Of a stretch of 64,000 nt of DNA, positions 1 to 64,000 are shown in pieces. The position numbers and the translations under genes were made by a program. This DNA comes from Deltaproteobacteria bacterium (GTDB taxonomy: Bacteria; Desulfobacterota; Binatia; UBA9968), in assembly GCA_016874755.1 (NCBI GenBank), contig VGTH01000001.1, forward strand, positions 1-64,000. The letters run 5' to 3'. Each line of letters opens with the position of its first letter. Position 1 is the stretch's first letter. The notes beneath the pieces are model-generated. The model made no database searches. It was not told the DNA's origin and worked only from the letters and a program-made list of their open reading frames with translations.

Positions 1-209
1 ACTGAACGCACCACAGCTTGTCGGAAAAGTAGCGCGCGGGACGAAGTATGACAATGGCAAAGAGATGAGGGTCGCCGCCTAGTATCTTTTTACACACCTA
101 TTGACAACGGCTCCGAGTGCGAGACAATAGGTCTTAGTATCAAGCTGGGTAAAGCGACGTGCGTTTACGCTAAACACTAGACGCTAAACGCCAGACGAAG
201 GAGGTTTTT

Positions 210-1292
210 ATGGGATGGGTAGACGCTGACGCGCATGTTATTGAAAGTCCGCTGACGTGGGACTACCTGACGCCATCGGAGAAAAAGTTTCGTCCCGGTC
301 TCTACACCCAGGAGGGTGTAACCGACGTGCAATATTGGGTCATCGACGGCAAGATTCAGGGCTTGAATCGATTTGTCTTCACCACGGAGGCGCTGGCGCA
401 GCGTTCGGCGGACACCGGACGCGATATGACCACCACCATGGCGTCGCGCGACCTGGCCGACATCTCGGCGCGCATCAAGCATATGGACGAGCTGGGCATC
501 GACGTCCAGATTCTCTACACCAGCATCTTTCTCGACCAGGTCACCGAGCGGCCCGATACCGAGGTCGCTCTATGCGGCGCCTACAATCGCTGGATGTCGC
601 ATGTGTGGAAAGAGAGCAAAGGGCGGCTGCGCTGGATGGCGTGTCTGCCGCTCCTGAGCATGCCCGACGCGCTCGATCAGTTGAAGTTCGCCAAGGAAAA
701 CGGCGGCTGCGGCGTGTTTATGCGTCCCCTCGAGGGCAAGCGGCAGATCAGCGATCCGTACTTCTTTCCAATGTATGAGGCGGCGGAAAAGCTTGATTTT
801 TGCATCGGCCTGCACCAATCGAACGGCAGCCAAGCCGCCGTCGACATGATGGTCAACCCCGACGGCACGCGCGACTTCTTCAACCAGTATCGGCTGTTCA
901 ATGTCGGCGCCATGTTCCGGATTTTTAATTGCGGCCTTCCGGAAAAATTTCCCAAGCTGCGCTTCGGCTTCATCGAAACCGCGGCCTCGTGGGTGCCGTG
1001 GGTGATCTACGAGCTGCGCCGCCGATTAGAGAAAGTCAAAAAGAAACTGCCCGACGATTTATTGGAGCGCTCCGGCGTGTTCGTCACCTGCCAGATCGGC
1101 GACGACGTGCCGTACTTGATCAAGAGCTGCATGGGCGAGAACACGTTGATGATCGGCACCGACTACGGCCATGCCGACTCGTCGACGGAGCTCGATGCGC
1201 TGACAACTTTGAAAAACAGCGGCGGTATCAGCGGTGACATGCACCGCAAAATCGTCGAAGACAACCCGCGGGTCTTCTACGGACTGAATTGA
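210..1292 (+). CDS. Amidohydrolase family 2 metal-dependent hydrolase
   Basis: A 360-residue TIM-barrel hydrolase of the ACMSD-like amidohydrolase_2 family, cytoplasmic with no signal peptide. The N-terminus reads VDADAHVIE, the usual first metal-ligand region of this subgroup (a single His rather than HxH). A second His lies in IGLHQSN, and the C-terminal metal region is IGTDYGHAD. An AAGGAGGT ribosome site sits just before the ATG. It is clearly paralogous to the genes at 31567 and 32761. Family members decarboxylate or hydrolyse carboxylated aromatic or cyclic compounds; the substrate here is unknown. It stands alone and converges on a deacetylase. Confidence 0.85.
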   Translation: MGWVDADAHVIESPLTWDYLTPSEKKFRPGLYTQEGVTDVQYWVIDGKIQGLNRFVFTTEALAQRSADTGRDMTTTMASRDLADISARIKHMDELGIDVQILYTSIFLDQVTERPDTEVALCGAYNRWMSHVWKESKGRLRWMACLPLLSMPDALDQLKFAKENGGCGVFMRPLEGKRQISDPYFFPMYEAAEKLDFCIGLHQSNGSQAAVDMMVNPDGTRDFFNQYRLFNVGAMFRIFNCGLPEKFPKLRFGFIETAASWVPWVIYELRRRLEKVKKKLPDDLLERSGVFVTCQIGDDVPYLIKSCMGENTLMIGTDYGHADSSTELDALTTLKNSGGISGDMHRKIVEDNPRVFYGLN

Positions 1293-1303
1293 AATCGGAT
1301 TAT

Positions 1304-1383
1304 TTAACCGCAAAGAACGCAAAGTACGCAAAAAAGCAATCCTGTTTTTTAAACTTTGCGTTCTCTGGGTTCTTTGCGGTTAA
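1304..1383. repeat. Inverted repeat, family C (AACCGCAAAGAACGCAAAG type)
   Basis: An 80-bp near-palindrome between two convergent genes. The left arm begins TTAACCGCAAAGAACGC and the right arm ends TTCTTTGCGGTTAA. The arms are built from short A-rich units (GCAAAG). It could fold as a hairpin and act as a bidirectional terminator, but there is no clear U-tract. Related half-copies occur near 35680-35800. Confidence 0.75.
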
Positions 1384-1401
1384 TCGTTCTGAATCTTTTT
1401 C

Positions 1402-1498
1402 CTATCTTAGTTGAAAAATCTCTTTCCACATTTTTTCGTATTTCGGGAACTCGTCGATTTCATTCTCGCCCACCGGGTAGATCGCAAAAGATTCGAGA
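1402..1498 (-). other. Coding-like tail in shifted frame after the deacetylase stop
   Basis: Immediately past the TGA of the deacetylase gene, the other minus-strand frame stays open for about 32 codons and ends with TAG at 1402. The text is protein-like (..LESFAIYPVGENEIDEFP.. then PKYEKMWKEIF). Removing one T of the TT at the stop would join the frames. Either the gene is frameshifted near its 3' end, or this is the remnant of another gene's C-terminus. Confidence 0.4.
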
Positions 1499-2350
1499 TC
1501 AACCGCGGGGTTTATAGTCTGCCGCATCTTTGATCGTCGCCAAACAGTGCTCGGCGATCTCGCGATAGGTCGGCTGCCAGATTTCGCTGCGGTGCCGATT
1601 GACGAGCTTGATCATGTTCTCAAATCCCACCGCCATGTAGGGCCGGCCGCCGAGCTCGGCGTGGACCAAACCGTCGATCATGCCAGGTCTGCCGCGCTGC
1701 GCTTCGTCGTAGACGAAATCGAAGCCTTCTTTGAAACCGGTGAAAAAGGTCGCACCGTTCGACGCGCCCTCGCCCCACGCACGCCAATCATTGGCGTACC
1801 AAGATTTCGGGATGATGCAGATGCGCTTGCCGTTCACTTTGACGACGTAAGGCACATCATCGTCGCACAGGTCGGCGGACCATTGATAGCCTTCGTCGAC
1901 GAGCAGGCCCAGGGTCTCTTCGGTGTGCAGTCCGCCGGGGCCGAACCAGCCCACCGGCCGTGTGCCGATGGTGTCCTGAATGATTTTGGTGCTGGCGCGA
2001 ATCTCCTCAAGCTGCTGTGCTGGCGTCAGATCGGTCATGTCGATGTCGTTGGTTATGCCGTGGCCGGCGATCTCGTGGCCGGCTTTGTGCAATGCGCGCA
2101 CCGCGTCGGGCCACTTCTGCACCGCCAGTCCATTGGCCAAAATCATCGCCCGGACATTGTGGCGCTCGAGCATTTCCAGCAGCCGCCAAATGCCGGCGTT
2201 GCCGCCGTAGTTGGCGTGCGAGATTGAGCACAGGTTAACGGGGATTTTCGGATCGCGCTTGAAGCGGCCGCTTTTGCGAAACGCTTCCAGCGCAATGGTA
2301 AAGGTGCACGCCAGCAGTTTGTTTCCCGGCCATTGGATCGAGCGCCGCAT
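1499..2350 (-). CDS. Polysaccharide deacetylase family protein
   Basis: A 283-residue NodB-like deacetylase of the PuuE/allantoinase-like type. The N-terminal IQWPGNKLLACTFTIALE strand is typical of the subgroup, followed by a region ending HEIAGHGITNDIDM with the metal-binding His residues, and RPVGWFGPGG for the product-site strand. No signal peptide, so it probably acts in the cytoplasm on a small amide or ureide rather than cell-wall sugar (inference). A GGAGGTG site lies about 10 bases before the ATG. The 3' end may be frameshifted (see 1402-1498). A relative is at 25082. Confidence 0.8.
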   Translation of the reverse strand: MRRSIQWPGNKLLACTFTIALEAFRKSGRFKRDPKIPVNLCSISHANYGGNAGIWRLLEMLERHNVRAMILANGLAVQKWPDAVRALHKAGHEIAGHGITNDIDMTDLTPAQQLEEIRASTKIIQDTIGTRPVGWFGPGGLHTEETLGLLVDEGYQWSADLCDDDVPYVVKVNGKRICIIPKSWYANDWRAWGEGASNGATFFTGFKEGFDFVYDEAQRGRPGMIDGLVHAELGGRPYMAVGFENMIKLVNRHRSEIWQPTYREIAEHCLATIKDAADYKPRG

Positions 2351-2483
2351 GGGACTATTTCACCTCCGGTCACTAGGCGTTTGGCTACGCGAGCTATGCC
2401 GGAAACCGTGCAGGCGAGTCAAGCGAAAAATTGCAGCAACGCTGGGTTGTAAGCGGCGGCCAGAAACGCTACGAAAACTTAAG

Positions 2484-2978
2484 ATGAAGTTCGTATTGAT
2501 TCTAGCGATTCTCACCAGCTGCATCGGCTGCGACCAGGCGACCAAGTTGGTCGCCAAGCGACAACTGGTGCCGGGGGAAATTCTCTCATACGCGGGCGAT
2601 ACCTTCCGCTTGCAGTACGCCGAAAACAGCGGCGCGTTTCTGAGCCTGGGCGCCTCGCTTCCCCATCATTGGCGCCAGTGGCTTTTTACGATTCTAACGG
2701 GGGTTTTCTTGGTGGGTCTGCTGATTTACTTGTTGGTGAGCAAGTCTCTCACGCGATTGTCCCTGATTTGCCTTTCGCTGGTGTGCGCCGGCGGCATCGG
2801 CAACCTGATCGATCGCATCGCCTACGACGGCCGGGTCGTCGACTTTCTCAACGTCGGCATCGGCCCGCTGCGCACGGGGATTTTCAACGTCGCCGATATG
2901 GCGATTACTTTTGGCGCGTTGGCGTTGCTGCTGGAGAGTCTGCGCAAGCCTAAGGAAACCGCGCCGCCGGGAGATTGA
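2484..2978 (+). CDS. lspA: Lipoprotein signal peptidase (signal peptidase II)
   Basis: A 164-residue inner-membrane aspartyl protease that removes signal peptides from prolipoproteins. The open frame runs upstream to 2211, but the ATG at 2484 gives the usual length and a first membrane helix (MKFVLILAILTSC). Family blocks in order: CDQATK, AENSGAFLS, GGIGNLIDR, VVDFLNV and FNVADMAIT; the Asp residues of VVDF and NVAD are the catalytic pair. Four hydrophobic segments are visible. It diverges from the deacetylase and meets the pentapeptide gene tail to tail. Confidence 0.93.
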   Translation: MKFVLILAILTSCIGCDQATKLVAKRQLVPGEILSYAGDTFRLQYAENSGAFLSLGASLPHHWRQWLFTILTGVFLVGLLIYLLVSKSLTRLSLICLSLVCAGGIGNLIDRIAYDGRVVDFLNVGIGPLRTGIFNVADMAITFGALALLLESLRKPKETAPPGD

Positions 2979-2984
2979 GAGTCG

Positions 2985-3329
2985 TTAACGCTTGTGGCGC
3001 ATGCGTGTGCCGTACTGCACGGAGAGAAAGATTTCGTTGGCGCTCAACTCTGCGGGAAAGTAGGCGCCGGAGACTTTTGCGTCGTTGAGGCTGGCGCCTT
3101 CGAGCTTTGCCTTGGAAAAATCGACGCCGCGCAGGTTGGCGGTGCGAAAATAGCTGTGACTGAAGTCTAGGTCTGCGGCATCGAGGCCGCGGAGATCTAA
3201 GCTGCGGAAATCGCAATGGGTCAAATCACAGCGCTCACCGGCGGCTTTACGCCGGTTGAACTCTTTGACCTCGCCGTCGCGCAGCAGCTGATAGAGCGGC
3301 TCTTGATAGGTTAATGGTTTGAGTGCCAT
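2985..3329 (-). CDS. Small pentapeptide-repeat protein
   Basis: A 114-residue protein whose middle (about residues 33-95) has the A(D/N)LxX periodicity of a pentapeptide right-handed beta-helix, for example LDLRGLDAADLDFS and ANLRGVDFSKAKLEGASL. There are only about ten coils, shorter than Qnr-type gyrase mimics. The first 30 residues look helical. No signal peptide or membrane segment. Function unknown. It is downstream of ddl on the same strand (55-bp gap) and may share its transcript. Confidence 0.75.
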   Translation of the reverse strand: MALKPLTYQEPLYQLLRDGEVKEFNRRKAAGERCDLTHCDFRSLDLRGLDAADLDFSHSYFRTANLRGVDFSKAKLEGASLNDAKVSGAYFPAELSANEIFLSVQYGTRMRHKR

Positions 3330-3384
3330 TTGCGGTTCCCAATCAGCAGAGCTTGCACCCTGCCCATGATTGAGAAATCGGCAG

Positions 3385-4473
3385 CTAACGTGTGGTTCTT
3401 AATCTTTGTTCGCGGCGGAATCGTTCCAAGGCCAACTGAATCAGCCGGTCGATGAGCGCGCTGTAGGAAATACCCGTGGCCTCCCACATTTTCGGGTACA
3501 TACTAATCTTGGTGAAGCCGGGGATGGTGTTGATCTCGTTGACCAAAACGCGGCCGTCGGCCTGCACGAAAAAATCGACCCGCGCCATGCCTTCGCAGCA
3601 AAGCGCCTGATAGGCGCGCACCGCCATGGCGCGTAAATTTTTTGACACCGACGCCGGCAGTTTCGCGGGAATCTGTAAACGCGCCCCCTCGGCGTCGAGA
3701 TACTTGGCGTCGTAGGAATAGAAATCGCGGTTGACGATGATCTCGCCGGGCAACGAGGCGATCGGCTTTTCATTGCCGAGCACGGAACACTCAATCTCGC
3801 GGGCGGCAATGAACTCTTCGATGACGACCTTGTTGTCGTAGCGAAATGCTTCGCGCAGCGCGCCGGCGAATTCACTGGGCCTGCTGACTTTGCTGATACC
3901 GACCGACGAACCGAGGTTGGCCGGCTTGACGAAAAGCGGCATGCCGAGAGTTTTCTTGACGGCAGCGAAGCTGATCCTGTCGGTGCGCCCGAAGACGAGA
4001 AACTTGCCGATGGGAATCTTGGCGTCGCGCAGCAGGCGCTTCATGACGTCCTTATCCATGCCGACTGCGGAACCGAGCACGCCTGCGCCGACGAACGGCA
4101 AGTTGGCCAGTTTCAACAAGCCTTGCACGGTGCCGTCCTCGCCGAACGGCCCGTGCAGCACCGGGAACACGACATCGACGGTGCCGATGCCGCCGCCTTT
4201 GGTGGATCGTGTTATTGGCGCCGTCGTCGCACCGGGCAGCACTGCGGCCAAATCCGCCGAGCTGGCGTCGGCGACTTTGTCGACGGCAACATCGCGCAGT
4301 AGCTTTGCGCCCTGATCCAACGACCAGCGGCCCTGTTTGTCGATGCCGATGGCGACCACTTGGTATTTTTTTGGGTTCATCGCCGCGGTGATATTGCGCG
4401 CGGAGATGAGCGAAATTTCATGCTCGGCGGATTTGCCGCCGAAGAGGAGAGCGACGCGGAGTCTTTTCTTCAT
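3385..4473 (-). CDS. ddl: D-alanine--D-alanine ligase
   Basis: A 362-residue ATP-grasp ligase that makes the D-Ala-D-Ala dipeptide for peptidoglycan. The N-terminus has LLFGGKSAEHEISL; the centre has LHGPFGEDG and GMDKDVMKRL; the C-terminus has VDFFV, NEINTIPGFTKISMYPKMW and the metal/ATP residues. The omega-loop reads FYSYDAKYLD, with the Tyr typical of D-Ala-D-Ala rather than D-Ala-D-Lac ligases. An in-frame TTG lies one codon earlier; ATG at 4473 is preferred. Confidence 0.93.
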   Translation of the reverse strand: MKKRLRVALLFGGKSAEHEISLISARNITAAMNPKKYQVVAIGIDKQGRWSLDQGAKLLRDVAVDKVADASSADLAAVLPGATTAPITRSTKGGGIGTVDVVFPVLHGPFGEDGTVQGLLKLANLPFVGAGVLGSAVGMDKDVMKRLLRDAKIPIGKFLVFGRTDRISFAAVKKTLGMPLFVKPANLGSSVGISKVSRPSEFAGALREAFRYDNKVVIEEFIAAREIECSVLGNEKPIASLPGEIIVNRDFYSYDAKYLDAEGARLQIPAKLPASVSKNLRAMAVRAYQALCCEGMARVDFFVQADGRVLVNEINTIPGFTKISMYPKMWEATGISYSALIDRLIQLALERFRREQRLRTTR

Positions 4474-4501
4474 CAAACTTGGTGCGGGTAGGAGAGAAGT
4501 C

Positions 4502-4578
4502 GAGGATAGAGGGTGGAAGATGGAGGATCGCGGCAGACGATGGTCTTGCCATCCTCTGTTCTCGATCCTCCATTCTCA
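4502..4578. repeat. Inverted repeat (GATGGAGGATCG arms)
   Basis: In the gap between ddl and the LivK-like gene, GATGGAGGATCG near 4519-4530 is matched by CGATCCTCCAT near 4563-4573, flanked by further imperfect GAGGATAGAGGG / CATCCTCTGTTCTC complementarity. It is probably a dispersed intergenic hairpin and may end transcription of the LivK-like gene. Confidence 0.55.
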
Positions 4579-4591
4579 AATCTGACTGAAA

Positions 4592-5776
4592 TTAAGCTTT
4601 CTTAGCGACCGCCGCGGGCGCCTGCTGCTCAATGACCTTCACCACCTTGCCGGGATAGCTCTGCTTTTCAAATTGCAAAACGAAATATTTCGCTTTGACC
4701 GGATCGCCTTTGTTGTCGAACTCAATGGCGCCGGTGACGCCTTTGAAGCCTTTCAGTTTGCGCACCGCCGTAGAAACATCGGCGCGGCTCGGTTTTTTGC
4801 CGGGGTTGGCTTTGAACCATTGCTCAAGGGCTTTGATGCCGACCATGGTCGCGTCGTAGCCGTAAAGACCGAAGGACTCAACTTCTTTGTTGAAGCGGGC
4901 TTTGAATTTTTTCGCGAACGCGGCGGTCTCTGGATAGGCTTCCGGCGGGCCGGCGACGCTGGTGTAGTAGCTGCCGACGGACGAGGTGCCGGCGATCTTG
5001 ACCATCTCCGCTGAGTCCAGGCCGTCCGGTCCCATGAACTTGGCGTTGACGCCTTTTTCACGGAGCTGCTTTAACAATAGGCCGCCCTGATGATAGATGC
5101 CGCCGAAGTAAACCAGGTCAGGATTTTTGGCTTTGAGCGGAATGATCATCGGCGAGAAGTTGGCACGCTCTTCGGTGCCTTCGAAGCCCAGCACGTTGAG
5201 GCCGAGTTTCTTGGCTTCGTTGCGAAAGTTCTCCGCCACGCCTTGGCCGTAGAGTGTCTTGTCGTGGATGATGTAGACCGATTTGGCTTTCAATTGCTGC
5301 GCGGCGAAGCGCGCGCCGACGGGGCCCTGCACGTCGTCACGGCCGCAGACGCGATTGACGTTGGGATAGCCGCGGTCGGTGATCTCCGTGGCCGTGTTGG
5401 CCGGCGAGATCATTGCCAGCATGGCGTCTTTGTAAACCTCAGAGGCGGGCAGCGCCACGCCGGAATTGAAATGGCCGACGAGCACTAACACGTCGGGGTC
5501 GGCGACCATGTTGCGCGCGTTGGCGACGCCGACTTCGGGCTTGGCTTGGTCGTCCTGCGGCACGAGCTCCAAATCATAGCCGAGCGCTTTGATCGCCTTG
5601 ACCGATTCTTCGACCGCGAGCTGGGCGCCGAGCTTGATATGTTCGCCCAACGCCGCCTGCTCGCCGGAGAGCGGCGCTTGCACGGCGATCTTGATCTTGC
5701 CTTTTTGCGCCCAGGCGGTCAGCGGGATAGCCGGTAACAGAGCCAACAAAAAAACCGATAGGATTTTTCGCAGCAC
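4592..5776 (-). CDS. Branched-chain amino-acid/aromatic-type ABC substrate-binding protein (LivK-like)
   Basis: A 394-residue type I periplasmic binding protein. The first 23 residues form a signal peptide ending LTAWAQ. The mature start KIKIAVQAPLSGEQAALG is the diagnostic Peripla_BP_6 opening, followed by NARNMVADPDVLVLVGHFNSG. It binds branched amino acids, amides or aromatic acids in this family; the ligand is unknown. GTG start with AGGAGGAG upstream. No livHMGF genes are in the window, so its membrane partners must be elsewhere or it has another role. Confidence 0.88.
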   Translation of the reverse strand: MLRKILSVFLLALLPAIPLTAWAQKGKIKIAVQAPLSGEQAALGEHIKLGAQLAVEESVKAIKALGYDLELVPQDDQAKPEVGVANARNMVADPDVLVLVGHFNSGVALPASEVYKDAMLAMISPANTATEITDRGYPNVNRVCGRDDVQGPVGARFAAQQLKAKSVYIIHDKTLYGQGVAENFRNEAKKLGLNVLGFEGTEERANFSPMIIPLKAKNPDLVYFGGIYHQGGLLLKQLREKGVNAKFMGPDGLDSAEMVKIAGTSSVGSYYTSVAGPPEAYPETAAFAKKFKARFNKEVESFGLYGYDATMVGIKALEQWFKANPGKKPSRADVSTAVRKLKGFKGVTGAIEFDNKGDPVKAKYFVLQFEKQSYPGKVVKVIEQQAPAAVAKKA

Positions 5777-5874
5777 GGGGGTCTCCTCCTAAGCTAGATT
5801 GTGATGGAAGTTACGCGAAGCCGGCGGCTCAGTCAAACATTCGTTGCTATCCATATGCTGCAAAACTCGTAAGA

Positions 5875-5985
5875 ATGCTTCGACAGGTCTCAGCATGAAC
5901 GGATTTTCCCAACGGCTAGACCTATGATCCGTTTGCCCCTTCGGCAGGCTCAGGGCGGCTCTGAGCTCAATCGAAGGGCTCCGAA
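5875..5985. repeat. Dispersed repeat, TTCGACAGGCTCAG family
   Basis: Contains GCTTCGACAGGTCTCAGCATGAACGG followed by an imperfect complementary half (ATCCGTTTGCCCCTTCGGCAGGCTCAG). The same element recurs in inverted form at 31451-31531. It lies between two minus-strand genes and is unlikely to code. Confidence 0.7.
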
Positions 5986-6003
5986 GAGTTTCTCAGCACT
6001 TTG

Positions 6004-7092
6004 CTAAGGTTTGATCAACGCCTTTACCGGATAAAGCCCTTCGATTTCACCGCCGACGGCGCGGATGCATTTTTCGGTTTCTTCAAGGGGAAACGTGTGC
6101 GTGACCATTTGCTGCACGGGAAACTTCGCCGCTTGGATCGCGTTCATGGCGATCTCGGTGGCGTCGTTGTCGGTGGTGAAGGCGCCCTGAAAACGAATTT
6201 GCCGGCGCACGATCAGGTTTACGTTGAGTGGCACATCGATGCCGTCGCGGGTAAGACCGCCGACCACCAGGGTGCCGAGGACGCGCACACATTCGACCGA
6301 AGTTTTGATTGCGTTTACGTTACCCGAAACATCGACGGCAACGTCGACCAGCTCGCCATCGGTTTCGGTTTTGATGACGTCAAGAACATTTTCCTTTTCG
6401 ACATTGATGGTGCGCGTGGCGCCGAATTTTTTTGCCACTTCCAAGCGCTCGGCGTCGCGGCCCATGCCGGTGACAAAGATTTTTGCCGCCCCGGCGGTCT
6501 TGGACGCGAAGGTGCAGGCGAGCCCTTGCTGGCCCGGGCCTTGGATTAAGACCGAATCGCCCATTTTGACGCCGCCCTGGCGGATCGCCCATTGGAATCC
6601 GTTCGCCATCACGGCGCCGATTAACACCGCGGCTGCGGCGGGCAGGTCGTTGGTCACCTTGGTGACGAGTATGTCGGGAACGAGATAGAGATAGTCGGCG
6701 AAGCCACCGAATAGGTGCGGTGGGTTGGCACAAGTCGTTTGGCCGCCGTAGCCAATGCGCGCCTTGCAGAAGCGCGCCGCGCCACGCCGGCAATGGCCGC
6801 AGCGGCCGCAGCCTTTGGCGCCTTTCATAATGATGCGGTCGCCTTCTTTGATGCCGTGAATCGCCGCGGCTTCTTTACCGAGCTTTTCGACGCGGCCTAA
6901 AATTTCATGGCCGAGAATAAGCGGATAGGGCAAGCCGTTTTTGCCGCCGTGGAGATATTTAAAATCCGACCCGCAGACGCCGCCCATCTCGACTTTGACG
7001 AGCCCGCCATCGGATGGAACGTCGGGAATCGGGTATTCGCGAATCTCCAACTTATCGGGTCCAAGCAGAGTCGCACCGCGGCTGGTGGCCAT
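6004..7092 (-). CDS. Zinc-binding alcohol dehydrogenase (MDR family)
   Basis: A 362-residue medium-chain dehydrogenase. GVCGSDFKYLHG supplies the catalytic zinc Cys, GHEILGRV the His-Glu, and GCGRCGHCRRGAARFCKAR the structural-zinc Cys cluster. VLIQGPGQQGLACTF is the NAD(P)-binding turn. It likely oxidises an alcohol or hydroxyacid. The chosen ATG at 7092 has GGAGG five bases upstream; a GTG two codons earlier is less well placed. It is divergent from the LigB-like gene and could supply a dehydrogenase step to that cluster (inference). Confidence 0.87.
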   Translation of the reverse strand: MATSRGATLLGPDKLEIREYPIPDVPSDGGLVKVEMGGVCGSDFKYLHGGKNGLPYPLILGHEILGRVEKLGKEAAAIHGIKEGDRIIMKGAKGCGRCGHCRRGAARFCKARIGYGGQTTCANPPHLFGGFADYLYLVPDILVTKVTNDLPAAAAVLIGAVMANGFQWAIRQGGVKMGDSVLIQGPGQQGLACTFASKTAGAAKIFVTGMGRDAERLEVAKKFGATRTINVEKENVLDVIKTETDGELVDVAVDVSGNVNAIKTSVECVRVLGTLVVGGLTRDGIDVPLNVNLIVRRQIRFQGAFTTDNDATEIAMNAIQAAKFPVQQMVTHTFPLEETEKCIRAVGGEIEGLYPVKALIKP

Positions 7093-7151
7093 AAACACCT
7101 CCGGTTTTTTGCCGACGTTATGGCAAGCGTCCTATGATCGTCAAGCGGGAT

Positions 7152-7171
7152 GGGCGCAATGCATTGCGCCC
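7152..7171. repeat. Perfect 20-bp palindrome, family D
   Basis: GGGCGCAATGCATTGCGCCC is fully self-complementary and is followed by CTAC, the typical flank of a widespread GTAGGGGCG... palindrome family. A variant lies 66 bp away at 7238-7257. Confidence 0.7.
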
Positions 7172-7237
7172 CTACGACAGATCAAACCCACACTCATCCA
7201 TCGATTTCTTCGACCTCGCTGCAGCGGATCTTATGGA

Positions 7238-7257
7238 GGGGCGCGATTCATCGCGCC
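7238..7257. repeat. Palindrome, family D (GGGCGCGAT-TC-ATCGCGCCC)
   Basis: Nine-base arms around a two-base centre in the gap between the divergent dehydrogenase and LigB-like genes. Together with 7152-7171 it makes the gap rich in hairpin potential. A further copy is at 35748-35767, and a degraded one near 16953-16975. Confidence 0.65.
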
Positions 7258-7332
7258 CGCTTTGCTTGACAGCCGTGGAACTTTGCCTGTAGACCATCTT
7301 GTGCGCCGCGAAATTTTTAGAGGGAGAATGCT

Positions 7333-8292
7333 ATGGCAAAAGTCGTAATCGGCATCGGCACTTCGCATAGCCCGCAGCTAAGCATTCGCGCCAAAGATTG
7401 GGCGCAGCTGCTCGGCGACAAAGATAAAACCGATCCGCGGTTGAATTATGACGCGCTGCTCAAGAAGGCCAAGCCGGGCATCGAGTCGGAGTTAACGCTG
7501 GAAAAATTTGAACAGCGCGATCAGGCCTGCCTGAAAGGCGTCGCAACTTTGGGGGATGCGCTGCGCCAGGCCAACGCGGACGTTGTTGTGGTTTTTGGCG
7601 ACGATCAGCAAGAGCAATTCCACGACGAGAACATGCCGACGTTTGCGATCTATCACGGCAAAAGCGTGCCGGTGGTGAAAGACCACGGGCTGCGTCCCTC
7701 CGGCTGGAAGGATGCCGAGCGGCGCGGTTGGGCGGAGACCGAGCCGGAGTATGAGAACGCGCAGGAGCTTGCCAATCATCTAATCCGAGGTTTGAACGAT
7801 GCTGAGTTCGACATCGCCCGCTGCAGCAAGTTGCGCGCCGAGATCGGCGTCGGGCATGCGTTTAGTTTTCTCTACCGGCGCGTGCTGCCCGGCAGCAAGG
7901 TGCCGATCGTGCCGGTGATGGTCAACACCTATTATCCGCCGAACCAACCGACGCCGAAACGCTGCTACGCTTTCGGTCAGGCGGTGCGCAAGGCGATCGA
8001 TTCATGGAACAGCGATGCGCGCGTGGCGCTGCTCGCTTCGGGCGGCCTGAGCCACGTCGTCATCGACGAAGAGATCGATGCCATGACCATCGACGGTTTG
8101 AAAAACAAAAAGCCGGATGTGTTATTTCGCCTGCCGCGCGAACGGTTGAAGGCCGGCACGTCGGAGATTTTGAATTGGGTGGCGCTCGCGGGTGCGATGG
8201 AAGATCGCGATTTGAAATATCTAGAATACGTGACGACCTATCGCTCGCCGGCGGGCACCGGCTGCGGGATGGGCTTTGCGTATTGGCAGTGA
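7333..8292 (+). CDS. LigB-type class III extradiol ring-cleavage dioxygenase
   Basis: A 319-residue member of the LigB superfamily (protocatechuate 4,5-dioxygenase beta-like), which opens catecholic rings with non-haem Fe(II). The N-terminal IGIGTSHSPQL carries the first metal His. VVVVFGDDQQEQF and the region VGHAFSFLYR follow, then LASGGLSHVV with the late active-site His. No LigA-like small subunit is fused or adjacent. AGGGAG precedes the ATG. It begins a plus-strand run with RraA-like proteins; RraA relatives such as LigK act downstream of 4,5-cleavage, which supports an aromatic role. Confidence 0.85.
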   Translation: MAKVVIGIGTSHSPQLSIRAKDWAQLLGDKDKTDPRLNYDALLKKAKPGIESELTLEKFEQRDQACLKGVATLGDALRQANADVVVVFGDDQQEQFHDENMPTFAIYHGKSVPVVKDHGLRPSGWKDAERRGWAETEPEYENAQELANHLIRGLNDAEFDIARCSKLRAEIGVGHAFSFLYRRVLPGSKVPIVPVMVNTYYPPNQPTPKRCYAFGQAVRKAIDSWNSDARVALLASGGLSHVVIDEEIDAMTIDGLKNKKPDVLFRLPRERLKAGTSEILNWVALAGAMEDRDLKYLEYVTTYRSPAGTGCGMGFAYWQ

Positions 8293-8354
8293 ATGATCGT
8301 TTCGAGTTCCGCGTTTCGGGTTCAAAGATCGGATGAAGATTTTCAGGAGTTTGC

Positions 8355-9020
8355 ATGGCAAGGGAAGCGATTATTGAGAGGCTGTTGAAGCTCGACACTT
8401 GTTCGGTGTCGGATGGCATGGATAGTTTGGGCGTCAAAGGTGCTACGTGGGGCGTGCGGCCGCAATGGCAGTGCCCGCGCATTGCGGGGCGCGCGGTGAC
8501 GATGAAGATCAAACCGCAAGGCTTACAGCAGCCGACGCAGCATCTCGGCACCACGGCCATCGAAGTGGCGAGCCCTGGCGACATTATCGTCATCGACAAC
8601 GGCGGCCAGCCGCAATTTTCTTGCTGGGGTGGATTGCTCTCGCTGTCGGCCAAACTAAAAGGCGTCAGCGGCGTGGTGATCGACGGCGCCTGCCGCGATA
8701 TCGATGAAGCGCGCGATTTGGCGTTTCCCGTCTATGCGCGCGGCGTCGTGCCGATGACAGCGCGCGGCCGGGTGATGCAGGAATCGTTCAATCAAGAAAT
8801 CGAGTTTGCCGGCGTGCAATGCCATCCCGGCGACCTCGTGCTGGCCGACGGCAGCGGCATCATCATTATTCCGCGAGAGAAAGAAAACGAAATCCTTGTC
8901 GCCGCGGAGGCGGTCTTTGCCAAGGAACAGGAAATGGCCGCGGGCATTCGCAAGGGCTATTCGGGTTTGGAAATGTTGGAAAAGCTCGGCTACGAGCAGA
9001 TGCTGAATAAGAAGTCTTAG
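8355..9020 (+). CDS. RraA/HMG-aldolase-like protein, copy 1
   Basis: A 221-residue RraA-fold protein (family of LigK/HMG aldolase and the RNase E inhibitor RraA). Core: CSVSDGMDSLG, GDIIVIDNGG, then WGGLLSLSAKLKG and VIDGACRDIDEARD. The position 21 residues before the conserved Arg114-Asp115 is Gly93, not an acid, and RD is followed by x2-Glu118. As I recall the literature, D-x20-R-D marks the aldolases and G-x20-R-D-x2-E the RraA type, so this copy may not be a typical aldolase. It is first of three tandem homologues, starting 62 bp after the LigB-like gene. Confidence 0.85.
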   Translation: MAREAIIERLLKLDTCSVSDGMDSLGVKGATWGVRPQWQCPRIAGRAVTMKIKPQGLQQPTQHLGTTAIEVASPGDIIVIDNGGQPQFSCWGGLLSLSAKLKGVSGVVIDGACRDIDEARDLAFPVYARGVVPMTARGRVMQESFNQEIEFAGVQCHPGDLVLADGSGIIIIPREKENEILVAAEAVFAKEQEMAAGIRKGYSGLEMLEKLGYEQMLNKKS

Positions 9021-9028
9021 GAGAAGCA

Positions 9029-9676
9029 ATGGATTCGGTAGTTGAAGGGTTCAGAAAACTTTCCGTCGCGGGCGTCTCGGACGCCATGGACCGGCTCGGC
9101 ATTGTCGGTCAGTGCTTGGGCATTCAATCGATCAACCAGGGCAACCGCATGGCCGGGCGCGCGTTTACCATCAAATATATTCCCTGCGGCACCGTGAAGG
9201 GCACCGTCGGCGACTACATCGACGATGTGCCGCCGGGCGACGTCGTTGTGCTCGACAACGCCGGCCGCTTAGACTGCACGGTGTGGGGCGATATTTTGAC
9301 TGCCGTGGCGCACAAGCGCGGCGTCGGCGGCACGGTGGTGCACGGCGTCTGCCGCGACGTGGCGCGCAGCTTCGAATTGAAATATCCGATCTTCAGCCGC
9401 GCCAAGTATATGCGCACGGGTAAAGACCGCGTCGAAGTCGATGGCATGAACGTGCCGGTGTCGATGGGCGAAGTGCAGGTGAAGCCGGGCGACATCATGC
9501 TCGGCAGCGACGACGGTGTGCTGGTGGTGCCGAAGGACAAAGAGCAGGAGATTCTCGCCTTGGCGCAATCGATCTCAGAGGCGGAAGACAAGATTCTCAA
9601 ATCGGCCCTGAGCGGCATGCGCCTCGACGAAGCGCGCAAGGTGCACAAGTACCACGAGTTGCAACGGAAGATCTGA
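9029..9676 (+). CDS. RraA/HMG-aldolase-like protein, copy 2 (aldolase-type site)
   Basis: A 215-residue RraA-fold protein eight bases after copy 1, with AGGAG before the ATG, so it is almost certainly co-transcribed. VSDAMDRLG, GDVVVLDNAG, then WGDILTAVAHKRG and VVHGVCRDVA. Asp88 lies exactly 21 residues before Arg109-Asp110, giving the D-x20-R-D metal-binding pattern of HMG/CHA aldolase. One unusual feature is His105 where the other two copies have Asp (DG becomes HG). Likely cleaves a 4-hydroxy-2-oxo acid to pyruvate and a second keto acid, or decarboxylates oxaloacetate (inference). Confidence 0.87.
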   Translation: MDSVVEGFRKLSVAGVSDAMDRLGIVGQCLGIQSINQGNRMAGRAFTIKYIPCGTVKGTVGDYIDDVPPGDVVVLDNAGRLDCTVWGDILTAVAHKRGVGGTVVHGVCRDVARSFELKYPIFSRAKYMRTGKDRVEVDGMNVPVSMGEVQVKPGDIMLGSDDGVLVVPKDKEQEILALAQSISEAEDKILKSALSGMRLDEARKVHKYHELQRKI

Positions 9677-9677
9677 C

Positions 9678-9733
9678 TCACCACGAAGGCACGAAGGACA
9701 CAAAGCTCGGTGTCCTTCGTGTCTTCGTGGTGA
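9678..9733. repeat. Inverted repeat, family A (CACGAAGGCACGAAGG type)
   Basis: TCACCACGAAGGCACGAAGG... is matched by ...CCTTCGTGTCTTCGTGGTGA. The hairpin separates RraA-like copies 2 and 3 although all three genes point the same way. The arm is a tandem of 8-9-bp CACGAAGG units. Confidence 0.8.
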
Positions 9734-9751
9734 AAAAATTCTTATCTAGAT

Positions 9752-10378
9752 ATGACCACAATCGATTCCACGACGATTCAACGCGCGGCCAAATTTGGCG
9801 CCGCGACGATTCACGAAGCGATGGGCAAGAAGGGCGCGCTGCCCTACGGCATCAAGCCGATCGCGTCGAATATGAAACTCTGCGGGCCGGCGGTGACTGT
9901 GAGCTCGCCGGCGGGCGATAACCTGATGTTGCACCAGGCGCTCTATGTCGCGCAGCCGGGGTCGATCATGGTCGTCGAAGTCAGCGGCGGCTACGAGTAC
10001 GGCTATTGGGGCGAGATCATGACCATCGCGGCGCAGGAGCGAAAGATTGCTGGGCTAGTGATCGATGGCTGCGTGCGCGACGCCGACTTGATCGAGGAGT
10101 TTGGCTTTCCCGTGTTTGCCCGCGGCCTGTCGATTCGCGGCACGGGCAAAGACGCCGGCGGGTCGATCAACCAAGCGATCAAGATCGGCGATGTGACGAT
10201 CAACGCCGGCGATTTGATCGTCGGCGATCGCGATGGTCTAGTAGTGATCGCGGCGGCGGATATTCAATCGGCGCTCGATGCGTCGCAGAAGCGCGAAGAT
10301 AAGGAAGACCAGATTATGAAGGATCTGCGCGCCGGCAAAAGCACGTTGGAAATTTACGGCTGGCCGTCTGCTCCCTAG
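9752..10378 (+). CDS. RraA/HMG-aldolase-like protein, copy 3
   Basis: A 208-residue RraA-fold protein. GAATIHEAMGKKG replaces the usual VSDAMD opening. GSIMVVEVSGG, then YWGEIMTIAAQERK and VIDGCVRDADLIEE follow. The metal-site position 21 residues before Arg109-Asp110 is Glu88, acidic but not Asp. No good ribosome site is seen before the ATG, and a repeat hairpin separates it from copy 2. It sits 31 bp before the first Rieske oxygenase gene. Substrate unknown. Confidence 0.84.
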   Translation: MTTIDSTTIQRAAKFGAATIHEAMGKKGALPYGIKPIASNMKLCGPAVTVSSPAGDNLMLHQALYVAQPGSIMVVEVSGGYEYGYWGEIMTIAAQERKIAGLVIDGCVRDADLIEEFGFPVFARGLSIRGTGKDAGGSINQAIKIGDVTINAGDLIVGDRDGLVVIAAADIQSALDASQKREDKEDQIMKDLRAGKSTLEIYGWPSAP

Positions 10379-10409
10379 CGCTCGCAATCTCAGATTTCAG
10401 AGAACTCCA

Positions 10410-11561
10410 ATGCTGACCACCGATGAGAACTTGTTCATTACCCAAGTTAGCAAGGGCACGCCTTGCGGCGAGCTGCTGCGCCGTTATTGGCATCCGGTGG
10501 CGGCGGCGGCGGAGTTGACCGACGAGAAGCCGATCAAAACAGTCAAGATTCTCAACGAAAAGTTGGTGGTCTATCGCGATAGGTCGGGCAAGTACGGTCT
10601 TGTCGGCGAGCGGTGTCCGCATCGACTCGCTTCGCTTGCCTACGGACGTGTCGATCACGAAGGCATTCGCTGCCCCTATCACGGTTGGAAGTTCAACGGC
10701 GCTGGGAAGTGTCTGGAGCAGCCGGCCGAGCCTGCGGACAGCACCTTTAAAGAGCGCATCAAGCATGTTGCTTATCCGGTCGAGTATCTCGGCGGCCTGA
10801 TCTACGCTTACCTCGGCCCGGCGCCGGCGCCGCTGTTACCGCGCTGGGATGTGCTGGTGTGGGAGCGCGGCAAGCGCTGGATCGTCAAAGACTCGCTGAT
10901 CGACTGCAACTGGCTGCAAGCGATGGAGAACAGCGTCGATCCGGCGCATCTGTTCTGGCTGCACGGCGACACGGCGCACTTGGCGCCGCGGGTCAAAAAA
11001 TATTCCGAGAAGCATGAGTTCATCCGCTTCGAGTACGGCATCAAAAAACGGCGCACGACATTGCCGCTGGCAACCGGTGGCAAGCCTGAAGTCGACGAGC
11101 ACCCGTTGCTATTTCCAAGCGTGCTGCGCCATGTAGCGCGGTTCAAAGGCGGCCATCGGCACAATCTGCAAATCCGTGTGCCGGTGGACGATACCCACAC
11201 GCAAGTTTTCCGCGTGAGCTTTTTGCCGACGGCGACCGACCACTCACCCGCGGACATGGATGTGCCGTTTCGTTGCGAGCAGCTCAAAACCGGCAGCCGC
11301 GAATACGACATGAGCTTGGTTTCGGCGCAGGATTCGATGGCCTGGGAAACCCAAGGCCCGGTGATGGATCGATCGCAAGAGCATCTCGGCGTCGCAGACG
11401 AGGGGATTATTGAGCTGCGCAAAATGCTGCGTGAACAGATTGAGCACGTGCAGCAAGGGTTTGATCCGTTGGGAGTGATCCGCGACCCGGCGAAAAATCG
11501 GCTCATCGATCTCGGTGTGATCAACGAGCGCATTGGCCTGCATGCCGCGAAAGCGGCGTAG
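10410..11561 (+). CDS. Rieske aromatic ring-hydroxylating oxygenase, phthalate-dioxygenase type (1)
   Basis: A 383-residue oxygenase. The Rieske cluster is Cys69-x-His71 and Cys88-x2-His91 (CPHRLASL ... CPYHGWKF). The mononuclear iron site shows Asp177-x2-His180-x4-His185 within MENSVDPAHLFWLH. Length and the LLRRYWHPV opening match the alpha-only class IA group (phthalate and vanillate type), which hydroxylate or demethylate aromatic acids. No reductase or ferredoxin gene is nearby. It is paralogous to the gene at 12900, with all these residues at the same positions. Confidence 0.88.
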   Translation: MLTTDENLFITQVSKGTPCGELLRRYWHPVAAAAELTDEKPIKTVKILNEKLVVYRDRSGKYGLVGERCPHRLASLAYGRVDHEGIRCPYHGWKFNGAGKCLEQPAEPADSTFKERIKHVAYPVEYLGGLIYAYLGPAPAPLLPRWDVLVWERGKRWIVKDSLIDCNWLQAMENSVDPAHLFWLHGDTAHLAPRVKKYSEKHEFIRFEYGIKKRRTTLPLATGGKPEVDEHPLLFPSVLRHVARFKGGHRHNLQIRVPVDDTHTQVFRVSFLPTATDHSPADMDVPFRCEQLKTGSREYDMSLVSAQDSMAWETQGPVMDRSQEHLGVADEGIIELRKMLREQIEHVQQGFDPLGVIRDPAKNRLIDLGVINERIGLHAAKAA

Positions 11562-11739
11562 CGTACAATGCGTTTTCGGATTGCTATTCTCGCGAAATCG
11601 AGAAAACCCAGGCGCGTGTTCCCCCCTGCCGAATCGTTAATACCTAAAAATTCCATGCATCGTATAACTACCTGATTTTAAAGAGCTTTGTTGCTATTTC
11701 TCTTGCTGTCGGGGACGCGATGCTTTACTATCTGGCGAT

Positions 11740-12882
11740 ATGTGGCAGGCGAAATTGGCAATTCTTAGCAGCACTGCGCGCATTTGCGCTTTTGCGCTGC
11801 TTTTTCTAAGCATCTCAACCCTCCAGGTCTCCGCTGCTGCCGCGCCAAGTTGGCAAGCCGAATGGGAAAAGACTCTAGCCGCTGCCGAAAAAGAAGGCCA
11901 AGTCACTGTCTATGGCCCGCCGGGCATCAACTACCAGGACGCGATTGGCTCGTTCCAAAACTCGTTTCCCAAGATCAAACTCGTTTACGTGGCTGGTTCG
12001 GGCACGGTGAACGCGCAGAGGCTCGTGACTGAACGCCGGGCCGGAAAATTTCTCGCCGACGCTTTTATCGGCGGCTCCGGATCGATCATCGATGTGTTGT
12101 TCGACGGCAACATGCTCGAACCGATTCCGCCCATGCTTGTCCTTCCCGAAGTGCGCGATCAGTCGCTATGGTTCAACAAGACCCACATCTACGCCGATGC
12201 CAAAGGTCAACATGTCTTCATGATGATGGGGAATGTGAACTCGAACATCGCCGCCTATAACACTAAGATTACCAAGCCCGAGGGGCTCAAGTCGCACTTG
12301 GATCTGCTGCATCCCAAATGGAAGGGAAAGATAGTTGCCTACGATCCACGGGCGCGCGGCCATATTCAAAACGTGCGGGCGCTTTATCACAACCCAAAAC
12401 TGGGCGGCGAGTTCTTTCGGCGTTTCTTTTCCGAGACCGACGTGACGCTAAGCCGCGACCAACGGCTGATGATCGACTGGGTAGCGCAGGGCAAATATGA
12501 GCTGTCGGTTTTCTCCTCGAACAATGATGTCTTCGACGCCAAGAGAAAGGGTCTGCCGATCGATATCATAGACGCGCCGGACGACGAATCCTACATGTCC
12601 GGGGGCTTCGGCCATGTCGGTATCGTCAACAAAACGCCGCATCCCGCGGCGGCGAAAATCTTTCTCAACTGGCTGCTCTCCAAGGAGGGCCAGCTCAGGT
12701 GGCAGGAAAAGGCCAACGATAACTCGCTGCGGACCGACATTCCCAAACATATGCTGTCGGACCAAGCGATGATTCCCAAAGAAAAGGGCCGATATATGAA
12801 TACGAGCTTGCCGCAATATCAGGACATCGATGTGGCGTTGAAGATCGTCGATGACGCCTTGGCAAAAGCCGGCAAGAAATAG
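11740..12882 (+). CDS. Iron(III)-type ABC substrate-binding protein (family 1, AfuA/FbpA-like)
   Basis: A 380-residue type II binding protein with a long signal peptide ending about VSAAAAPSW. The mature start WEKTLAAAEKEGQVTVYGPPG is the hallmark of the family, with GGFGHVGIVNKTPHPAAAKIFLNWLLS late. In this lineage such proteins often sit in aromatic gene clusters, so the cargo may be organic rather than iron (inference). No ribosome site is obvious. A weak TTGCTG-17-TACTAT pair at 11703-11731 would start RNA almost at the ATG (possibly leaderless). It lies between two Rieske oxygenases. Confidence 0.83.
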   Translation: MWQAKLAILSSTARICAFALLFLSISTLQVSAAAAPSWQAEWEKTLAAAEKEGQVTVYGPPGINYQDAIGSFQNSFPKIKLVYVAGSGTVNAQRLVTERRAGKFLADAFIGGSGSIIDVLFDGNMLEPIPPMLVLPEVRDQSLWFNKTHIYADAKGQHVFMMMGNVNSNIAAYNTKITKPEGLKSHLDLLHPKWKGKIVAYDPRARGHIQNVRALYHNPKLGGEFFRRFFSETDVTLSRDQRLMIDWVAQGKYELSVFSSNNDVFDAKRKGLPIDIIDAPDDESYMSGGFGHVGIVNKTPHPAAAKIFLNWLLSKEGQLRWQEKANDNSLRTDIPKHMLSDQAMIPKEKGRYMNTSLPQYQDIDVALKIVDDALAKAGKK

Positions 12883-12899
12883 CTTCGGAGGCACCAAGT

Positions 12900-14066
12900 A
12901 TGTTGACCAAAGAAGAAAATGAGATGTTAACCCGAGTGGGGCCTGGCACACCGGCGGGCGAATTGCTGCGCCGCTATTGGCTGCCGGTGGGCGTCGCCAA
13001 AGAGTTGACGCCGGAGAATCCGACTCAGGTTGTGCAAATACTCGGTGAAACCCTGGTGCTCTTCCGTGACAAAAAAGGCAACGCCGGTTTGATCAACGAC
13101 CGCTGCCCGCACCGCGGCGTGTCGCTTTCCTACGGCCGCTGTGAAGAGCGCGGCATCTCCTGCGCCTATCACGGCTGGTTGTTCGATACCAAGGGCAATT
13201 GCCTTGAAACTCCCGCAGAGCCGGCGGAAAGCAAGTTCCATTTGACAGTAAAACAGAAGACCTATCCGATACAGCAATTATGCGGTTTGTATTGGACCTA
13301 CATGGGCCCAGGCGCCGCGCCGTTGATCCCCAACTTTGATATCTGGTTTCGCAAAGACGGTCGGCGCCAGATTTTCATCCAGCCGCAACTCGACGCCAAC
13401 TGGTTCCAGCCCATGGAGAACTCCATGGATCCGGCGCATTTGCAGATTCTTCATCAAGAAACGGCCGGTCGTGGCCGCGCCATTGCGGACTCGACGCGCG
13501 GGTTGACCGACGACGTCGCCGGCTTCGATTTTTACGAAACTCACTACGGCCTGATGAAAAAGCGCACCTACAAAAACGGCATGGTCGACGAGCATCCGGT
13601 GATCTTCCCGAACATTTTGCGCCAGGGCAACGTCGGTCAGATTCGTGTGCCGATGGACGACACGCACACGAAGATTTATTTTGTCCGTTTTTTCCCGAGC
13701 GAGAAGGGCGAAATCATCGAGAACGACGATCCGCCGGTGGAGTACATCAAGCCGTACAAGAACCCGCCGGATCAACTGCACCCATTCACTCGTTTCCGCA
13801 TGGATTTGGTCCAGTCGCAAGATCATATGGCTTGGGAAACCCAGGGGCCGATTTGCGACCGCACGAACGAACGCCTAACCAGCTCGGATCGCGGCGTCAT
13901 CTTGCTGCGCGAAGTAATGTTCCGCGAAATGAAGAAAGTCCAGCAGGGCCAAGATCCAATGGGCGTGGTTCGCGACCCGGCGAACAATCCGTTGATCGAT
14001 ACCCATCTGATGGAATCCATCGAACAAAGCACTATGGATCGCGCGCCGCGCGCCGTTAACCAATAA
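12900..14066 (+). CDS. Rieske aromatic ring-hydroxylating oxygenase, phthalate-dioxygenase type (2)
   Basis: A 388-residue paralogue of the oxygenase at 10410. Rieske ligands are Cys69, His71, Cys88, His91 (CPHRGVSLSYG ... CAYHGWLF); the iron site is Asp177-x2-His180-x4-His185 in MENSMDPAHLQILH. It starts 17 bp after the binding-protein gene with GGAGG upstream, so the two are an operon. C-terminal region QDHMAWETQGPICDR is shared with copy 1. The electron-transfer partner is not in the window. Confidence 0.88.
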   Translation: MLTKEENEMLTRVGPGTPAGELLRRYWLPVGVAKELTPENPTQVVQILGETLVLFRDKKGNAGLINDRCPHRGVSLSYGRCEERGISCAYHGWLFDTKGNCLETPAEPAESKFHLTVKQKTYPIQQLCGLYWTYMGPGAAPLIPNFDIWFRKDGRRQIFIQPQLDANWFQPMENSMDPAHLQILHQETAGRGRAIADSTRGLTDDVAGFDFYETHYGLMKKRTYKNGMVDEHPVIFPNILRQGNVGQIRVPMDDTHTKIYFVRFFPSEKGEIIENDDPPVEYIKPYKNPPDQLHPFTRFRMDLVQSQDHMAWETQGPICDRTNERLTSSDRGVILLREVMFREMKKVQQGQDPMGVVRDPANNPLIDTHLMESIEQSTMDRAPRAVNQ

Positions 14067-14077
14067 CGGCGCGACTG

Positions 14078-14123
14078 GTGCTCCGGGCCCCCTCTGTTGC
14101 CTCCGGAGGCGGCCTTTTTTTTT
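14078..14123 (+). terminator. Possible rho-independent terminator after Rieske gene 2
   Basis: GCCTCCGGAGGC, a self-complementary element, is followed by GGCC and a run of nine T. The stem is short and tight, so strength is uncertain, but position (just after the stop at 14066) and the T-run fit. Confidence 0.45.
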
Positions 14124-14203
14124 CGCCTTGTTGCTTCCCTTGCCTTAGTTTTTCGACACGATTATGATTCGGCGAACTCTTCAAGCAGAATGGAAGCTTA
14201 GCT

Positions 14204-14929
14204 ATGGCCGATCTATCGAAACTCCGTGAGTTGGTCTCGCAGTCCTGCCGTATTCTCGGCAAGCTCAACCTAACCAAAGAGCCCAGCGGTCACGTCAGCG
14301 CCCGTGTGCCGGGCGAAGACAAGGTTCTGATCAAAGCGCGTGGACCGGAGGAGTCCGGTCTGCGCTTCGTCAGCGCGCGCGACATCATCACCGTTGACTT
14401 CAATGGCAAGAAAGTCGCCGGCGACGACGGCCTCGACGTGCCCCAGGAAGTCTTCATTCACACCTGGTTGTACAAGACGCAACCGAAGGTCGAGTGCGTC
14501 GTGCACGTGCATCCGCTGCACGTGGTCTTGTTCACAATCTGCAACAAGCCGATTCAGCCGCTCTACGGCGCCTACGATCCGTCAGGTCTGCGCTTGTTGG
14601 TCGATGGTTTGGCGACTTACCCGCGCAGCATCACGGTCTCCAACGAAAAACTCGGCGAAGAGTTCGCCAAAGCGATGGGCGACAAACAAGCATGCCTGAT
14701 GCGCGGCCACGGCATCACCAGCGCCGGGCCTAACGTGCAGGATGCGACGCTGACCGCAATCAAGTTGAACGACGCGGCGGTGATCAACTATCAAGCCAAT
14801 CTGCTCGGCGTGCCCCAGCCGATCCCGCAAGAAGATATCGACATCATGGTCGGCAAATCCCGCGGCCCAAGCGCGGTGCATGCCGGCTCGAACTGGCGCT
14901 ATTACTGCAAGCTGTTGGACGAGGAATAG
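14204..14929 (+). CDS. Class II aldolase/adducin family protein (1)
   Basis: A 241-residue zinc aldolase-fold protein. VVHVHPLHVV supplies the H-x-H zinc ligands and MRGHGITSAG the third His; SGHVSARVPG near residue 28 is the usual phosphate/substrate loop. Family members cleave sugar phosphates, or decarboxylate aromatic and keto acids (for example in phthalate pathways). Given the neighbouring Rieske oxygenases, a decarboxylase or aldolase step in aromatic breakdown is plausible (inference). GGAAG lies upstream of the ATG. Confidence 0.85.
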   Translation: MADLSKLRELVSQSCRILGKLNLTKEPSGHVSARVPGEDKVLIKARGPEESGLRFVSARDIITVDFNGKKVAGDDGLDVPQEVFIHTWLYKTQPKVECVVHVHPLHVVLFTICNKPIQPLYGAYDPSGLRLLVDGLATYPRSITVSNEKLGEEFAKAMGDKQACLMRGHGITSAGPNVQDATLTAIKLNDAAVINYQANLLGVPQPIPQEDIDIMVGKSRGPSAVHAGSNWRYYCKLLDEE

Positions 14930-14999
14930 AACTGAGCGAGCGCTGGAAGAGCGGGTTGGGTGGCCGGCCTTACCGCGTGTATCGGCGCTTGGGCGATTT

Positions 15000-15037
15000 T
15001 ACTCAGTCACTGAGTATTTTTACTCAATGACTGAGTA
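15000..15037. promoter_or_regulatory. Tandem 17-bp palindromic operators
   Basis: Site 1 (15000-15016) is a perfect palindrome, TACTCAGT-C-ACTGAGTA. Site 2 (15021-15037) is TACTCAAT-G-ACTGAGTA, palindromic at 7 of 8 pairs. The centres are 21 bp apart, two helical turns, so two dimers would bind the same DNA face. Form and spacing are like TetR/FadR-type operators. They lie 100 bp before the ABC permease gene; no regulator gene is adjacent. Confidence 0.7.
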
Positions 15038-15136
15038 ATGTCTGCAGATAGTTCGTAGCGCTTCGGGGAGCGGTTTTTGATAAGCCGCGATTAACACGTT
15101 GAAATACAGAAGAAGGTCGGTCTAGACTCCACAGTA

Positions 15137-16861
15137 ATGAAATCCGAAGCCGCGGAGGCATCTTCGCTCACCGCACAGTGGCGCGTCACGCCGATACGCG
15201 TCGCGGAGTTTTCGCTGCTTATCTTTCTGGCGGTCGCCATGGGGTTACCGCTGCTGTTCTTGTTGAACGGCAGTTTCAACCTCGCGGCGCCTGGCAAAGA
15301 CGCGGTGTATGGACTGGCCAATTGGGTCCGTGCCTTTTCCGACCCGACGACGTTGAGCGCTTTGTGGATGAGTTTCTTGCTTTCCGTCGTTCGCTTGCTT
15401 CCGGCGATGCTTATCTCGGTGATCTTTGCCTGGCTGATCGCGCGCACGGACATGCCGGGCGGTAAGTTCATCGAGTCGGTTTGTTGGATCGCTTATTTCG
15501 TGCCGGATTTTCCTCTGGTGCTGGCATGGATTCTCCTGCTCGATCCGAACTTCGGTTTTCTCAACGGTTTGGCAAAACCATTCGTTGAAGGTCCGCTGTT
15601 CAACCCTTACAGCTTTTGGGGCATCGTCTGGGTGCACACTTCCACAGGAGGCATTTGGTTCAAAGTGATGCTGTTGGTGCCGGTGTCTCGCCGGCTCGGC
15701 GCGGCGCTGGAAGAAGCGGCGCGGGTCTCCGGCGCATCGACCGTGATGATGCTCCGGAGGATTACTTTGCCGGTGCTGGCGCCGATGATTCTTGCAGTCT
15801 CCGTTTTGAGCTTTATCCGTGGCCTCCAATCGTTCAACACCGAGCTTTTGCTCGGCACACCGGCGGGTATCTACGTTTACTCCACGAAAATCTACGACTA
15901 TCTCCATCGCGAACCACGGGCCTATGGCGAAGCGACCGCGCTGGGGTCGGTGTTCTTGGTTGTGCTGGCGATTCTGCTGTTCTTTTACTGGAAATACCTG
16001 AGCGGCAATCGCAAATTCACCGTTGTGACCGGACAGGGTTACTCAACCATGCGCGTGAAGCTCGGCAAGTGGCGCTTCGCCGCTTTGGGTGGATGCTTGC
16101 TCTATGTCGCGGTCATGATGTTTTTGCCGCTGGTGTTTTTGGTCCTTGGCTCCTTCATGCGCCGCTACGGTTTTTTCAACATTGCGTCACCCTATACGCT
16201 GGCGCACTGGCAGAACCTTTTCACCGATGCGATTTTTCTCGAGGCGCTGAAGAACAGTTTGATCATCGCCAGCGTGACGGCGCTGGGCGGTATCTTGCTT
16301 TATTCTGCAATTGCTTACTTATTGGTTTCCAAACGGACAATCACCGCGCCGCTGCTCGAAAGCCTCTGTTGGATTCCCCACGTGCTGCCGGGCATTCTTC
16401 TGGGACTCGGCATTCTCTGGCTATTTTTGGCGACGCCGCTGCGTTACTTTTTCTACGGCACAGTATGGGGCATCGCGCTGGCGCTGATTCTCGCTGATAG
16501 CCCAGTGACAACGCAGGCGTTCAAAGCGGGGCTGTTGCAATTGGGCAACGAGCTCGAAGAGGCGGCGCGGGTGAGCGGTGCGTCGTGGTCTTACACCTAC
16601 GGGCGGATTCTCCTGCCGCTGCTCGCGCCGATTGCTGCCGCCGTCGGCTTGATGAACTTTGGCAGCGCGTTGACGAGCATTAGCACACCGATCTTGCTCT
16701 ACAGCCATCAATCGCGCCCGTTGGCGATCTTGCTGCTTGAATATAGCTTCACGGGTGAGTTAGAAAGATCAGCGGCTCTCGGCCTGTTGATCACCGTGAT
16801 CATCGGCGTGATGATGCTGGTCGGCAGGAGGTTTGGGTTGAAGCTGGCTGGCTCGGAATGA
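15137..16861 (+). CDS. Two-domain ABC transporter permease, iron(III)/thiamine type (FbpB-like)
   Basis: A 574-residue inner-membrane protein with about 12 hydrophobic helices forming two fused permease domains. Each has an EAA coupling loop: EEAARVSGASTVMMLRR near residue 195 and EEAARVSGASWSYTYGR near residue 475. This fused architecture belongs with family-1 binding proteins such as those at 11740 and 17001. The matching ATPase is absent from the window. The tandem operator at 15000-15037 probably controls it. GAAGAAGG lies some 25 bases upstream, so the start is moderately sure. Confidence 0.87.
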   Translation: MKSEAAEASSLTAQWRVTPIRVAEFSLLIFLAVAMGLPLLFLLNGSFNLAAPGKDAVYGLANWVRAFSDPTTLSALWMSFLLSVVRLLPAMLISVIFAWLIARTDMPGGKFIESVCWIAYFVPDFPLVLAWILLLDPNFGFLNGLAKPFVEGPLFNPYSFWGIVWVHTSTGGIWFKVMLLVPVSRRLGAALEEAARVSGASTVMMLRRITLPVLAPMILAVSVLSFIRGLQSFNTELLLGTPAGIYVYSTKIYDYLHREPRAYGEATALGSVFLVVLAILLFFYWKYLSGNRKFTVVTGQGYSTMRVKLGKWRFAALGGCLLYVAVMMFLPLVFLVLGSFMRRYGFFNIASPYTLAHWQNLFTDAIFLEALKNSLIIASVTALGGILLYSAIAYLLVSKRTITAPLLESLCWIPHVLPGILLGLGILWLFLATPLRYFFYGTVWGIALALILADSPVTTQAFKAGLLQLGNELEEAARVSGASWSYTYGRILLPLLAPIAAAVGLMNFGSALTSISTPILLYSHQSRPLAILLLEYSFTGELERSAALGLLITVIIGVMMLVGRRFGLKLAGSE

Positions 16862-16879
16862 TGCGGATTACCTCGCGCG

Positions 16880-16976
16880 GAGACGCAGAGGACGCAAAGT
16901 TCGGATAGGAATTAACACGAAGACGCGAAGGGCACGAAGCTGAAAGAATTTTTATGGCGCGATTTATTACGCCCGC
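16880..16976. repeat. Degraded intergenic repeats (families B, A and D)
   Basis: The gap holds unpaired half-units CGCAGAGGACGCAAAG, CACGAAGACGCGAAGGGCACGAAG and a worn family D palindrome (GGCGCGATTTATTACGCCC). Their right arms are missing, so they look like decayed copies. Confidence 0.5.
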
Positions 16977-17000
16977 GTTCTCGATAGGGGAAGGAGCGAC

Positions 17001-18092
17001 ATGAAAAGTATCTTCACATTTTTATTCATCGTTCTTTTCAGCGGCTCCGCCGCGGCCCAAACCAAAGGCGAGAAAGAATGGCAAGACGTCATTGCCGCCG
17101 CGAAAAAAGAAGGCAAAGTTGTGGTCGCCGGTTCGCCCGACCCGGTGATGCGCAACGAGGTGATTCCCAAGTTCACTTCGCGCTTTGGCATACCCGTGGA
17201 GTTTGTCGCGGGCCGGTCGAGCCAGATCGTCGCTCGGGTTGAGACGGAGCGGGCGTCGGGCATTTACACGATCGATGTCTTTCTCGCGGGGCCGGATACT
17301 TCGGCGAACGAGCTTTACAAGGACAAGATGATCGATCCGCTGAAGCCTTTGCTCGCGATGCCCGAAGTGGTCGACGGGTCTAAATGGAAAAACGGCAAAG
17401 TTTGGTTTGCCGACCCGCAGGAGCAGTTCGTCGTGCGTGCGTTCAGCAGCGTGGCCACGCTGTTATTTATCAACACTGAGCATGTCAAGCCGGAAGAGAT
17501 GCGTGACATGAAGGACCTGCTCAATCCCAAATGGCGCGGCAAGATCGCCGCCGAGGATCCGACCACGACCGGCGCTGGCGCCAACAAGGCAGCGCGCTTT
17601 CATCACGATCTCGGCGAAGAATTCGTCAAGAAGCTCTACATCGAACAGAAGCCGGTGCGCACGCGCGATCGGCGCCAGATGACCGATTGGCTGGCGCGCG
17701 GCACCCAGCCGATCTGCCTCGATTGCCGCGAGGATGACGTCCGGCCCTTGCTCAAGGATGGATTTAAGATTCTCGAAATTTTCGAGCTGAACGGCGCGGC
17801 GCCGACGATCAACGGCTCGCCCTGGATGTTGTCGCTGGCCAACAAAGCGCCGCATCCGAAGGCCGCGCAAGTTTTTGCCAATTGGATTCTCTCGAAAGAG
17901 GGGCTGGAGACCTACGGCCGCGGCTATGGCTCGGCGACGCTGCGCACCGATATCGACGAGTCCTATCTGAAGCCCGGTAATCTGCCCAAGAAAGGCGTGA
18001 AGTATTTTGACGATACCGAGTGGAAGTGGGTCGTCACGGGCAGGCAAGAACATCGCGATAAAGTTTGGCAGCTCTTGAAGGCAGCGCGCTGA
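17001..18092 (+). CDS. Iron(III)-type ABC substrate-binding protein (2)
   Basis: A 363-residue type II binding protein. The signal peptide is MKSIFTFLFIVLFSGSAAAQ. The mature start EWQDVIAAAKKEGKVVVAGS and the late SLANKAPHPKAAQVFANWIL match the family-1 group. GAAGGAG precedes the ATG. It is likely the cognate binding protein of the permease at 15137 (140 bp upstream, same strand). Cargo unknown. Confidence 0.85.
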   Translation: MKSIFTFLFIVLFSGSAAAQTKGEKEWQDVIAAAKKEGKVVVAGSPDPVMRNEVIPKFTSRFGIPVEFVAGRSSQIVARVETERASGIYTIDVFLAGPDTSANELYKDKMIDPLKPLLAMPEVVDGSKWKNGKVWFADPQEQFVVRAFSSVATLLFINTEHVKPEEMRDMKDLLNPKWRGKIAAEDPTTTGAGANKAARFHHDLGEEFVKKLYIEQKPVRTRDRRQMTDWLARGTQPICLDCREDDVRPLLKDGFKILEIFELNGAAPTINGSPWMLSLANKAPHPKAAQVFANWILSKEGLETYGRGYGSATLRTDIDESYLKPGNLPKKGVKYFDDTEWKWVVTGRQEHRDKVWQLLKAAR

Positions 18093-18156
18093 CGGGCCGT
18101 TGGCGCGCGCAAACCGTTAGATAGCAATACGTCAAACAGAGAAAGGATCGACTATC

Positions 18157-19089
18157 ATGGCTAAGAAAATGAAGATATTTTATCGGGCGCCGAGTCACGT
18201 GCCGCTTTGGAAGGTGATGGAAGAAGGCGGCTTTCTCGCCAAGCAGGGCATTGAGATGGAGATGGGTTCGCTCGAAGGGCAGCGTAAACGTGCCGCCGAA
18301 GGGTTGAGAGCCGGCGAGCTCGATATCGTTTCTGGCAATCATCACAACTTATACGTTCGCAAAGCCTTGCACGGCGACCCGTACGTGCACATCGGCCAGA
18401 GCAATAACTCTTGGCGCGAGACCTTTCTGGTCTGTGGCAAGGGCGTCAATGGCGTGCAGGATTTGAAAGGCAAAAAAGTCGTCATGGATGATTTCGACGG
18501 CCATACCGGGCTAAACGTCTGGCTCTATCTGCACAAACATGGCCTGGAAGAAGGGCGCGATGTCGAGCTGGTGCAAAACGGCAAGAAAGGCGAAGAGCGT
18601 GCCCGTGACGTGATGGCCGGTCTGTTCGACGCGACGTTCATCCGCGCCGTCGACCGGCTGCGCGCGCTCAAGTTCGGCGCCAAGATCATCGAAGTCTCGC
18701 CGATGGCGATGATCGAAGGCGTGACGCTGACGACGACGACCACTTATGTGAAAAATCACGAAGACGAGTGCCGCTCACTGATCAAAGCCATGGTCGATGG
18801 CACGCATTTCTTCAAAACCAACAAAGCCGACACTCTGAAGATTGTCCAGAAGCACTGCTCCGACCTGCTCAAGATTCGCGGCGATGAAGAATGGGAATGC
18901 TTTTACGACAATCAGGTGCAGACCCTCGAAAGCGCGCCTTACCCGTCTTTGGAGGCGGTGCAAAACGTATTCGCCCTGGCGGTTAAGCGCAATCCAGAAA
19001 TCAAAGAGTACAATCCGCTGGCGCTGTGGGACTTGCACTACGTCAAAGAGCTCGACGACAGCGGCTATATCCGGAACTTGTATAAGTAA
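18157..19089 (+). CDS. NMT1/SsuA-like binding protein without signal peptide
   Basis: A 310-residue type II binding-fold protein related to NMT1/THI5 and SsuA binding proteins: IFYRAPSHVPLWKVMEEGGF, then KGKKVVMDDFDGHTGLNVWL. The N-terminus is charged and lacks any signal sequence, so if the start is right it is cytoplasmic. Related cytosolic folds include 4,5-dihydroxyphthalate decarboxylase. Either an enzyme or an orphan sensor is possible. AGAAAGGA precedes the ATG. It ends before a strong hairpin at 19112-19148. Confidence 0.7.
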   Translation: MAKKMKIFYRAPSHVPLWKVMEEGGFLAKQGIEMEMGSLEGQRKRAAEGLRAGELDIVSGNHHNLYVRKALHGDPYVHIGQSNNSWRETFLVCGKGVNGVQDLKGKKVVMDDFDGHTGLNVWLYLHKHGLEEGRDVELVQNGKKGEERARDVMAGLFDATFIRAVDRLRALKFGAKIIEVSPMAMIEGVTLTTTTTYVKNHEDECRSLIKAMVDGTHFFKTNKADTLKIVQKHCSDLLKIRGDEEWECFYDNQVQTLESAPYPSLEAVQNVFALAVKRNPEIKEYNPLALWDLHYVKELDDSGYIRNLYK

Positions 19090-19111
19090 CTCGCAAGCTC
19101 GTCACTTGCGT

Positions 19112-19148
19112 AGAAAGCCCGGTGCAGATGTTCTTCACCGGGCTTTCT
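19112..19148 (+). terminator. Strong hairpin, likely terminator
   Basis: AGAAAGCCCGGTG and CACCGGGCTTTCT are perfect 13-bp complementary arms around an 11-base loop, 22 bp after the stop of the NMT1-like gene. There is no long T-run, but the 3' arm ends CTTTCT. It may also limit read-through into the carboxyltransferase gene. Confidence 0.6.
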
Positions 19149-19211
19149 CGCTTATGCGCGTTTCAATGGCGACTCGCCTAGCAGCCCGCAATTGTGGTAT
19201 GGCTCGGGCAT

Positions 19212-20660
19212 ATGGAAGAAGTAAAAATCGTCGACACCACCCTGCGCGATGGCGACATCAGCCTGTGGGCCTATGGCATGACTACGGGCATGATGCTGCC
19301 GACGTTGCCTCACCTGGACGAAGCGGGTTTTGACTCGATGGAGTTCTTTCTAAACTTGCGGCTGAAAAAATTCGTCCGCGAGCACAAGGAAGATCCTTTC
19401 GATTGGCTGCGTCTGGGCACCAAGCAAGTGAAGAAGACGCGGCTGCGTTACCACGGCGGACTGCACAGCGGTTTTGAGTTCATTCCGTACTGCATTCGCG
19501 AGCTGTTGATCAAAACCGTCGTCAAATACGGTATCGATCTGACCCGCTCATCGAACGCTTGGAACAACTACGAGCTCCTGGGCAAAGAGGCGATCGAGCT
19601 GAAGAAGCTCGGCATGGAGATGGTGATGAATCTGATCTATGCCGTCTCGCCGCGCCACACCGACGAATACTATGCACAGAAAGCACGCGACGCCGCGGCG
19701 TTGAAACCCTATCGGCTTTGTTTCAAAGACGTCGGCGGCATGCTGACGCCCGAGCGCACACGGACGCTGGTGCGACTGATCAAGCAAAACATTGGCGATA
19801 CGCCGTTAGAATTTCACGCCCACTGCAACAACGGCTTGGCGCCGTTCAATCTGCTTGAAGCGGTCAAAGAAGGCGTGCGCATCGTCCACACGGCGATACC
19901 GCCGCTCGCCAATGGCTCGTCGCAGCCATCGGTTTTCAACGTCGCCAGCAACCTGCGAGCGCTCGGCTACAAGCCGTTGGTCAATACCGACGTGCTGCTG
20001 CCGGTGAGCGAACATTTCAGTCGCGTCGCCAAGGAAGCCGGCCTGCCCGTGGGAACACCGCGTGAGTATGATCAAGCCTGGTACGGCCATCAAGTTCCCG
20101 GCGGTATGATTTCCAATCTGCGCCATCAACTGAAGCTCATGGGCAAAGAAGACAAGATGGCGGAAGTGCTAGAAGAGATTTCCCGCGTGCGCGCCGAGCT
20201 GGGCTATCCGATCATGGTGACGCCATTCGCTCAGTTCGTCGGCAGCCAGGCGGCGATCAACGTCATGCTCGGTGAGCGCTACAAAGAGGTCACCGACCAG
20301 GTGATCCAATACGCGCTGGGCCTTTGGGGTAAAGAAGGCAGCGATTACATGGATAAGGAAGTCAAAGCGAAGATTCTTAACCGAGCGCGCGCCCGTGAAA
20401 TTGAAAAGACCGTCTATCCTGAACCGTCGTTGGCTGAAGTGCGCAAACAGTACGGCGGGCCGCACTTGTCCGATGAAGATTTGCTGCTGCGCTTCTACGC
20501 CGGGCCGGAGTTTGTCGACGCGCTGAAAAATGCCCCGCCGCGCAAAGAATATCTCGACGCGCGCAAGCCGTTGGTTCGTTTGGTCGAGGAGTTGGGCAAA
20601 AAGAAATTGGCCCATGTGTACATTCGCAAGGGGGATTTTTCGCTAACCATCGCGCGCTAG
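19212..20660 (+). CDS. Pyruvate/oxaloacetate carboxyltransferase-like protein (HMGL-like plus PYC_OADA)
   Basis: A 482-residue TIM-barrel protein. EEVKIVDTTLRDGD is the HMGL-like opening with the metal-binding Asp; LCFKDVGGMLTPERT carries the conserved Lys of the carboxyltransferase; EFHAHCNNGLAP has the metal His pair. Residues about 290-420 are the conserved carboxylase domain (YDQAWYGHQVPGGMISNL). There is no biotinyl domain and no biotin carboxylase gene nearby, so it resembles a stand-alone PycB/OadA core. It may act on pyruvate or oxaloacetate from aldolase steps (inference). ATG at 19212 is preferred to a GTG at 19194. Confidence 0.82.
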   Translation: MEEVKIVDTTLRDGDISLWAYGMTTGMMLPTLPHLDEAGFDSMEFFLNLRLKKFVREHKEDPFDWLRLGTKQVKKTRLRYHGGLHSGFEFIPYCIRELLIKTVVKYGIDLTRSSNAWNNYELLGKEAIELKKLGMEMVMNLIYAVSPRHTDEYYAQKARDAAALKPYRLCFKDVGGMLTPERTRTLVRLIKQNIGDTPLEFHAHCNNGLAPFNLLEAVKEGVRIVHTAIPPLANGSSQPSVFNVASNLRALGYKPLVNTDVLLPVSEHFSRVAKEAGLPVGTPREYDQAWYGHQVPGGMISNLRHQLKLMGKEDKMAEVLEEISRVRAELGYPIMVTPFAQFVGSQAAINVMLGERYKEVTDQVIQYALGLWGKEGSDYMDKEVKAKILNRARAREIEKTVYPEPSLAEVRKQYGGPHLSDEDLLLRFYAGPEFVDALKNAPPRKEYLDARKPLVRLVEELGKKKLAHVYIRKGDFSLTIAR

Positions 20661-20674
20661 CGCGCGCGCTTAGT

Positions 20675-20721
20675 ATTCCAGATTCCAGATTAGCTCGGAC
20701 AAACAATTTGGAATCTGGAAT
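20675..20721. repeat. Inverted repeat (ATTCCAGATTCCA arms)
   Basis: Perfect 13-bp arms (20675-20687 and 20709-20721) with a 21-base loop. The right arm ends four bases before the AAGGAGGT site of the next gene, so a folded transcript could affect its translation. Confidence 0.6.
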
Positions 20722-20737
20722 TTCCAAGGAGGTCCTT

Positions 20738-21739
20738 ATGGCCAAAGTGGAACCGTACACCGAGCACTGGGGTCGCGAAGGGTTCTACGGCGATGGTATC
20801 AATGTGCTGCGGGCGCAGCATGTGCCGGATTTTCTCCGAGTGAGCGGCCCGCACGCGCCGCACCGATTCAACATCGCGGATGTGAACTTGGCCGATCGCG
20901 CGGATGCCGGTGCTTTGCCAACGCCGGTTATGTTGAGCCGCACCGGCGCGCAGCTTTGCGTGTCGGTGCGTGAGCGGCCGATGCCGTTTGTGATTGCCAA
21001 CGTCGAAGCCGATGAGGTGCATTTCATTCAGCAAGGTGAGGTCCGTTTCGCCACGGCCTACGGAAACATTACCGGTGGTGCCGGCGACTTTGTTTTTATC
21101 CCGCGCGCGGTGCCCTATCGCATCGAAACAGAAAGAGGGCCGACGTTGTCGCTGATCGTAGAAACTCCCGGGGCGACGAAGTTCGCTGCGGCGCCACAAT
21201 TCGAGCCGCAGATCGAAAGCGCTGTCATCGAGAGTCGTCCGGCGCAGAGCGTCGAGACGACGGTGTTGCTAAAATCGTTCGACGGCGTGACGCGCTACGT
21301 CAAGCCCTACGATCCATTTGCGATGGTCTCGGTCAGCGGCGGCAACAATCCGGTGTGGAAAATCAATCTGAAAAATATCCCGGTCAACGAAGCAGGCCAT
21401 CCGCGGCAGTTCGCCGCCTCGCCAAACAATGACGAACTGTTCTACACGTTAAGTGCGCGGCGCCGGCGCCGGCCGCCGATGCACTACAACGCCGACTACG
21501 ACGAAATGATTTTCTACTTCACTGGGCCGGGCGCCTACGGCGCGGTGAAAGAGCCCGGCACACTGACGTGGGTACCCAAGGGTGTGCCACACCATGGGCC
21601 GACTGAAGATGTGCCCGAGGGATATCTAGCCTGGATGCTGGAGTCGCGCCCGACGCTGCGGCTCAGCGACGCTGGCCAAAAGGTCGCGCAGTTGATGGAA
21701 ACCGACCTCTACGGCCCGCACCCGTCGGGTCGGAGATAA
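20738..21739 (+). CDS. Homogentisate 1,2-dioxygenase-like bicupin
   Basis: A 333-residue double-cupin protein of the HmgA-like family, which opens aromatic rings with Fe(II). Metal-site candidates: His of PPMHYNADYDE, the following acidic pair, and PHHGPTED. It is about 100 residues shorter than true homogentisate dioxygenase (around 440), so the substrate may differ. AAGGAGGT at 20726-20733 fixes the start at 20738 rather than 20708. It ends the plus-strand catabolic run. Confidence 0.78.
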   Translation: MAKVEPYTEHWGREGFYGDGINVLRAQHVPDFLRVSGPHAPHRFNIADVNLADRADAGALPTPVMLSRTGAQLCVSVRERPMPFVIANVEADEVHFIQQGEVRFATAYGNITGGAGDFVFIPRAVPYRIETERGPTLSLIVETPGATKFAAAPQFEPQIESAVIESRPAQSVETTVLLKSFDGVTRYVKPYDPFAMVSVSGGNNPVWKINLKNIPVNEAGHPRQFAASPNNDELFYTLSARRRRRPPMHYNADYDEMIFYFTGPGAYGAVKEPGTLTWVPKGVPHHGPTEDVPEGYLAWMLESRPTLRLSDAGQKVAQLMETDLYGPHPSGRR

Positions 21740-21742
21740 GAA

Positions 21743-21826
21743 ATATCTCGCGCAAAGGCGCAAAGGACGCAAAGGTCTCGGGAAAATTCTTTCTTTGCGT
21801 CCTTTGCGCCTTTGCGCGAGGGATAT
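21743..21826. repeat. Inverted repeat, family B (CGCAAAGGCGCAAAGGACGCAAAG type)
   Basis: A long near-perfect hairpin between convergent genes. The left arm ATATCTCGCGCAAAGGCG... pairs with ...CGCCTTTGCGCGAGGGATAT. The arm repeats the unit GCGCAAAG/GACGCAAAG. It could end transcription from both sides. Confidence 0.8.
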
Positions 21827-21831
21827 CCGGC

Positions 21832-23328
21832 TCATAACCCTGTCGTGCTTGCCGGTGGTTTTCGGTGGTGCGTCGCCTGCTCGTAGGCGTAGGCGAACTT
21901 GATCATGTTGCCGTCATCGTAGGGCCGGCCGATGAAGCATAGGCCGGCTGGAAGATTATCCCGCGTGAAACCGGCGGGCACGGTGATCGTCGGCACCCAG
22001 ATTAAAAAAGTATTCAACGTCGGCGCGCCCTTCTGATCGACGTAGGGCGGTGCGATGCCGTCTTTGATGAACGTCGGTTGATGCTCGACAGTTTTGTGCA
22101 CGATGGCATCGAGCTTGTTGTCGGCCATCACCTTTAAGAACAGCGTCATCAGCTCGTCCTGCGCGCGCAGAAATTCGTAATGTTTGGCGGCGTCGGGGCT
22201 GCGCTTGAATCGTTCCTGTGAATGTTTGACAACTTTGGCGAAGTCCGGCGCGGCGATGACGTCTTGGGCGGTTTTGAATGGCGCCTTGGCGCTGCGGCCG
22301 TAGTAATTCTTGAACGATTGATCGGTGTCGCCCGGGCCGCCCGATCGTTTCGCCAGCAGCTCTTTGATTTTCGGAATGGCAATCGGATCGACCAACACGG
22401 CGCCGGCGGCTTTGAGATCAGCGATTGCCTTGTCGAAAACGTCGGAAATCTTTTTGAAGTCTTCGGATTCCGGTTCGGCGTGCAAACCGATGGACTCGCG
22501 CATCACACCGATGCGCGCGCCCTTGAGTCCATCTTTGTTCAAGAACTTAGTGAACGTATCGGGCAGATTGCCAACGCCCCGCGCGGTGATCGGATCTTCC
22601 GGATCATAGCCGGCCATGACATCGAGCAGAATCGATAAGTCTTTCACTGTGCGCGCCATTGGGCCGAGTGAACCGAACAATTCCGGCCAGCAGCCGAAGA
22701 CGCCGCCGCGGCTGACGATCCCTGCCGACGGCCGCATGCCAGCGATACCATTCCAAGTGGATGGCCGGCGGATCGACGCCAACCCTTCTTGACCGACGGC
22801 AACCGTAGAAAAATTCGCCGACACGGCAGCTGCCGATCCACCCGATGAACCGCCAACGGTGCGCTCGGTGTCATAGGGATTTCTTGTCGAACCGAACAGC
22901 GAGCCATGGGTGTCGCCGCCGCCCAATTCACCGAGCGTCGCTTTGGCGAGAATCACCGCGCCGGCTTTGCGCAATTTCTCGGCGACGAAACAATCGCGAT
23001 CGGGAAAAAATTCCTTGAAAAGAACCGACCCCAACGTTGTCGGCATGCCTTTGACGTCGGCTTGATCTTTGACGATGACCGGAATGCCGTGCAGGGGTCC
23101 CGTGGGCCCGGAGGTTTTATAGGCGGCATCGAGGCGATCCGCTTCCTTGAGAGCATCGTTATTCAACGAGATGATCGCGTTGATGTTCGGGCCCTTCTGG
23201 TCGAACGCTTCGATGCGATCCAAATACATTTGCACCACTTGCCGGCAAGTGACCTGGCCGGATTTGTAAGCAGCGTGGATGTCATCGACGGTCGCTTCAA
23301 CGACGTTGAAATTATTTGCTTGTGCCAT
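21832..23328 (-). CDS. Amidase (amidase signature family)
   Basis: A 498-residue hydrolase. The Ser-Ser-Lys triad is visible: Lys in VIVKDQADVKG, Ser in VGGSSGGSAAAV, and the nucleophile Ser in ASIRRPSTW. The usual D-x-G-G before the nucleophile is replaced by EGLA. No signal peptide, so cytoplasmic. GGAGGAG seven bases upstream supports ATG 23328 over the longer frame to 23370. A distant paralogue, secreted, is at 51765. Substrate unknown. Confidence 0.87.
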   Translation of the reverse strand: MAQANNFNVVEATVDDIHAAYKSGQVTCRQVVQMYLDRIEAFDQKGPNINAIISLNNDALKEADRLDAAYKTSGPTGPLHGIPVIVKDQADVKGMPTTLGSVLFKEFFPDRDCFVAEKLRKAGAVILAKATLGELGGGDTHGSLFGSTRNPYDTERTVGGSSGGSAAAVSANFSTVAVGQEGLASIRRPSTWNGIAGMRPSAGIVSRGGVFGCWPELFGSLGPMARTVKDLSILLDVMAGYDPEDPITARGVGNLPDTFTKFLNKDGLKGARIGVMRESIGLHAEPESEDFKKISDVFDKAIADLKAAGAVLVDPIAIPKIKELLAKRSGGPGDTDQSFKNYYGRSAKAPFKTAQDVIAAPDFAKVVKHSQERFKRSPDAAKHYEFLRAQDELMTLFLKVMADNKLDAIVHKTVEHQPTFIKDGIAPPYVDQKGAPTLNTFLIWVPTITVPAGFTRDNLPAGLCFIGRPYDDGNMIKFAYAYEQATHHRKPPASTTGL

Positions 23329-23479
23329 GAAAGTTCTCCTCCAGGTGGGATCATTCCTTTGATATTCCAAAGGGGTGCGCTGTGTCTAGCTGCAGAGCAA
23401 AAAACTTCGCTGAAAGATTTGTGCGAAAAATGTTTTTCACTGCGAACTTTCAAGCAAAAATCACCCAGTCCACAGAAAC

Positions 23480-23500
23480 TGTTGATAACTCTGTGGATAA
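23480..23500 (-). promoter_or_regulatory. Two adjacent DnaA-box-like 9-mers
   Basis: TGTGGATAA (23492-23500) is a perfect DnaA box on the minus strand (TTATCCACA). TGTTGATAA (23480-23488) differs by one base (TTATCAACA). An 8-bp inverted repeat TCCACAGA/TCTGTGGA (23469-23497) spans them. A third site is at 23684. Confidence 0.5.
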
Positions 23501-23683
23501 CTTTCGCTACCCCCTGGGGAAGCGGCGGTGGGATGCCTAGCCGAGCCCTTTGCATATAATTTTGGCTCAAAAAGTTGCGCAAATTCAGGAAGTTGAATCA
23601 CCGACCTGTTTTCTAGTTTGGCGCTGTGGCAAGGCCGCTGAAAGATCGCTCCAGCGAACCAAAAAACTGCCGCGACTTGAGAG

Positions 23684-23692
23684 TTATCAACA
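23684..23692 (+). promoter_or_regulatory. DnaA-box-like 9-mer
   Basis: TTATCAACA, one mismatch from the TTATCCACA consensus, about 190 bp from the pair at 23480-23500. Confidence 0.35.
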
Positions 23693-23717
23693 GATTGTGT
23701 GTTCATCTTTGTACTCG

Positions 23718-23746
23718 TTGTCAGTGCCAGAAGTGATTGTTATAGA
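23718..23746 (+). promoter_or_regulatory. Sigma-70-like promoter for the aminotransferase
   Basis: TTGTCA (5 of 6) and TATAGA (4 of 6) are separated by 17 bp. The predicted start lies about 35 bp before the ATG, leaving room for the GAGGAG ribosome site. Confidence 0.5.
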
Positions 23747-23787
23747 AGAATTTTTGCCTCAATATCGTCATCAACCGAGGAGAATTC

Positions 23788-24960
23788 ATGGCAGTCATGT
23801 CGCAACGCGTCGCCGGTTTCGGCACGACCATCTTCAGCGATATCAATGCGCTCGCCCTAGAACACAAAGCCGTGAACTTGGGGCAAGGAGCGCCCGATTT
23901 CGATGGCCCGCCCGAAGTTTTGGCCGCTGCCGTGCGCGCGGTCAACAGCGCGCTCAATCAATATGCGCCGGGAGCGGGAATGAAAACCGCGCGCGAAGCG
24001 ATCGCGCGTCACGCGGAACGTTTTTACGAACAAAAACTAAATCCCGACAACGAAGTCTTGATCACCACCGGCGCCACTGAAGGAATGTTCGCCGCGATTC
24101 TCGGACTTGCCGATCCCGGCGACGAAGTCATCGTTTTTCAACCGGTGTATGACACTTACGTACCCAACATGGTGATGGGCGGCGTGATGCCGCGCTACGT
24201 CACGCTGCGCGGCGATGGTTGGAATTTCGACCCCGACGAATTGGCCAAAGCGTTCACCTCGCGCACGCGCGCGATCATCGTCAACACGCCGCACAACCCG
24301 ACGGGAAAAGTCTATGCGCGCGAGGAGCTGCGCATCATCGCCGATCTCTGCGTCAAGCATGATGTCGTCGCCATCACCGACGAAGTCTACGAACATATCG
24401 TCTATGACGACGCCATGCACACGCGCCTGGCGACGTTAGCCGGCATGCAAGATCGCACCGTGACGATCAGCAGCTTGGGAAAAACCTTCAGCGTCACAGG
24501 TTGGAAAATCGGTTGGGCGACCGGGGCCGCTCCATTGGTCCACGCGGTCAATCAGGCGCACCAATTCATTACGTTTGCGGTTGCGTCGCCGTTGCAAGCC
24601 GCGGCGGCCGCGGCGCTCGACTTGCCGTTTAGCTTTTACGAGAACTTACAGGCAACCTACCAGGCGCGCCGCGACCGCATGGTCGAAGTATTGAAAAAGG
24701 CAGGATTCAAAGTGCTAAAATCCCAGGGCAGCTATTTCATCATGGTCGACTGGCGCAATGTGGCGCCGGCGCATGTGGAAAATGACATGCAGTTTGCCCA
24801 ATGGCTGATCAAAGAGATCGGCGTTGCCTGTATTCCCGCCAGCCCGTTTTACCGGGACGCCGACAAGCCGCTGGCGAAGAACTTTGCCCGCTTTGCGGTG
24901 TGTAAGAAAGATGAAACGCTTGACGGGGCGGCGGAGCGACTGCTGAAACTGGCGGGTTGA
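23788..24960 (+). CDS. Class I/II PLP aminotransferase
   Basis: A 390-residue fold-type I aminotransferase (aspartate/kynurenine/methionine type). LGQGAPDFDGPPEV is the N-terminal arm, NTPHNPTGKVY the substrate-carboxylate region, TDEVYEHIVYDD the PLP Asp/Tyr region, and SSLGKTFSVTGWKIGW carries the Schiff-base Lys. The C-terminal RFAVCKKDETLD contains the substrate Arg. It transfers an amino group between an amino acid and a keto acid; MetC/YbdL-like methionine aminotransferase is a good guess. GAGGAG precedes the ATG. Confidence 0.9.
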   Translation: MAVMSQRVAGFGTTIFSDINALALEHKAVNLGQGAPDFDGPPEVLAAAVRAVNSALNQYAPGAGMKTAREAIARHAERFYEQKLNPDNEVLITTGATEGMFAAILGLADPGDEVIVFQPVYDTYVPNMVMGGVMPRYVTLRGDGWNFDPDELAKAFTSRTRAIIVNTPHNPTGKVYAREELRIIADLCVKHDVVAITDEVYEHIVYDDAMHTRLATLAGMQDRTVTISSLGKTFSVTGWKIGWATGAAPLVHAVNQAHQFITFAVASPLQAAAAAALDLPFSFYENLQATYQARRDRMVEVLKKAGFKVLKSQGSYFIMVDWRNVAPAHVENDMQFAQWLIKEIGVACIPASPFYRDADKPLAKNFARFAVCKKDETLDGAAERLLKLAG

Positions 24961-24983
24961 TCGTACTTCGATGGGGAAAACTT

Positions 24984-25072
24984 TCACCACGAAGGCACGA
25001 AGGACACGAAGGCAAGAAAAGAAACTCAAAACGCTTTTTTCGAATTTCGTGTACTTCGCGTCTTCGTGGTGA
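24984..25072. repeat. Inverted repeat, family A
   Basis: TCACCACGAAGGCACGAAGG... pairs with ...CTTCGTGGTGA across an 89-bp element between convergent genes. Confidence 0.78.
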
Positions 25073-25081
25073 GTCCGAATC

Positions 25082-26023
25082 TTACAGTTTCGAGAGATCG
25101 GTGATCTTGCCGCGCCGGCCCGCATGGTAGAAGTTGGGCCACTCTTCGACTTGTGCGTCGTGGTATTTTTCTCGGTACCACTGGGCCACTTCACCGGCGG
25201 TGGCGAACCACACCTTGGGATGTTTCTTGGCGTAGCGGATGAATTCGCGCAGCAAGAACGCCCGGAACGGCCGGCCGCCGACAAACGGATGATTGCCCCA
25301 CATCATGAACTTGGGGTCGCGCGCGCCCTCTTCGTAGAGGCAATCGAAGGTGTCTTTCCACATTTGCAATAAATCGCGCGGCGTTCTGCCGGCGCGTTGA
25401 TAGCTGGAATAGTCGTTCAAGTCCTGGAAGTACGACAGCACGGTTAATTCTTTTTTCCCGACTTTGAGCGTGTAGGGCGTTTCTTGATGCTGCGGGTCCA
25501 TCCAATAGGTGTAGCCGCATTCGAGAATTACTTCGGGCGTCGAGAAGCTGGGCGCGACACCGGTGGAGAGATAGCCGACCGGCGCCTTGCCAACGACATT
25601 TTTCACGGCGTCGACGGTCTTGAGCAAATCCTTTTTCTCCTGCGCCCGTTTTTTCATGTAGCTGTAATCATGAATCCAGGTCTCGGTGCCGATTTCGTGG
25701 CCATAGCGCGCCGAGTCTTGAAAAATTTCCGGATAGTTTTGCACCGTGATGCCGGTGGGGAAAAAACTCGTGCGAATCTTTTCGCTTTCGAAGACTTCGA
25801 GCATGCGGTAAATACCGACGCGCTCGCCGAACTCGCGGTCGGTGATGATCGCCAGGTTGCGCTTGGTGTCGGCGTTGCGCGGAAAGCTGCGGCGGTTTTC
25901 TTGCTGCAACGTGTCCGGGCCGCCCAGGTCCTCCGGCCAGGTTTCAAAGGCAACGCAGGGCGTGATCGCGATGCGCGCGCCATTGGGCCATTTGATCGGC
26001 TGACGTTTCGGTTTAACTCTCAT
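25082..26023 (-). CDS. Polysaccharide deacetylase family protein (PuuE-like)
   Basis: A 313-residue NodB-fold protein. IKWPNGARIAITPCVAFE and PEDLGGPDTL are typical of the allantoinase/PuuE-like subgroup; HEIGTETWIHDYSY has the metal His residues; APVGYLSTG and MMWGNHPFVGGRPFR follow. No signal peptide. AAGGAGG lies four bases before the ATG. It is a distant relative of the gene at 1499 and probably acts on a small C-N bond substrate (inference). Confidence 0.83.
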   Translation of the reverse strand: MRVKPKRQPIKWPNGARIAITPCVAFETWPEDLGGPDTLQQENRRSFPRNADTKRNLAIITDREFGERVGIYRMLEVFESEKIRTSFFPTGITVQNYPEIFQDSARYGHEIGTETWIHDYSYMKKRAQEKKDLLKTVDAVKNVVGKAPVGYLSTGVAPSFSTPEVILECGYTYWMDPQHQETPYTLKVGKKELTVLSYFQDLNDYSSYQRAGRTPRDLLQMWKDTFDCLYEEGARDPKFMMWGNHPFVGGRPFRAFLLREFIRYAKKHPKVWFATAGEVAQWYREKYHDAQVEEWPNFYHAGRRGKITDLSKL

Positions 26024-26117
26024 GCTGCCTCCTTACCGTTCAATCAAAAAATTTTTCTACTCATGCCACAGTTCGACATCGTTGCCAACCGAGTTTGTCA
26101 AAATCTTCGGAGAGCGG

Positions 26118-26221
26118 TCTCGCGCAAAGCTCGCAAGAACGCCAAGCAAAAAGAAAGGGCGGGTCTCAGACCCGCCCCGACAACCGTTCCGATCTTTGCG
26201 ACCTTTGCGCCTTTGCGCGAG
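26118..26221. repeat. Nested repeat: family B hairpin enclosing a GGCGGGTCT palindrome
   Basis: Outer arms CTCGCGCAAAG / CTTTGCGCGAG match family B. The inner element GGCGGGTCT-C-AGACCCGCC resembles family D. One repeat seems to have inserted in or been captured by the other. Confidence 0.65.
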
Positions 26222-26228
26222 GTGAATC

Positions 26229-27263
26229 TTATTTGAATTTCGGCATGACCTTCTCGGCGAACAACCGAATGTTCTTCATTGCCATCTCCTGCGGCATGCC
26301 GCCGAAGTGAAACGTGCCGGAAATCGTTGTCAGCCCATTGGGCTCGGCCCATTTGCGAATCGTGTCGGCGACGCGCTCCGGGTCGCCGGCCAGGACGAAA
26401 CCCTCTTTGATCTGCGTCTCGGCATCGCGCTGCACCAACAGGCCGACCTCTTTGCGGTCGGTGTCGGCGGCGTGGTGCACGTCGACGTAGCGCGCCAAAT
26501 AGGGCGCGGCTTCCTCGACCGCTTTGTCCAAACTGCTCGATACATAAATGTGAAACTTGCCGAGAATGTCGCGCTGACTGGCGTCATGGCCGGCTTTGGC
26601 CAGGTTGTCGCGATAGACCTTGAGAAACTGCGGCAGCGCGCCGGCTTCGCGGTAGAGATAAGGCAGCGTCATCAAGTGAAAACCGTGCTCGCCGGCCCAG
26701 CGAAAAGTATCTTCACTGCGCGCGCAGCCGACCCAGAAACGCGGGTGTGGCCGCTGCACGGGTTTCGGATACACCGGCACGCCTTCATAATGGAAGAATT
26801 CGCCTTTGTGATTAACTGGTTTGTCGGACCACGCCTGCAGCATCACCTCGACGCCTTCGTACATGCGGCCGGTGGCTTCCTTTTGATCGACACGAAATTT
26901 TTTGTATTCGTGGGATTCGCTGCCTTTGCCGACGCCAAAATCCAACCGGCCGTTGGAAATCACGTCCACCATGGCATAGGACTCGGCCAAATCGATCGGG
27001 TTGTGCAGCGGCGATACGCTGATAGCCACGCCGAGCCGAATTTGCTTGGTGGTGCGGGCGATTGCCGACATAAAGGTCGGCGGGTGCGGCAGATCGCCGC
27101 CGTAATGAGCGAAATGATGCTCGGTCACCCAGATATGATCGTAGTTAAGCCGATCCATCTCCTCCATTTGCGAAAACATTTTTTGATAGAACTGATTGAT
27201 CGGCCCATCGAGATCGGGCACGTAAGTTGGCAAATAATGCGAGCCAAATTTCGTCACAGCCAT
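26229..27263 (-). CDS. LLM-class flavin-dependent oxidoreductase
   Basis: A 344-residue luciferase-like TIM barrel using reduced FMN or F420. HIWVTEHHFAHYGGDLPHP and IRLGVAISVSPLHNPIDLAE are the standard early blocks; NGRLDFGVGKG binds the cofactor phosphate; FWVGCARSEDTFRWAGEHG is the later barrel. Such enzymes oxygenate or desulfonate small organics. GGAGG sits about 12 bases upstream, a little far. No partner reductase is adjacent. Confidence 0.87.
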   Translation of the reverse strand: MAVTKFGSHYLPTYVPDLDGPINQFYQKMFSQMEEMDRLNYDHIWVTEHHFAHYGGDLPHPPTFMSAIARTTKQIRLGVAISVSPLHNPIDLAESYAMVDVISNGRLDFGVGKGSESHEYKKFRVDQKEATGRMYEGVEVMLQAWSDKPVNHKGEFFHYEGVPVYPKPVQRPHPRFWVGCARSEDTFRWAGEHGFHLMTLPYLYREAGALPQFLKVYRDNLAKAGHDASQRDILGKFHIYVSSSLDKAVEEAAPYLARYVDVHHAADTDRKEVGLLVQRDAETQIKEGFVLAGDPERVADTIRKWAEPNGLTTISGTFHFGGMPQEMAMKNIRLFAEKVMPKFK

Positions 27264-27351
27264 GTCTGATCAAACCTCCAGAAATGTTCTTTAAGATATA
27301 GGTTGGCGAGCCGGGCGAAGTCAACGGCGCACGCGGCGCAGTCGGGCGGCT

Positions 27352-28098
27352 TTACCTCGGCACCATGCGCCGCCGCGCCGTGTCGGCGCCAAACAGATTG
27401 ATAAACTCGCCAAATACGTGCTCGCTGAGCTCGTGCAGCCGTTCAATGTAATGGGCGGTTTCGCGGTGAATCTGATCGGGATCGATGTCGCCGTGCAGGC
27501 TCTGAATCTCTCTGCGGTTTTCCGGCACCTTGAGCCAGCGCAGGATCATCGGCTCGTCGACTTCGAGATGAAATTGGAAGGCGTAAACTTTTTCAGCGTA
27601 ACGAAACGCCTGATTGGCGCAGGCCATCGACGAGGCAAGGTGCACCGAACCCGCCGGTATTTCGAACGTGTCGCCGTGCCATTGAAAGATCTTCTCGACC
27701 GCCTCGAATTCGCCGATCAACGGGTCCTCTCCCGCATGGGCCGTCGGATGAACATTGTACCAGCCTATCTCTTTTGTATGGTTCGCGAAGACGCGCGCGC
27801 CGAGCGTGCGCGCGATCAACTGCGCGCCCAGGCAGATGCCCAAGATCGGCAAATTGCGCTGCAGCGCCGCTTCGATCAATTTCATCTCGATTTTCAGATG
27901 CGGTAGGCGCTCGTCGTCGTAGGCGCTCATCGGCCCGCCGAGCACGACTAATCCGTCGTAGCCGTCCAGAGTTGGCTGTGCATCGGGGTGGCGGCCGAAA
28001 TTCACATAGCGAATGCGAAAGCCGGCCTGCTTAAGCAGCGGGTTCAGGGTGCCGAGAATCTCGTGCGGCACATGTTGGCAGACTAAAAGTTTCTTCAT
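27352..28098 (-). CDS. Class I glutamine amidotransferase-like protein
   Basis: A 248-residue GATase1 (GuaA/YfeJ-like). LVVLGGPMSAYDDER is the oxyanion strand, LGICLGAQLIA has the nucleophile Cys, and YAFQFHLEVDE the catalytic His and Glu. It hydrolyses glutamine or a gamma-glutamyl bond. ATG 28098 (MKKLLVCQH) is chosen; the frame stays open upstream. It lies 84 bp after aapM, where aapJQM operons normally carry the ATPase gene aapP. Confidence 0.83.
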   Translation of the reverse strand: MKKLLVCQHVPHEILGTLNPLLKQAGFRIRYVNFGRHPDAQPTLDGYDGLVVLGGPMSAYDDERLPHLKIEMKLIEAALQRNLPILGICLGAQLIARTLGARVFANHTKEIGWYNVHPTAHAGEDPLIGEFEAVEKIFQWHGDTFEIPAGSVHLASSMACANQAFRYAEKVYAFQFHLEVDEPMILRWLKVPENRREIQSLHGDIDPDQIHRETAHYIERLHELSEHVFGEFINLFGADTARRRMVPR

Positions 28099-28182
28099 AG
28101 CGAAGTGGTGGAGACACGTCGCGCCTTGTCCCCACGAAAACTCGAATGCTAGTTTATCAAAGTGGCACAGCGACCCCAACAA

Positions 28183-29276
<1,094 letters not shown>

Positions 29277-29280
<4 letters not shown>

Positions 29281-30251
29281 GCGCTGACACCTCGCAGCGC
29301 CGCATGGCGGTTGTACCAGTTCATCAGCGCGGCGATGGACAGGCTGATGGTCAGGTAGACCAGCATGATGATGGCAATGCCTTCAATGGCCTGGCCGGTT
29401 TGATTGATGGTGGTGTTGGCGATGGACACGAGATCGGGGTAACCGATGGCGACGGCCAGGGAGCTATTCTTTGTGCAATTAAGATATTGGCTGGTCACCG
29501 GAGGCACAACGACGCGCAGCGCCTGCGGCAGGATGACCGAGCGCATGGTTTGGCGCTGTGACAAGCCGAGCGACTGCGCCGCTTCGAATTGCCCGCGAGG
29601 AACCGAGAGAATGCCGGCGCGCACGATCTCGCCGATGAACGCCGCGGTGTAAAGCGCCAAGCCGAAAAACAACGCGGTAAATTCCGGCGAGAGCGTGGCG
29701 CCGCCCGCAAAGTTAAAACCGTTCAGCACCGGAAAATTGACGAACGGCGCTTCTGCGCGCAGTGTCGGGAAGGCCAAACCGCGGTTACTGAGATAGAGGC
29801 CGGGCAGTGGGTGCAGGGCATCCGCCGGCGCCGGGAAACTCTCTGTGATGACGGCGTACCAGAAGAAAAGCTGCACGACCAGCGGCACGTTGCGCAGCAC
29901 TTCGACATAAGCGGCGGCGAGTTTGGCGAGCAGCCAGTTGGGCGAAAGCCGGGCCAAACCGATAAAAAGACCGATCAATGTCGAGAAGACAATCGCCAGC
30001 AGCGCGACGCGCGCGGTGTTGAACAATCCGACCAACAAAGCTTTGAGATAAGTATCCGCCGCGCTGTACGAGACGAGGGCGCTCTCGCCGATTTCAAAGC
30101 CGGCTTCACGGGCCAAGAAGCCAAAGCCGCTGGCAATGCGGCGCGCGTGCAGGTTGCCGATGACATTGGAGAGAAAATACCAGGCCGCGAGCAAGATCGC
30201 GGCGGCAAATAGCGCTTGATAGAGGATCGCTCGGGTCTTTGCCTGGGTCAT
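29277..30251 (-). CDS. aapQ: General L-amino-acid ABC transporter permease AapQ-type
   Basis: A 324-residue inner-membrane protein. Signature: VEVLRNVPLVVQLFFWY and GQFEAAQSLGLSQRQTMRSV (coupling loop), plus GIARRI-like long periplasmic insert with FNFAGGATLSPEF typical of AapQ/YhdX. It pairs with aapM (4-bp overlap) and aapJ to import polar amino acids. No clear ribosome site at the ATG. Confidence 0.87.
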
Positions 30252-30299
30252 TGCAGAAGTCTACTGGAACTACTGTCACGGTGGGAGAAGTTGCATGTT

Positions 30300-30389
30300 A
30301 TCCCCCTTTGAAAAAGGGGGACCAAGGGGGATTTAGCCTCGGCTAAGGTGAGAAAATCCCCCCTTCTCCCCTTTGTGAAAGGGGGGTAA
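30300..30389. repeat. CCCCCTTT/AAAGGGGG intergenic repeat
   Basis: ATCCCCCTTTGAAAAAGGGGGACC..., then a complementary AATCCCCCC...CCCTTTGTGAAAGGGGGG half. Hairpins of this style are common between genes of deltaproteobacteria. It separates aapJ from aapQ and could lower expression of the permeases relative to the binding protein. Confidence 0.7.
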
Positions 30390-30415
30390 GAAAAAATTCT
30401 GAAGCCCAGGAAATC

Positions 30416-31426
30416 TCATCGCAGCGGTGGCGCGTACATCAGCCCGCCTTGATTCCACAGTTTATTCAAGCCGCGCTCCAAACCCAACGGGGTGAGATGG
30501 CGCTCGAAGCTTTCGCCGTAGTTGCCGACTTGCTTGACGATGTTGTAGGCCCAGGCATTATCCAGGCCGAGCATCTTGCCGAACTCACCGGTGGCGCCGA
30601 TAAACCGCTGAATCACCGGACTCGCACTCTTCGCCTGCTGGTCGATGTTCTTTGACGTTAAGCCCAACTCCTCGGCTTCGATGCCGGCAAACATCGTCCA
30701 CTTGACGATGTCGAACCAGCGATCGTCGCCGTGGCGCACCGCCGGGCCGAAAGGTTCCTTGGAGATCACCTCCGGCAGAATCACGTGCTCGGCGCCCGCC
30801 GTGGTGCGCGACGCGCGCACGGCGATGAGCCCAGAGACGTCGGTGGTATAGACGTCGCAGCGGCCGGAAAAATAGGCGTTGACGACCTCTTCGAGTTTTT
30901 CGATGACGACGGGTTTGAACTTCATCTTCTGGGCGCGAAAATAGTCGGCCAGGTTCAATTCGGTAGTCGTGCCCGGCTGCACGCAGACGGCTGCGCCGTC
31001 GAGCTGTTTAGCGTTTTTAATATTGCGTTTCTTCGGCACCATGAAGCCCTGGCCGTCGTAGAAATTGATCCCGACAAAATTTAGCCCAAGGCTGGTGTCG
31101 CGCGTCAGCGTCCAGGTCGTGTTGCGCGAGAGCACATCGACTTCGCCTGATTGCAGCGCAGTGAAGCGCTGCTGGGCCGTGAGCGGCGTGTAGCGGACTT
31201 TGTTGGCGTCGCCGAACATGGCCGCCGCCACGGCGCGGCAGAGGTCGACGTCGATGCCGCGCCATTCGCCTTTGCTGTCCGGCTGCGAAAAGCCGGCTAG
31301 GCCGGAGTTGACGCCGCACTGGACAAAGCCCTTTTTGGCGACCGCGTCTACGGTGGATGCCGCTTTTATACTTTCTACACTGCCGGCGCCAAGCAGCGCG
31401 GCGAGCAAAACTATCAATCTACTCAT
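30416..31426 (-). CDS. aapJ: General L-amino-acid-binding protein AapJ-type
   Basis: A 336-residue periplasmic binding protein (signal peptide about residues 1-22). VAKKGFVQCGVNSGLAGFS is diagnostic for AapJ/BztA, with DVDLCRAVAAAMFGD, LQSGEVDVLSRNTTWT and NYGESFERHLTPLGL. It leads the aapJQM set and is normally expressed at a higher level. Ligands are probably polar L-amino acids. Confidence 0.9.
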   Translation of the reverse strand: MSRLIVLLAALLGAGSVESIKAASTVDAVAKKGFVQCGVNSGLAGFSQPDSKGEWRGIDVDLCRAVAAAMFGDANKVRYTPLTAQQRFTALQSGEVDVLSRNTTWTLTRDTSLGLNFVGINFYDGQGFMVPKKRNIKNAKQLDGAAVCVQPGTTTELNLADYFRAQKMKFKPVVIEKLEEVVNAYFSGRCDVYTTDVSGLIAVRASRTTAGAEHVILPEVISKEPFGPAVRHGDDRWFDIVKWTMFAGIEAEELGLTSKNIDQQAKSASPVIQRFIGATGEFGKMLGLDNAWAYNIVKQVGNYGESFERHLTPLGLERGLNKLWNQGGLMYAPPLR

Positions 31427-31450
31427 ATTGAATTCTCGTTCTCATCGTAG

Positions 31451-31531
31451 CTTCGACTGCGCTCAGGGCGAACGGATCGGAGGTGAAAATCGTTGGGGAG
31501 AATCCGTTCATGCTGAGCCTGTCGAGGCATT
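31451..31531. repeat. Dispersed inverted repeat, TTCGACAGGCTCAG family
   Basis: CTTCGACTGCGCTCAGGGCGAACGGAT is mirrored by ATCCGTTCATGCTGAGCCTGTCGAGG. It matches the element at 5875-5985 and lies between aapJ and the amidohydrolase. Confidence 0.75.
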
Positions 31532-31566
31532 CTAAAGGGTTTTACCGCATTCTGCCAGGCTGGGGC

Positions 31567-32604
31567 CTAGTCGCCTTCGAGTCCGTAGAACTTCGCCGGA
31601 TTGTCCCAGAGAATCTTGTCGATCACTTTGGGGGCGATGTCGCTGCTTTCCTTCAACTTCGCCAGCGCTAGCAATTCACTGGCGTTGTCGGCATGGCCGT
31701 AGTCGGAGCCGATCATCAAGCAATTTTCGCCGGCATATTTGAGCACGTAGGGCAGATCGTCGTCGGTCTGGCAGGCGACGAAGAGCTGTTTGCTGCCGGT
31801 GAGCACGTCGGGGCAGGCTGTTTTCCCTTCCAATTTGGGGAAGCGCAGGTTCAAGTCATGCACGATATAGGGCACCCACTGTGCTGCCACTTCGATGGCG
31901 CCGATGCGCAGCTTGGGAAATTTGTCCGGAATGCCGTTCAAGATCAGCGAGTGAAAACCGCCGATGGCGATCAACTTAGCAACTCGAAAGGGCTCGGCGC
32001 CGAGCATGTCGTTGATGGTAAAATTGCCGATGCCGGAGTGAATGCCGATGGGCATGTTCAAGCGGCTGGCTTCTTCATAGAGCGGAAAAAAGTAGGGATC
32101 GTGCAAGGTGTGACGGGTCTCAACGCCGCGCACGAACACCGCACAGGCGCCGTTGCCCTTGGACCAGCGTAGCTCGTCCAACGCTTTGTCCATCGTCAGG
32201 AGCGGTAGCTGCACCGCCCAGCGCATGCGGCGCTTTTCCTTCGACCAGATATCCGCCATCCAGCGGTTGTAGGACTTGCACAGAGCGAGCTCGACGCGCG
32301 GATTGTCGGTCACCGGGCGCAGAAACAGGGTCGGATAGAGCACTTGGATGTCGGTGCCAATTTCATCCATGTGCTTCAAGCGCGAGTCGATGTTGGCCAT
32401 CTCGCGGGATTCTTTCGAAGTATCCTGGCCGATGTTATCGCGCCCGCCGATCAGCCGGCCGCCGATGATCCAGAAATTGCTTTTCTTGCCGCTCGGCATG
32501 TCGACCTGGATCGGCACCGGCCGGTAGCGTTTGTCTTCGCCTTCCAAGTAATCCCAAGTCTTGTCGCACTCGATAACATGGGCGTCGGCGTCGATACTGC
32601 GCAT
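31567..32604 (-). CDS. Amidohydrolase family 2 protein (paralogue 2)
   Basis: A 345-residue protein. Opening SIDADAHVIECDKTWDYLEG, middle GACAVFVRGVE and MPIGIHSGIGN, late AIEVAAQWVPYIVHDL and MIGSDYGHADNASE. ATG 32604 follows GGAGG with six bases' spacing; the longer frame to 32646 is unsupported. It is paralogous to the genes at 210 and 32761. Possible ACMSD-like decarboxylase or hydrolase. Confidence 0.85.
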   Translation of the reverse strand: MRSIDADAHVIECDKTWDYLEGEDKRYRPVPIQVDMPSGKKSNFWIIGGRLIGGRDNIGQDTSKESREMANIDSRLKHMDEIGTDIQVLYPTLFLRPVTDNPRVELALCKSYNRWMADIWSKEKRRMRWAVQLPLLTMDKALDELRWSKGNGACAVFVRGVETRHTLHDPYFFPLYEEASRLNMPIGIHSGIGNFTINDMLGAEPFRVAKLIAIGGFHSLILNGIPDKFPKLRIGAIEVAAQWVPYIVHDLNLRFPKLEGKTACPDVLTGSKQLFVACQTDDDLPYVLKYAGENCLMIGSDYGHADNASELLALAKLKESSDIAPKVIDKILWDNPAKFYGLEGD

Positions 32605-32639
32605 AGTAAACCTCCGAATGGATCTTCTCGAATACCTTT

Positions 32640-32749
32640 TCACCACGAAGGCGCGAAGGACACGAAGTTTCGAAAAAAGGAATTTTGCTGTCGGTCGTTC
32701 CGAAACGCTTTTAGTTTCTTCCTTCGTGCTCTTCGTGACTTCGTGGTGA
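32640..32749. repeat. Inverted repeat, family A
   Basis: CACCACGAAGGCGCGAAGGACACGAAG pairs imperfectly with CTTCGTGCTCTTCGTGACTTCGTGGTGA. It separates the two adjacent amidohydrolase paralogues. Confidence 0.75.
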
Positions 32750-32760
32750 CTCTTATATTC

Positions 32761-33780
32761 TCACAGGCCGTAAAATGCCGTTGGGTTGTCTTGCAAAATT
32801 TTGTCGACCAGCCGGGCGCTGATTTTGCCGTCGCTGCGCAGCTTGCGCAGCGCTTCGATTTCCGCGGCGTTGTCGGCGTGGCCGTAGTCGGTGCCGATGA
32901 TCAGGTTATCTTCACCGGCGTATTGAATCACATGGTCGAGATCGTCATCGGTCTGGCAGGTGATGTAAATGCGATTCTCTTTCAACGCGTTTTTGGGGAA
33001 CGGTATGCCGCGGCGGGCGAAGCGGCGCGATAAATCGTGCACCGCGTAGGACAGCCATTGGGCGCTGACTTCGACGATGCCGATTTTCAATTTGGGAAAG
33101 CGCTGGGGAATCCCATGAAAAACGTAGGAGTGAAACGCGCCGATAACGGCCAATTTGAATTTGGAAAAACCCGGGTCGCTGGCAAAAAAATCGTAGGTGG
33201 TAAAGGCCCCGTTGGCCGAATGCACACAGATCGGCAGATCGAGCGCGCTCGCCTGTTCGTACAATGAATAAAAATAGGGGTCGCTCAAGCTGCGCTCGGC
33301 CTCCAGGCCGCGCAGGTAGACGCCGCAGGCGCCGTTTTGTTTGCCGAATTTAAGCTCTTCGCTAACGTGTTCGGTGCTCTGCAGCGGTGGCACGACGACC
33401 CAGCGAAAACGATCAGGTTGCTTCTTGACGATGTCCGCCATCCAGCGGTTGTAGCTGCGCGAGACGGCGAGATCGACGTCGGGACGCCGGCTCACCGGCG
33501 TAATAAAAAACGTCGGATAGATCACCTGGAAGTCGATGCCCAACTCGTCCATGTGCTGGATGCGCGCCGAGAGATCGCTCATTTCGCGCGAGGCCACGGG
33601 TAAGTCGCGCCCGACGTTGTTGCGGGGAATCACCCTTCCATCGACCATCCAATAGTCAAACGGGTCTTTGCCGCTCGTTCCGGCAACGACTCGCGGCTTG
33701 AAAGCCTTCTCCGACTCAAGCATGTAGTCCCAAGTCGACTCGTTCTCGATCACATGCGCATCTGCATCGATAACCTTCAT
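32761..33780 (-). CDS. Amidohydrolase family 2 protein (paralogue 3)
   Basis: A 339-residue protein. Opening KVIDADAHVIENESTWDYML; NGACGVYLRGLEAE; LPICVHSANGAF; IVEVSAQWLSYAVHDL; IIGTDYGHADNAAE. ATG 33780 is spaced five bases from GGAG; a GTG two codons earlier is the alternative. It is adjacent to paralogue 2, suggesting tandem duplication followed by a repeat insertion between them. Confidence 0.86.
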   Translation of the reverse strand: MKVIDADAHVIENESTWDYMLESEKAFKPRVVAGTSGKDPFDYWMVDGRVIPRNNVGRDLPVASREMSDLSARIQHMDELGIDFQVIYPTFFITPVSRRPDVDLAVSRSYNRWMADIVKKQPDRFRWVVVPPLQSTEHVSEELKFGKQNGACGVYLRGLEAERSLSDPYFYSLYEQASALDLPICVHSANGAFTTYDFFASDPGFSKFKLAVIGAFHSYVFHGIPQRFPKLKIGIVEVSAQWLSYAVHDLSRRFARRGIPFPKNALKENRIYITCQTDDDLDHVIQYAGEDNLIIGTDYGHADNAAEIEALRKLRSDGKISARLVDKILQDNPTAFYGL

Positions 33781-33824
33781 CTTCACTCCGAAACTGTTGC
33801 CGGCTGCCTCGCGCCAGTGGCCTG

Positions 33825-34562
33825 CTAATCCCGCGGCTCTTCTAAAACCAGCTTGCCGTTGTCAAACGCAAAGCATTTGCCGCTCTGTTCCATCGGTAAC
33901 TCGGCACAGAGCACGAATCCGGTCCCCAAGACCTCCGGCCCGGGCAGGCGCGAGCGCGCCTCCGAAGGCGCGGTCTCCGTGGCGATGGGCACGCGCGGCG
34001 AGAACGTCACGACGCAGATGTTCGCGTCGCGCACCTCTTCGGCAACGTAGCGTGAAAAGGTGCGAATGCCGTCCTTGGTGACCATGTAGGTGCCGGCGCC
34101 GCCGGGCTTGACGCCGCCGCCGCCGTAAAGATTGATGATATGGCCGGACTTTCTTTTCGCCATGTGCGGAATGACATGCTTGGTGCCGAAGAAAGTGCCG
34201 TAGAGATTGGTTTGCACGACGCGATTCCAGAAATCGAGGGGCATGTCGGCGATCAGCGGCCAGCGCGGGATGTTCCAGGCGAAATGCGGCACAATCGCGG
34301 CGTTGTTCATCATCACGTCGATCTGCCCGAAGCGGGCGATGACCGCGTCGACCATTTTCTTCACGCTGCTTTCGTCGCGCACGTCGCAGACCGCCGCCAT
34401 GGTTTCGGTCGTCTGGCCGATTTCGGCGGCGCTGCTTTTCGCCAATTCCGCATTGAAATCGGCGATCACCACCTTGGCTTTTTCCTGCGCAAAGGTCTTC
34501 GCCGCGTGCTTGCCGATGCCTTGGCCGCTGCCGGTGATGACGACGACTTTGTCTTTGAGCAC
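33825..34562 (-). CDS. Short-chain dehydrogenase/reductase with atypical active site
   Basis: A 245-residue Rossmann enzyme. VVVITGSGQGIGKHAA binds the nucleotide; MNNAAIVPHF is the NNAG-like block; the YMVTK motif gives Tyr and Lys. The catalytic Ser expected about 13 residues earlier is not visible: that stretch is IINLYGGGGVKPGG. It may have reduced or altered activity. GTG at 34562 is chosen because GGAGG lies seven bases before; the frame is open further upstream without support. Confidence 0.8.
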   Translation of the reverse strand: MLKDKVVVITGSGQGIGKHAAKTFAQEKAKVVIADFNAELAKSSAAEIGQTTETMAAVCDVRDESSVKKMVDAVIARFGQIDVMMNNAAIVPHFAWNIPRWPLIADMPLDFWNRVVQTNLYGTFFGTKHVIPHMAKRKSGHIINLYGGGGVKPGGAGTYMVTKDGIRTFSRYVAEEVRDANICVVTFSPRVPIATETAPSEARSRLPGPEVLGTGFVLCAELPMEQSGKCFAFDNGKLVLEEPRD

Positions 34563-34758
34563 GGGTTGTCCTCCGAAAAACGAGCACAAGTATACTAGCA
34601 GCGAATATCGCAAAGCTGCGACTGAATCAACGAGGGAGATTCGGTTGATCCTCGCGCAAGGCACGTACGGAGCGGGGCGGTGTCGAGGGGCGCAAAGTTT
34701 AGAGAGTCGACGCCTCTTTGCGCGATTAGCGTCTTTGCGGGAATGTGCCGAGAAATTC

Positions 34759-35592
34759 TCAGGACGAGAAAAACGCCAGCGTGCGCATCTCAATGCTCTC
34801 GCGCGCCGGGGCGTTGGCGGGACTGGTGGGGTCGTCGAAGGCGGCGTGGGCCGACCAGCGCGAGCGGCCGTCTTTCATAGAGTCGTAACACTTAAACACA
34901 ATCGCTTCGTCGGGCTGCATGTTGGGGAAATAGTACCATCTGTGATCGGGGCTATATTTGAGATGATAGATTTCACCGACGCGGTCGGGATAGCGCCGCT
35001 CAGTTCCTACGAGATCTTTCGCGGCGATGCTTTGCGAATCGGCGATCGCTAGCGGCGCTGTGACAACCGGATGACGCACAGGGCGCCAAACCTGAATGAC
35101 TTCGAAGCGATGCTTGAGCAACTGTTCCGCCTCTTCTTTGGGCAAGAGATCGCGCACGCGCTGCGGGCCGGACCATTCCGTATAATCGTTGTGCACGCTG
35201 CGCACCGGGCGGCTGGCAAATTTCTCTTCGCGCACGTCGTCGTTTTCGGCTCGCAACGTGTAGTCGAACACCAGCACCCGATCGGCACCGGTCATGCGCT
35301 TTACCAGCTCTTCGATTTCGGGATAATAAATCGCCTTGACCTCGGCCTCGCTGTAAAAGTCTTGCACTTTGGTTTCATGGCGCACCAAGACAAAGCCTTC
35401 GCGCTCCAATGAAAAGACGCCGTCGTGCAGACGGCCGTTCCCGATCGTCACCTCGCGCGCTTCGTACTTGCCGGTATTCTCCGTCTTGCGCACTTGCCCC
35501 GGCGAGTTGGAGGCGGTCACGGGCTTATCGCCGCTGTCGATAATGTAGTTGAGAGTGGAGCGGACGGATTTGTGTTGGTGAGTCTGCAACAT
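34759..35592 (-). CDS. CmcJ/NvfI (AsaB-like) family oxidoreductase
   Basis: A 277-residue protein of the CmcJ/AsaB/GA4-desaturase-like family, Fe(II)/2-oxoglutarate-type enzymes best known from fungal and actinobacterial secondary metabolism. Visible blocks: VLVFDYTLR, SVHNDYTEWSGPQRVRDLL (His-x-Asp), IQVWRPVRHPV, and CYDSMKDGRSRWSAHAAF near the end with the late His and Arg. AGGAGG precedes the ATG. Substrate unknown. Confidence 0.8.
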   Translation of the reverse strand: MLQTHQHKSVRSTLNYIIDSGDKPVTASNSPGQVRKTENTGKYEAREVTIGNGRLHDGVFSLEREGFVLVRHETKVQDFYSEAEVKAIYYPEIEELVKRMTGADRVLVFDYTLRAENDDVREEKFASRPVRSVHNDYTEWSGPQRVRDLLPKEEAEQLLKHRFEVIQVWRPVRHPVVTAPLAIADSQSIAAKDLVGTERRYPDRVGEIYHLKYSPDHRWYYFPNMQPDEAIVFKCYDSMKDGRSRWSAHAAFDDPTSPANAPARESIEMRTLAFFSS

Positions 35593-35613
35593 GACGGCCT
35601 CCTAGAAAAGACC

Positions 35614-35800
35614 TTTCACCACGAAGGCACGAAGGACACGAAGTTCGGAAAGTTCTTCCGCTTCCCTTGCACTCGTTGTGTTGAAAGTCCCCTCCGAACC
35701 TTTGCGTTCTCTGCGTTCTTTGCGGTTAGTAACTCCGAATCCGAACCGGGCGCGACAAATCGCGCCCCTACATCCCTAATTCTGTTTTTGCGCTCTTTGC
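35614..35800. repeat. Composite of repeat families A, C and D
   Basis: A family A left half (CACCACGAAGGCACGAAGG) is followed by family C right-half text (CTTTGCGTTCTCTGCG, TTCTTTGCGG), a family D palindrome at 35748-35767 (GGGCGCGA-CAAA-TCGCGCCC) and another CTCTTTGCGGTTAAA. The arms are unmatched, as if several elements were layered and decayed. Confidence 0.65.
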
Positions 35801-35847
35801 GGTTAAATGCTTCTCCGATTCGGTGGTGGCTGCGCGAGCCCATTGTT

Positions 35848-36894
35848 TTATTTCCGTCCAAGCTCGCGTAACTGCTTTTGCCACTTGGTTGCTTCTCTAT
35901 CATATTGATCGGTGTTCAAACCAGCCTCAGGATACCAGCGTTTGAAGCCGAAATCTTTTGACGGGCTGCCGAACTGTAAATCTTCGAGAATCTTTTGTCC
36001 CTCAGGGCTGAGAATGTAGTCGGCCATGAGCACGGCGCCATGCGGGTGCGGTGCCTGGTAGACGATCGCGGTGGCGCCGGCGTTGGTGGGCACGCCTTCC
36101 ATTGCTACCCAATTGATCGGCGCTCCTTTGAGCTTGGACTCCATGGCGTGATCGCGAAAGATCGACGGCGACAGCGGCACTTCGCCGGAGATCGCCATGT
36201 CGGCCATGGCGCGGCCGGACACCGAGTGCAGCGCGACCTCCTGGGCTTTGAGTTTGCGGACGAACTCTTCGCCTTTGAACTTGAGCATGGCGCCCATCAT
36301 GCGCACGCCGGTGTCGCTGGTGGTCATGCCCAATTTGCCCTTGAGCTGTGGGTTGAGCAGGCCGTCAAAATTCTTCGGTACCGCGCTCACCGGAATCAGG
36401 CTGGGATTAAAACCCACGCCGATGAAGCTCTCACGATTGACGCCCCAATAATAGAGCCCGTTGCCGGCTTTTTCTTTGGCGTGGGCGGGGTACTTCATCA
36501 GGTGCGGCGAGGTGTACACGGCCAACAGCCCATCTTCGCGCAGACTCTTGAGTAGCGGCAGCGTCGTCTCGATGGTGTCGACAAGGTATTGCCGTGCCTT
36601 CGCCTCCGCGCTGATGCGCGCCATCAGCTCGCTGCTCGCGGCGCGATAGACGTCGACTTTAACGCCGTATTTCTTCTCGAAACCTTGCGCGAGCTCCTTG
36701 TACGAGCTACCGGCCAGCGACGTGTACCAGGTCACTTTGCCTTCAGCCTTGGCGCCGGCGATGAGAATCTGCTCGCGGTCCGCGCCGGTGTAGGCTACGA
36801 GTTCAGAAAGTGTGCTGGGCTTTTTGCCCTGGGCGATGGCTATGCTTAAAAAAAACAAAACCCATAGAATGCTAAGCAAAGAACGAACGATCAC
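35848..36894 (-). CDS. ABC substrate-binding protein (family 1)
   Basis: A 348-residue exported binding protein, signal peptide about residues 1-21 (..FFLSIAIAQ). EQILIAGAKAEGKVTWYTS is the mature-start signature; TAIVYQAPHPHGAVLMADYIL the late block. GTG start with GAGGAGG four bases upstream. It starts 19 bp after the molybdenum hydroxylase gene, so the two are co-transcribed. Cargo unknown. Confidence 0.85.
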   Translation of the reverse strand: MIVRSLLSILWVLFFLSIAIAQGKKPSTLSELVAYTGADREQILIAGAKAEGKVTWYTSLAGSSYKELAQGFEKKYGVKVDVYRAASSELMARISAEAKARQYLVDTIETTLPLLKSLREDGLLAVYTSPHLMKYPAHAKEKAGNGLYYWGVNRESFIGVGFNPSLIPVSAVPKNFDGLLNPQLKGKLGMTTSDTGVRMMGAMLKFKGEEFVRKLKAQEVALHSVSGRAMADMAISGEVPLSPSIFRDHAMESKLKGAPINWVAMEGVPTNAGATAIVYQAPHPHGAVLMADYILSPEGQKILEDLQFGSPSKDFGFKRWYPEAGLNTDQYDREATKWQKQLRELGRK

Positions 36895-36913
36895 GCGGCC
36901 TCCTCTTTTTCTC

Positions 36914-39145
36914 TCAAAGCTTCTCCCGCAACGCTTGGTAAACGTTTTCCGCCTTCACCGGCAGCTCAAACAACCGCACGCTCACGGCATCGGCGATGGC
37001 ATTGGCGATGGCCGCCGGTGGGGCGTTGTTGGCGAACTCGCCGATGGGTTTGGAATCGAGCGGTCCGACCCCGCCCGTGGTTTTTACCAATACCGTTTTC
37101 AGTTCCGGAATGTCTTTCACCGACGGCAACTTGTAGTCGCCCAGATTGTTGTTGGTGACTTTGCCATTGTCCATCACCATCTCTTCCATGATGCCTTGAC
37201 CCATGCCCATGATCGTGGCGCCGTCGATCTGTCCCTGATGGGCAATTGGGTTGATGATCGTGCCGACGTCGTGGGCGCTGATGACGCGGTGGACTTTCAC
37301 GGCGCCGGTGTGGGGATCGACTTCCACATCCGCCACTTGGGCGCAGATGTAGGAGATGTCTTCCGGATAGGGATAATCTTTATACACGGTGGCGTGCAGC
37401 GGCACCGGCGATTGTGCGACCACGCGGCGCAGCGGCACCTGTTGGCCGGGCTCGCCGCGCAGGAAGAATTTACTGCCGTCGAATTCGACGTCTTCGGCGC
37501 GGCTTTCCAATGTCCGCGCCGCTTGTGCCAGCATGAGTGCGTGCAATTCTTCGCACGCCTGCATCATCGCCTGACCGGCGACGTAGGTCATCCGGCTGGC
37601 GCGCATGCCGCTGTCGCGCGGTGCGGTGTCGGTGTCGCCGATGACGACATTCACCTGTTCAATCGGTACCTTCATGAAGTCGGCGACGAGTTGGCGCAAG
37701 ATTGTGTGCGTGCCCGAGCCCTGATCGATGCTTGGACTGACGATCGTAAACGTGCCGTCGGCCTCCACGCTCAAGATGACACCGGTGTCGCCGCCGCTAA
37801 TGTGGCGGCCTGATAGCGCGATGCCGAGACCGCGATTTTTCTTCTTGGGCTTCTTCCAGCCGGCGGCGTCGAGGGCGCCCTGCAGCACTTCGCGAAAGCG
37901 CACGTGATGGAGCTCGTGGCCCACCGCGTCGGCTTCGCCTTCGCGGAGAAAGGTTTTCAGGCGAAACTCCGCCGGGTCCATGCCCAACTCTTTGGCGAGA
38001 ATGTCGGTATGCGAGTCGACCGCAAATGCCGTCGCCACCGCGCCGGGGCTGCGATAATAGCCGCCGGGAACCGTGTTGGTATAAATCTGCGCGAAGGCGA
38101 TGTCGGCATTGTCGATGCGATACTGCCCGCCGGCGTAGTGCCAGGTGGCAAGCGAGGTGTTCGACTTCAACGCGCCGTAGGCGCCGCTCGCATGATAAGC
38201 ACGGATCTTGCGCGCCGTGATTCGACCGTCGCGCTTCACGCCGCTCTTTATCGTAATGATAGTCGGGTGCGCTGGATTGCTCGCCAGCAATTCTTCGGCG
38301 TAACTCAACACGAGCTTTACCGGGCAACCGGTGCGCTGCGCGAGAAAATAGAGAATCGGCAAGTTAACGCCGTCGCCCTTGCCGCCGAACTCGCCGCCGA
38401 CGTTGACGACGTTCATACGGATGCGCGAATCTTCAATTTTCAAGCACTTCGCCAATTGGGTGCGCACGTTGAACGGATTTTTCACCGACGCCCACACTTG
38501 AATCCGTCCATCGGCGTCGATGGCGACTGTGTCGGCGTGGGGCTCGAGATAGCCCTGGTGGCGCGCCGGAATCTGGAAGGTATGCTCCATGACGATGTCG
38601 GCGTCGCGAAAACCTTGCTCGATGTCGCCCTTCGTCCAGGCCAGTTGCGTCAAGCCATTGTGAATTTCGGCGGCGAGAATTTTCGCCGGCGCGCCGTCGT
38701 AGCCGGCAACGTCGGGGTGCAGCTTGGGCGCCGACGATTTCATCGCTTCGATGGGGTCGAAGACCGCCGGTAAAATTTCGTAGTCGACGCTGATACGTTC
38801 CACTGCTTCTTCCGCTGCGTCCGCGGATTCCGCCGCGACGGCAGCGACGCGATCGCCGACGAAGCGCACCATGTCCCAACAGAGCACGGGCAGGTCGCGT
38901 ATCTGCTTGCCAATCAGATAACCGCGCACATCGGCGCCGCTGACGATCGCTTTGACTCCCGGCACCTTGAGCGCGGCGGAAGTGTCGATGCCGCGAATGC
39001 GCGCATGGGGATGTGGACTGCGAAGAATCTTGCACCAGAGCAGGTTTGGCAACGCTACATCGGCCGCATAGACCGTCTGCCCGCTGACTTTATTGCTCCC
39101 CTCGCCGCGTGGAATCGCCGCACCGACCGCTTTGTGCTCAGCCAT
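36914..39145 (-). CDS. Xanthine dehydrogenase/CoxL-family molybdopterin-binding large subunit (stand-alone)
   Basis: A 743-residue molybdenum hydroxylase large subunit. VSGQTVYAADVALPNLLW opens the first domain; VNVGGEFGGKGDGVN and PGGYYRSPGAVATAFAVDS bind the cofactor; PIGEFANNAPPAAIANAI near the C-terminus has the catalytic Glu. No FAD (CoxM) or 2Fe-2S (CoxS) subunit is adjacent, and 377 bp upstream are non-coding. It may share small subunits encoded elsewhere. It is not clearly a CO dehydrogenase: no AYxCSFR motif is seen. Confidence 0.87.
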   Translation of the reverse strand: MAEHKAVGAAIPRGEGSNKVSGQTVYAADVALPNLLWCKILRSPHPHARIRGIDTSAALKVPGVKAIVSGADVRGYLIGKQIRDLPVLCWDMVRFVGDRVAAVAAESADAAEEAVERISVDYEILPAVFDPIEAMKSSAPKLHPDVAGYDGAPAKILAAEIHNGLTQLAWTKGDIEQGFRDADIVMEHTFQIPARHQGYLEPHADTVAIDADGRIQVWASVKNPFNVRTQLAKCLKIEDSRIRMNVVNVGGEFGGKGDGVNLPILYFLAQRTGCPVKLVLSYAEELLASNPAHPTIITIKSGVKRDGRITARKIRAYHASGAYGALKSNTSLATWHYAGGQYRIDNADIAFAQIYTNTVPGGYYRSPGAVATAFAVDSHTDILAKELGMDPAEFRLKTFLREGEADAVGHELHHVRFREVLQGALDAAGWKKPKKKNRGLGIALSGRHISGGDTGVILSVEADGTFTIVSPSIDQGSGTHTILRQLVADFMKVPIEQVNVVIGDTDTAPRDSGMRASRMTYVAGQAMMQACEELHALMLAQAARTLESRAEDVEFDGSKFFLRGEPGQQVPLRRVVAQSPVPLHATVYKDYPYPEDISYICAQVADVEVDPHTGAVKVHRVISAHDVGTIINPIAHQGQIDGATIMGMGQGIMEEMVMDNGKVTNNNLGDYKLPSVKDIPELKTVLVKTTGGVGPLDSKPIGEFANNAPPAAIANAIADAVSVRLFELPVKAENVYQALREKL

Positions 39146-39522
39146 AATGTTGCACCTTCGAATGAGATTGTGGTGGAGTTATTGGCTAGTTAGTACGGCG
39201 GGGCGGCGAAGGTCAAGCGGCAGGGACGGTAAGGGACGCGAGTCGGCCCGAGGCCCAGGTGCGGACTCACACCGATTGCTAAACTAACCCTGGCTTCGAA
39301 GTTTGAAGGTAGTCAAAACCCACTCCGATCTCTGCGCTAAGCTAAACATCGCTCGCTCACCTACTCTACCGGTTAAGTTATCCGGGTTCCGAATCCGGGC
39401 GCGCAGCGCCTCTTGTGATTTCTTGTGGTCTTTGTGGTTCTACTCTCTTAATCCGAGTTTCGGTTGCGGCTTTGCCGCGCTGTGCTCTTTGTAGTTAAAC
39501 CTTCTGCTGTTAGAATCATTTA
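39146..39522. other. 377-bp intergenic region, decayed repeats only
   Basis: Between divergent genes. It contains unpaired repeat text (TCTTTGTGGTT, CTCTTTGTAGTTAAA, GGTTCCGAATCCGGG) but no convincing gene, RNA or operator. Confidence 0.5.
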
Positions 39523-39930
39523 ATGACCTGGCAAGACAAGCTACTGACCACCAACGAACAGGTTCGCGACCTGATTTTACAGACCAAGCGCATCGCCGTG
39601 CTCGGCATCAAGACCGACGCGCAGGCTGACCAGCCTTCGGTCTACGTGCCTGCCTATATGCAGAAGGCTGGTTTCGAGATCGTGCCGGTGCCAGTGTATT
39701 ATCCTGACGCAACGGTGATCCTTGGCGAAAAAATTTATCGCAGGCTTGCGGATATCCCCGGCGATATCGACATGGTGGATGTCTTTCGCCGGCCCAGCGA
39801 TATCACCGGCCACCTGGAAGACATTCTCGCCAGGAAACCCCAGTCAGTCTGGTTTCAATCCGGCATCCGCAATGACAAAGCGGCGGAGATCTTCGCTCAG
39901 GCCGGCATCAAAGTCGTGCAGGACCGTTGA
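39523..39930 (+). CDS. CoA-binding protein (YccU-like), ending at a TGA in place of the conserved Cys
   Basis: A 135-residue Rossmann-type CoA-binding domain (PF13380 type): RIAVLGIKTD, PVPVYYPDATVILGEKIYR, DIDMVDVFRRPSDI and WFQSGIRNDKAAEIF. E. coli YccU ends DRCPAIE, and relatives DRCLMVEH. Here the frame reads KVVQDR-TGA-LMVDHRRFVGVK, so TGA replaces the conserved Cys and the homology continues after it. Read through, the protein would be 148 residues (to 39969). No clear ribosome site; length otherwise normal. Confidence 0.85.
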   Translation: MTWQDKLLTTNEQVRDLILQTKRIAVLGIKTDAQADQPSVYVPAYMQKAGFEIVPVPVYYPDATVILGEKIYRRLADIPGDIDMVDVFRRPSDITGHLEDILARKPQSVWFQSGIRNDKAAEIFAQAGIKVVQDR

Positions 39931-39969
39931 CTGATGGTCGATCACCGGCGGTTCGTCGGGGTGAAATAG
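39928..39969 (+). promoter_or_regulatory. Candidate UGA recoding site with SECIS-like hairpin
   Basis: TGA at 39928-39930 is followed by 12 bases and then a hairpin: CACCGGCG (39943-39950), loop GTT, CGTC (39954-39957), two-base bulge, GGTG (39960-39963). The loop GU is about 20 bases after TGA, inside the 16-37 range usually given for bacterial SECIS elements. The in-frame stop after recoding is TAG at 39967-39969. Confidence 0.4.
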
Positions 39970-40112
39970 TTTCGGGTTTCGAGTTTGGCGTTCCGGGTTG
40001 GTCAGAGGCTCTCAGTTGAAGATACCCCAAATTGATAGCTGTACGGGAGTCGCCGCATTAATCGAGCGTAAAGACGGGCGGGCAAAAACCCGAAATGCGA
40101 AACAGCGCGCCG

Positions 40113-40964
40113 TTAGCGCGCCCCACCCAGCTGCTTGGCAATAAATGTCTTAACCATTTCGTGGGCGCGAGTGGTCATGGGGCCTGGCTCGCGTATCCAC
40201 AAATGTTCGCAGCCAGGAAACAGCTCGTACTGACAGGGGCCGCCGGCGGCGCGGTACGCGTTGGCGAATTTTTCTTGCACCGCGGGCCGCACGTTGTCGT
40301 CCAACTCGCCCTGCATGATCAAGAGCGGCGGCAGCGTGACCGATTCTTTGCGGTCGAGGATTTCCTGGGGGTTGCCTTCGTGGATGGCTTCCCACGGATT
40401 GAAATAGTTCTTGCTGTTTTGGACCATCTCGGTGCGCTCAAGCTTCTCAGCATTCAAAAAACGCGCGTAGGGGTCGCTCACCGGCGAGCGCGTCGCCACG
40501 TATTTGACCGTTGCGTCGAGGTTGGGCGCTTCGGCCAACACATGAGCGCAGTAGCGCGGGTCGCGCGGCCGTAGAGCGACCAATTGAACTTCGTGGCCAC
40601 CGCTGGAACTGCCGAGCGCACCCACTGTCGCCGCATCGCCGTTCCATTCGTTGGCCTTGGCCTTAAGCCAGCGCACACCGTAGTTGGCATCTTGCACCGA
40701 AGCAGGGTAGGGCGCCTCGGTGGCGCGCGTCAGATCGATGGCGACCACTAAAATTCCGCTTTGCGCCAAGGCTTCGTCCATCATCGCGTTGGCCGTGCGA
40801 TCTTGATTGTTCCACGCACCGCCGTGCAGATCGAGCAGCGCCGGGAACGGCCCGCTGTCCTGCGGCTGATAGACGCGCGCCATCAGCATTCGTTTAGGCG
40901 CGCGGCGGAACTCAACGTCCCAAGTTTTGATGGCGAACTTTGCCGAAGGATTGTACGCGGTCAT
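40113..40964 (-). CDS. Alpha/beta hydrolase (BD-FAE/esterase-like)
   Basis: A 283-residue hydrolase. LLDLHGGAWNNQDR is the HGG oxyanion motif, GALGSSSGGHEVQL the nucleophile elbow, GELDDNVRPAVQ the acid region and PGCEHLWIREPGP the catalytic His. No signal peptide. GAGGTGG precedes the ATG. Acts on an ester or amide bond; the substrate is unknown. It is flanked by divergent and same-strand unrelated genes. Confidence 0.83.
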   Translation of the reverse strand: MTAYNPSAKFAIKTWDVEFRRAPKRMLMARVYQPQDSGPFPALLDLHGGAWNNQDRTANAMMDEALAQSGILVVAIDLTRATEAPYPASVQDANYGVRWLKAKANEWNGDAATVGALGSSSGGHEVQLVALRPRDPRYCAHVLAEAPNLDATVKYVATRSPVSDPYARFLNAEKLERTEMVQNSKNYFNPWEAIHEGNPQEILDRKESVTLPPLLIMQGELDDNVRPAVQEKFANAYRAAGGPCQYELFPGCEHLWIREPGPMTTRAHEMVKTFIAKQLGGAR

Positions 40965-41115
40965 GGAACCACCTCGCTATGCCGAGCTTAGCCCAGGGAG
41001 GTCAAAAACCGCAACCTAAAGTTGCGGCGGGTCTTAAGTGAATGCGAAGAAAGGAGATGTGGCGGCGACCGGCTAGTCGCCCTCCGGATTGGCCGCGCGA
41101 AGACGATGAAAAAAA

Positions 41116-41691
41116 CTATTTCGCCTCTGCCGTCTTCTCCATGCCGACCTTCCACAGATAGAGCGTGCGGCCCTCGGAATAGTCCTCGGCGTTGCTATCG
41201 GCAGCGCGGATGTATTCGACCTTGGTTGGCTTCCATTCGTCGATGTCGAAGTCGTGGGCCACTACGCGGGCGCCGGTTTTAAGTCTTTGCAGTTTGGGAC
41301 GTAGCTGATTGTTGAACCATTTGAACATGTATAGCGTCACCACCGTCGCCTCGGAAATATCGACAGTGAGGCCGTCCTGAGCGCGGAACTCGACAAGATG
41401 GGTGACGCCTTCGTTGGCGGCGTTCTCGCGGGCCTTGGCGACCAGCTCGGGGTTTAAGTCAATGCCGACGCCTTTGACGCCGTAGCGCTTCGCCGCTTCG
41501 ATCACGATGCGTCCGTCGCCGCTGCCCATGTCATAGAGCACATCGCCCTTTTTTACTTCGGCCAACTCCAGCATCTTTTCGACGACGTACATCGGCGACG
41601 GCACGAAAGGGATAGTGTCCTGGGCGAGGGATAAAGTGGGGCAAGACAATACCAACATAGCAACGAAGTAAAGTCTTTGCAGTAGTCTCAC
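41116..41691 (-). CDS. SAM-dependent methyltransferase-fold protein with a signal peptide
   Basis: A 191-residue class I methyltransferase fold: VLYDMGSGDGRIVIEAA is motif I, GVGIDLNPELVAKARENA motif II. The chosen GTG (41691, GGAGG five bases upstream) gives MRLLQRLYFVAMLVLSC...LAQ, a convincing export signal. SAM is not known in the periplasm, so either the protein is a membrane-anchored or repurposed fold, or the N-terminus stays inside. Similar exported homologues exist in other proteobacteria to my knowledge. Confidence 0.8.
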   Translation of the reverse strand: MRLLQRLYFVAMLVLSCPTLSLAQDTIPFVPSPMYVVEKMLELAEVKKGDVLYDMGSGDGRIVIEAAKRYGVKGVGIDLNPELVAKARENAANEGVTHLVEFRAQDGLTVDISEATVVTLYMFKWFNNQLRPKLQRLKTGARVVAHDFDIDEWKPTKVEYIRAADSNAEDYSEGRTLYLWKVGMEKTAEAK

Positions 41692-41866
41692 GACAACCTC
41701 CGCTTGACGATTTACCAAACAGCTGAAGTCTTGCGCGGCTTGCGTTGGTTGTCAATCAGTCAAAAGTCACAGAAACGCGCTAGGCAAATTTTCCCTCCTG
41801 TGGTAGAGGAGCGGTGATAGTTGAAGGCGCTCGCAAGAAGGCTTTCGCGACTGGTAGAGGGAATAT

Positions 41867-41955
41867 TCACCACGAAGGTCACGAAGAGCACGAAGGCAAG
41901 AGAAGAAATCAAAAATTGTCTCCGAACTTCGTGTCCTTCGTGCGCTTCGTGGTGA
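41867..41955. repeat. Inverted repeat, family A
   Basis: TCACCACGAAGGTCACGAAG... pairs with ...CTTCGTGCGCTTCGTGGTGA in the 348-bp gap between the divergent methyltransferase and metallohydrolase genes. Nothing else is seen in that gap. Confidence 0.78.
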
Positions 41956-42039
41956 GATTGGAAATTTCGTTCACAGCAAGATTCATCGCAACTTGCGAAT
42001 AACTTCGACCACGCAGCGCAAGAGTTCGAAAGAGGAAAC

Positions 42040-43185
42040 ATGGCTGACATATACGATCTATTGTTGGTCGGCGGCACGGTGCTGAACCCAGCCACCAACG
42101 TGAACCAGAAACTCGACGTGGCGGTGAAAGACAAGCGGGTGGTCGCTATGCAAGCCGACATTCCGCGCGTGAGTGTCGGTCGTGTCATCGACGCCACCGG
42201 TTGCTACGTGACTCCGGGGCTGATCGATTTTCACGTGCACAGTTACTGGGGCGTCAATCCCTACGGCTGCGATCTTGACGAAGTGTGTCTTGCCACCGGT
42301 GTGACGACAACGTTGGATGCCGGCTCGGCTGGTCCAATAAATCTGCTCGGCTTTCGCAAACTGGTCTACGAGCGGTCGAAGACGCGCATGATCGGCTTGG
42401 TCGCGCTGGCGCAGCACGGCGTGCTGAACGAACCGGGCGAATTGTTGAATTTAGGCTTTGCCGACCGCGACGGCTCGGCGCAGGCGGTCATCGACAACCG
42501 CGATATCAGCGTCGGCATCAAAGTGCGCTTACATAAGAAGTCCATCGGCGACAACAGCCGCGAAGCGCTGCGCCTGGCGATCAAAGCGGGTGAAGCGTCA
42601 GGCACGCCGATCATGGTGCACGTCGGCAGCACGGCGATCGGCATGGACGAGATTGCCGACACGCTGCGCCCGGGCGATATCATCACGCACTGTTACACGC
42701 CGCAGCGGCCATCGATCATCGACGAAAAGGGCAAGCTGTTGCCGCTGGTGCGTAAGGCCAAAGAGCGCGGTGTCATCTTCGACGTCGGCCACGCCAGCGG
42801 CCACTTCGATTTCGATCTGGTCGAGCGGGCCATGGGCGAGGGAATCATTCCCGACATCATAAGCTCGGATTTGCACGGCAAGATGAAACAGCCGGGCTTC
42901 GGTATTGTGCACGACTTGCCGACGACGCTGACGAAGTTTTTGCCGATGGGTTTGAGTTTCGAGAAAATTATTCGGAGCTGCACGGTTGACGCGGCGAAGG
43001 CGATCGGCTGGCAGGATCGGATTGGCAGCCTGGAAGTCGGCCGCGAAGCGGATATCGCCGTGCTGCAGATCGTCGATGACTCGATCATGCTGCAAGACTC
43101 CGTCGGCGCAGAGCGCGAGCATAAGAAACGGATTGCGGCGAAGTGGACGGTTCGCGCGGGCGAAGTGTTTCAGGGACAGGGCTAG
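42040..43185 (+). CDS. Dihydroorotase-like amidohydrolase/deacetylase metallohydrolase
   Basis: A 381-residue amidohydrolase-superfamily protein. DLLLVGGTVLNPATN is the beta-sandwich start; VTPGLIDFHVHSYWG the HxH metal site; IMVHVGSTAIGMDE and DIITHCYTPQRP supply later His; FDVGHASGHFDFD and ISSDLHGKM the final His/Asp. It resembles the EF_0837/AHA_3915 deacetylase family. GAGGAA precedes the ATG. Followed, after a repeat-filled gap, by a dienelactone hydrolase. Confidence 0.85.
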   Translation: MADIYDLLLVGGTVLNPATNVNQKLDVAVKDKRVVAMQADIPRVSVGRVIDATGCYVTPGLIDFHVHSYWGVNPYGCDLDEVCLATGVTTTLDAGSAGPINLLGFRKLVYERSKTRMIGLVALAQHGVLNEPGELLNLGFADRDGSAQAVIDNRDISVGIKVRLHKKSIGDNSREALRLAIKAGEASGTPIMVHVGSTAIGMDEIADTLRPGDIITHCYTPQRPSIIDEKGKLLPLVRKAKERGVIFDVGHASGHFDFDLVERAMGEGIIPDIISSDLHGKMKQPGFGIVHDLPTTLTKFLPMGLSFEKIIRSCTVDAAKAIGWQDRIGSLEVGREADIAVLQIVDDSIMLQDSVGAEREHKKRIAAKWTVRAGEVFQGQG

Positions 43186-43197
43186 GAGCCCGAATGC

Positions 43198-43364
43198 CTC
43201 GCGCAGAGACGCTGAGAACGCAAAGTTTTGGAGGGAGTGAACCACGAAAAACACGAAACACACGAAATTAGGAATCGCGTAGTTTCTTTATTTCGTGCCT
43301 TTCGTGTGTTTCGTGGTGATCTCTTTTTTTCGAACTTCGTGTACTTCGTGCCTTCGTGGTGAGT
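43198..43364. repeat. Composite repeat (families A and B)
   Basis: An inner hairpin, ACCACGAAAAACACGAAACACACG (43240 on) against CGTGTGTTTCGTGGT (to 43318), is flanked on the left by a family B half (GCGCAGAGACGC...GCAAAG) and on the right by a family A right half (CTTCGTGTACTTCGTGCC). It is another layered element. Confidence 0.7.
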
Positions 43365-43393
43365 CAATCAACAAGTAGAATTCTGGAGGGGCT

Positions 43394-44098
43394 ATGAGCG
43401 CGAGCTGGGAAAACATTAAATTCGACAACGCCAACATGCGCGCCTATGTTGGGGTGCCAGAAATTTCCGGCCGCAGTTCGGCTATTGTCGTCGTACAAGG
43501 CCAGACCGGCGTACAGGACTTTCAGGAGTTCTGTCGCTTAGCGGCGAGTGAAGGCATTGTCGCGGCGGCGCCGGATCTCTATCATCGCGATCCGCCGGAT
43601 TGCAAAGACGACCCACCGACGCGGCGCATGCGGCTCACCGACGCGACGGTGATCGCTGACGTCAACGCGACGGTGAATTATCTCAAGTCACACAGCGCCG
43701 TTGCGGCGAACCGCATCGGCATCATCGGTTTCTGCATGGGTGGCCGTGCGGTCTATCTCATGTCAGCGGTGAACCGGGACATCAAAGCCGGGGTGATGTA
43801 TTACGGCGGCGATACGTTTTCGCCTTGGGGCGCCGGCCCGTCCCCGTTCGAGCGCAGTAAAGATATTCACTGCCCGATCATGGGCCACTTCGGCGAGGAC
43901 GATAAGAATCCCTCGCCGCAAGACATGCGCAAGCTCGACGCCGAGCTGACGCGTCTCGGCAAAGTGCATGAGTTCTTTTCCTATCCCAATGCGGCGCACG
44001 CCTTCGCCAATTTCGGCTCGCCGGCGTACCGCGAGCACGCGGCGACGGCGTCATGGCCGCGGACGTTTCGGTTTTTTAGAAAACAGCTGCACGCATAG
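43394..44098 (+). CDS. Dienelactone hydrolase family protein
   Basis: A 234-residue alpha/beta hydrolase. The nucleophile is Cys in IGIIGFCMGGRAV, the acid Asp in GHFGEDDKNPS, and the His in PNAAHAFANFG, the DLH triad. DLH opens dienelactones in chlorocatechol and related aromatic pathways; many homologues have other esters as substrates. GGAGG precedes the ATG. Context (aromatic catabolism nearby) is compatible but not proof. Confidence 0.87.
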   Translation: MSASWENIKFDNANMRAYVGVPEISGRSSAIVVVQGQTGVQDFQEFCRLAASEGIVAAAPDLYHRDPPDCKDDPPTRRMRLTDATVIADVNATVNYLKSHSAVAANRIGIIGFCMGGRAVYLMSAVNRDIKAGVMYYGGDTFSPWGAGPSPFERSKDIHCPIMGHFGEDDKNPSPQDMRKLDAELTRLGKVHEFFSYPNAAHAFANFGSPAYREHAATASWPRTFRFFRKQLHA

Positions 44099-44368
44099 CT
44101 CGACGGTTTTTATCCAGGAGTGTTTCGCAGCGCTGTCTCCGGTGAGAGGCCGCGGAATGCGGACATTCTCTCGGTTTAGGGTCACGAGACTCTGGAGCAC
44201 TCCAAGGGTGGTGCGTTTTGGGCCAAATCTGAAGGCCGCCAAAAAACCGGTCCCGTGACTTGCGATTAAGAGCAATTCCGCCTATGTGTTAATGTTGTTC
44301 CCACGCTCCAGCGATCCGAACAAGCATTTGTCACCTCAGGAAAGGTTTTTAGTCTAAACGCGTCAAAA

Positions 44369-46015
44369 ATGTCGAAAGTCCATTTTCTCATCGATCATTT
44401 GTCTTCCGAAACGGTCAGCTCCGATCAGGCAGTGGTTGCGCTGCTGCCGGAGGCCAAACAACCCACCGTGGTGCCCATCTACAGTGCCCAGCTACACGAA
44501 GGCTCCCAAACGTTAGTGCGGCTCAGCAGTGCGAAAAATATTTTCACCGCGCATTTCTTGCCCCTCATTGGCGCCGTCGATAAGAACGCGCTCGCGGCGA
44601 AGCGGCGCGAGCTTGACTCGACCCGCATCGAAATCGAAAAATTTAGCGGCGATGCCACCAAGCGCGCTGGAATTTTCATTAACTATCTGACCGCCAACAA
44701 ATTAATTGACCGCAAACTCTATCCAGTCGTGGAGAAACTCAAGCGCGACGTCAGCCTGTCGAACAAGGATCTGACGCCGTTGGTCGATGCGGTCTATACT
44801 AGTTTGCGCAAAGGCGCCGGGGCGACCTCAGCGCACAAAGACAAGATTCGCATTTATTTGCAAAATGGCGAATACGACGGCGCGTTGATCGATTGGTTCC
44901 AACGTTTTCTCGACCCCCGCTTCGGCATGTTTCAACAAGCCGCCCGGCTGACCAGCGAAGTGGAAGAATCCGAAAAGAGCAACCGTGTAACCGCCGATCC
45001 GGCCTTGATGCGCGACTTCTGCGCGGTGGTTGACGAACTCGGCGCAGGCAAGTCGAGCGACGCTGAAATCCAAGGCGTGGCGCTGCAGCCATGGCTCGAA
45101 GAGCTGGTGGGCTGTAAAGTTGAGCAGTACTTTTTCGCGCCGGTGCGTTTGGTGAAAAATGGCGTGAATAATGCGGGTTGTTTGCGTATCGAGTCCCTCA
45201 AGGGCGCCAATGAGTTGGGCGATGCGTTGCCCACGCTGCTTTCTCTGGAAAACTTCTCGCGTATCGTCACCGCTTTCGACCGGGCGCTTTCCGCTCTGGT
45301 AATGGATTATGCCAACGCCGATCCCGAGATGAAGGCGCTCTACGGGGATCATGCGATGCATTCGGGCTTGCTGATTCGCGCGCTGCTTGGCGAACCCGAC
45401 GCGATACGGACGCTTTATCCGAAAAATGTCGTCGGCATATCCAGCAAACCCGAGCTGGACGACGCGCTGGTCGCCAAGACCCGCGACGCTTTTGAGAGCG
45501 GTCTGATGGCGCAGTTATGTGCCAAAGCGTACGATTTGGACGAGCATACACTGCAACTTTGTGTGGAAAGGTGCGTGGCGATTCAACGGCAGCTAATGCC
45601 TCTCCTTCCAGCGGAGATTTATAGCCTCATCGACGTCACTGAGACCGGCTCGCGGTTGAAAAAAATGTTGGAAAAGTTAGAAGCCGCGGGCAGCCAACAT
45701 ACCAATCAAGCGCAGCAGCGTGCCTTGCGCATCAGCATCAACGCGCAAAACTCGCGCGGCCAACAGATTTCCAGGCGGCTAAAAGCCGACTTCCGCGCCG
45801 ATCTCGGCAACCTTTTTTCACTCGATGAATTGTTGGTCGACGAGGTGGTGGAACTCTTTGGCAGCGAGCTGGGTTGCCTGCGCGGCATCCTGGCGCGTTA
45901 TTTTAAGAAGGAAGAAGAAGAGAAAGAAGCAGGCGCAACTGCCGCCGAAGGGGCCGCTACGGAAGCGGCCGCGGAAGAGACCGACGTGGTTAAAAGCGCC
46001 GAGGTCGTCAGTTGA
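44369..46015 (+). CDS. Unknown 548-residue, largely helical protein
   Basis: I do not recognise this protein. The N-terminal 80 residues look like a mixed sheet domain (MSKVHFLIDHLSSETV), residues about 85-500 appear helical with many Leu/Ala/Glu heptad-like stretches (for example RLKKMLEKLEAAGS), and the last 40 are a low-complexity Glu/Lys then Ala/Glu tail. No signal peptide, membrane segment or clear catalytic motif. Codon use matches neighbours, so it is likely real. The ribosome site (AGGAAAGG) is about 20 bases away. It converges on ettA. Confidence 0.75.
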   Translation: MSKVHFLIDHLSSETVSSDQAVVALLPEAKQPTVVPIYSAQLHEGSQTLVRLSSAKNIFTAHFLPLIGAVDKNALAAKRRELDSTRIEIEKFSGDATKRAGIFINYLTANKLIDRKLYPVVEKLKRDVSLSNKDLTPLVDAVYTSLRKGAGATSAHKDKIRIYLQNGEYDGALIDWFQRFLDPRFGMFQQAARLTSEVEESEKSNRVTADPALMRDFCAVVDELGAGKSSDAEIQGVALQPWLEELVGCKVEQYFFAPVRLVKNGVNNAGCLRIESLKGANELGDALPTLLSLENFSRIVTAFDRALSALVMDYANADPEMKALYGDHAMHSGLLIRALLGEPDAIRTLYPKNVVGISSKPELDDALVAKTRDAFESGLMAQLCAKAYDLDEHTLQLCVERCVAIQRQLMPLLPAEIYSLIDVTETGSRLKKMLEKLEAAGSQHTNQAQQRALRISINAQNSRGQQISRRLKADFRADLGNLFSLDELLVDEVVELFGSELGCLRGILARYFKKEEEEKEAGATAAEGAATEAAAEETDVVKSAEVVS

Positions 46016-46079
46016 TCTTAGTTAACTACCGAACCAGCCCCGCCCATCGCAGTTACCTCAAACCTCGCAGCACTGTCTC

Positions 46080-47759
46080 TCAAGCACGCGTCAGCGGCCG
46101 ATATTTGATTCGATGCGGTTGTTCCGCCGCGGCACCCAGGCGCGCTTTGCGATCGGCTTCGTACTCTGAATAGTTGCCGTCGAACCAGACGACCTTACTA
46201 TCGCCTTCGAAGGCGAGAATGTGAGTAGCAATGCGATCGAGGAACCATCGGTCGTGGGAGATCACCACGGCACAGCCGGCGAAGTTCTCCAATGCTTCTT
46301 CGAGCGCGCGCAGCGTGTTGACGTCCAGGTCGTTGGTCGGCTCGTCGAGCAAAAGAACGTTGGCGCCTTCTTTCAACATCTTCGCCAAGTGAACCCGGTT
46401 GCGCTCGCCGCCGGACAGGCTGCCGACTTTTTTCTGCTGGTCGGTGCCGGAAAAATTGAAGCGCGCCACATAGGCGCGCGAGTTAACGTCACGGTTGCCG
46501 ATCTTGATCTGGTCAGTGCCGCCGGAGATTTCTTCCCAGATATTCTTTTGTGCATCGAGCGTGCGGCTTTGGTCGACGTAACCGAGGACGACCGTTTCAC
46601 CGGTGCGAAAGGAGCCACTGTCCGGCTTTCCCTTGCCGGTGACCATGCGAAACAACGTCGTTTTGCCCGCACCGTTGGGACCGATGACACCGACGATGCC
46701 ACCGGGCGGCAGTTTAAAGGTCATGCCCTCGACGAGTAAGCGATCGCCGTACGCCTTCGATACTTTGTCGGCTTCGATGACCACGCTGCCCAAGCGCGGG
46801 CCGGCTGGAATAGGAATTTCTAAATCTTCGCGGCGCTTGTCAGCGTCGTTGCCCAACAACGATTCATAGGCCGAGATGCGCGCTTTGCCCTTGGCCTGGC
46901 GCGCTTTGGGCGACATGCGAATCCATTCCAATTCGCGTTGTAGCGTCTTCTGCCGGTCGCTTTCGGATTTTTCTTCTTGGCGCAAGCGTTCCTGTTTTTG
47001 TTCGAGCCAAGAGGAATAGTTGCCCTTGAACGGAATGCCGTGGCCGCGGTCCAGTTCGAGTATCCAGCCGGCGACGTTGTCGAGAAAATAACGGTCGTGG
47101 GTCACTGCGATGACCGTGCCAGCGTAGCTTTGCAAGTGTTGTTCGAGCCAGGCCACCGACTCGGCATCGAGGTGGTTGGTCGGCTCGTCGAGTAGAAGAA
47201 TATCGGGTTTTTTTAGCAGCAGACGGCACAGTGCGACGCGGCGCCGCTCGCCGCCCGATAAAACTTTCACCGAGGTGTCGGACGGCGGGCAGCGCAGGGC
47301 GTCCATCGCCATTTCCAAGCGCGCGTCTAAATCCCATGCGTCGAGGTGATCGAGCTTCTCCTGGACTTCACCCTGCCGTTCGAGCAGCTTGTTCATTTCG
47401 TCGTCGGACATCTCTTCGGCGAACTTGGCGTTGATCGCCTCGAACTCTTTCAAGAGATCGACGGTTTCCTGGGCGCCTTCTTCGACCACTTGGCGCACCG
47501 TGCGCGCGTCGTCGAGCAGCGGTTCCTGTTCCAAATAGCCGACGGTGTAGCCGGGCGAGAGCACCGCTTCGCCGACAAACTCCTTGTCGACGCCCGCCAT
47601 GATTTTTAACAATGACGATTTCCCCGAGCCATTGAGACCGATGACGCCGATCTTGGCGCCGTAGAAATAGGACAGATAGATGTCTTTCAGAACGGCGCGC
47701 TTGTCATAGTTCTTGCCGACGCCGACCATCGAATAGATAATTTTGTTGGGTTCAGCCAT
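46080..47759 (-). CDS. ettA: Energy-dependent translational throttle protein EttA (ABC-F)
   Basis: A 559-residue ABC-F ATPase that binds the ribosomal E site and gates elongation by ADP/ATP ratio. Walker A GLNGSGKS (residues 41-48) and GPNGAGKT; signatures [11 protein letters not shown] and [11 protein letters not shown]; Walker [13 protein letters not shown] and [12 protein letters not shown]. The P-site interaction linker includes [13 protein letters not shown]. Length matches E. coli EttA (555). It is the only ATP-binding-cassette ATPase in the window and is not a transporter. Confidence 0.95.
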
Positions 47760-47844
47760 GAATGGTAATTCTTACCTCTTGTGGGATCCCTCAACGCTAG
47801 CGTGGACGGGTGAATTCTGCAAGGAAAGAAGGGCGCCAACAACT

Positions 47845-47871
47845 TTGTTTCGCCCGACTCGATGCTATAGT
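47845..47871 (+). promoter_or_regulatory. Extended -10 promoter for the TPR lipoprotein
   Basis: TGCTATAGT (extended -10, hexamer 47866-47871) with a weak TTGTTT 15 bp upstream. Transcription would start about 18 bp before the ATG at 47896. Confidence 0.5.
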
Positions 47872-47895
47872 GAAGCACTTGGGGGGATTCTAGGA

Positions 47896-48492
47896 ATGCC
47901 GATCATAGGTAAATTGCTGTTGGCGCTAAGTGCCTTGATCTTGTCTGGCTGCACGAGTCTACAGAGCGACCAACGTATTCAGGAGGGCCGGACAGCCTTG
48001 ATCACCGGCCGGCCCAACGACGCCGTCGAAGTCTTCCGCCGAGTGGCCGCGGATGAACCCAACTACAAAACTTCCTATGCGATTGCCGAAAGCGTTTGGA
48101 CCTACCTCGGTCGAGCGCACTACGAAACCGGGAACTACGGTGCCGCGCGCGACGCCTTGGACAAAGCCCTTGCGCTGGATGTGAACGACTCGATGGCGCG
48201 GCTCTACCGCGGCATGACGCTCACGCGGACCAACGAACGTGAGCGCGGCCTGGCGGAAATGCAAGCATCTCTGAAATATATTCATCGATGGCTTGATGAA
48301 AAGCCGACGGACAATCCGGCGGGAAATTTCTGGGACCCCGGCCGGCAGATTCGTAAATTGATCGAAACCGGTCTTGCCGGCAGCCCAAGCGCCATCGAGT
48401 TGGTGGTCACCGCGCAGCGCGTTGGGAAACTGCTCGAAGAAGAGATCGATCGCGACCGGCGCGACCGCGCCCGGGCATCGACGCGATACTAG
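47896..48492 (+). CDS. TPR-containing lipoprotein
   Basis: A 198-residue protein. MPIIGKLLLALSALILSGC is a lipoprotein signal with the lipobox LSGC (Cys19), so it is anchored to a membrane on the periplasmic side. Residues about 28-120 form two or three TPR-like helix pairs (AHYETGNYGAARDALDKAL). The open frame runs further upstream, but the lipobox and promoter fix the start. Probably a scaffold; partner unknown. Confidence 0.8.
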   Translation: MPIIGKLLLALSALILSGCTSLQSDQRIQEGRTALITGRPNDAVEVFRRVAADEPNYKTSYAIAESVWTYLGRAHYETGNYGAARDALDKALALDVNDSMARLYRGMTLTRTNERERGLAEMQASLKYIHRWLDEKPTDNPAGNFWDPGRQIRKLIETGLAGSPSAIELVVTAQRVGKLLEEEIDRDRRDRARASTRY

Positions 48493-48584
48493 GCCGGTCT
48501 ATCACTGGAAATCTTCTAAGCTGTGTGGTTTACGGGAAGATCGCGAATTTGATGGTCCAGATGCTAGTGCGGCGAAGATTAGAT

Positions 48585-49802
48585 TCAGAACAGAAACCGT
48601 ATGGGATCGGCTTTGAGCCGTTCGCTCGATTCGCAGTGGACGATGTCATATCCGTCGCTGCCCGCGGCATCCAATGATAGATCAACTTCCGAAGCGTCGT
48701 TTACCCGGCGATTGAAACGGTCAAAGATAATGCGCACCACGGGCCGCAGCAGACTCTGTTCGCCGTGGCGCAACACCACGCCGACTTCGCCGCTGCGCAT
48801 GCGCACCAGCGACCCGATCGGATAGACGCCGATGTGGGCGATAAATTGTTCCACTAGGTAGCGATTGAGATAGGTGTCGCTCCACTCGTAGATCTTGCGC
48901 AGTGCTCCGGTGGGGGGCAGTGGCACGTTGTAGCAGCGCGTCGAGGTGAGCGCGTCATAGATATCGGCGATGGCCGCAACTTGGCCGAACAGACCGATCT
49001 CGTCGCCGCGCAGGCCTTTTGGATAGCCGGTGCCGTCCAGCCGTTCGTGATGTTGAGCAATGATGCTGGCGGATGCTGCGCTCAGCCGGCCGGTCTGCCT
49101 GACGATTTCGATGCCGCGCGCGACGTGTTGCTGCATGATCCCGTATTCGTCGTCGGTGAGTGGCCCGGGCTTATTGAGGATGCGGCTGGGAGTTCGTACT
49201 TCGCCAATGTCATGGAGCAAGCCGCCCATGCCGAGGTCGCGAACCTGCTCGGCATCGAAGCTCATCGACTGGGCAAACGAGATGCAAAGCGCGGCGACGG
49301 ACAAAGAATGCAGGTAGCTATACTCATTGCGCCGCTTGTTGCGCAGCAGACAAACGAGCGCGTTGCCGTCATCCAACACCTGTGCGGTTACGTTGTCGAT
49401 CATTGAGGCAAGTTCCGCGGTATCGATGGGTTGGCCGAACTTCACCCCGTCGAGCAGGCATTGGGTTGTGAACTTGCTCTCAATGATCAGTGTTTTCGAT
49501 TGATCGACGCGCTCGGCAAGGGGCACGCTCGCAGGCTTCGAAGGTATGGCAGGCGTTAGCGCTTCGAGCTCATTGTCGATGGCTTGGTCGACTTCTTCTT
49601 GGGTCGGCGCATCATCGAGGTCCAGGCCTGCGTCCGTGTCGATATAAACTTCGTGGATGCCGCGAGCGACGATCTTCTCGATATCTTTGTCGCTCTTGAG
49701 CATCATGCGGTTTTTGAAGAACGGATGGTTCAGCCAACCGCAGTTGAAGTCGTGGACGAAGAAGCCTGGCTTGAGGCGTTCGACTTTGATTTTCTTGATC
49801 AT
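48585..49802 (-). CDS. HD-GYP domain phosphodiesterase-like protein with N-terminal DUF3391
   Basis: A 405-residue protein. Residues 1-130 are DUF3391-like (IKKIKVERLKPGFFVHDF). The HD-GYP domain includes GLLHDIGEVRTPSRI, LNKPGPLTDDEY and AQHHERLDGTGYPKGLRG, with the full HHE-x2-DG-x-GYP motif. HD-GYPs hydrolyse cyclic-di-GMP. The Lys of the usual HDxGK is Glu here, so activity should be checked. ATG 49802 (MIKKI) matches the family start; a TTG at 49829 is possible. No response-regulator domain. Confidence 0.87.
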   Translation of the reverse strand: MIKKIKVERLKPGFFVHDFNCGWLNHPFFKNRMMLKSDKDIEKIVARGIHEVYIDTDAGLDLDDAPTQEEVDQAIDNELEALTPAIPSKPASVPLAERVDQSKTLIIESKFTTQCLLDGVKFGQPIDTAELASMIDNVTAQVLDDGNALVCLLRNKRRNEYSYLHSLSVAALCISFAQSMSFDAEQVRDLGMGGLLHDIGEVRTPSRILNKPGPLTDDEYGIMQQHVARGIEIVRQTGRLSAASASIIAQHHERLDGTGYPKGLRGDEIGLFGQVAAIADIYDALTSTRCYNVPLPPTGALRKIYEWSDTYLNRYLVEQFIAHIGVYPIGSLVRMRSGEVGVVLRHGEQSLLRPVVRIIFDRFNRRVNDASEVDLSLDAAGSDGYDIVHCESSERLKADPIRFLF

Positions 49803-49931
49803 AGCTGCCGCACAAACAAGTGCGTCCAAAAGTTGTCATCGGCGCAGCGGATGGAAAGTTTAGAAGATTACCGACGGTCTACGCAGCTTTTGTCAAAACT
49901 TAGACAGGGGACCGATTTCCATTGAGGCGAG

Positions 49932-50633
49932 TCAATCGTCTAGCTCGGCGCGAGTGCGACGCACGACTTGGACGTGCCGTTTCGCCGTGGCCAGCGGAGG
50001 ATACTGCTCGGGGAGGCTTTGCCATATGACGGCACAGTCGTAGGTGTCCGGGCCAAAGCCAACTTCGCGCGACTCGTAGGGAACTTTTTCCGCCGACCAT
50101 CTGGCAAAACACGAAGAAGTGTCGACTACGTCGGCATAGACTGGATTGCTATAGATAAAGAACACATGCTCGGCGGTCTCTCCGAGTCGGCGTTCCAGGT
50201 TTTTGATAAACGCCTCCAGCGTCTCTCGCCCAAATGCGTGGTAGTAGAAACATATGGTGCGCTCGGCCGCTGGTTTGTAGGAAACCGCGTTCTCAGCGAC
50301 GATGTTGATTCTGGTGCGGTCGGGAAAGCGCCGCCGGATGATCGTGGCGTTGCGTGCAGCGTATTCGGCGAGCACCGGCGACATTTCGACGCCGATGATG
50401 TCCTTGAATGGAAATTCCGATGCAACTAGCAAGGGTCTTCCTTTACCGCAGCCGTTATCAACGAAGGTGTATCGGTGTGGGTCGTGAAGCCGCGTGAGAA
50501 CCTTGCGAACGATACTCGGCTGCGTGCCGAGGTAGGCCTGGCTTTGGCTGGCGACTGCGGGGTCCGAGTAGAGGCGATCCGGAGTTACATACCCGCGGGT
50601 ATCGGTGCCGTGCATCCTGTCGTAGGGATGCAC
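49932..50633 (-). CDS. Class I SAM-dependent methyltransferase
   Basis: A 233-residue protein. YTFVDNGCGKGRPLLVASEF is motif I (DxGxGKGR), DIIGVEMSPVLAEYAARN motif II. The GKGR variant is common in a group of methyltransferases of unknown target. GTG start; an internal ATG lies six codons later. No ribosome site seen. The 260 bp upstream hold nothing recognisable. Confidence 0.8.
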   Translation of the reverse strand: MHPYDRMHGTDTRGYVTPDRLYSDPAVASQSQAYLGTQPSIVRKVLTRLHDPHRYTFVDNGCGKGRPLLVASEFPFKDIIGVEMSPVLAEYAARNATIIRRRFPDRTRINIVAENAVSYKPAAERTICFYYHAFGRETLEAFIKNLERRLGETAEHVFFIYSNPVYADVVDTSSCFARWSAEKVPYESREVGFGPDTYDCAVIWQSLPEQYPPLATAKRHVQVVRRTRAELDD

Positions 50634-50894
50634 AAGGATCTCAAAGGTACGATACTTTTTGCCGATAACCGGTGCTTTACTTAGCAGTTATTGCTTGAAG
50701 TCATACGGAATGTGGCGTCTCAGCAACGTTGGTTTCACGAAGCCTCCGTGCAGCAGTGTCTGTCTGTCATAGCAGTCGTAACCAAAAGAAGCCCGTAACC
50801 GAGTCTGCGTTGACCGTATGACTCTATCGTTGCGCGTAGAGTGGGTCAAACGATTGTCTTGCGGTCTCACTCTAGGCTATGGCGCTCAAGCTAT

Positions 50895-51704
50895 TCACGA
50901 CTCCGAATCGGAGCGCTTGTAGGCGACGTTGGGACCGCCTTTTTGCGACCGGAGATATTCTTCGACCTTGCCGAGGGGGTCGACCATCAAGCGCTGCCGG
51001 GATGCGACGAGCTGATCGAGACGCATGGCGTCGGGCAGCGAGAGATTGCGTCCCATCTGCACGGCGATTTTAGCGCATGACAAGACTCCTGGATTGCGCG
51101 AGGCGATCTCTTGGGCGACCTTCATCGTGGTGCTTTCGAGTTCGCCAGGTTCGACGGCCGTAGAAACTAACCCGAGCTTGTCTGCCTCGGCGCCGGAGAG
51201 GTTTCGGCCGAGCAGTTGGATTAACGCGGCCTTTTTCATCGGCACGCCGGAATGAAACAGCGTGCTCGTCGCCATCTGGCCGAAGCTGCCGCGCAGAATT
51301 TCCGGCATGCCGATTTGCGCGTCGTTGGCGGCGATGACGAGGTCATGCGAATTCATCAAGGCCAAGGCGCCGCCGAGACAGTAGCCGTGCACTTGGGCAA
51401 TAGTCACCTTGGGGAAATTCCGCACCGCCTCGAACATGATCGCAGTGGGACTGAACTTATCCCAATCCGTCGGCGCCCCTTCGCTCTGCGCCCGCAGGTA
51501 GTAAAGATCCAGTCCTGAGCTGTAAACCGGCCCGCTGCCTTTGGTGACGACCGCATTGATGTGCGGGTCGGCGCGGATCTCTTCCAACGCTTGCATGAAG
51601 TCGGTGACCAACTGGGCGTTCATGGCGTTGCGCCGCTCGGGCCGATTTAAGATAATTTTGGCAACTCCGGTTCCGGGAACTTTTTCCAAGATGACGGCTT
51701 CCAT
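50895..51704 (-). CDS. Enoyl-CoA hydratase/isomerase family protein
   Basis: A 269-residue crotonase. SGLDLYYLRAQ and HGYCLGGALALMNSHDL build the oxyanion hole; IGMPEILRGSFGQMAT carries one catalytic Glu position. It hydrates, isomerises or cleaves acyl-CoA thioesters, perhaps aromatic side-chain CoA esters (inference). GGGAGGAA precedes the ATG. It lies upstream of no other CoA-metabolism gene; the secreted amidase gene is on its upstream side, 61 bp away. Confidence 0.88.
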   Translation of the reverse strand: MEAVILEKVPGTGVAKIILNRPERRNAMNAQLVTDFMQALEEIRADPHINAVVTKGSGPVYSSGLDLYYLRAQSEGAPTDWDKFSPTAIMFEAVRNFPKVTIAQVHGYCLGGALALMNSHDLVIAANDAQIGMPEILRGSFGQMATSTLFHSGVPMKKAALIQLLGRNLSGAEADKLGLVSTAVEPGELESTTMKVAQEIASRNPGVLSCAKIAVQMGRNLSLPDAMRLDQLVASRQRLMVDPLGKVEEYLRSQKGGPNVAYKRSDSES

Positions 51705-51764
51705 AAATTTCCTCCCTGGCTGATCATTAGGTAGGTGCTTTTAACGTCGCGGGCTTTTCCATCA

Positions 51765-53756
51765 TCATTGCGAAGACTTCACGAGCCTTCCATTTCTTGC
51801 TTCCAAGGGACCGAACTCCGGCGGTGACATGCGATGGCGCGTAGCCCGCTCGTAGGCTGAAGCGACGCGAAACAGCAGCGGTTCGCTAAAGGGCATGGCG
51901 AGAAAATCGATGCCGACGGGAAGTTTTGCCGGCACCGGGCCGACCAGGCGGGTGTCGCCAGGGGTGCTAGCGTCGCGCACGCGATCGAAGACATGGGTGG
52001 TGAATCCCGCCGGAACTGTGATCGCGGGAAAACCCATGGTGCCGAGCATGGTCCAGGCCTGGTGCGAGCGGCCGTTGACGTCGGGCTCCACCGGCGCTTT
52101 GATCAGCGCCGCGGGCACGTTGCCGGTGGGATAGGTGACCGCGTCAAGATTGAGCGATGCCATGCATTGCATCACGGTTTGCTGAATCGCAGCGCGATTG
52201 GCGTCGCGATCGCGCACGTCCAAGGTGGTCGGTTTGTTGGCCTCCTGCAAAACTGACTTGACGTCGCGGAAACGGGTGTCGCGGCCGAAAGTGTCTATAT
52301 AGTAGCGGGACTTGTTGATCAGATCGGTCAAGTCTTTGATGTTCGCGTCGCCGCGCTTCTTGAGATAGCGATTGAAGTAGTACTTCGCTTCGCCGCGGTT
52401 TTGCGCGCTGGTCTTAAAGTCTCGAATCGTTGGTTTCGACGGCGCTGACTTTGGCTCGATGTACATGTCGCGCAACACGGCGATGTGGTCGGTTTCAGCG
52501 GGGAAAAGAGTCTGATTGGCGCGGATAAACAGCGCATGCAGGTTGCGCGGTGCGTGCTGGTCGATGCACTTTTGAAACAGCTCGCCCTCGGCGCCGGGAT
52601 CGACAATCGTCGCGCCGAGCTTGCGCAAATCGCCGATGGCGCGCTCGACGATGTCGATGCTTTCGTGATCTGCCTGCGTGAACAGACGCTTGTCCATGTA
52701 TTCGCGCAGCACGCCGATGCGGATCCCTTTGAGGCTGGTCTCCTTGGCAAAACTCGCATAGCCCGTTTTGGGCATGCGGCCGATGCTATACACCGTCAAG
52801 TCGTCCGCCGGATCGTAGCCGGCTATGACATCGAGCACCTTGGCGACGTCTTCGACCGTGCGGCAGGCCGCGCCATTGCGGTCGTTGAGTGGGCCGCCGC
52901 CGATCATGCCCTCGCGACTGACCAGCCCTTGCGACTGCGACAAACCGACGCCGTTGTTGAGTCGAGAGGGCATGCGGATGGACGGACCGCCTTCCTCGGA
53001 GATGGTGCAGGTGACTAGGTTTGCGGCTACCGAAGACGCCGAACCGCCGCTGGAGCCGCCGACGTCGCGGTCAGTGGCGTAGGGGTTGCACATGGTGCCG
53101 CCGAAAGCGCTGCGGCTGCCGGAGGCGTATTCGCCGAGATTGGCTTTGGCCAAGATGATCGCGCCCGCGTCGCGCAGCCGTTTGACCAGCGTCGCGTCCC
53201 GCGGCGGGCGGTCGTTGGCATAGTCGGCGTCGGCGCCGCTGGTGGTGCGCATGTCGTAGGTATCCAACATGTCTTTGATGCTGAACACGACGCCGTGCAG
53301 CGGCCCAACCAATTTTCCGGTCTTGGCGAACTTTTCATCGAGCGCAGCGGCGACCTCCAGCGCATCGGGCAGGTTCGAATCGTTGTCGGTCGCATCGGTC
53401 AGGCTGCGCGCCTTGCGCTCGTCGAAGCCCCATTTTTTGCGCGCCGCCGGGCGCAGATTCAACGTCATCAGCGCATTGATCGCTCCGGCATTCGCTATCG
53501 GCGCCACCGGTCCGAGAATACCTTGGGGCTCGTTGACGCAGGTGCCGTTGTAGGCTTTGATGCGGGCCAGATACATGTTGACCAACTGCGTTGCTGTGAG
53601 CCGTCTGGCTTTGATTGCCTTGTGAATATCAGCAATCGTTGCCTCGACGATCTGAAAACTTCCTTTTGCGTTAGTTGGCTGGGCCTGTGCGACATCGCTC
53701 AGGCAGATCGCAGATGCTAATGCTAAGCCGCAGAGTTTCGTCTGTCTTCGGTGCAT
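51765..53756 (-). CDS. Secreted amidase (amidase signature family)
   Basis: A 663-residue exported amidase. The signal peptide is MHRRQTKLCGLALASAICLS...AQAQ. The triad region shows Lys in VFSIKDMLDTYD, Ser in VGGSSGGSASSV and nucleophile Ser in GGPSIRMPSRL. It is about 150 residues longer than typical amidases, with an insert around residues 380-480. AAGGA seven bases upstream fixes ATG 53756; the long frame to 53987 is not supported. Distantly related to 21832 (both share VEATxxDIHxA near the start). Confidence 0.86.
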   Translation of the reverse strand: MHRRQTKLCGLALASAICLSDVAQAQPTNAKGSFQIVEATIADIHKAIKARRLTATQLVNMYLARIKAYNGTCVNEPQGILGPVAPIANAGAINALMTLNLRPAARKKWGFDERKARSLTDATDNDSNLPDALEVAAALDEKFAKTGKLVGPLHGVVFSIKDMLDTYDMRTTSGADADYANDRPPRDATLVKRLRDAGAIILAKANLGEYASGSRSAFGGTMCNPYATDRDVGGSSGGSASSVAANLVTCTISEEGGPSIRMPSRLNNGVGLSQSQGLVSREGMIGGGPLNDRNGAACRTVEDVAKVLDVIAGYDPADDLTVYSIGRMPKTGYASFAKETSLKGIRIGVLREYMDKRLFTQADHESIDIVERAIGDLRKLGATIVDPGAEGELFQKCIDQHAPRNLHALFIRANQTLFPAETDHIAVLRDMYIEPKSAPSKPTIRDFKTSAQNRGEAKYYFNRYLKKRGDANIKDLTDLINKSRYYIDTFGRDTRFRDVKSVLQEANKPTTLDVRDRDANRAAIQQTVMQCMASLNLDAVTYPTGNVPAALIKAPVEPDVNGRSHQAWTMLGTMGFPAITVPAGFTTHVFDRVRDASTPGDTRLVGPVPAKLPVGIDFLAMPFSEPLLFRVASAYERATRHRMSPPEFGPLEARNGRLVKSSQ

Positions 53757-53952
53757 GGTTTTTTCCTTCGTGGGTAATGAGTGGTTGCCTTCCTGTACAA
53801 CGGGCGATTTGAAGCTGTCAAACTGACTGAAGCCTTCGCTGATTTCCCCGGGCCGCTGATGGGGCTTTTTCAACGCTTTCATCGTATTGCTGCGCTGCAT
53901 AGGAGTTGCATTGCGGAATGCAATACCGGAGTCTACCATCGAGGCGTGAATT

Positions 53953-54366
53953 TTGAATTCGTACCTGGAAAGCTCACCCATCCTCACCGCGTTTGGTTAT
54001 CAGCGTGTGTTTCACACAGAAAACGTCTCACAGTATCAACACAGCGACGCCGCATGGGGCTCGGTGGATTTCCTTCATGCCTTCCGGAGCGTTTCCTTGG
54101 CGATGTTAGAGCGTGCGAAAAAATATCCGATTTTTGGCGGCAAGCGAAATCCTCCGACTCTTGATCCCGAGGATGTAATTGGGCTAAAAGTCCAAGCGAT
54201 GGCAAACGACCCGGCACGCATTGCCAGAGAGCGCAGCGACATTGAAGGGCTGGCGCAGCACTACGGCGCCAACCTTGATTGGGACCGCATCGAAGAATAC
54301 TACGCAGTGTTTGATCTGCGCCACGAAGCCAAGAAGCTTAGAGAAACATTCAGCCGTGCTGACTGA
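53953..54366 (+). pseudogene. N-terminally truncated nucleotidyltransferase (AbiEii-like/DUF6036-like)
   Basis: The 137 residues correspond to the C-terminal part of nucleotidyltransferase-like proteins: SSPILTAFGYQRVFHTENVS, WGSVDFLHAF, DVIGLKVQAMANDPARI, SDIEGL. The N-terminal GG...DxD catalytic part expected before it is absent in all upstream frames; that DNA reads as the amidase leader. So this is a remnant. Full-length relatives act as toxin-like nucleotidyltransferases with a small partner. Confidence 0.6.
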
Positions 54367-54445
54367 GCAGCAAAAAGCAGAATTGCGGGAAATGGTGGCG
54401 TCCGAATCGCTCCGCGAGGAGTTCCGAACGCTCGCCAGATCCTAA
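54356..54445 (+). CDS. Small 29-residue ORF overlapping the nucleotidyltransferase remnant
   Basis: GTG start inside the last codons of the preceding frame; sequence LTEQQKAELREMVASESLRE then EFRTLARS. Charged, helical, resembling the start of short partner proteins encoded beside such nucleotidyltransferases, but cut short. Probably a remnant. Confidence 0.35.
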   Translation: MLTEQQKAELREMVASESLREEFRTLARS

Positions 54446-54559
54446 ACATGCTTGACCAGCAGAGGCCGAGCTGCTTTAGAACCTTTACCATGCCGCGGCA
54501 ATGCCCGCGTAAAACCTCAGTAAACGAAAGCACATTACTAACCACGAAGGAGCACCGCT

Positions 54560-55288
54560 ATGGCGACTGGAACCATTTCCGATGAAGAACGGGAGCTACG
54601 CGTTAACTTGGCCGCCGGCTACCGTCTCGCCGACAAGTACGGCATGTCCGAGCTGATCTACACCCATATTTCTCTGCGTGTGCCGGGGCCAACGCCAGCT
54701 TACTTGCTCAACCCGCACGGCCTGCTCTTCAACCAGATCACCGCGTCGAGCTTGGTGAAAGTCGGGCTTGACGGTAAGCTCGTGGAGCCCAGCGAATGGC
54801 CGGTGAATCGCGCCGGCGTCGCGATCCATGGCGCGATTTTGGCGGCGCGCCCGGATGTCAATTGCGTGTTCCACACCCACATGCCCTACACGACGGCGGT
54901 CTCGTCGCTGCAATGCGGGCTCTTGCCGATGTCGCAGCCGGCGCTGCGGTTTCAGGGGCAGACGGCGTATCACGACTATGGGCGGGCGGCGACGGATCCG
55001 GCCGAATGCGCGCGTCTGGCGCGGGACATGGGCGATAAATCGGTCGTGCTGCTGCGCAATCACGGTGGCATCACGACGGGCAAGACCGTGTTGGAGGCGT
55101 TCATCAGTTCTTTCTATCTTGAGAAGGCGTGTCAATTTCAGATCCTGGCGCAGTCAGCCGGTGTGCCGTTGACCATGCCTGCCGATGATATCATTGCCGC
55201 ATCCGGCGGCCGCCCCGCCGGCGACGAGCGTGCTTGGCCGAGCCTCCTGCGCGAGCTTGACCGTGACGATCCTTCGTATCGGGACTAA
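54560..55288 (+). CDS. Class II aldolase/adducin family protein (2)
   Basis: A 242-residue zinc aldolase-fold protein. YTHISLRVPG is the substrate loop, VFHTHMPYTTAV the H-x-H zinc site and LLRNHGGITTG the third His. GAAGGAG precedes the ATG. It is nine bases upstream of a dihydroxyphthalate-decarboxylase-like gene, so the two form an operon. A decarboxylase or aldolase step on an aromatic or keto acid is likely (inference). Only moderately similar to the copy at 14204. Confidence 0.86.
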   Translation: MATGTISDEERELRVNLAAGYRLADKYGMSELIYTHISLRVPGPTPAYLLNPHGLLFNQITASSLVKVGLDGKLVEPSEWPVNRAGVAIHGAILAARPDVNCVFHTHMPYTTAVSSLQCGLLPMSQPALRFQGQTAYHDYGRAATDPAECARLARDMGDKSVVLLRNHGGITTGKTVLEAFISSFYLEKACQFQILAQSAGVPLTMPADDIIAASGGRPAGDERAWPSLLRELDRDDPSYRD

Positions 55289-55297
55289 GCTTTACCT

Positions 55298-56281
55298 ATG
55301 CTACGCATGACACTAGCCGCAGGGCACTATGATCGGACCGAAGCGATCCGCGATGGTCGGGTGCGCGCCGAGGGCATCGATTTGACCTACATTATGCTGC
55401 GCGTCGAGGAGATCTTCTGGCGCATGGCGCAGCACCGCGAGTTCGACGCCTCGGAGTTCTCTCTGGGCGGATATGTTGTACGCCGTGGGCGCGGCGCCGA
55501 CGATCTCATCGCGATCCCGGTGTTTCCGTCGCGCTTCTTCCGGCAGTCGTGCATCTTCGTTCACGACGGCTCAGGCGTCCGCAAGCCAGAGGATCTTCGC
55601 GGCAAGCGCGTCGGTGTACCTGAGTATCAGATGACTGCCGCGGTGTGGGCGCGCGGCATTCTCGCTGACGACTACGGCGTGCGCGCAGCCGACGTTGAGT
55701 GGGTGCAAGGTGGGCTCGAAGAGCCCGGGCGCCTGCCTTTCGAGCCCGCCGAACCGTCGGGAGTCAAGGTTGGCTTCGCGCCGGCGGACCGCTCGCTGGC
55801 GCAAATGCTCGGGAACGGAGAAATCGACGCCCTGGTCACGGCTAGGACACCGTCGACGTTTCGTCGCGGCAGCGGAACTGTGCGGCGGCTCTTCGAGAAG
55901 CCGTTCGAGGTCGAGCGCGACTATTTCCGCCGCACTGGAATTTTTCCGATCATGCACACGCTGGTGGTCAAGAGAGAGATTCTCGATGCCAATCCCTGGG
56001 TCGCGTTCACGCTGTTCAAAGCTTTTTCGGAAGCGAAGGATTTAGCGATGGCCGATTTAACGCAGACCAGCGCGCTGCCTCTGAGTCTACCCTTCCTAGT
56101 GGAGCACGCCTACCAAACGATGGACCTGATGGGCGAGGACTTCTGGCCCTACGGCCTTGAAAACAATCGCAAGACGCTGGGAACCTTCGTGCGCTACATG
56201 CACGAGCAAGGACTCATCCCTGAAACGATGGCGATTGAAACGCTATTCCCTGATAGCACGCAGCGGACGTTTAGGGTGTGA
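55298..56281 (+). CDS. 4,5-dihydroxyphthalate decarboxylase-like protein
   Basis: A 327-residue type II binding-fold protein without signal peptide. RMTLAAGHYDRTEAIRDGRV and FDASEFSLGGYVVRRG are the typical opening of Pht5-like decarboxylases; LRGKRVGVPEYQMTAAVWAR the second block. Annotated relatives decarboxylate 4,5-dihydroxyphthalate, but many are of unknown role. Co-transcribed with the class II aldolase. Together with the Rieske genes it hints at phthalate-like substrates. Confidence 0.82.
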   Translation: MLRMTLAAGHYDRTEAIRDGRVRAEGIDLTYIMLRVEEIFWRMAQHREFDASEFSLGGYVVRRGRGADDLIAIPVFPSRFFRQSCIFVHDGSGVRKPEDLRGKRVGVPEYQMTAAVWARGILADDYGVRAADVEWVQGGLEEPGRLPFEPAEPSGVKVGFAPADRSLAQMLGNGEIDALVTARTPSTFRRGSGTVRRLFEKPFEVERDYFRRTGIFPIMHTLVVKREILDANPWVAFTLFKAFSEAKDLAMADLTQTSALPLSLPFLVEHAYQTMDLMGEDFWPYGLENNRKTLGTFVRYMHEQGLIPETMAIETLFPDSTQRTFRV

Positions 56282-56346
56282 GGCGTAATAAACCGGCCGT
56301 ACCCAGTGTTTGCAGCCCGACGCTGGCCAAGTGACCTTGCTGCGCG

Positions 56347-56694
56347 CTAATTTGTGTCTATCAACAGCGTGCCGAGCTTGTCTAAAACTTCCGCGGTCGT
56401 TTCCGCCGGCAGCTTGCAGAAGAATTCTGCTTTTCGAAAACGCCAGTCTAAACTCTTTGCCTGATCAGCGAGCACAGCGCCGGCTAGTTTTGATCCCGTA
56501 GGTATCACCACTTCCCATGGGTACCCCTTTATTTGGCTCGTGATCGGACAGAGGATGGCGAGGCCGACTTTGCCGTTGTAGGAGGAAGGTGTGAGGACCA
56601 GTGCCGGCCGACGACCGGATTGCTCGTGCCCGACTTGAGGTTTGAACGTAATCCAGATCACGTCGCCACGAGCGGGCACGTAGCGCCGAGCCAT
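56347..56694 (-). CDS. mazF: MazF/PemK-type endoribonuclease toxin
   Basis: A 115-residue toxin. ARRYVPARGDVIWITFKPQ and GHEQSGRRPALVLTP are the PemK/MazF fold start with the conserved Arg; ILCPITSQIKGYPWEVVIP and LADQAKSLDWRFRKA follow. It cleaves mRNA at short sites when the antitoxin is lost. The ATG shares one base with the mazE stop (TGATG), so translation is coupled. Confidence 0.92.
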   Translation of the reverse strand: MARRYVPARGDVIWITFKPQVGHEQSGRRPALVLTPSSYNGKVGLAILCPITSQIKGYPWEVVIPTGSKLAGAVLADQAKSLDWRFRKAEFFCKLPAETTAEVLDKLGTLLIDTN

Positions 56695-56936
56695 CACCAG
56701 ATCTCGCGTCCAACCGGTTTGCCGGTATCAATCTCAGCGTGGCGATTTTTTTTCGTCACTCTCGATAGAAGCTGATCGAGGGTCAACTTCTTTCGTTGGA
56801 CAGGCGTTGCGACAACTTTGCCATCCGAGACGGCGAGGTTCAGGACTGTTCCTTCGGTTACGTCGGCATCTTTCGCAAGCGGCTTGGGAATTCGCACCGC
56901 AAGACTATTGCCCCATTTTTGAACCCGAACCTGCAT
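56694..56936 (-). CDS. mazE: MazE-type AbrB/SpoVT-fold antitoxin
   Basis: An 80-residue antitoxin. VRVQKWGNSLAVRIPKPLAK is the swapped-hairpin DNA-binding domain; the C-terminal half is charged and would wrap MazF. AGGAGG precedes the ATG. A palindrome 18 bp upstream (56955-56973) is a likely autoregulatory operator. Confidence 0.92.
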   Translation of the reverse strand: MQVRVQKWGNSLAVRIPKPLAKDADVTEGTVLNLAVSDGKVVATPVQRKKLTLDQLLSRVTKKNRHAEIDTGKPVGREIW

Positions 56937-56954
56937 GGATTCTTCCTCCTGGCC

Positions 56955-56973
56955 TCGTATCTACAAAGAAGAT
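56955..56973. promoter_or_regulatory. Palindromic operator upstream of mazEF
   Basis: GTATCT-acaaaga-AGATAC, perfect 6-bp arms with 7-bp spacer, overlapping the expected promoter of the antitoxin gene. MazE-MazF complexes usually repress through such sites. Confidence 0.55.
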
Positions 56974-57090
56974 ACAGCGCTAAAGCCAGCGTCGTCAACA
57001 GCTATAGGCCCGCGATACGCTCTGTGACGCTTTTGTTAACGAAGGAATTGCCGCTTGCCATCCAACATTTCGCCGTGTTAGAGCGCAGCC

Positions 57091-57942
57091 ATGGCTACGA
57101 ACCTGCGCAAGCTAAGGGTTTTCACGATTTTGTTTATGTTCCATGCGATGATCGCTGCGCGGGAAATCCGCGCCGCCGCGGCGGTCGAGCCACAAGGGGG
57201 AAAGTTCGCTGGAATGGTCATGATCCCAGCCGGGGAGTTTACGATGGGGCGAGAGGGTGGTCCGAGAGACGAAGCGCCGGCGCACAAATTGTTTCTCCCC
57301 GCCTTCTACATCGATCGCAATCTGGTTACCGCTAGAGAGTGCGCGAGGTTCATTCAGGAAAAGGGTCCCACCGGGCCCAAGGGCGAAATGTATTTGGATG
57401 TCGCCGATCCCGACGTCCTGGTCCACAATCGAGACGGCAAATGGCTGCCCAAGGAAGGTTTTGAGAATCATCCCGTGGGAGAGCTGAGCCGCTACGGCGC
57501 CGCTGCCTATTGCGCGTGGGCCGGTAAGCGGCTTCCCAGCGAAGCGGAGTGGGAGAAAGCCGCGCGTGGCACCGACGGACGGCTCTATCCTTGGGGAAAT
57601 GACATGCCTCGCCCTGACCTGGCTTTTATCGGCGGCTATCGCGGTCAAACCGTTCCGGTTGGGCGGTTTCCTAAAGGGGCAAGCCCCTACGGCGCTCTCG
57701 ACATGGCGGGACAGGTTTGGGAATGGACCCGTTCGGTTTACAGATCCTATCCCTACATTCCAAAGGACGGACGCGAGGAGGCGGCACCCGCCGACACGGT
57801 GGTTGCCCGCGGCGGCCATTCAGCCAGCGGTCCCGAAGGGCTTACGTCGACATCGCGCGAAGCGGTTGACGCCGGTCGCGCCGCCACGGGCCATGCGTAT
57901 ATCGGATTTCGTTGTGTATCCGACTCGCAGCTGGTTTTGTAG
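57091..57942 (+). CDS. SUMF1/FGE-like protein lacking the catalytic cysteines
   Basis: A 283-residue protein with an N-terminal export signal (..ILFMFHAMIAAREIRA). The FGE-sulfatase domain is clear: MVMIPAGEFTMGREGG, LPSEAEWEKAARG, YPWGNDMP, ALDMAGQVWEWT and YIGFRC. The late block that carries two Cys in true formylglycine-generating enzymes reads ARGGHSASGPEGLTSTSREA, without Cys. It is therefore probably a non-catalytic binding domain, or has another activity. Upstream of a 55-residue ORF and a TctC-type gene. Confidence 0.82.
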   Translation: MATNLRKLRVFTILFMFHAMIAAREIRAAAAVEPQGGKFAGMVMIPAGEFTMGREGGPRDEAPAHKLFLPAFYIDRNLVTARECARFIQEKGPTGPKGEMYLDVADPDVLVHNRDGKWLPKEGFENHPVGELSRYGAAAYCAWAGKRLPSEAEWEKAARGTDGRLYPWGNDMPRPDLAFIGGYRGQTVPVGRFPKGASPYGALDMAGQVWEWTRSVYRSYPYIPKDGREEAAPADTVVARGGHSASGPEGLTSTSREAVDAGRAATGHAYIGFRCVSDSQLVL

Positions 57943-57979
57943 AAACGATTGTCGGTTGGGTTGAAACCGGAGAGGCGAG

Positions 57980-58147
57980 ATGGAAGAAGGTGCAACTATT
58001 GCCAAGGTGCCGCCTTGGATGTCGCTCAAGCCGGGGATGATGCAGCATTTGATTAGGGAGCACGAGAAGCTTGGGCGAACCTTGACCGAAGAAGAAACTG
58101 TCGCGTTGCTACGCAGCGTGGGATTCGAAATCAGCGAGGCGAAGTGA
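57980..58147 (+). CDS. 55-residue ORF coupled to the TctC-type gene
   Basis: MEEGATIAKVPPWMSLKPGM... ending SVGFEISEAK. GGAGAGG precedes the ATG. Its TGA overlaps the GTG start of the next gene (GTGA), a translational-coupling arrangement. Mostly helical with a Thr-Glu-Glu-Glu patch; no recognised domain. Spacing and codon use suggest it is real. Confidence 0.6.
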   Translation: MEEGATIAKVPPWMSLKPGMMQHLIREHEKLGRTLTEEETVALLRSVGFEISEAK

Positions 58148-59262
58148 CGCGATGGTCACTGATGGGAACTAAACTGCGAATGAAAAACAAACACAGACCG
58201 CAAACCAACGTGCTCACCGCACTTTTTCTGCTGGCGTGGGTAATCCTCTTGGCGGCGCCGGCATGGTCCCAGACTTCATTCTATGAAGGCAAGAATCTTC
58301 TGCTTGTGAGCGGCACCGACGCGGGCGGTGCCGGCGATCTGCGCACGCGCGCGGTGATTCCCGTGTTGAAAAAATATATTCCCGGCCACCCGAACATCGT
58401 TGTGCAGTACATGCCCGGCGCGGGCGGACGCAAAGCGGCGAATCACATGTACAAGTCGGTTCGGCCCGACGGTTTGACCATGGGCGCGATGATCACCGGC
58501 ATGGTGCAGGGCACGATCTTCGGCGAGACCGACGTGCTCTACGACCTCGACAAGTTTATTTATCTCGGCTCCCATGCGCGCTATGCGCCCTATGCTTTTG
58601 TGACGCGCAAAGCGGCGGGCTTCAACAGCCGGGAAACGTTGCTCGCGGCGCGTGGCGTGCGCATCGGCGCGCCTTCCGTCGGCCACAGTCTTTACACCAT
58701 CGCCCGGCTATTTGCCTATATGATGGACGTGAAGGAGCCGCGTCTGGTTACCGGCTATACGCCGCGGGAGATCGATTTGGCTTTGGAAAACAACGAAATC
58801 GATGCCCGGGTAAGTATCTTGGACAGTTTAGTGAACCGCAATGCGCATTGGTTAGATAAAGATCTGGTGCATGTTCACGCGACGATGGATATCCCCAAGG
58901 GCTTTAAGCACCCCGACCGCCGTCTCGCCAAATTTCCCGAGATCGAGAGCTTCGCGCGGTCAAATCAAGAGCGCGGTCTCATCCAGCTTTTTCGCGGCGC
59001 GCGCGACACCGGTCAGCCCTTTGTCTTGCCGCCGGGCACGCCGGCGGAGCATGTGAAAATATTGCGTGACGCCATGCGCCGAGCCTTGGCCGATCCACAG
59101 TACATCAGAGCCTACGAAAAACTCACTTCGGAGCCCGCCATGACCCTAACCGCAGAGGAGTTCGAAGCCCAGCTCCGCGAGTTGCCGCGGGAAGCCGAGA
59201 CCATCGATCTCTTCAAACGGCTGTCCGGCCCGGCGCCGCTGCCGGCGCGGCCGTCGCGGTAG
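58144..59262 (+). CDS. Tripartite tricarboxylate transporter-type binding protein (TctC/Bug family)
   Basis: A 372-residue exported protein; after a long N-terminal extension the signal helix is LTALFLLAWVILLAAPAWSQ. FYEGKNLLLVSGTDAGGAGD replaces the usual Bug opening, and HPNIVVQYMPGAGGRKAANH is the diagnostic block. TctA/TctB membrane genes are absent. Bug proteins are often orphan and bind carboxylic or aromatic acids. GTG start overlaps the upstream small ORF. Confidence 0.82.
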   Translation: MTRWSLMGTKLRMKNKHRPQTNVLTALFLLAWVILLAAPAWSQTSFYEGKNLLLVSGTDAGGAGDLRTRAVIPVLKKYIPGHPNIVVQYMPGAGGRKAANHMYKSVRPDGLTMGAMITGMVQGTIFGETDVLYDLDKFIYLGSHARYAPYAFVTRKAAGFNSRETLLAARGVRIGAPSVGHSLYTIARLFAYMMDVKEPRLVTGYTPREIDLALENNEIDARVSILDSLVNRNAHWLDKDLVHVHATMDIPKGFKHPDRRLAKFPEIESFARSNQERGLIQLFRGARDTGQPFVLPPGTPAEHVKILRDAMRRALADPQYIRAYEKLTSEPAMTLTAEEFEAQLRELPREAETIDLFKRLSGPAPLPARPSR

Positions 59263-59313
59263 CCACTCGCTGTTTGCGTTCGTGAAATTCGCTTGCTTTT
59301 GGGACTGGGAAGA

Positions 59314-59724
59314 TCAATCCGGCATTACGGCCGGAATGGTTTGTCGGCTGTGCCTTCGATAGATTTGAAAATCGGAGTCGGTGGTAAGAATAATCGGGTC
59401 CGACAATGTTTCGCTCATGCGCACGAGACACGCATCGGCCAGACTCATGGGCACATTGGCGTACTTCCGCATCAGTTTGACTATCGATTCCACCTCGTCG
59501 TCCAGCGTAAACGCTGCGACAACAGCTCTACGGCGAAGTAACGCGCCAAGCGCTCGCGATCCGCGCGATCCTAGCAAGAAGAAAGCTTCCGATAGCGCTG
59601 CCTCGCAGGTGCGCCACGGCGGCGAGTAGTCGGGCGCGATCGCGACCGCCCATTTGTGGTGCGAGTCGCGGCGGCTTAGCAAAGCCACAAGAAACCCGGC
59701 GTCAACTAGAACGCTTCTGGCCAT
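59314..59724 (-). CDS. vapC: PIN-domain toxin (VapC-like)
   Basis: A 136-residue RNase-fold protein. Acidic residues: Asp8 (RSVLVDAGFL), Glu in CEAALSEAFF, Asp in MSLADACLV and the pair in TTDSDFQIY, the Mg site. It overlaps the antitoxin gene by 23 bp, a tight TA arrangement. Confidence 0.88.
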   Translation of the reverse strand: MARSVLVDAGFLVALLSRRDSHHKWAVAIAPDYSPPWRTCEAALSEAFFLLGSRGSRALGALLRRRAVVAAFTLDDEVESIVKLMRKYANVPMSLADACLVRMSETLSDPIILTTDSDFQIYRRHSRQTIPAVMPD

Positions 59725-59959
59725 AGCCCTTCGATCTCAAATAGTGCTTCTTTCTCGCGCTTAGATCAGCCGGCAGGCCGTCTACCGAGCCGATCAGATC
59801 CGCTATGCCATCTAAAGGTGTTGGCCGCCGTTTGGTCGAGCGGCCGATGCTCTGCAAGCGTTCACGGACGATGTCGGACTTAGAACACCGCCGTTGCCGC
59901 GACTCATGCTCTATTTCCGAGACCAGTTGCTCTGGTAAACGGACGGTTAGAGTCTTCAT
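59702..59959 (-). CDS. Ribbon-helix-helix antitoxin (VapB/CopG-like)
   Basis: An 85-residue protein. MKTLTVRLPEQLVSEIE is the RHH strand and first helix, with CSKSDIVRERL the second helix. The basic C-terminal half probably neutralises the PIN toxin. ATG 59959 is chosen over the longer frame to 59986 because it starts the RHH strand directly. Confidence 0.86.
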   Translation of the reverse strand: MKTLTVRLPEQLVSEIEHESRQRRCSKSDIVRERLQSIGRSTKRRPTPLDGIADLIGSVDGLPADLSARKKHYLRSKGYGQKRSS

Positions 59960-60116
59960 GGGACGATTGTAATACGTGTATGCCACCTACGCAATAAAGT
60001 CGTTAAGTTAGTCTCGGCCGCCCTCCTGACCATCCCCCGAGGTGGGGGAAGGAAATCCGGTAGACCCAGCGCGGATTTGCGGTGGACGCGCGTAGCTTTC
60101 CGCTTACGTCGTTGCT

Positions 60117-60160
60117 GAAGGAGTGAAATGGCTCGACATTTTCAGGGATTCCTGATTTGA
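60117..60160 (+). CDS. 10-residue leader ORF with a strong ribosome site
   Basis: GAAGGAG (60117-60123) lies four bases before ATG 60128, which encodes MARHFQGFLI and stops at TGA 60158-60160, directly abutting the ATG of the next gene. The main gene has no ribosome site of its own, so the leader may deliver ribosomes to it. Confidence 0.45.
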
Positions 60161-61261
60161 ATGGCGGCCATGGACCAGACCATCACTTCGATTGAACCGA
60201 TTGCGCTGCGCATTCCGCTGGACATCTGGGCGCCGCCGCCGATGTCGCAAGGGACGCCGCGCACGCATGTGGAAGGTCTCTACGTGCGTGTGACGACCGG
60301 TGGTGGTGTGGTGGGCTGGGGGGAGTGCTTTGGAACGGCTCGCCCTATGGTTCTCGCCGCGTTCGACAGCTGGATCAGGCGTCTCGCGGTTGGCCAGAGC
60401 GCGTCCGATGAGCAACTTATTCCGCGCATCGAGCGCATGCTTTTGTCCTTGAGCCGCTCCGGTCCGCTGGCCCATGCGTTGGCGGGACTCGACATTGCAT
60501 TGTGGGATATTCGCGGCAAGCTTGCCGGCGTTTCGGTATCGACGCTTCTCGGCGGCGCCAAGCGAAAGTGCGTCGAGTGCTATGCCTCGCTGCTGCAGTA
60601 TTCCGGCAATGCAGAATACATCAAGCGCAACACCGCTCGCGCTCTCGAACGCGGTTATCGTTACATCAAGCTGCACGAGAAAACTGCGCCGGCCGTTGCT
60701 GCCGCACGCGAGGAGATCGGACCCGACATTCCTCTGATGGTCGATACCAACTGTGCTTGGACACCGGCCGAAGCCGAGGCGGCAGTGACGGCGATGGCGC
60801 CGTACAAGCCGTACTGGGTCGAGGAGCCGATCTATCCTCCAGAAGACTTTGAATCGCTGGCAAGGCTGCGCACGAGTACGGGCGTGCCCATGGGCATCGG
60901 CGAGAACTCTACCAGCCTGCGCGAATTTCGCCGCATGGTCACCGTCGGTAAAGCCGATTTCATTCAGCCCGCGATGGTCAAACTCGGCATAACCCACATG
61001 GCCCAAGTCGCCGCCGAGGTCGAGCAGGCGGGTGCCATCCTGGTACCGAATGCTTTTTATATTGGACCCGCTTTTCTCGCGGCGCTGCATTGCATGGCGG
61101 CGAAGGAAAAAAATTCTCCGCTCGAGCGGATGTTTGCCGACTTTGGCGCGACGCCGTTCGCCAAGACGGTGCCGGTAATTAACGGCGGTGTTGAAGTTCC
61201 AGAGGGGCCGGGGCTTGGCGCGGACCCGGAAGATGAGCTGATTGCACGGTTCAGAGTGTAG
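60161..61261 (+). CDS. Mandelate racemase/muconate lactonizing enzyme family protein
   Basis: A 366-residue enolase-superfamily enzyme. VVGWGECFG is in the capping domain; ALAGLDIALWDIRGKLAG opens the barrel; YIKLHEKT is the K-x-K position with His in place of the second Lys; metal ligands are Asp of LMVDTNCAWT, Glu of YWVEEPIYPP and Glu of MGIGENSTS. It probably dehydrates, racemises or cycloisomerises a carboxylate; K-x-H makes substrate assignment unsafe. Translation may be coupled to the leader ORF. Confidence 0.83.
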   Translation: MAAMDQTITSIEPIALRIPLDIWAPPPMSQGTPRTHVEGLYVRVTTGGGVVGWGECFGTARPMVLAAFDSWIRRLAVGQSASDEQLIPRIERMLLSLSRSGPLAHALAGLDIALWDIRGKLAGVSVSTLLGGAKRKCVECYASLLQYSGNAEYIKRNTARALERGYRYIKLHEKTAPAVAAAREEIGPDIPLMVDTNCAWTPAEAEAAVTAMAPYKPYWVEEPIYPPEDFESLARLRTSTGVPMGIGENSTSLREFRRMVTVGKADFIQPAMVKLGITHMAQVAAEVEQAGAILVPNAFYIGPAFLAALHCMAAKEKNSPLERMFADFGATPFAKTVPVINGGVEVPEGPGLGADPEDELIARFRV

Positions 61262-61267
61262 TTGGGG

Positions 61268-61531
61268 TTAGGGGCGGAGCTCCACGATGGGAACTCTGAT
61301 CACTGATGCCTTCGACCATTTCTTTGGGCTTTGCAAAACAGTAGCGAGGCGTTTCCCGGTTTCCGCATTGACAACTTTTGAGCCGCATTGAGAACAGACG
61401 CCAGCCGGCACGTTATCGATAATGACCAACTTGCCCCGAATCCAAAAATCTTGCTTGATTCGGCGCTCGACCATCTTCGAGTTGCAGATTTCGCATTCGC
61501 CGTAGTCGTATTTCCGGGTTCTCTTTTTCAT
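61268..61531 (-). CDS. YgiT-type zinc-finger protein (MqsA N-terminal-like)
   Basis: An 87-residue protein. CEICNSKMVERR and AGVCSQCGSKVV are two Cys-x2-Cys knuckles binding one zinc, as in the MqsA antitoxin N-domain. Its ATG overlaps the stop of the DUF4258 gene (ATGA), when that is read in its restored frame, so the pair is a typical two-gene TA-like operon with this as probable antitoxin or regulator. Confidence 0.82.
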   Translation of the reverse strand: MKKRTRKYDYGECEICNSKMVERRIKQDFWIRGKLVIIDNVPAGVCSQCGSKVVNAETGKRLATVLQSPKKWSKASVIRVPIVELRP

Positions 61532-61816
61532 AGGACACCTAAGCTTGATAAGTCGTAACGAAGAGTAGTTTGCCCTGTGGTCTTGAATCGGCAAACGATG
61601 GCGATTTCTCTGTCGTCCTGCGCGGGGCCAACGATTTCGTATCTGGTACCACGAGGGTCGCGGGTAAACTTTTTTCCTGACACGGCCTTTTGCAATCGCG
61701 TTTTCGATGTCACTGAACGTTAGTTTATCGTCGGCCATTTCTTCAAAGAAATGAGGAATGGTCAGTTCATAGTCACCGTCACGGACTTTCTTTCTGATTC
61801 GCTCAATGATCGTCAA
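61528..61816 (-). pseudogene. DUF4258 protein, frameshifted in an A6 run
   Basis: Frame 1 gives TIIERIRKKVRDGDYELTIP, HFFEEMADDKLTFSDIENAI and AKGRVRKK; the match then moves to frame 2, KKFTRDPRGTRYEIVGPAQD, REIAIVCRFKTTGQTTLRYD. Together they form a normal DUF4258 (about 95 residues). The switch is at GGAAAAAAGTTT near 61665-61673; removing one A restores the frame. Either a disabled gene, a homopolymer error, or +1 recoding. DUF4258 partners YgiT fingers as a toxin-like RelE relative. Confidence 0.75.
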
Positions 61817-61897
61817 ATTTCGCTCGTGTCAATCGGGTGGCATATCCCGGTGTTGGAATTATACATTGAAGCTAGTTGATATCGAAACTCCAAATGC

Positions 61898-61923
61898 AAA
61901 GGGCGACCGATCGGTCGCCCTTT
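61898..61923. terminator. Perfect 26-bp palindrome between the molybdenum hydroxylase and TA genes
   Basis: AAAGGGCGACCGATCGGTCG followed by CCCTTT is fully self-complementary with A/T ends. It would form a G+C-rich stem with flanking U on either strand, so it can terminate both ways; it is also like family D palindromes. Confidence 0.6.
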
Positions 61924-61947
61924 GAGTGCCTTTTGTAAAATCCGGCT

Positions 61948-64000
61948 TTACGCCTTCCCCGCCTCCTTCAACGCCCGCAGCACGTTCTCCGGACTGAGCG
62001 GCAGTCTAGTTACGCGTACTCCTGTGGCGTTGTAGATGGCGTTGGCGATGCAGGCCATTGGCGGGACGCAGGCGATTTCACCGGCGCCTTTGGCGCCGTA
62101 GGGGCCGGCGCCGGGGTAGCCTTCGACCAAGGTCGTTTCGATGCGCGGCATCATGTTGATGGTCGGCATCAAATAATCGACGAAGCTCGGGTTCATCGTG
62201 CGGCCGTCTTTGTCGAAGACGACTTGCTCGCATAGGGCTTGGCCGATGGACATGGCCGCGGCGCCTTCGATCTGGCCTTCGGCAGCGGCGCGGTGGATCG
62301 GTTGGCCGATGTCGTGCACGGCGACGTATTTTAGGATTTTTACGTTGCCGGTGTCGGGGCTCACTTCGACGATGCAGGCGTGGGTCGTAAACGGCTGCGA
62401 GCTGCCGTGGGCTTTTTCTTCGGCCATGAGCGCTAAGTTGTCGCAGTAGCCGCGGCCGATGACTTCGCCGATAACGTTGTGGGCGTCGGTGGCTACGGTC
62501 GCGAGTGGGATGGTTTTCGACGGCGTGCCTTTGACGCGGATTTGTTTGTCGACGATTTCCAAATCGTCCGGGCTTGCTTCGAGTTTGCCGGCGGCCATCT
62601 TGAAAAGCTGGTTGCGCGCGTCGATGGCGGCGAGCTTGCTCGCCGTGCCCGAAACGAGGATGCCGCGGCTGCCGACGGTGCCGGCGTCCCATGGGCTGGC
62701 ATCGGTGTCGACGTTAGTGACGGTCACGTCGCTGACCGGAATACCGAGCTCTTCGGCAACGATCATCGGAATGCCGAAGCCGGGAATGGTGCCCATGTCG
62801 ATCTTGCCGATGTGCACGGTCACCGAGCCGTCTTCGTTGACTTTCACAATCGACCCGCCGCCGGGGCCGGCGCTTTCGATCCACGATCCCGTCGCGATGC
62901 CCATGCCTTGGTTCTTTTCGAGTTTTACATTGCCCCAGCCGATTTTTTCCTTGGCGAGTCTAACCGTCTCACCGAGGGAAACATCGCGCAGCTTGGGCAC
63001 CCCGACGATTTTGTCGCCCGCCTTCGGCATGTTTTTCATTCTGAATTCCCCTGGGTCCATGCCGAGCTTGGCGGCGATCGTATCCATGTGCGACTCGACG
63101 GCGAACGCGGCTTGCGGGCCGCCGGGGCCGCGCACCGGGCCGCAGACCTGTTTGTTGGTGTAGGCGGTGAAGCCTTCGATGTGGCAATTGGGCATCAGGT
63201 ACCAGCCGCCGAGCATGTTGGCGCAGCGGCCGCCGGCCTGCACGCCGAAGCCCGAGTAGCCGCCGGCATCGTAGAAGACCCTGCCGGTGCGGGCGACGAT
63301 GGTGCCGTCCTTTTTCACGCCGGTCTTGATGTACATGCGCGCGCCGGCGCGGATGGTGGTGGAAATCGTTTCCTCGGCCTTGTCGAGGATGATCATCACC
63401 GGCCGCTTGGTCTTGATCGCGAGCAGGCCGCAGATCGGCTCGACGGCGGCGCTGGAGGTGATGCCGCTGCCCTTGCCGCCGAAGCCGCCGCCCAAACCCG
63501 CGGAGATGACGCGCACGTCGTTCAACTTCAAACCCAACATCTTCGCGGTTTCCTGGCGCACTGGGAAAGGCGCCTGGGCATTCGCCCACACTGTGAGGCG
63601 GCCGTTGGGCTCCATCTGTGCTGCGGCGATGCGCGGCTCGAGATACTGCGGATGGATCATCTTGGTTTCGTAAACTTGTTCGACGACAACGTCGGCTTCA
63701 GCCATCGCTTTGTCGGGATCGCCGACGTGAACGACCGCGTGGCCGCAGACATTTTTCATGTCCGCGGGACAGGTCTTCGGCAGCGGCATGTCATCGTGCA
63801 GCACCGGCGCATTTGCTTTGGTTGCTTCTTCCGGATCGATCACCACTGGCAGCGGCTCGTAGGTGACTTTGATTTTTTTCAGCGCGGCTTTCGCGATGGC
63901 CGGCGAGACCGCGGCAACGGCGGCGACGGGGTCGCCCATGAAGCGCACTTTGCCGCGCGCGAGAATGTGGCGGTCGATGTAACTGCGGCCGTAGCGGACG
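61948..64000 (-). CDS. Xanthine dehydrogenase/CoxL-family large subunit (5' end beyond window)
   Basis: At least 684 residues; the frame is open to the window edge (..RYGRSYIDRHILARGKV). RFMGDPVAAVAAVSP is the N-domain, ISAGLGGGFGGKGSGITS and VCGPVRGPGGPQAAFAVES the cofactor loops, PYGAKGAGEIACVPPMA the catalytic Glu block. Both signature loops are intact, so it is probably active. No small subunits are visible within the window. Moderately similar to 36914. Confidence 0.88.
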   Translation of the reverse strand, partial: VRYGRSYIDRHILARGKVRFMGDPVAAVAAVSPAIAKAALKKIKVTYEPLPVVIDPEEATKANAPVLHDDMPLPKTCPADMKNVCGHAVVHVGDPDKAMAEADVVVEQVYETKMIHPQYLEPRIAAAQMEPNGRLTVWANAQAPFPVRQETAKMLGLKLNDVRVISAGLGGGFGGKGSGITSSAAVEPICGLLAIKTKRPVMIILDKAEETISTTIRAGARMYIKTGVKKDGTIVARTGRVFYDAGGYSGFGVQAGGRCANMLGGWYLMPNCHIEGFTAYTNKQVCGPVRGPGGPQAAFAVESHMDTIAAKLGMDPGEFRMKNMPKAGDKIVGVPKLRDVSLGETVRLAKEKIGWGNVKLEKNQGMGIATGSWIESAGPGGGSIVKVNEDGSVTVHIGKIDMGTIPGFGIPMIVAEELGIPVSDVTVTNVDTDASPWDAGTVGSRGILVSGTASKLAAIDARNQLFKMAAGKLEASPDDLEIVDKQIRVKGTPSKTIPLATVATDAHNVIGEVIGRGYCDNLALMAEEKAHGSSQPFTTHACIVEVSPDTGNVKILKYVAVHDIGQPIHRAAAEGQIEGAAAMSIGQALCEQVVFDKDGRTMNPSFVDYLMPTINMMPRIETTLVEGYPGAGPYGAKGAGEIACVPPMACIANAIYNATGVRVTRLPLSPENVLRALKEAGKA

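Follow-up and report, generated by a model that had tools for sequence, protein, structure and literature searches.

The gene at positions 39523 to 39969 (forward strand) of the window, the 64,000-nucleotide stretch of DNA analyzed here, very probably encodes a selenoprotein, namely a single-domain CoA-binding Rossmann protein with Sec (U136) in place of the invariant C-terminal Cys. The frame starts with ATG at 39523 and runs for 135 residues to an in-frame TGA at 39928-39930, the proposed Sec codon, which alignment with relatives places at the invariant Cys position. If the TGA is read, the frame continues through a family-conserved tail of 12 residues, LMVDHRRFVGVK (39931-39966), to a TAG stop at 39967-39969, and the product has 148 residues. 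Replacement of Cys by Sec is the classical Sec/Cys exchange.

The read-through protein matched the Pfam family PF13380 (CoA_binding_2) with 114.8 bits against a cut-off of 22.8, over positions 1-115 of the 116 in the profile; no NCBIfam family scored above its cut-off for the candidate protein. We take the family to be the single-domain CoA-binding type that goes by the names YccU and COG1832. By phmmer, the nearest PDB sequence was that of Thermus TT1466 (1iuk, E = 3.5e-28); Pyrococcus PH1109 (2d59), of which CoA complexes have reportedly been described, was found with E = 4.6e-19. The likeness to the CoA_binding_2 proteins TT1466 (1iuk/1iul), PH1109 (2d59/2d5a), and Klebsiella 2duw extends over the full length in both fold and sequence, and the end motif DR-x-LMVEH is common to 1iuk and the candidate. 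However, where the candidate has TGA, the alignments place a Cys in 1iuk (DRCLMVEH), 2d59 (NRCMMREH), and 2duw. The predicted structure of the read-through form had a mean pLDDT of 96.4, and its top Foldseek match was again 1iuk (TM 0.85 by query and 0.92 by target). The read-through protein is thus predicted to share the fold of the solved members. In this model, residue 136 immediately precedes the last helix (137-144), which is formed by the first part of the tail, and a product of 135 residues would be without both this helix and the invariant residue.

The candidate gene was the sole family match in its own genome; thus, no Cys paralogue was found. Both neighbors lie on the opposite strand, a molybdopterin-binding dehydrogenase-type gene (divergent) and an alpha/beta hydrolase (convergent), and no operon partner was present among the immediate neighbors, so that the gene stands alone. 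Imperfect repeats of the type TTCGGGTTTCGAG were observed 3' of the gene in two genomes, at 39970-40010 in the window and at locus L018.

Within the window's genus, the gene was present in 4 of 5 genomes, and all 4 copies had TGA at codon 136; the other three congeners were 80-82% identical in protein sequence to that of the window. The fifth genome (G008), an assembly that is 67% complete, gave no match to the gene. Matches were found in 16 of 25 genomes of the family, 17 of 35 of the order, and 18 of 148 of the class. Only one extra TGA form was identified across the order and class, in G033, a single-contig genome belonging to another family; the other six copies found in its genus carry TGC or TGT. 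A phylum-wide search matched 171 of 395 genomes and yielded no further TGA form among the matches listed (about 150), two of which (G142 and G109) have a TAG inside the gene. Viral contigs contained 0 stretches that matched a DNA pattern of the TGA form.

We examined the codon at 106 loci. Seven had TGA, 90 had Cys, 7 had Ser or Asn, and 2 (L035 and L135) were unaligned there; Cys was also present in L177, beyond these 90. The loci with Ser or Asn have open frames of 323-363 codons, and their proteins are distant, with 22-30% identity. The seven TGA loci represent five distinct genes, two of the loci being public copies of others. Public draft copies sharing the congener sequence around the TGA are L062 (JAERMN010000277.1), with a record titled Deltaproteobacteria bacterium CoA_1_bin.89, and L063 (CAMDBU010000012.1), titled Syntrophobacter sp. 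SbD2 MaH-04nov19-76. When TGA was taken as Cys, column 136 was invariant in all 55 rows of an alignment drawn from the 94 rows of the tree described below. These results bear out the claim of an earlier note on this DNA that the TGA replaces exactly the conserved Cys of the family: close homologues share the TGA, and further relatives have Cys.

An alternative scenario is that TGC or TGT was misread as TGA through sequencing or assembly error. Most of the assemblies are drafts of many contigs, and an isolated internal TGA of error-like appearance does occur in L067, a copy from an Acidobacteria MAG, where it lies at base 3145, residue 49 of the matched stretch, at which the window has Gly. This lone TGA suggests a pseudogene or sequencing error rather than Sec. 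The codon at issue in the candidate gene, however, is shared by five separate assemblies, one of which is a single contig of 4.2 Mb, and we regard the chance of an error there as next to negligible.

Sequence conservation was then compared, ungapped, among the four congeners. The 30 bases following the TGA had 27 invariant positions and were the best-conserved stretch of the gene; none of the 126 upstream windows of 30 bases reached this value (maximum 25, mean 19.2). Farther on, at bases 31-60 from the TGA, 6 of 30 were invariant; the first nine of these bases contain the next stops. Third positions were invariant in 8 of 10 codons after the TGA compared to 34 of 135 before it. Likewise, conserved degenerate residues had the identical codon in 6 of 8 cases after the TGA and in 23 of 92 before it, a contrast with a Fisher p of 0.007 to be read with the non-independence of both sites and sequences in mind. 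These data show that the coding sequence is conserved on both sides of the TGA. Conservation that exceeds the needs of the protein and ceases at about the true stop is what a SECIS within coding sequence would predict.

The same comparison bears on whether the TGA is a true stop that arose by a nonsense change, leaving a functional form of 135 residues and a tail that is a relic. TGA is a common stop in the window, ending 22 of its 51 long, mechanically chosen ORFs. A relic tail, however, does not fit with the 30 bases after the TGA being the most conserved of the gene in four genomes, with frame and residues kept, nor does a functional short form fit with the loss of both the last helix and invariant residue 136. 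As described below, TGA also arose twice, with a hairpin each time, and a true stop is consequently very unlikely indeed. Because the TGA occurs in five genomes and is followed by a conserved tail, neither nonsense mutation nor sequencing error would explain it. Translation past the TGA stops of two other ORFs of the window, 23788-24960 (forward) and 32761-33786 (reverse), gives HHEGTKDTK-like and HHEVTKSTK-like peptides, which are probably a dispersed intergenic repeat.

A SECIS-like hairpin, CCGGCG-GTT-CGTCGG, lies at 39945-39959 on the forward strand. It has 6 pairs, one of them G-U, and an apical loop at 39951-39953, 20 nt after the TGA. The earlier note had also described a hairpin, 12 bases past the TGA. 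The hairpin is indeed present, but its stem begins at 14 bases, the count of 12 having been based on a slightly longer stem. The other congeners have CCGGCG-GTT-CGCCGG with equal spacing, two of the three with an extra outer A-T pair; the single stem difference in the window changes G-C to G-U, so pairing is kept. The G033 hairpin is GGTCGCC-GGC-GGCGACC, with a spacing of 23. According to the accessible part of PMC13188914, the bacterial SECIS model has a loop of 3-9 nt, a stem of 4-16 bp, G in the first two loop positions, a spacing of 16-37, and an MFE of -7.5 or lower. All five TGA forms fit this model as given there, with a 37-base MFE of -10.1 to -16.7; the window hairpin has a loop of 3, a stem of 6, G in first position, a spacing of 20, and an MFE of -10.1.

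A permissive rule, an ungapped stem of at least 4 pairs in the bSECIS position, was passed by 74 of 89 Cys forms as well, and a loose scan of the window ranked a weak, G-U-rich stem above the proposed hairpin. We report a strict rule of at least 6 pairs, at least 5 of them Watson-Crick, and a loop of 3-5 bases starting with G[G/U]. Under this rule, which was set after the TGA forms had been seen, all 5 TGA forms passed but none of the 89 Cys forms did, and all 4 congeners with the gene have the strict hairpin. The TGA forms have a 3-base G[U/G]N loop located 20-23 bases past the TGA. Synonymous recodings of the window tail passed the strict rule in 199 of 20000 cases (94-288 of 20000 across the five tails). 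Within the window, 25 of 1796 TGA triplets and 0 of the 22 TGA stops of long ORFs passed. Under this rule, the window hairpin is more than chance. Folding energy was ordinary for the window (z = -0.48), L018 (-0.68), and L020 (-0.56), and lower for L019 (-1.98) and for G033 (-2.15, from a shorter piece). Rfam gave nothing at the hairpin and two matches elsewhere, far below cut-off.

A tree of 94 rows was built from 146 kept columns with codon 136 masked; 5 rows have TGA and the other 89 have TGC or TGT. The tree excludes L062-L064, which duplicate other rows, two fragments (L033 and L035), L135, and the distant proteins L027-L032 and L034; a long-branch warning was issued for the distant rows. 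The four congeners grouped together (100/99), next to Cys-bearing copies from their family. G033 fell within its own genus, in a clade (100/99) whose other members have Cys. Two changes are forced by the starred branches, and 0 of 200 bootstrap trees had one change; constraining all five TGA forms to one clade cost 68.95 log units (p-AU 0.000355). From these sequences, TGA appears to have arisen at least twice in the order, each time with its own hairpin. With Cys on all sides, two Cys-to-TGA changes would be the simplest reading, the change count alone being blind to gain versus loss. Two rows may have mislabelled titles or contigs: L100, from a record titled Comamonas sp. KCTC 72670, is a copy nested among Myxococcaceae, and L138, from a MAG titled Klebsiella pneumoniae, is very divergent.

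Bacterial Sec biology is well established: SelA and SelD make Sec-tRNA(Sec), and SelB binds the hairpin and delivers Sec at UGA. All of these components were found above their cut-offs in the genome of the window. Two of the outcomes that the earlier note had named as refuting, a genome lacking the Sec genes and close relatives with other stops and no hairpin, were examined here, and both checks instead favored a selenoprotein. The selA gene scored 600.7 bits (cut-off 267.9), selB 411.7 bits (cut-off 242), and selD 388.2 bits, the last with an in-frame TGA inside; the three genes lie together on contig 16 (C16). A tRNA-Sec with anticodon tca (UCA) was found on contig 40 with 75.9 bits (cut-off 47). 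Among relatives, selB was present in 20 of the 25 genomes of the family, including G009 and G011, and in 9 of 10 genomes of another set, being absent from G010. Sixteen of 20 genomes searched had tRNA-Sec (none in G008, G010, G005, or G032), and selD was found in 14 of 14, with TGA inside in 13 and, in G010, as a fragment without that part. G033 has tRNA-Sec, selB, and selD. G010, which has the TGA form of the candidate gene, thus gave no selB or tRNA-Sec match and a selD fragment only. However, in this draft, assembled in about 670 contigs, selD is cut off by a contig edge beside the place that selB has in relatives, so the missing selB and tRNA-Sec are likely a gap in the draft. In G024, two places (L151 and L162) have equal-scoring tRNA-Sec, a duplication or assembly redundancy.

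The SelD genes of the order provide an internal control. They likewise have an in-frame TGA and a 3' hairpin with a 3-base G[U/G]N loop, and they are found in the same genomes, although SelD is an unrelated protein family and its hairpin loop is at +33 rather than at the +20 or +23 of the candidate. In the window's own genome, the TGA of SelD, a known selenoprotein family, is followed by a hairpin of 9 pairs whose GTG loop lies at +33. The strict hairpin rule was passed by 5 of 7 SelD genes; L164 and L172, from the window's genus, failed.

The UGA could also be read otherwise, either by a near-cognate tRNA or through genome-wide reassignment of TGA. Reassignment was rejected, since a codon that ends 22 of the 51 long ORFs is not reassigned. 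The conserved tail by itself would be compatible with programmed read-through; however, the TGA stands in for an invariant Cys, and the genome has the full Sec machinery in addition to a SECIS-like hairpin, which makes any such decoding very unlikely. Taken together, the sequence data favor a selenoprotein, and we infer actual Sec insertion at this codon. The UGA at 39928-39930 would be decoded by SelB carrying Sec-tRNA(Sec), SelB would be recruited by the hairpin just 3' of it, and translation would terminate at the TAG at 39967.

The earlier note knew of no described selenoprotein of the CoA-binding family, and the literature accessible to us agrees. PMC13188914 (2026) is a catalogue of 119 prokaryotic selenoprotein families or subfamilies. 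In its accessible text, Table 1 has no entry for a CoA-binding protein, and PF13380, COG1832, and YccU are absent. As far as their accessible text extends, neither "CoA-binding" nor "YccU" appears in the 2022 catalogue (PMC9312934), and neither "CoA" nor "YccU" in the deep-Sep paper (PMC12013277). No article on a CoA-binding, PF13380, or COG1832 selenoprotein was found in open-licence PubMed Central full text. By name, the catalogued selenoprotein closest to the candidate, and one linked to CoA thiols, is an FAD-dependent oxidoreductase (CoA-disulfide reductase), which the available portion of PMC13188914 gives in Table 1 under TIGR03385, unlike the PF13380 of the candidate. The candidate is very likely a selenoprotein of a family outside the current catalogue, a Sec variant of a known Cys family. 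No known function for the CoA_binding_2 family was found in our literature searches, which, among the titles they returned, gave no article on the function of the family for PH1109, TT1466, or YccU.

Regarding chemistry, the pKa is 5.2 for a selenol and 8.3 for the Cys thiol, as given in the accessible part of PMC13188914. We conjecture that U136 could act as a redox-active selenol, that its partner in a Se-S bond could be either a substrate linked to CoA or the thiol of CoA bound to the protein, and that its place at the start of a helix could leave the selenol readily deprotonated. More speculatively, the protein might work as a CoA-dependent redox enzyme or sensor. A tentative proposal is a selenium-based CoA redox enzyme or sensor built on a Rossmann rather than a thioredoxin fold, in which Sec lies next to bound CoA and bonds reversibly (Se-S) to its thiol; we consider this possible but somewhat doubtful.

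The selenoprotein reading would add a protein family to the selenoprotein catalogue, beyond the thioredoxin-like fold that is found in most characterized selenoproteins (PMC13188914, accessible part). The two origins of TGA in one order, beside Cys sister lineages that have Sec machinery, offer a natural case in which to study the emergence of a SECIS within coding sequence. Sec at a site strongly indicates a reactive redox residue, and its presence here would therefore mark the invariant Cys of a widespread family as chemically active. If the proposed reaction of Sec with CoA is true, a redox role would also follow for this Cys throughout the family.
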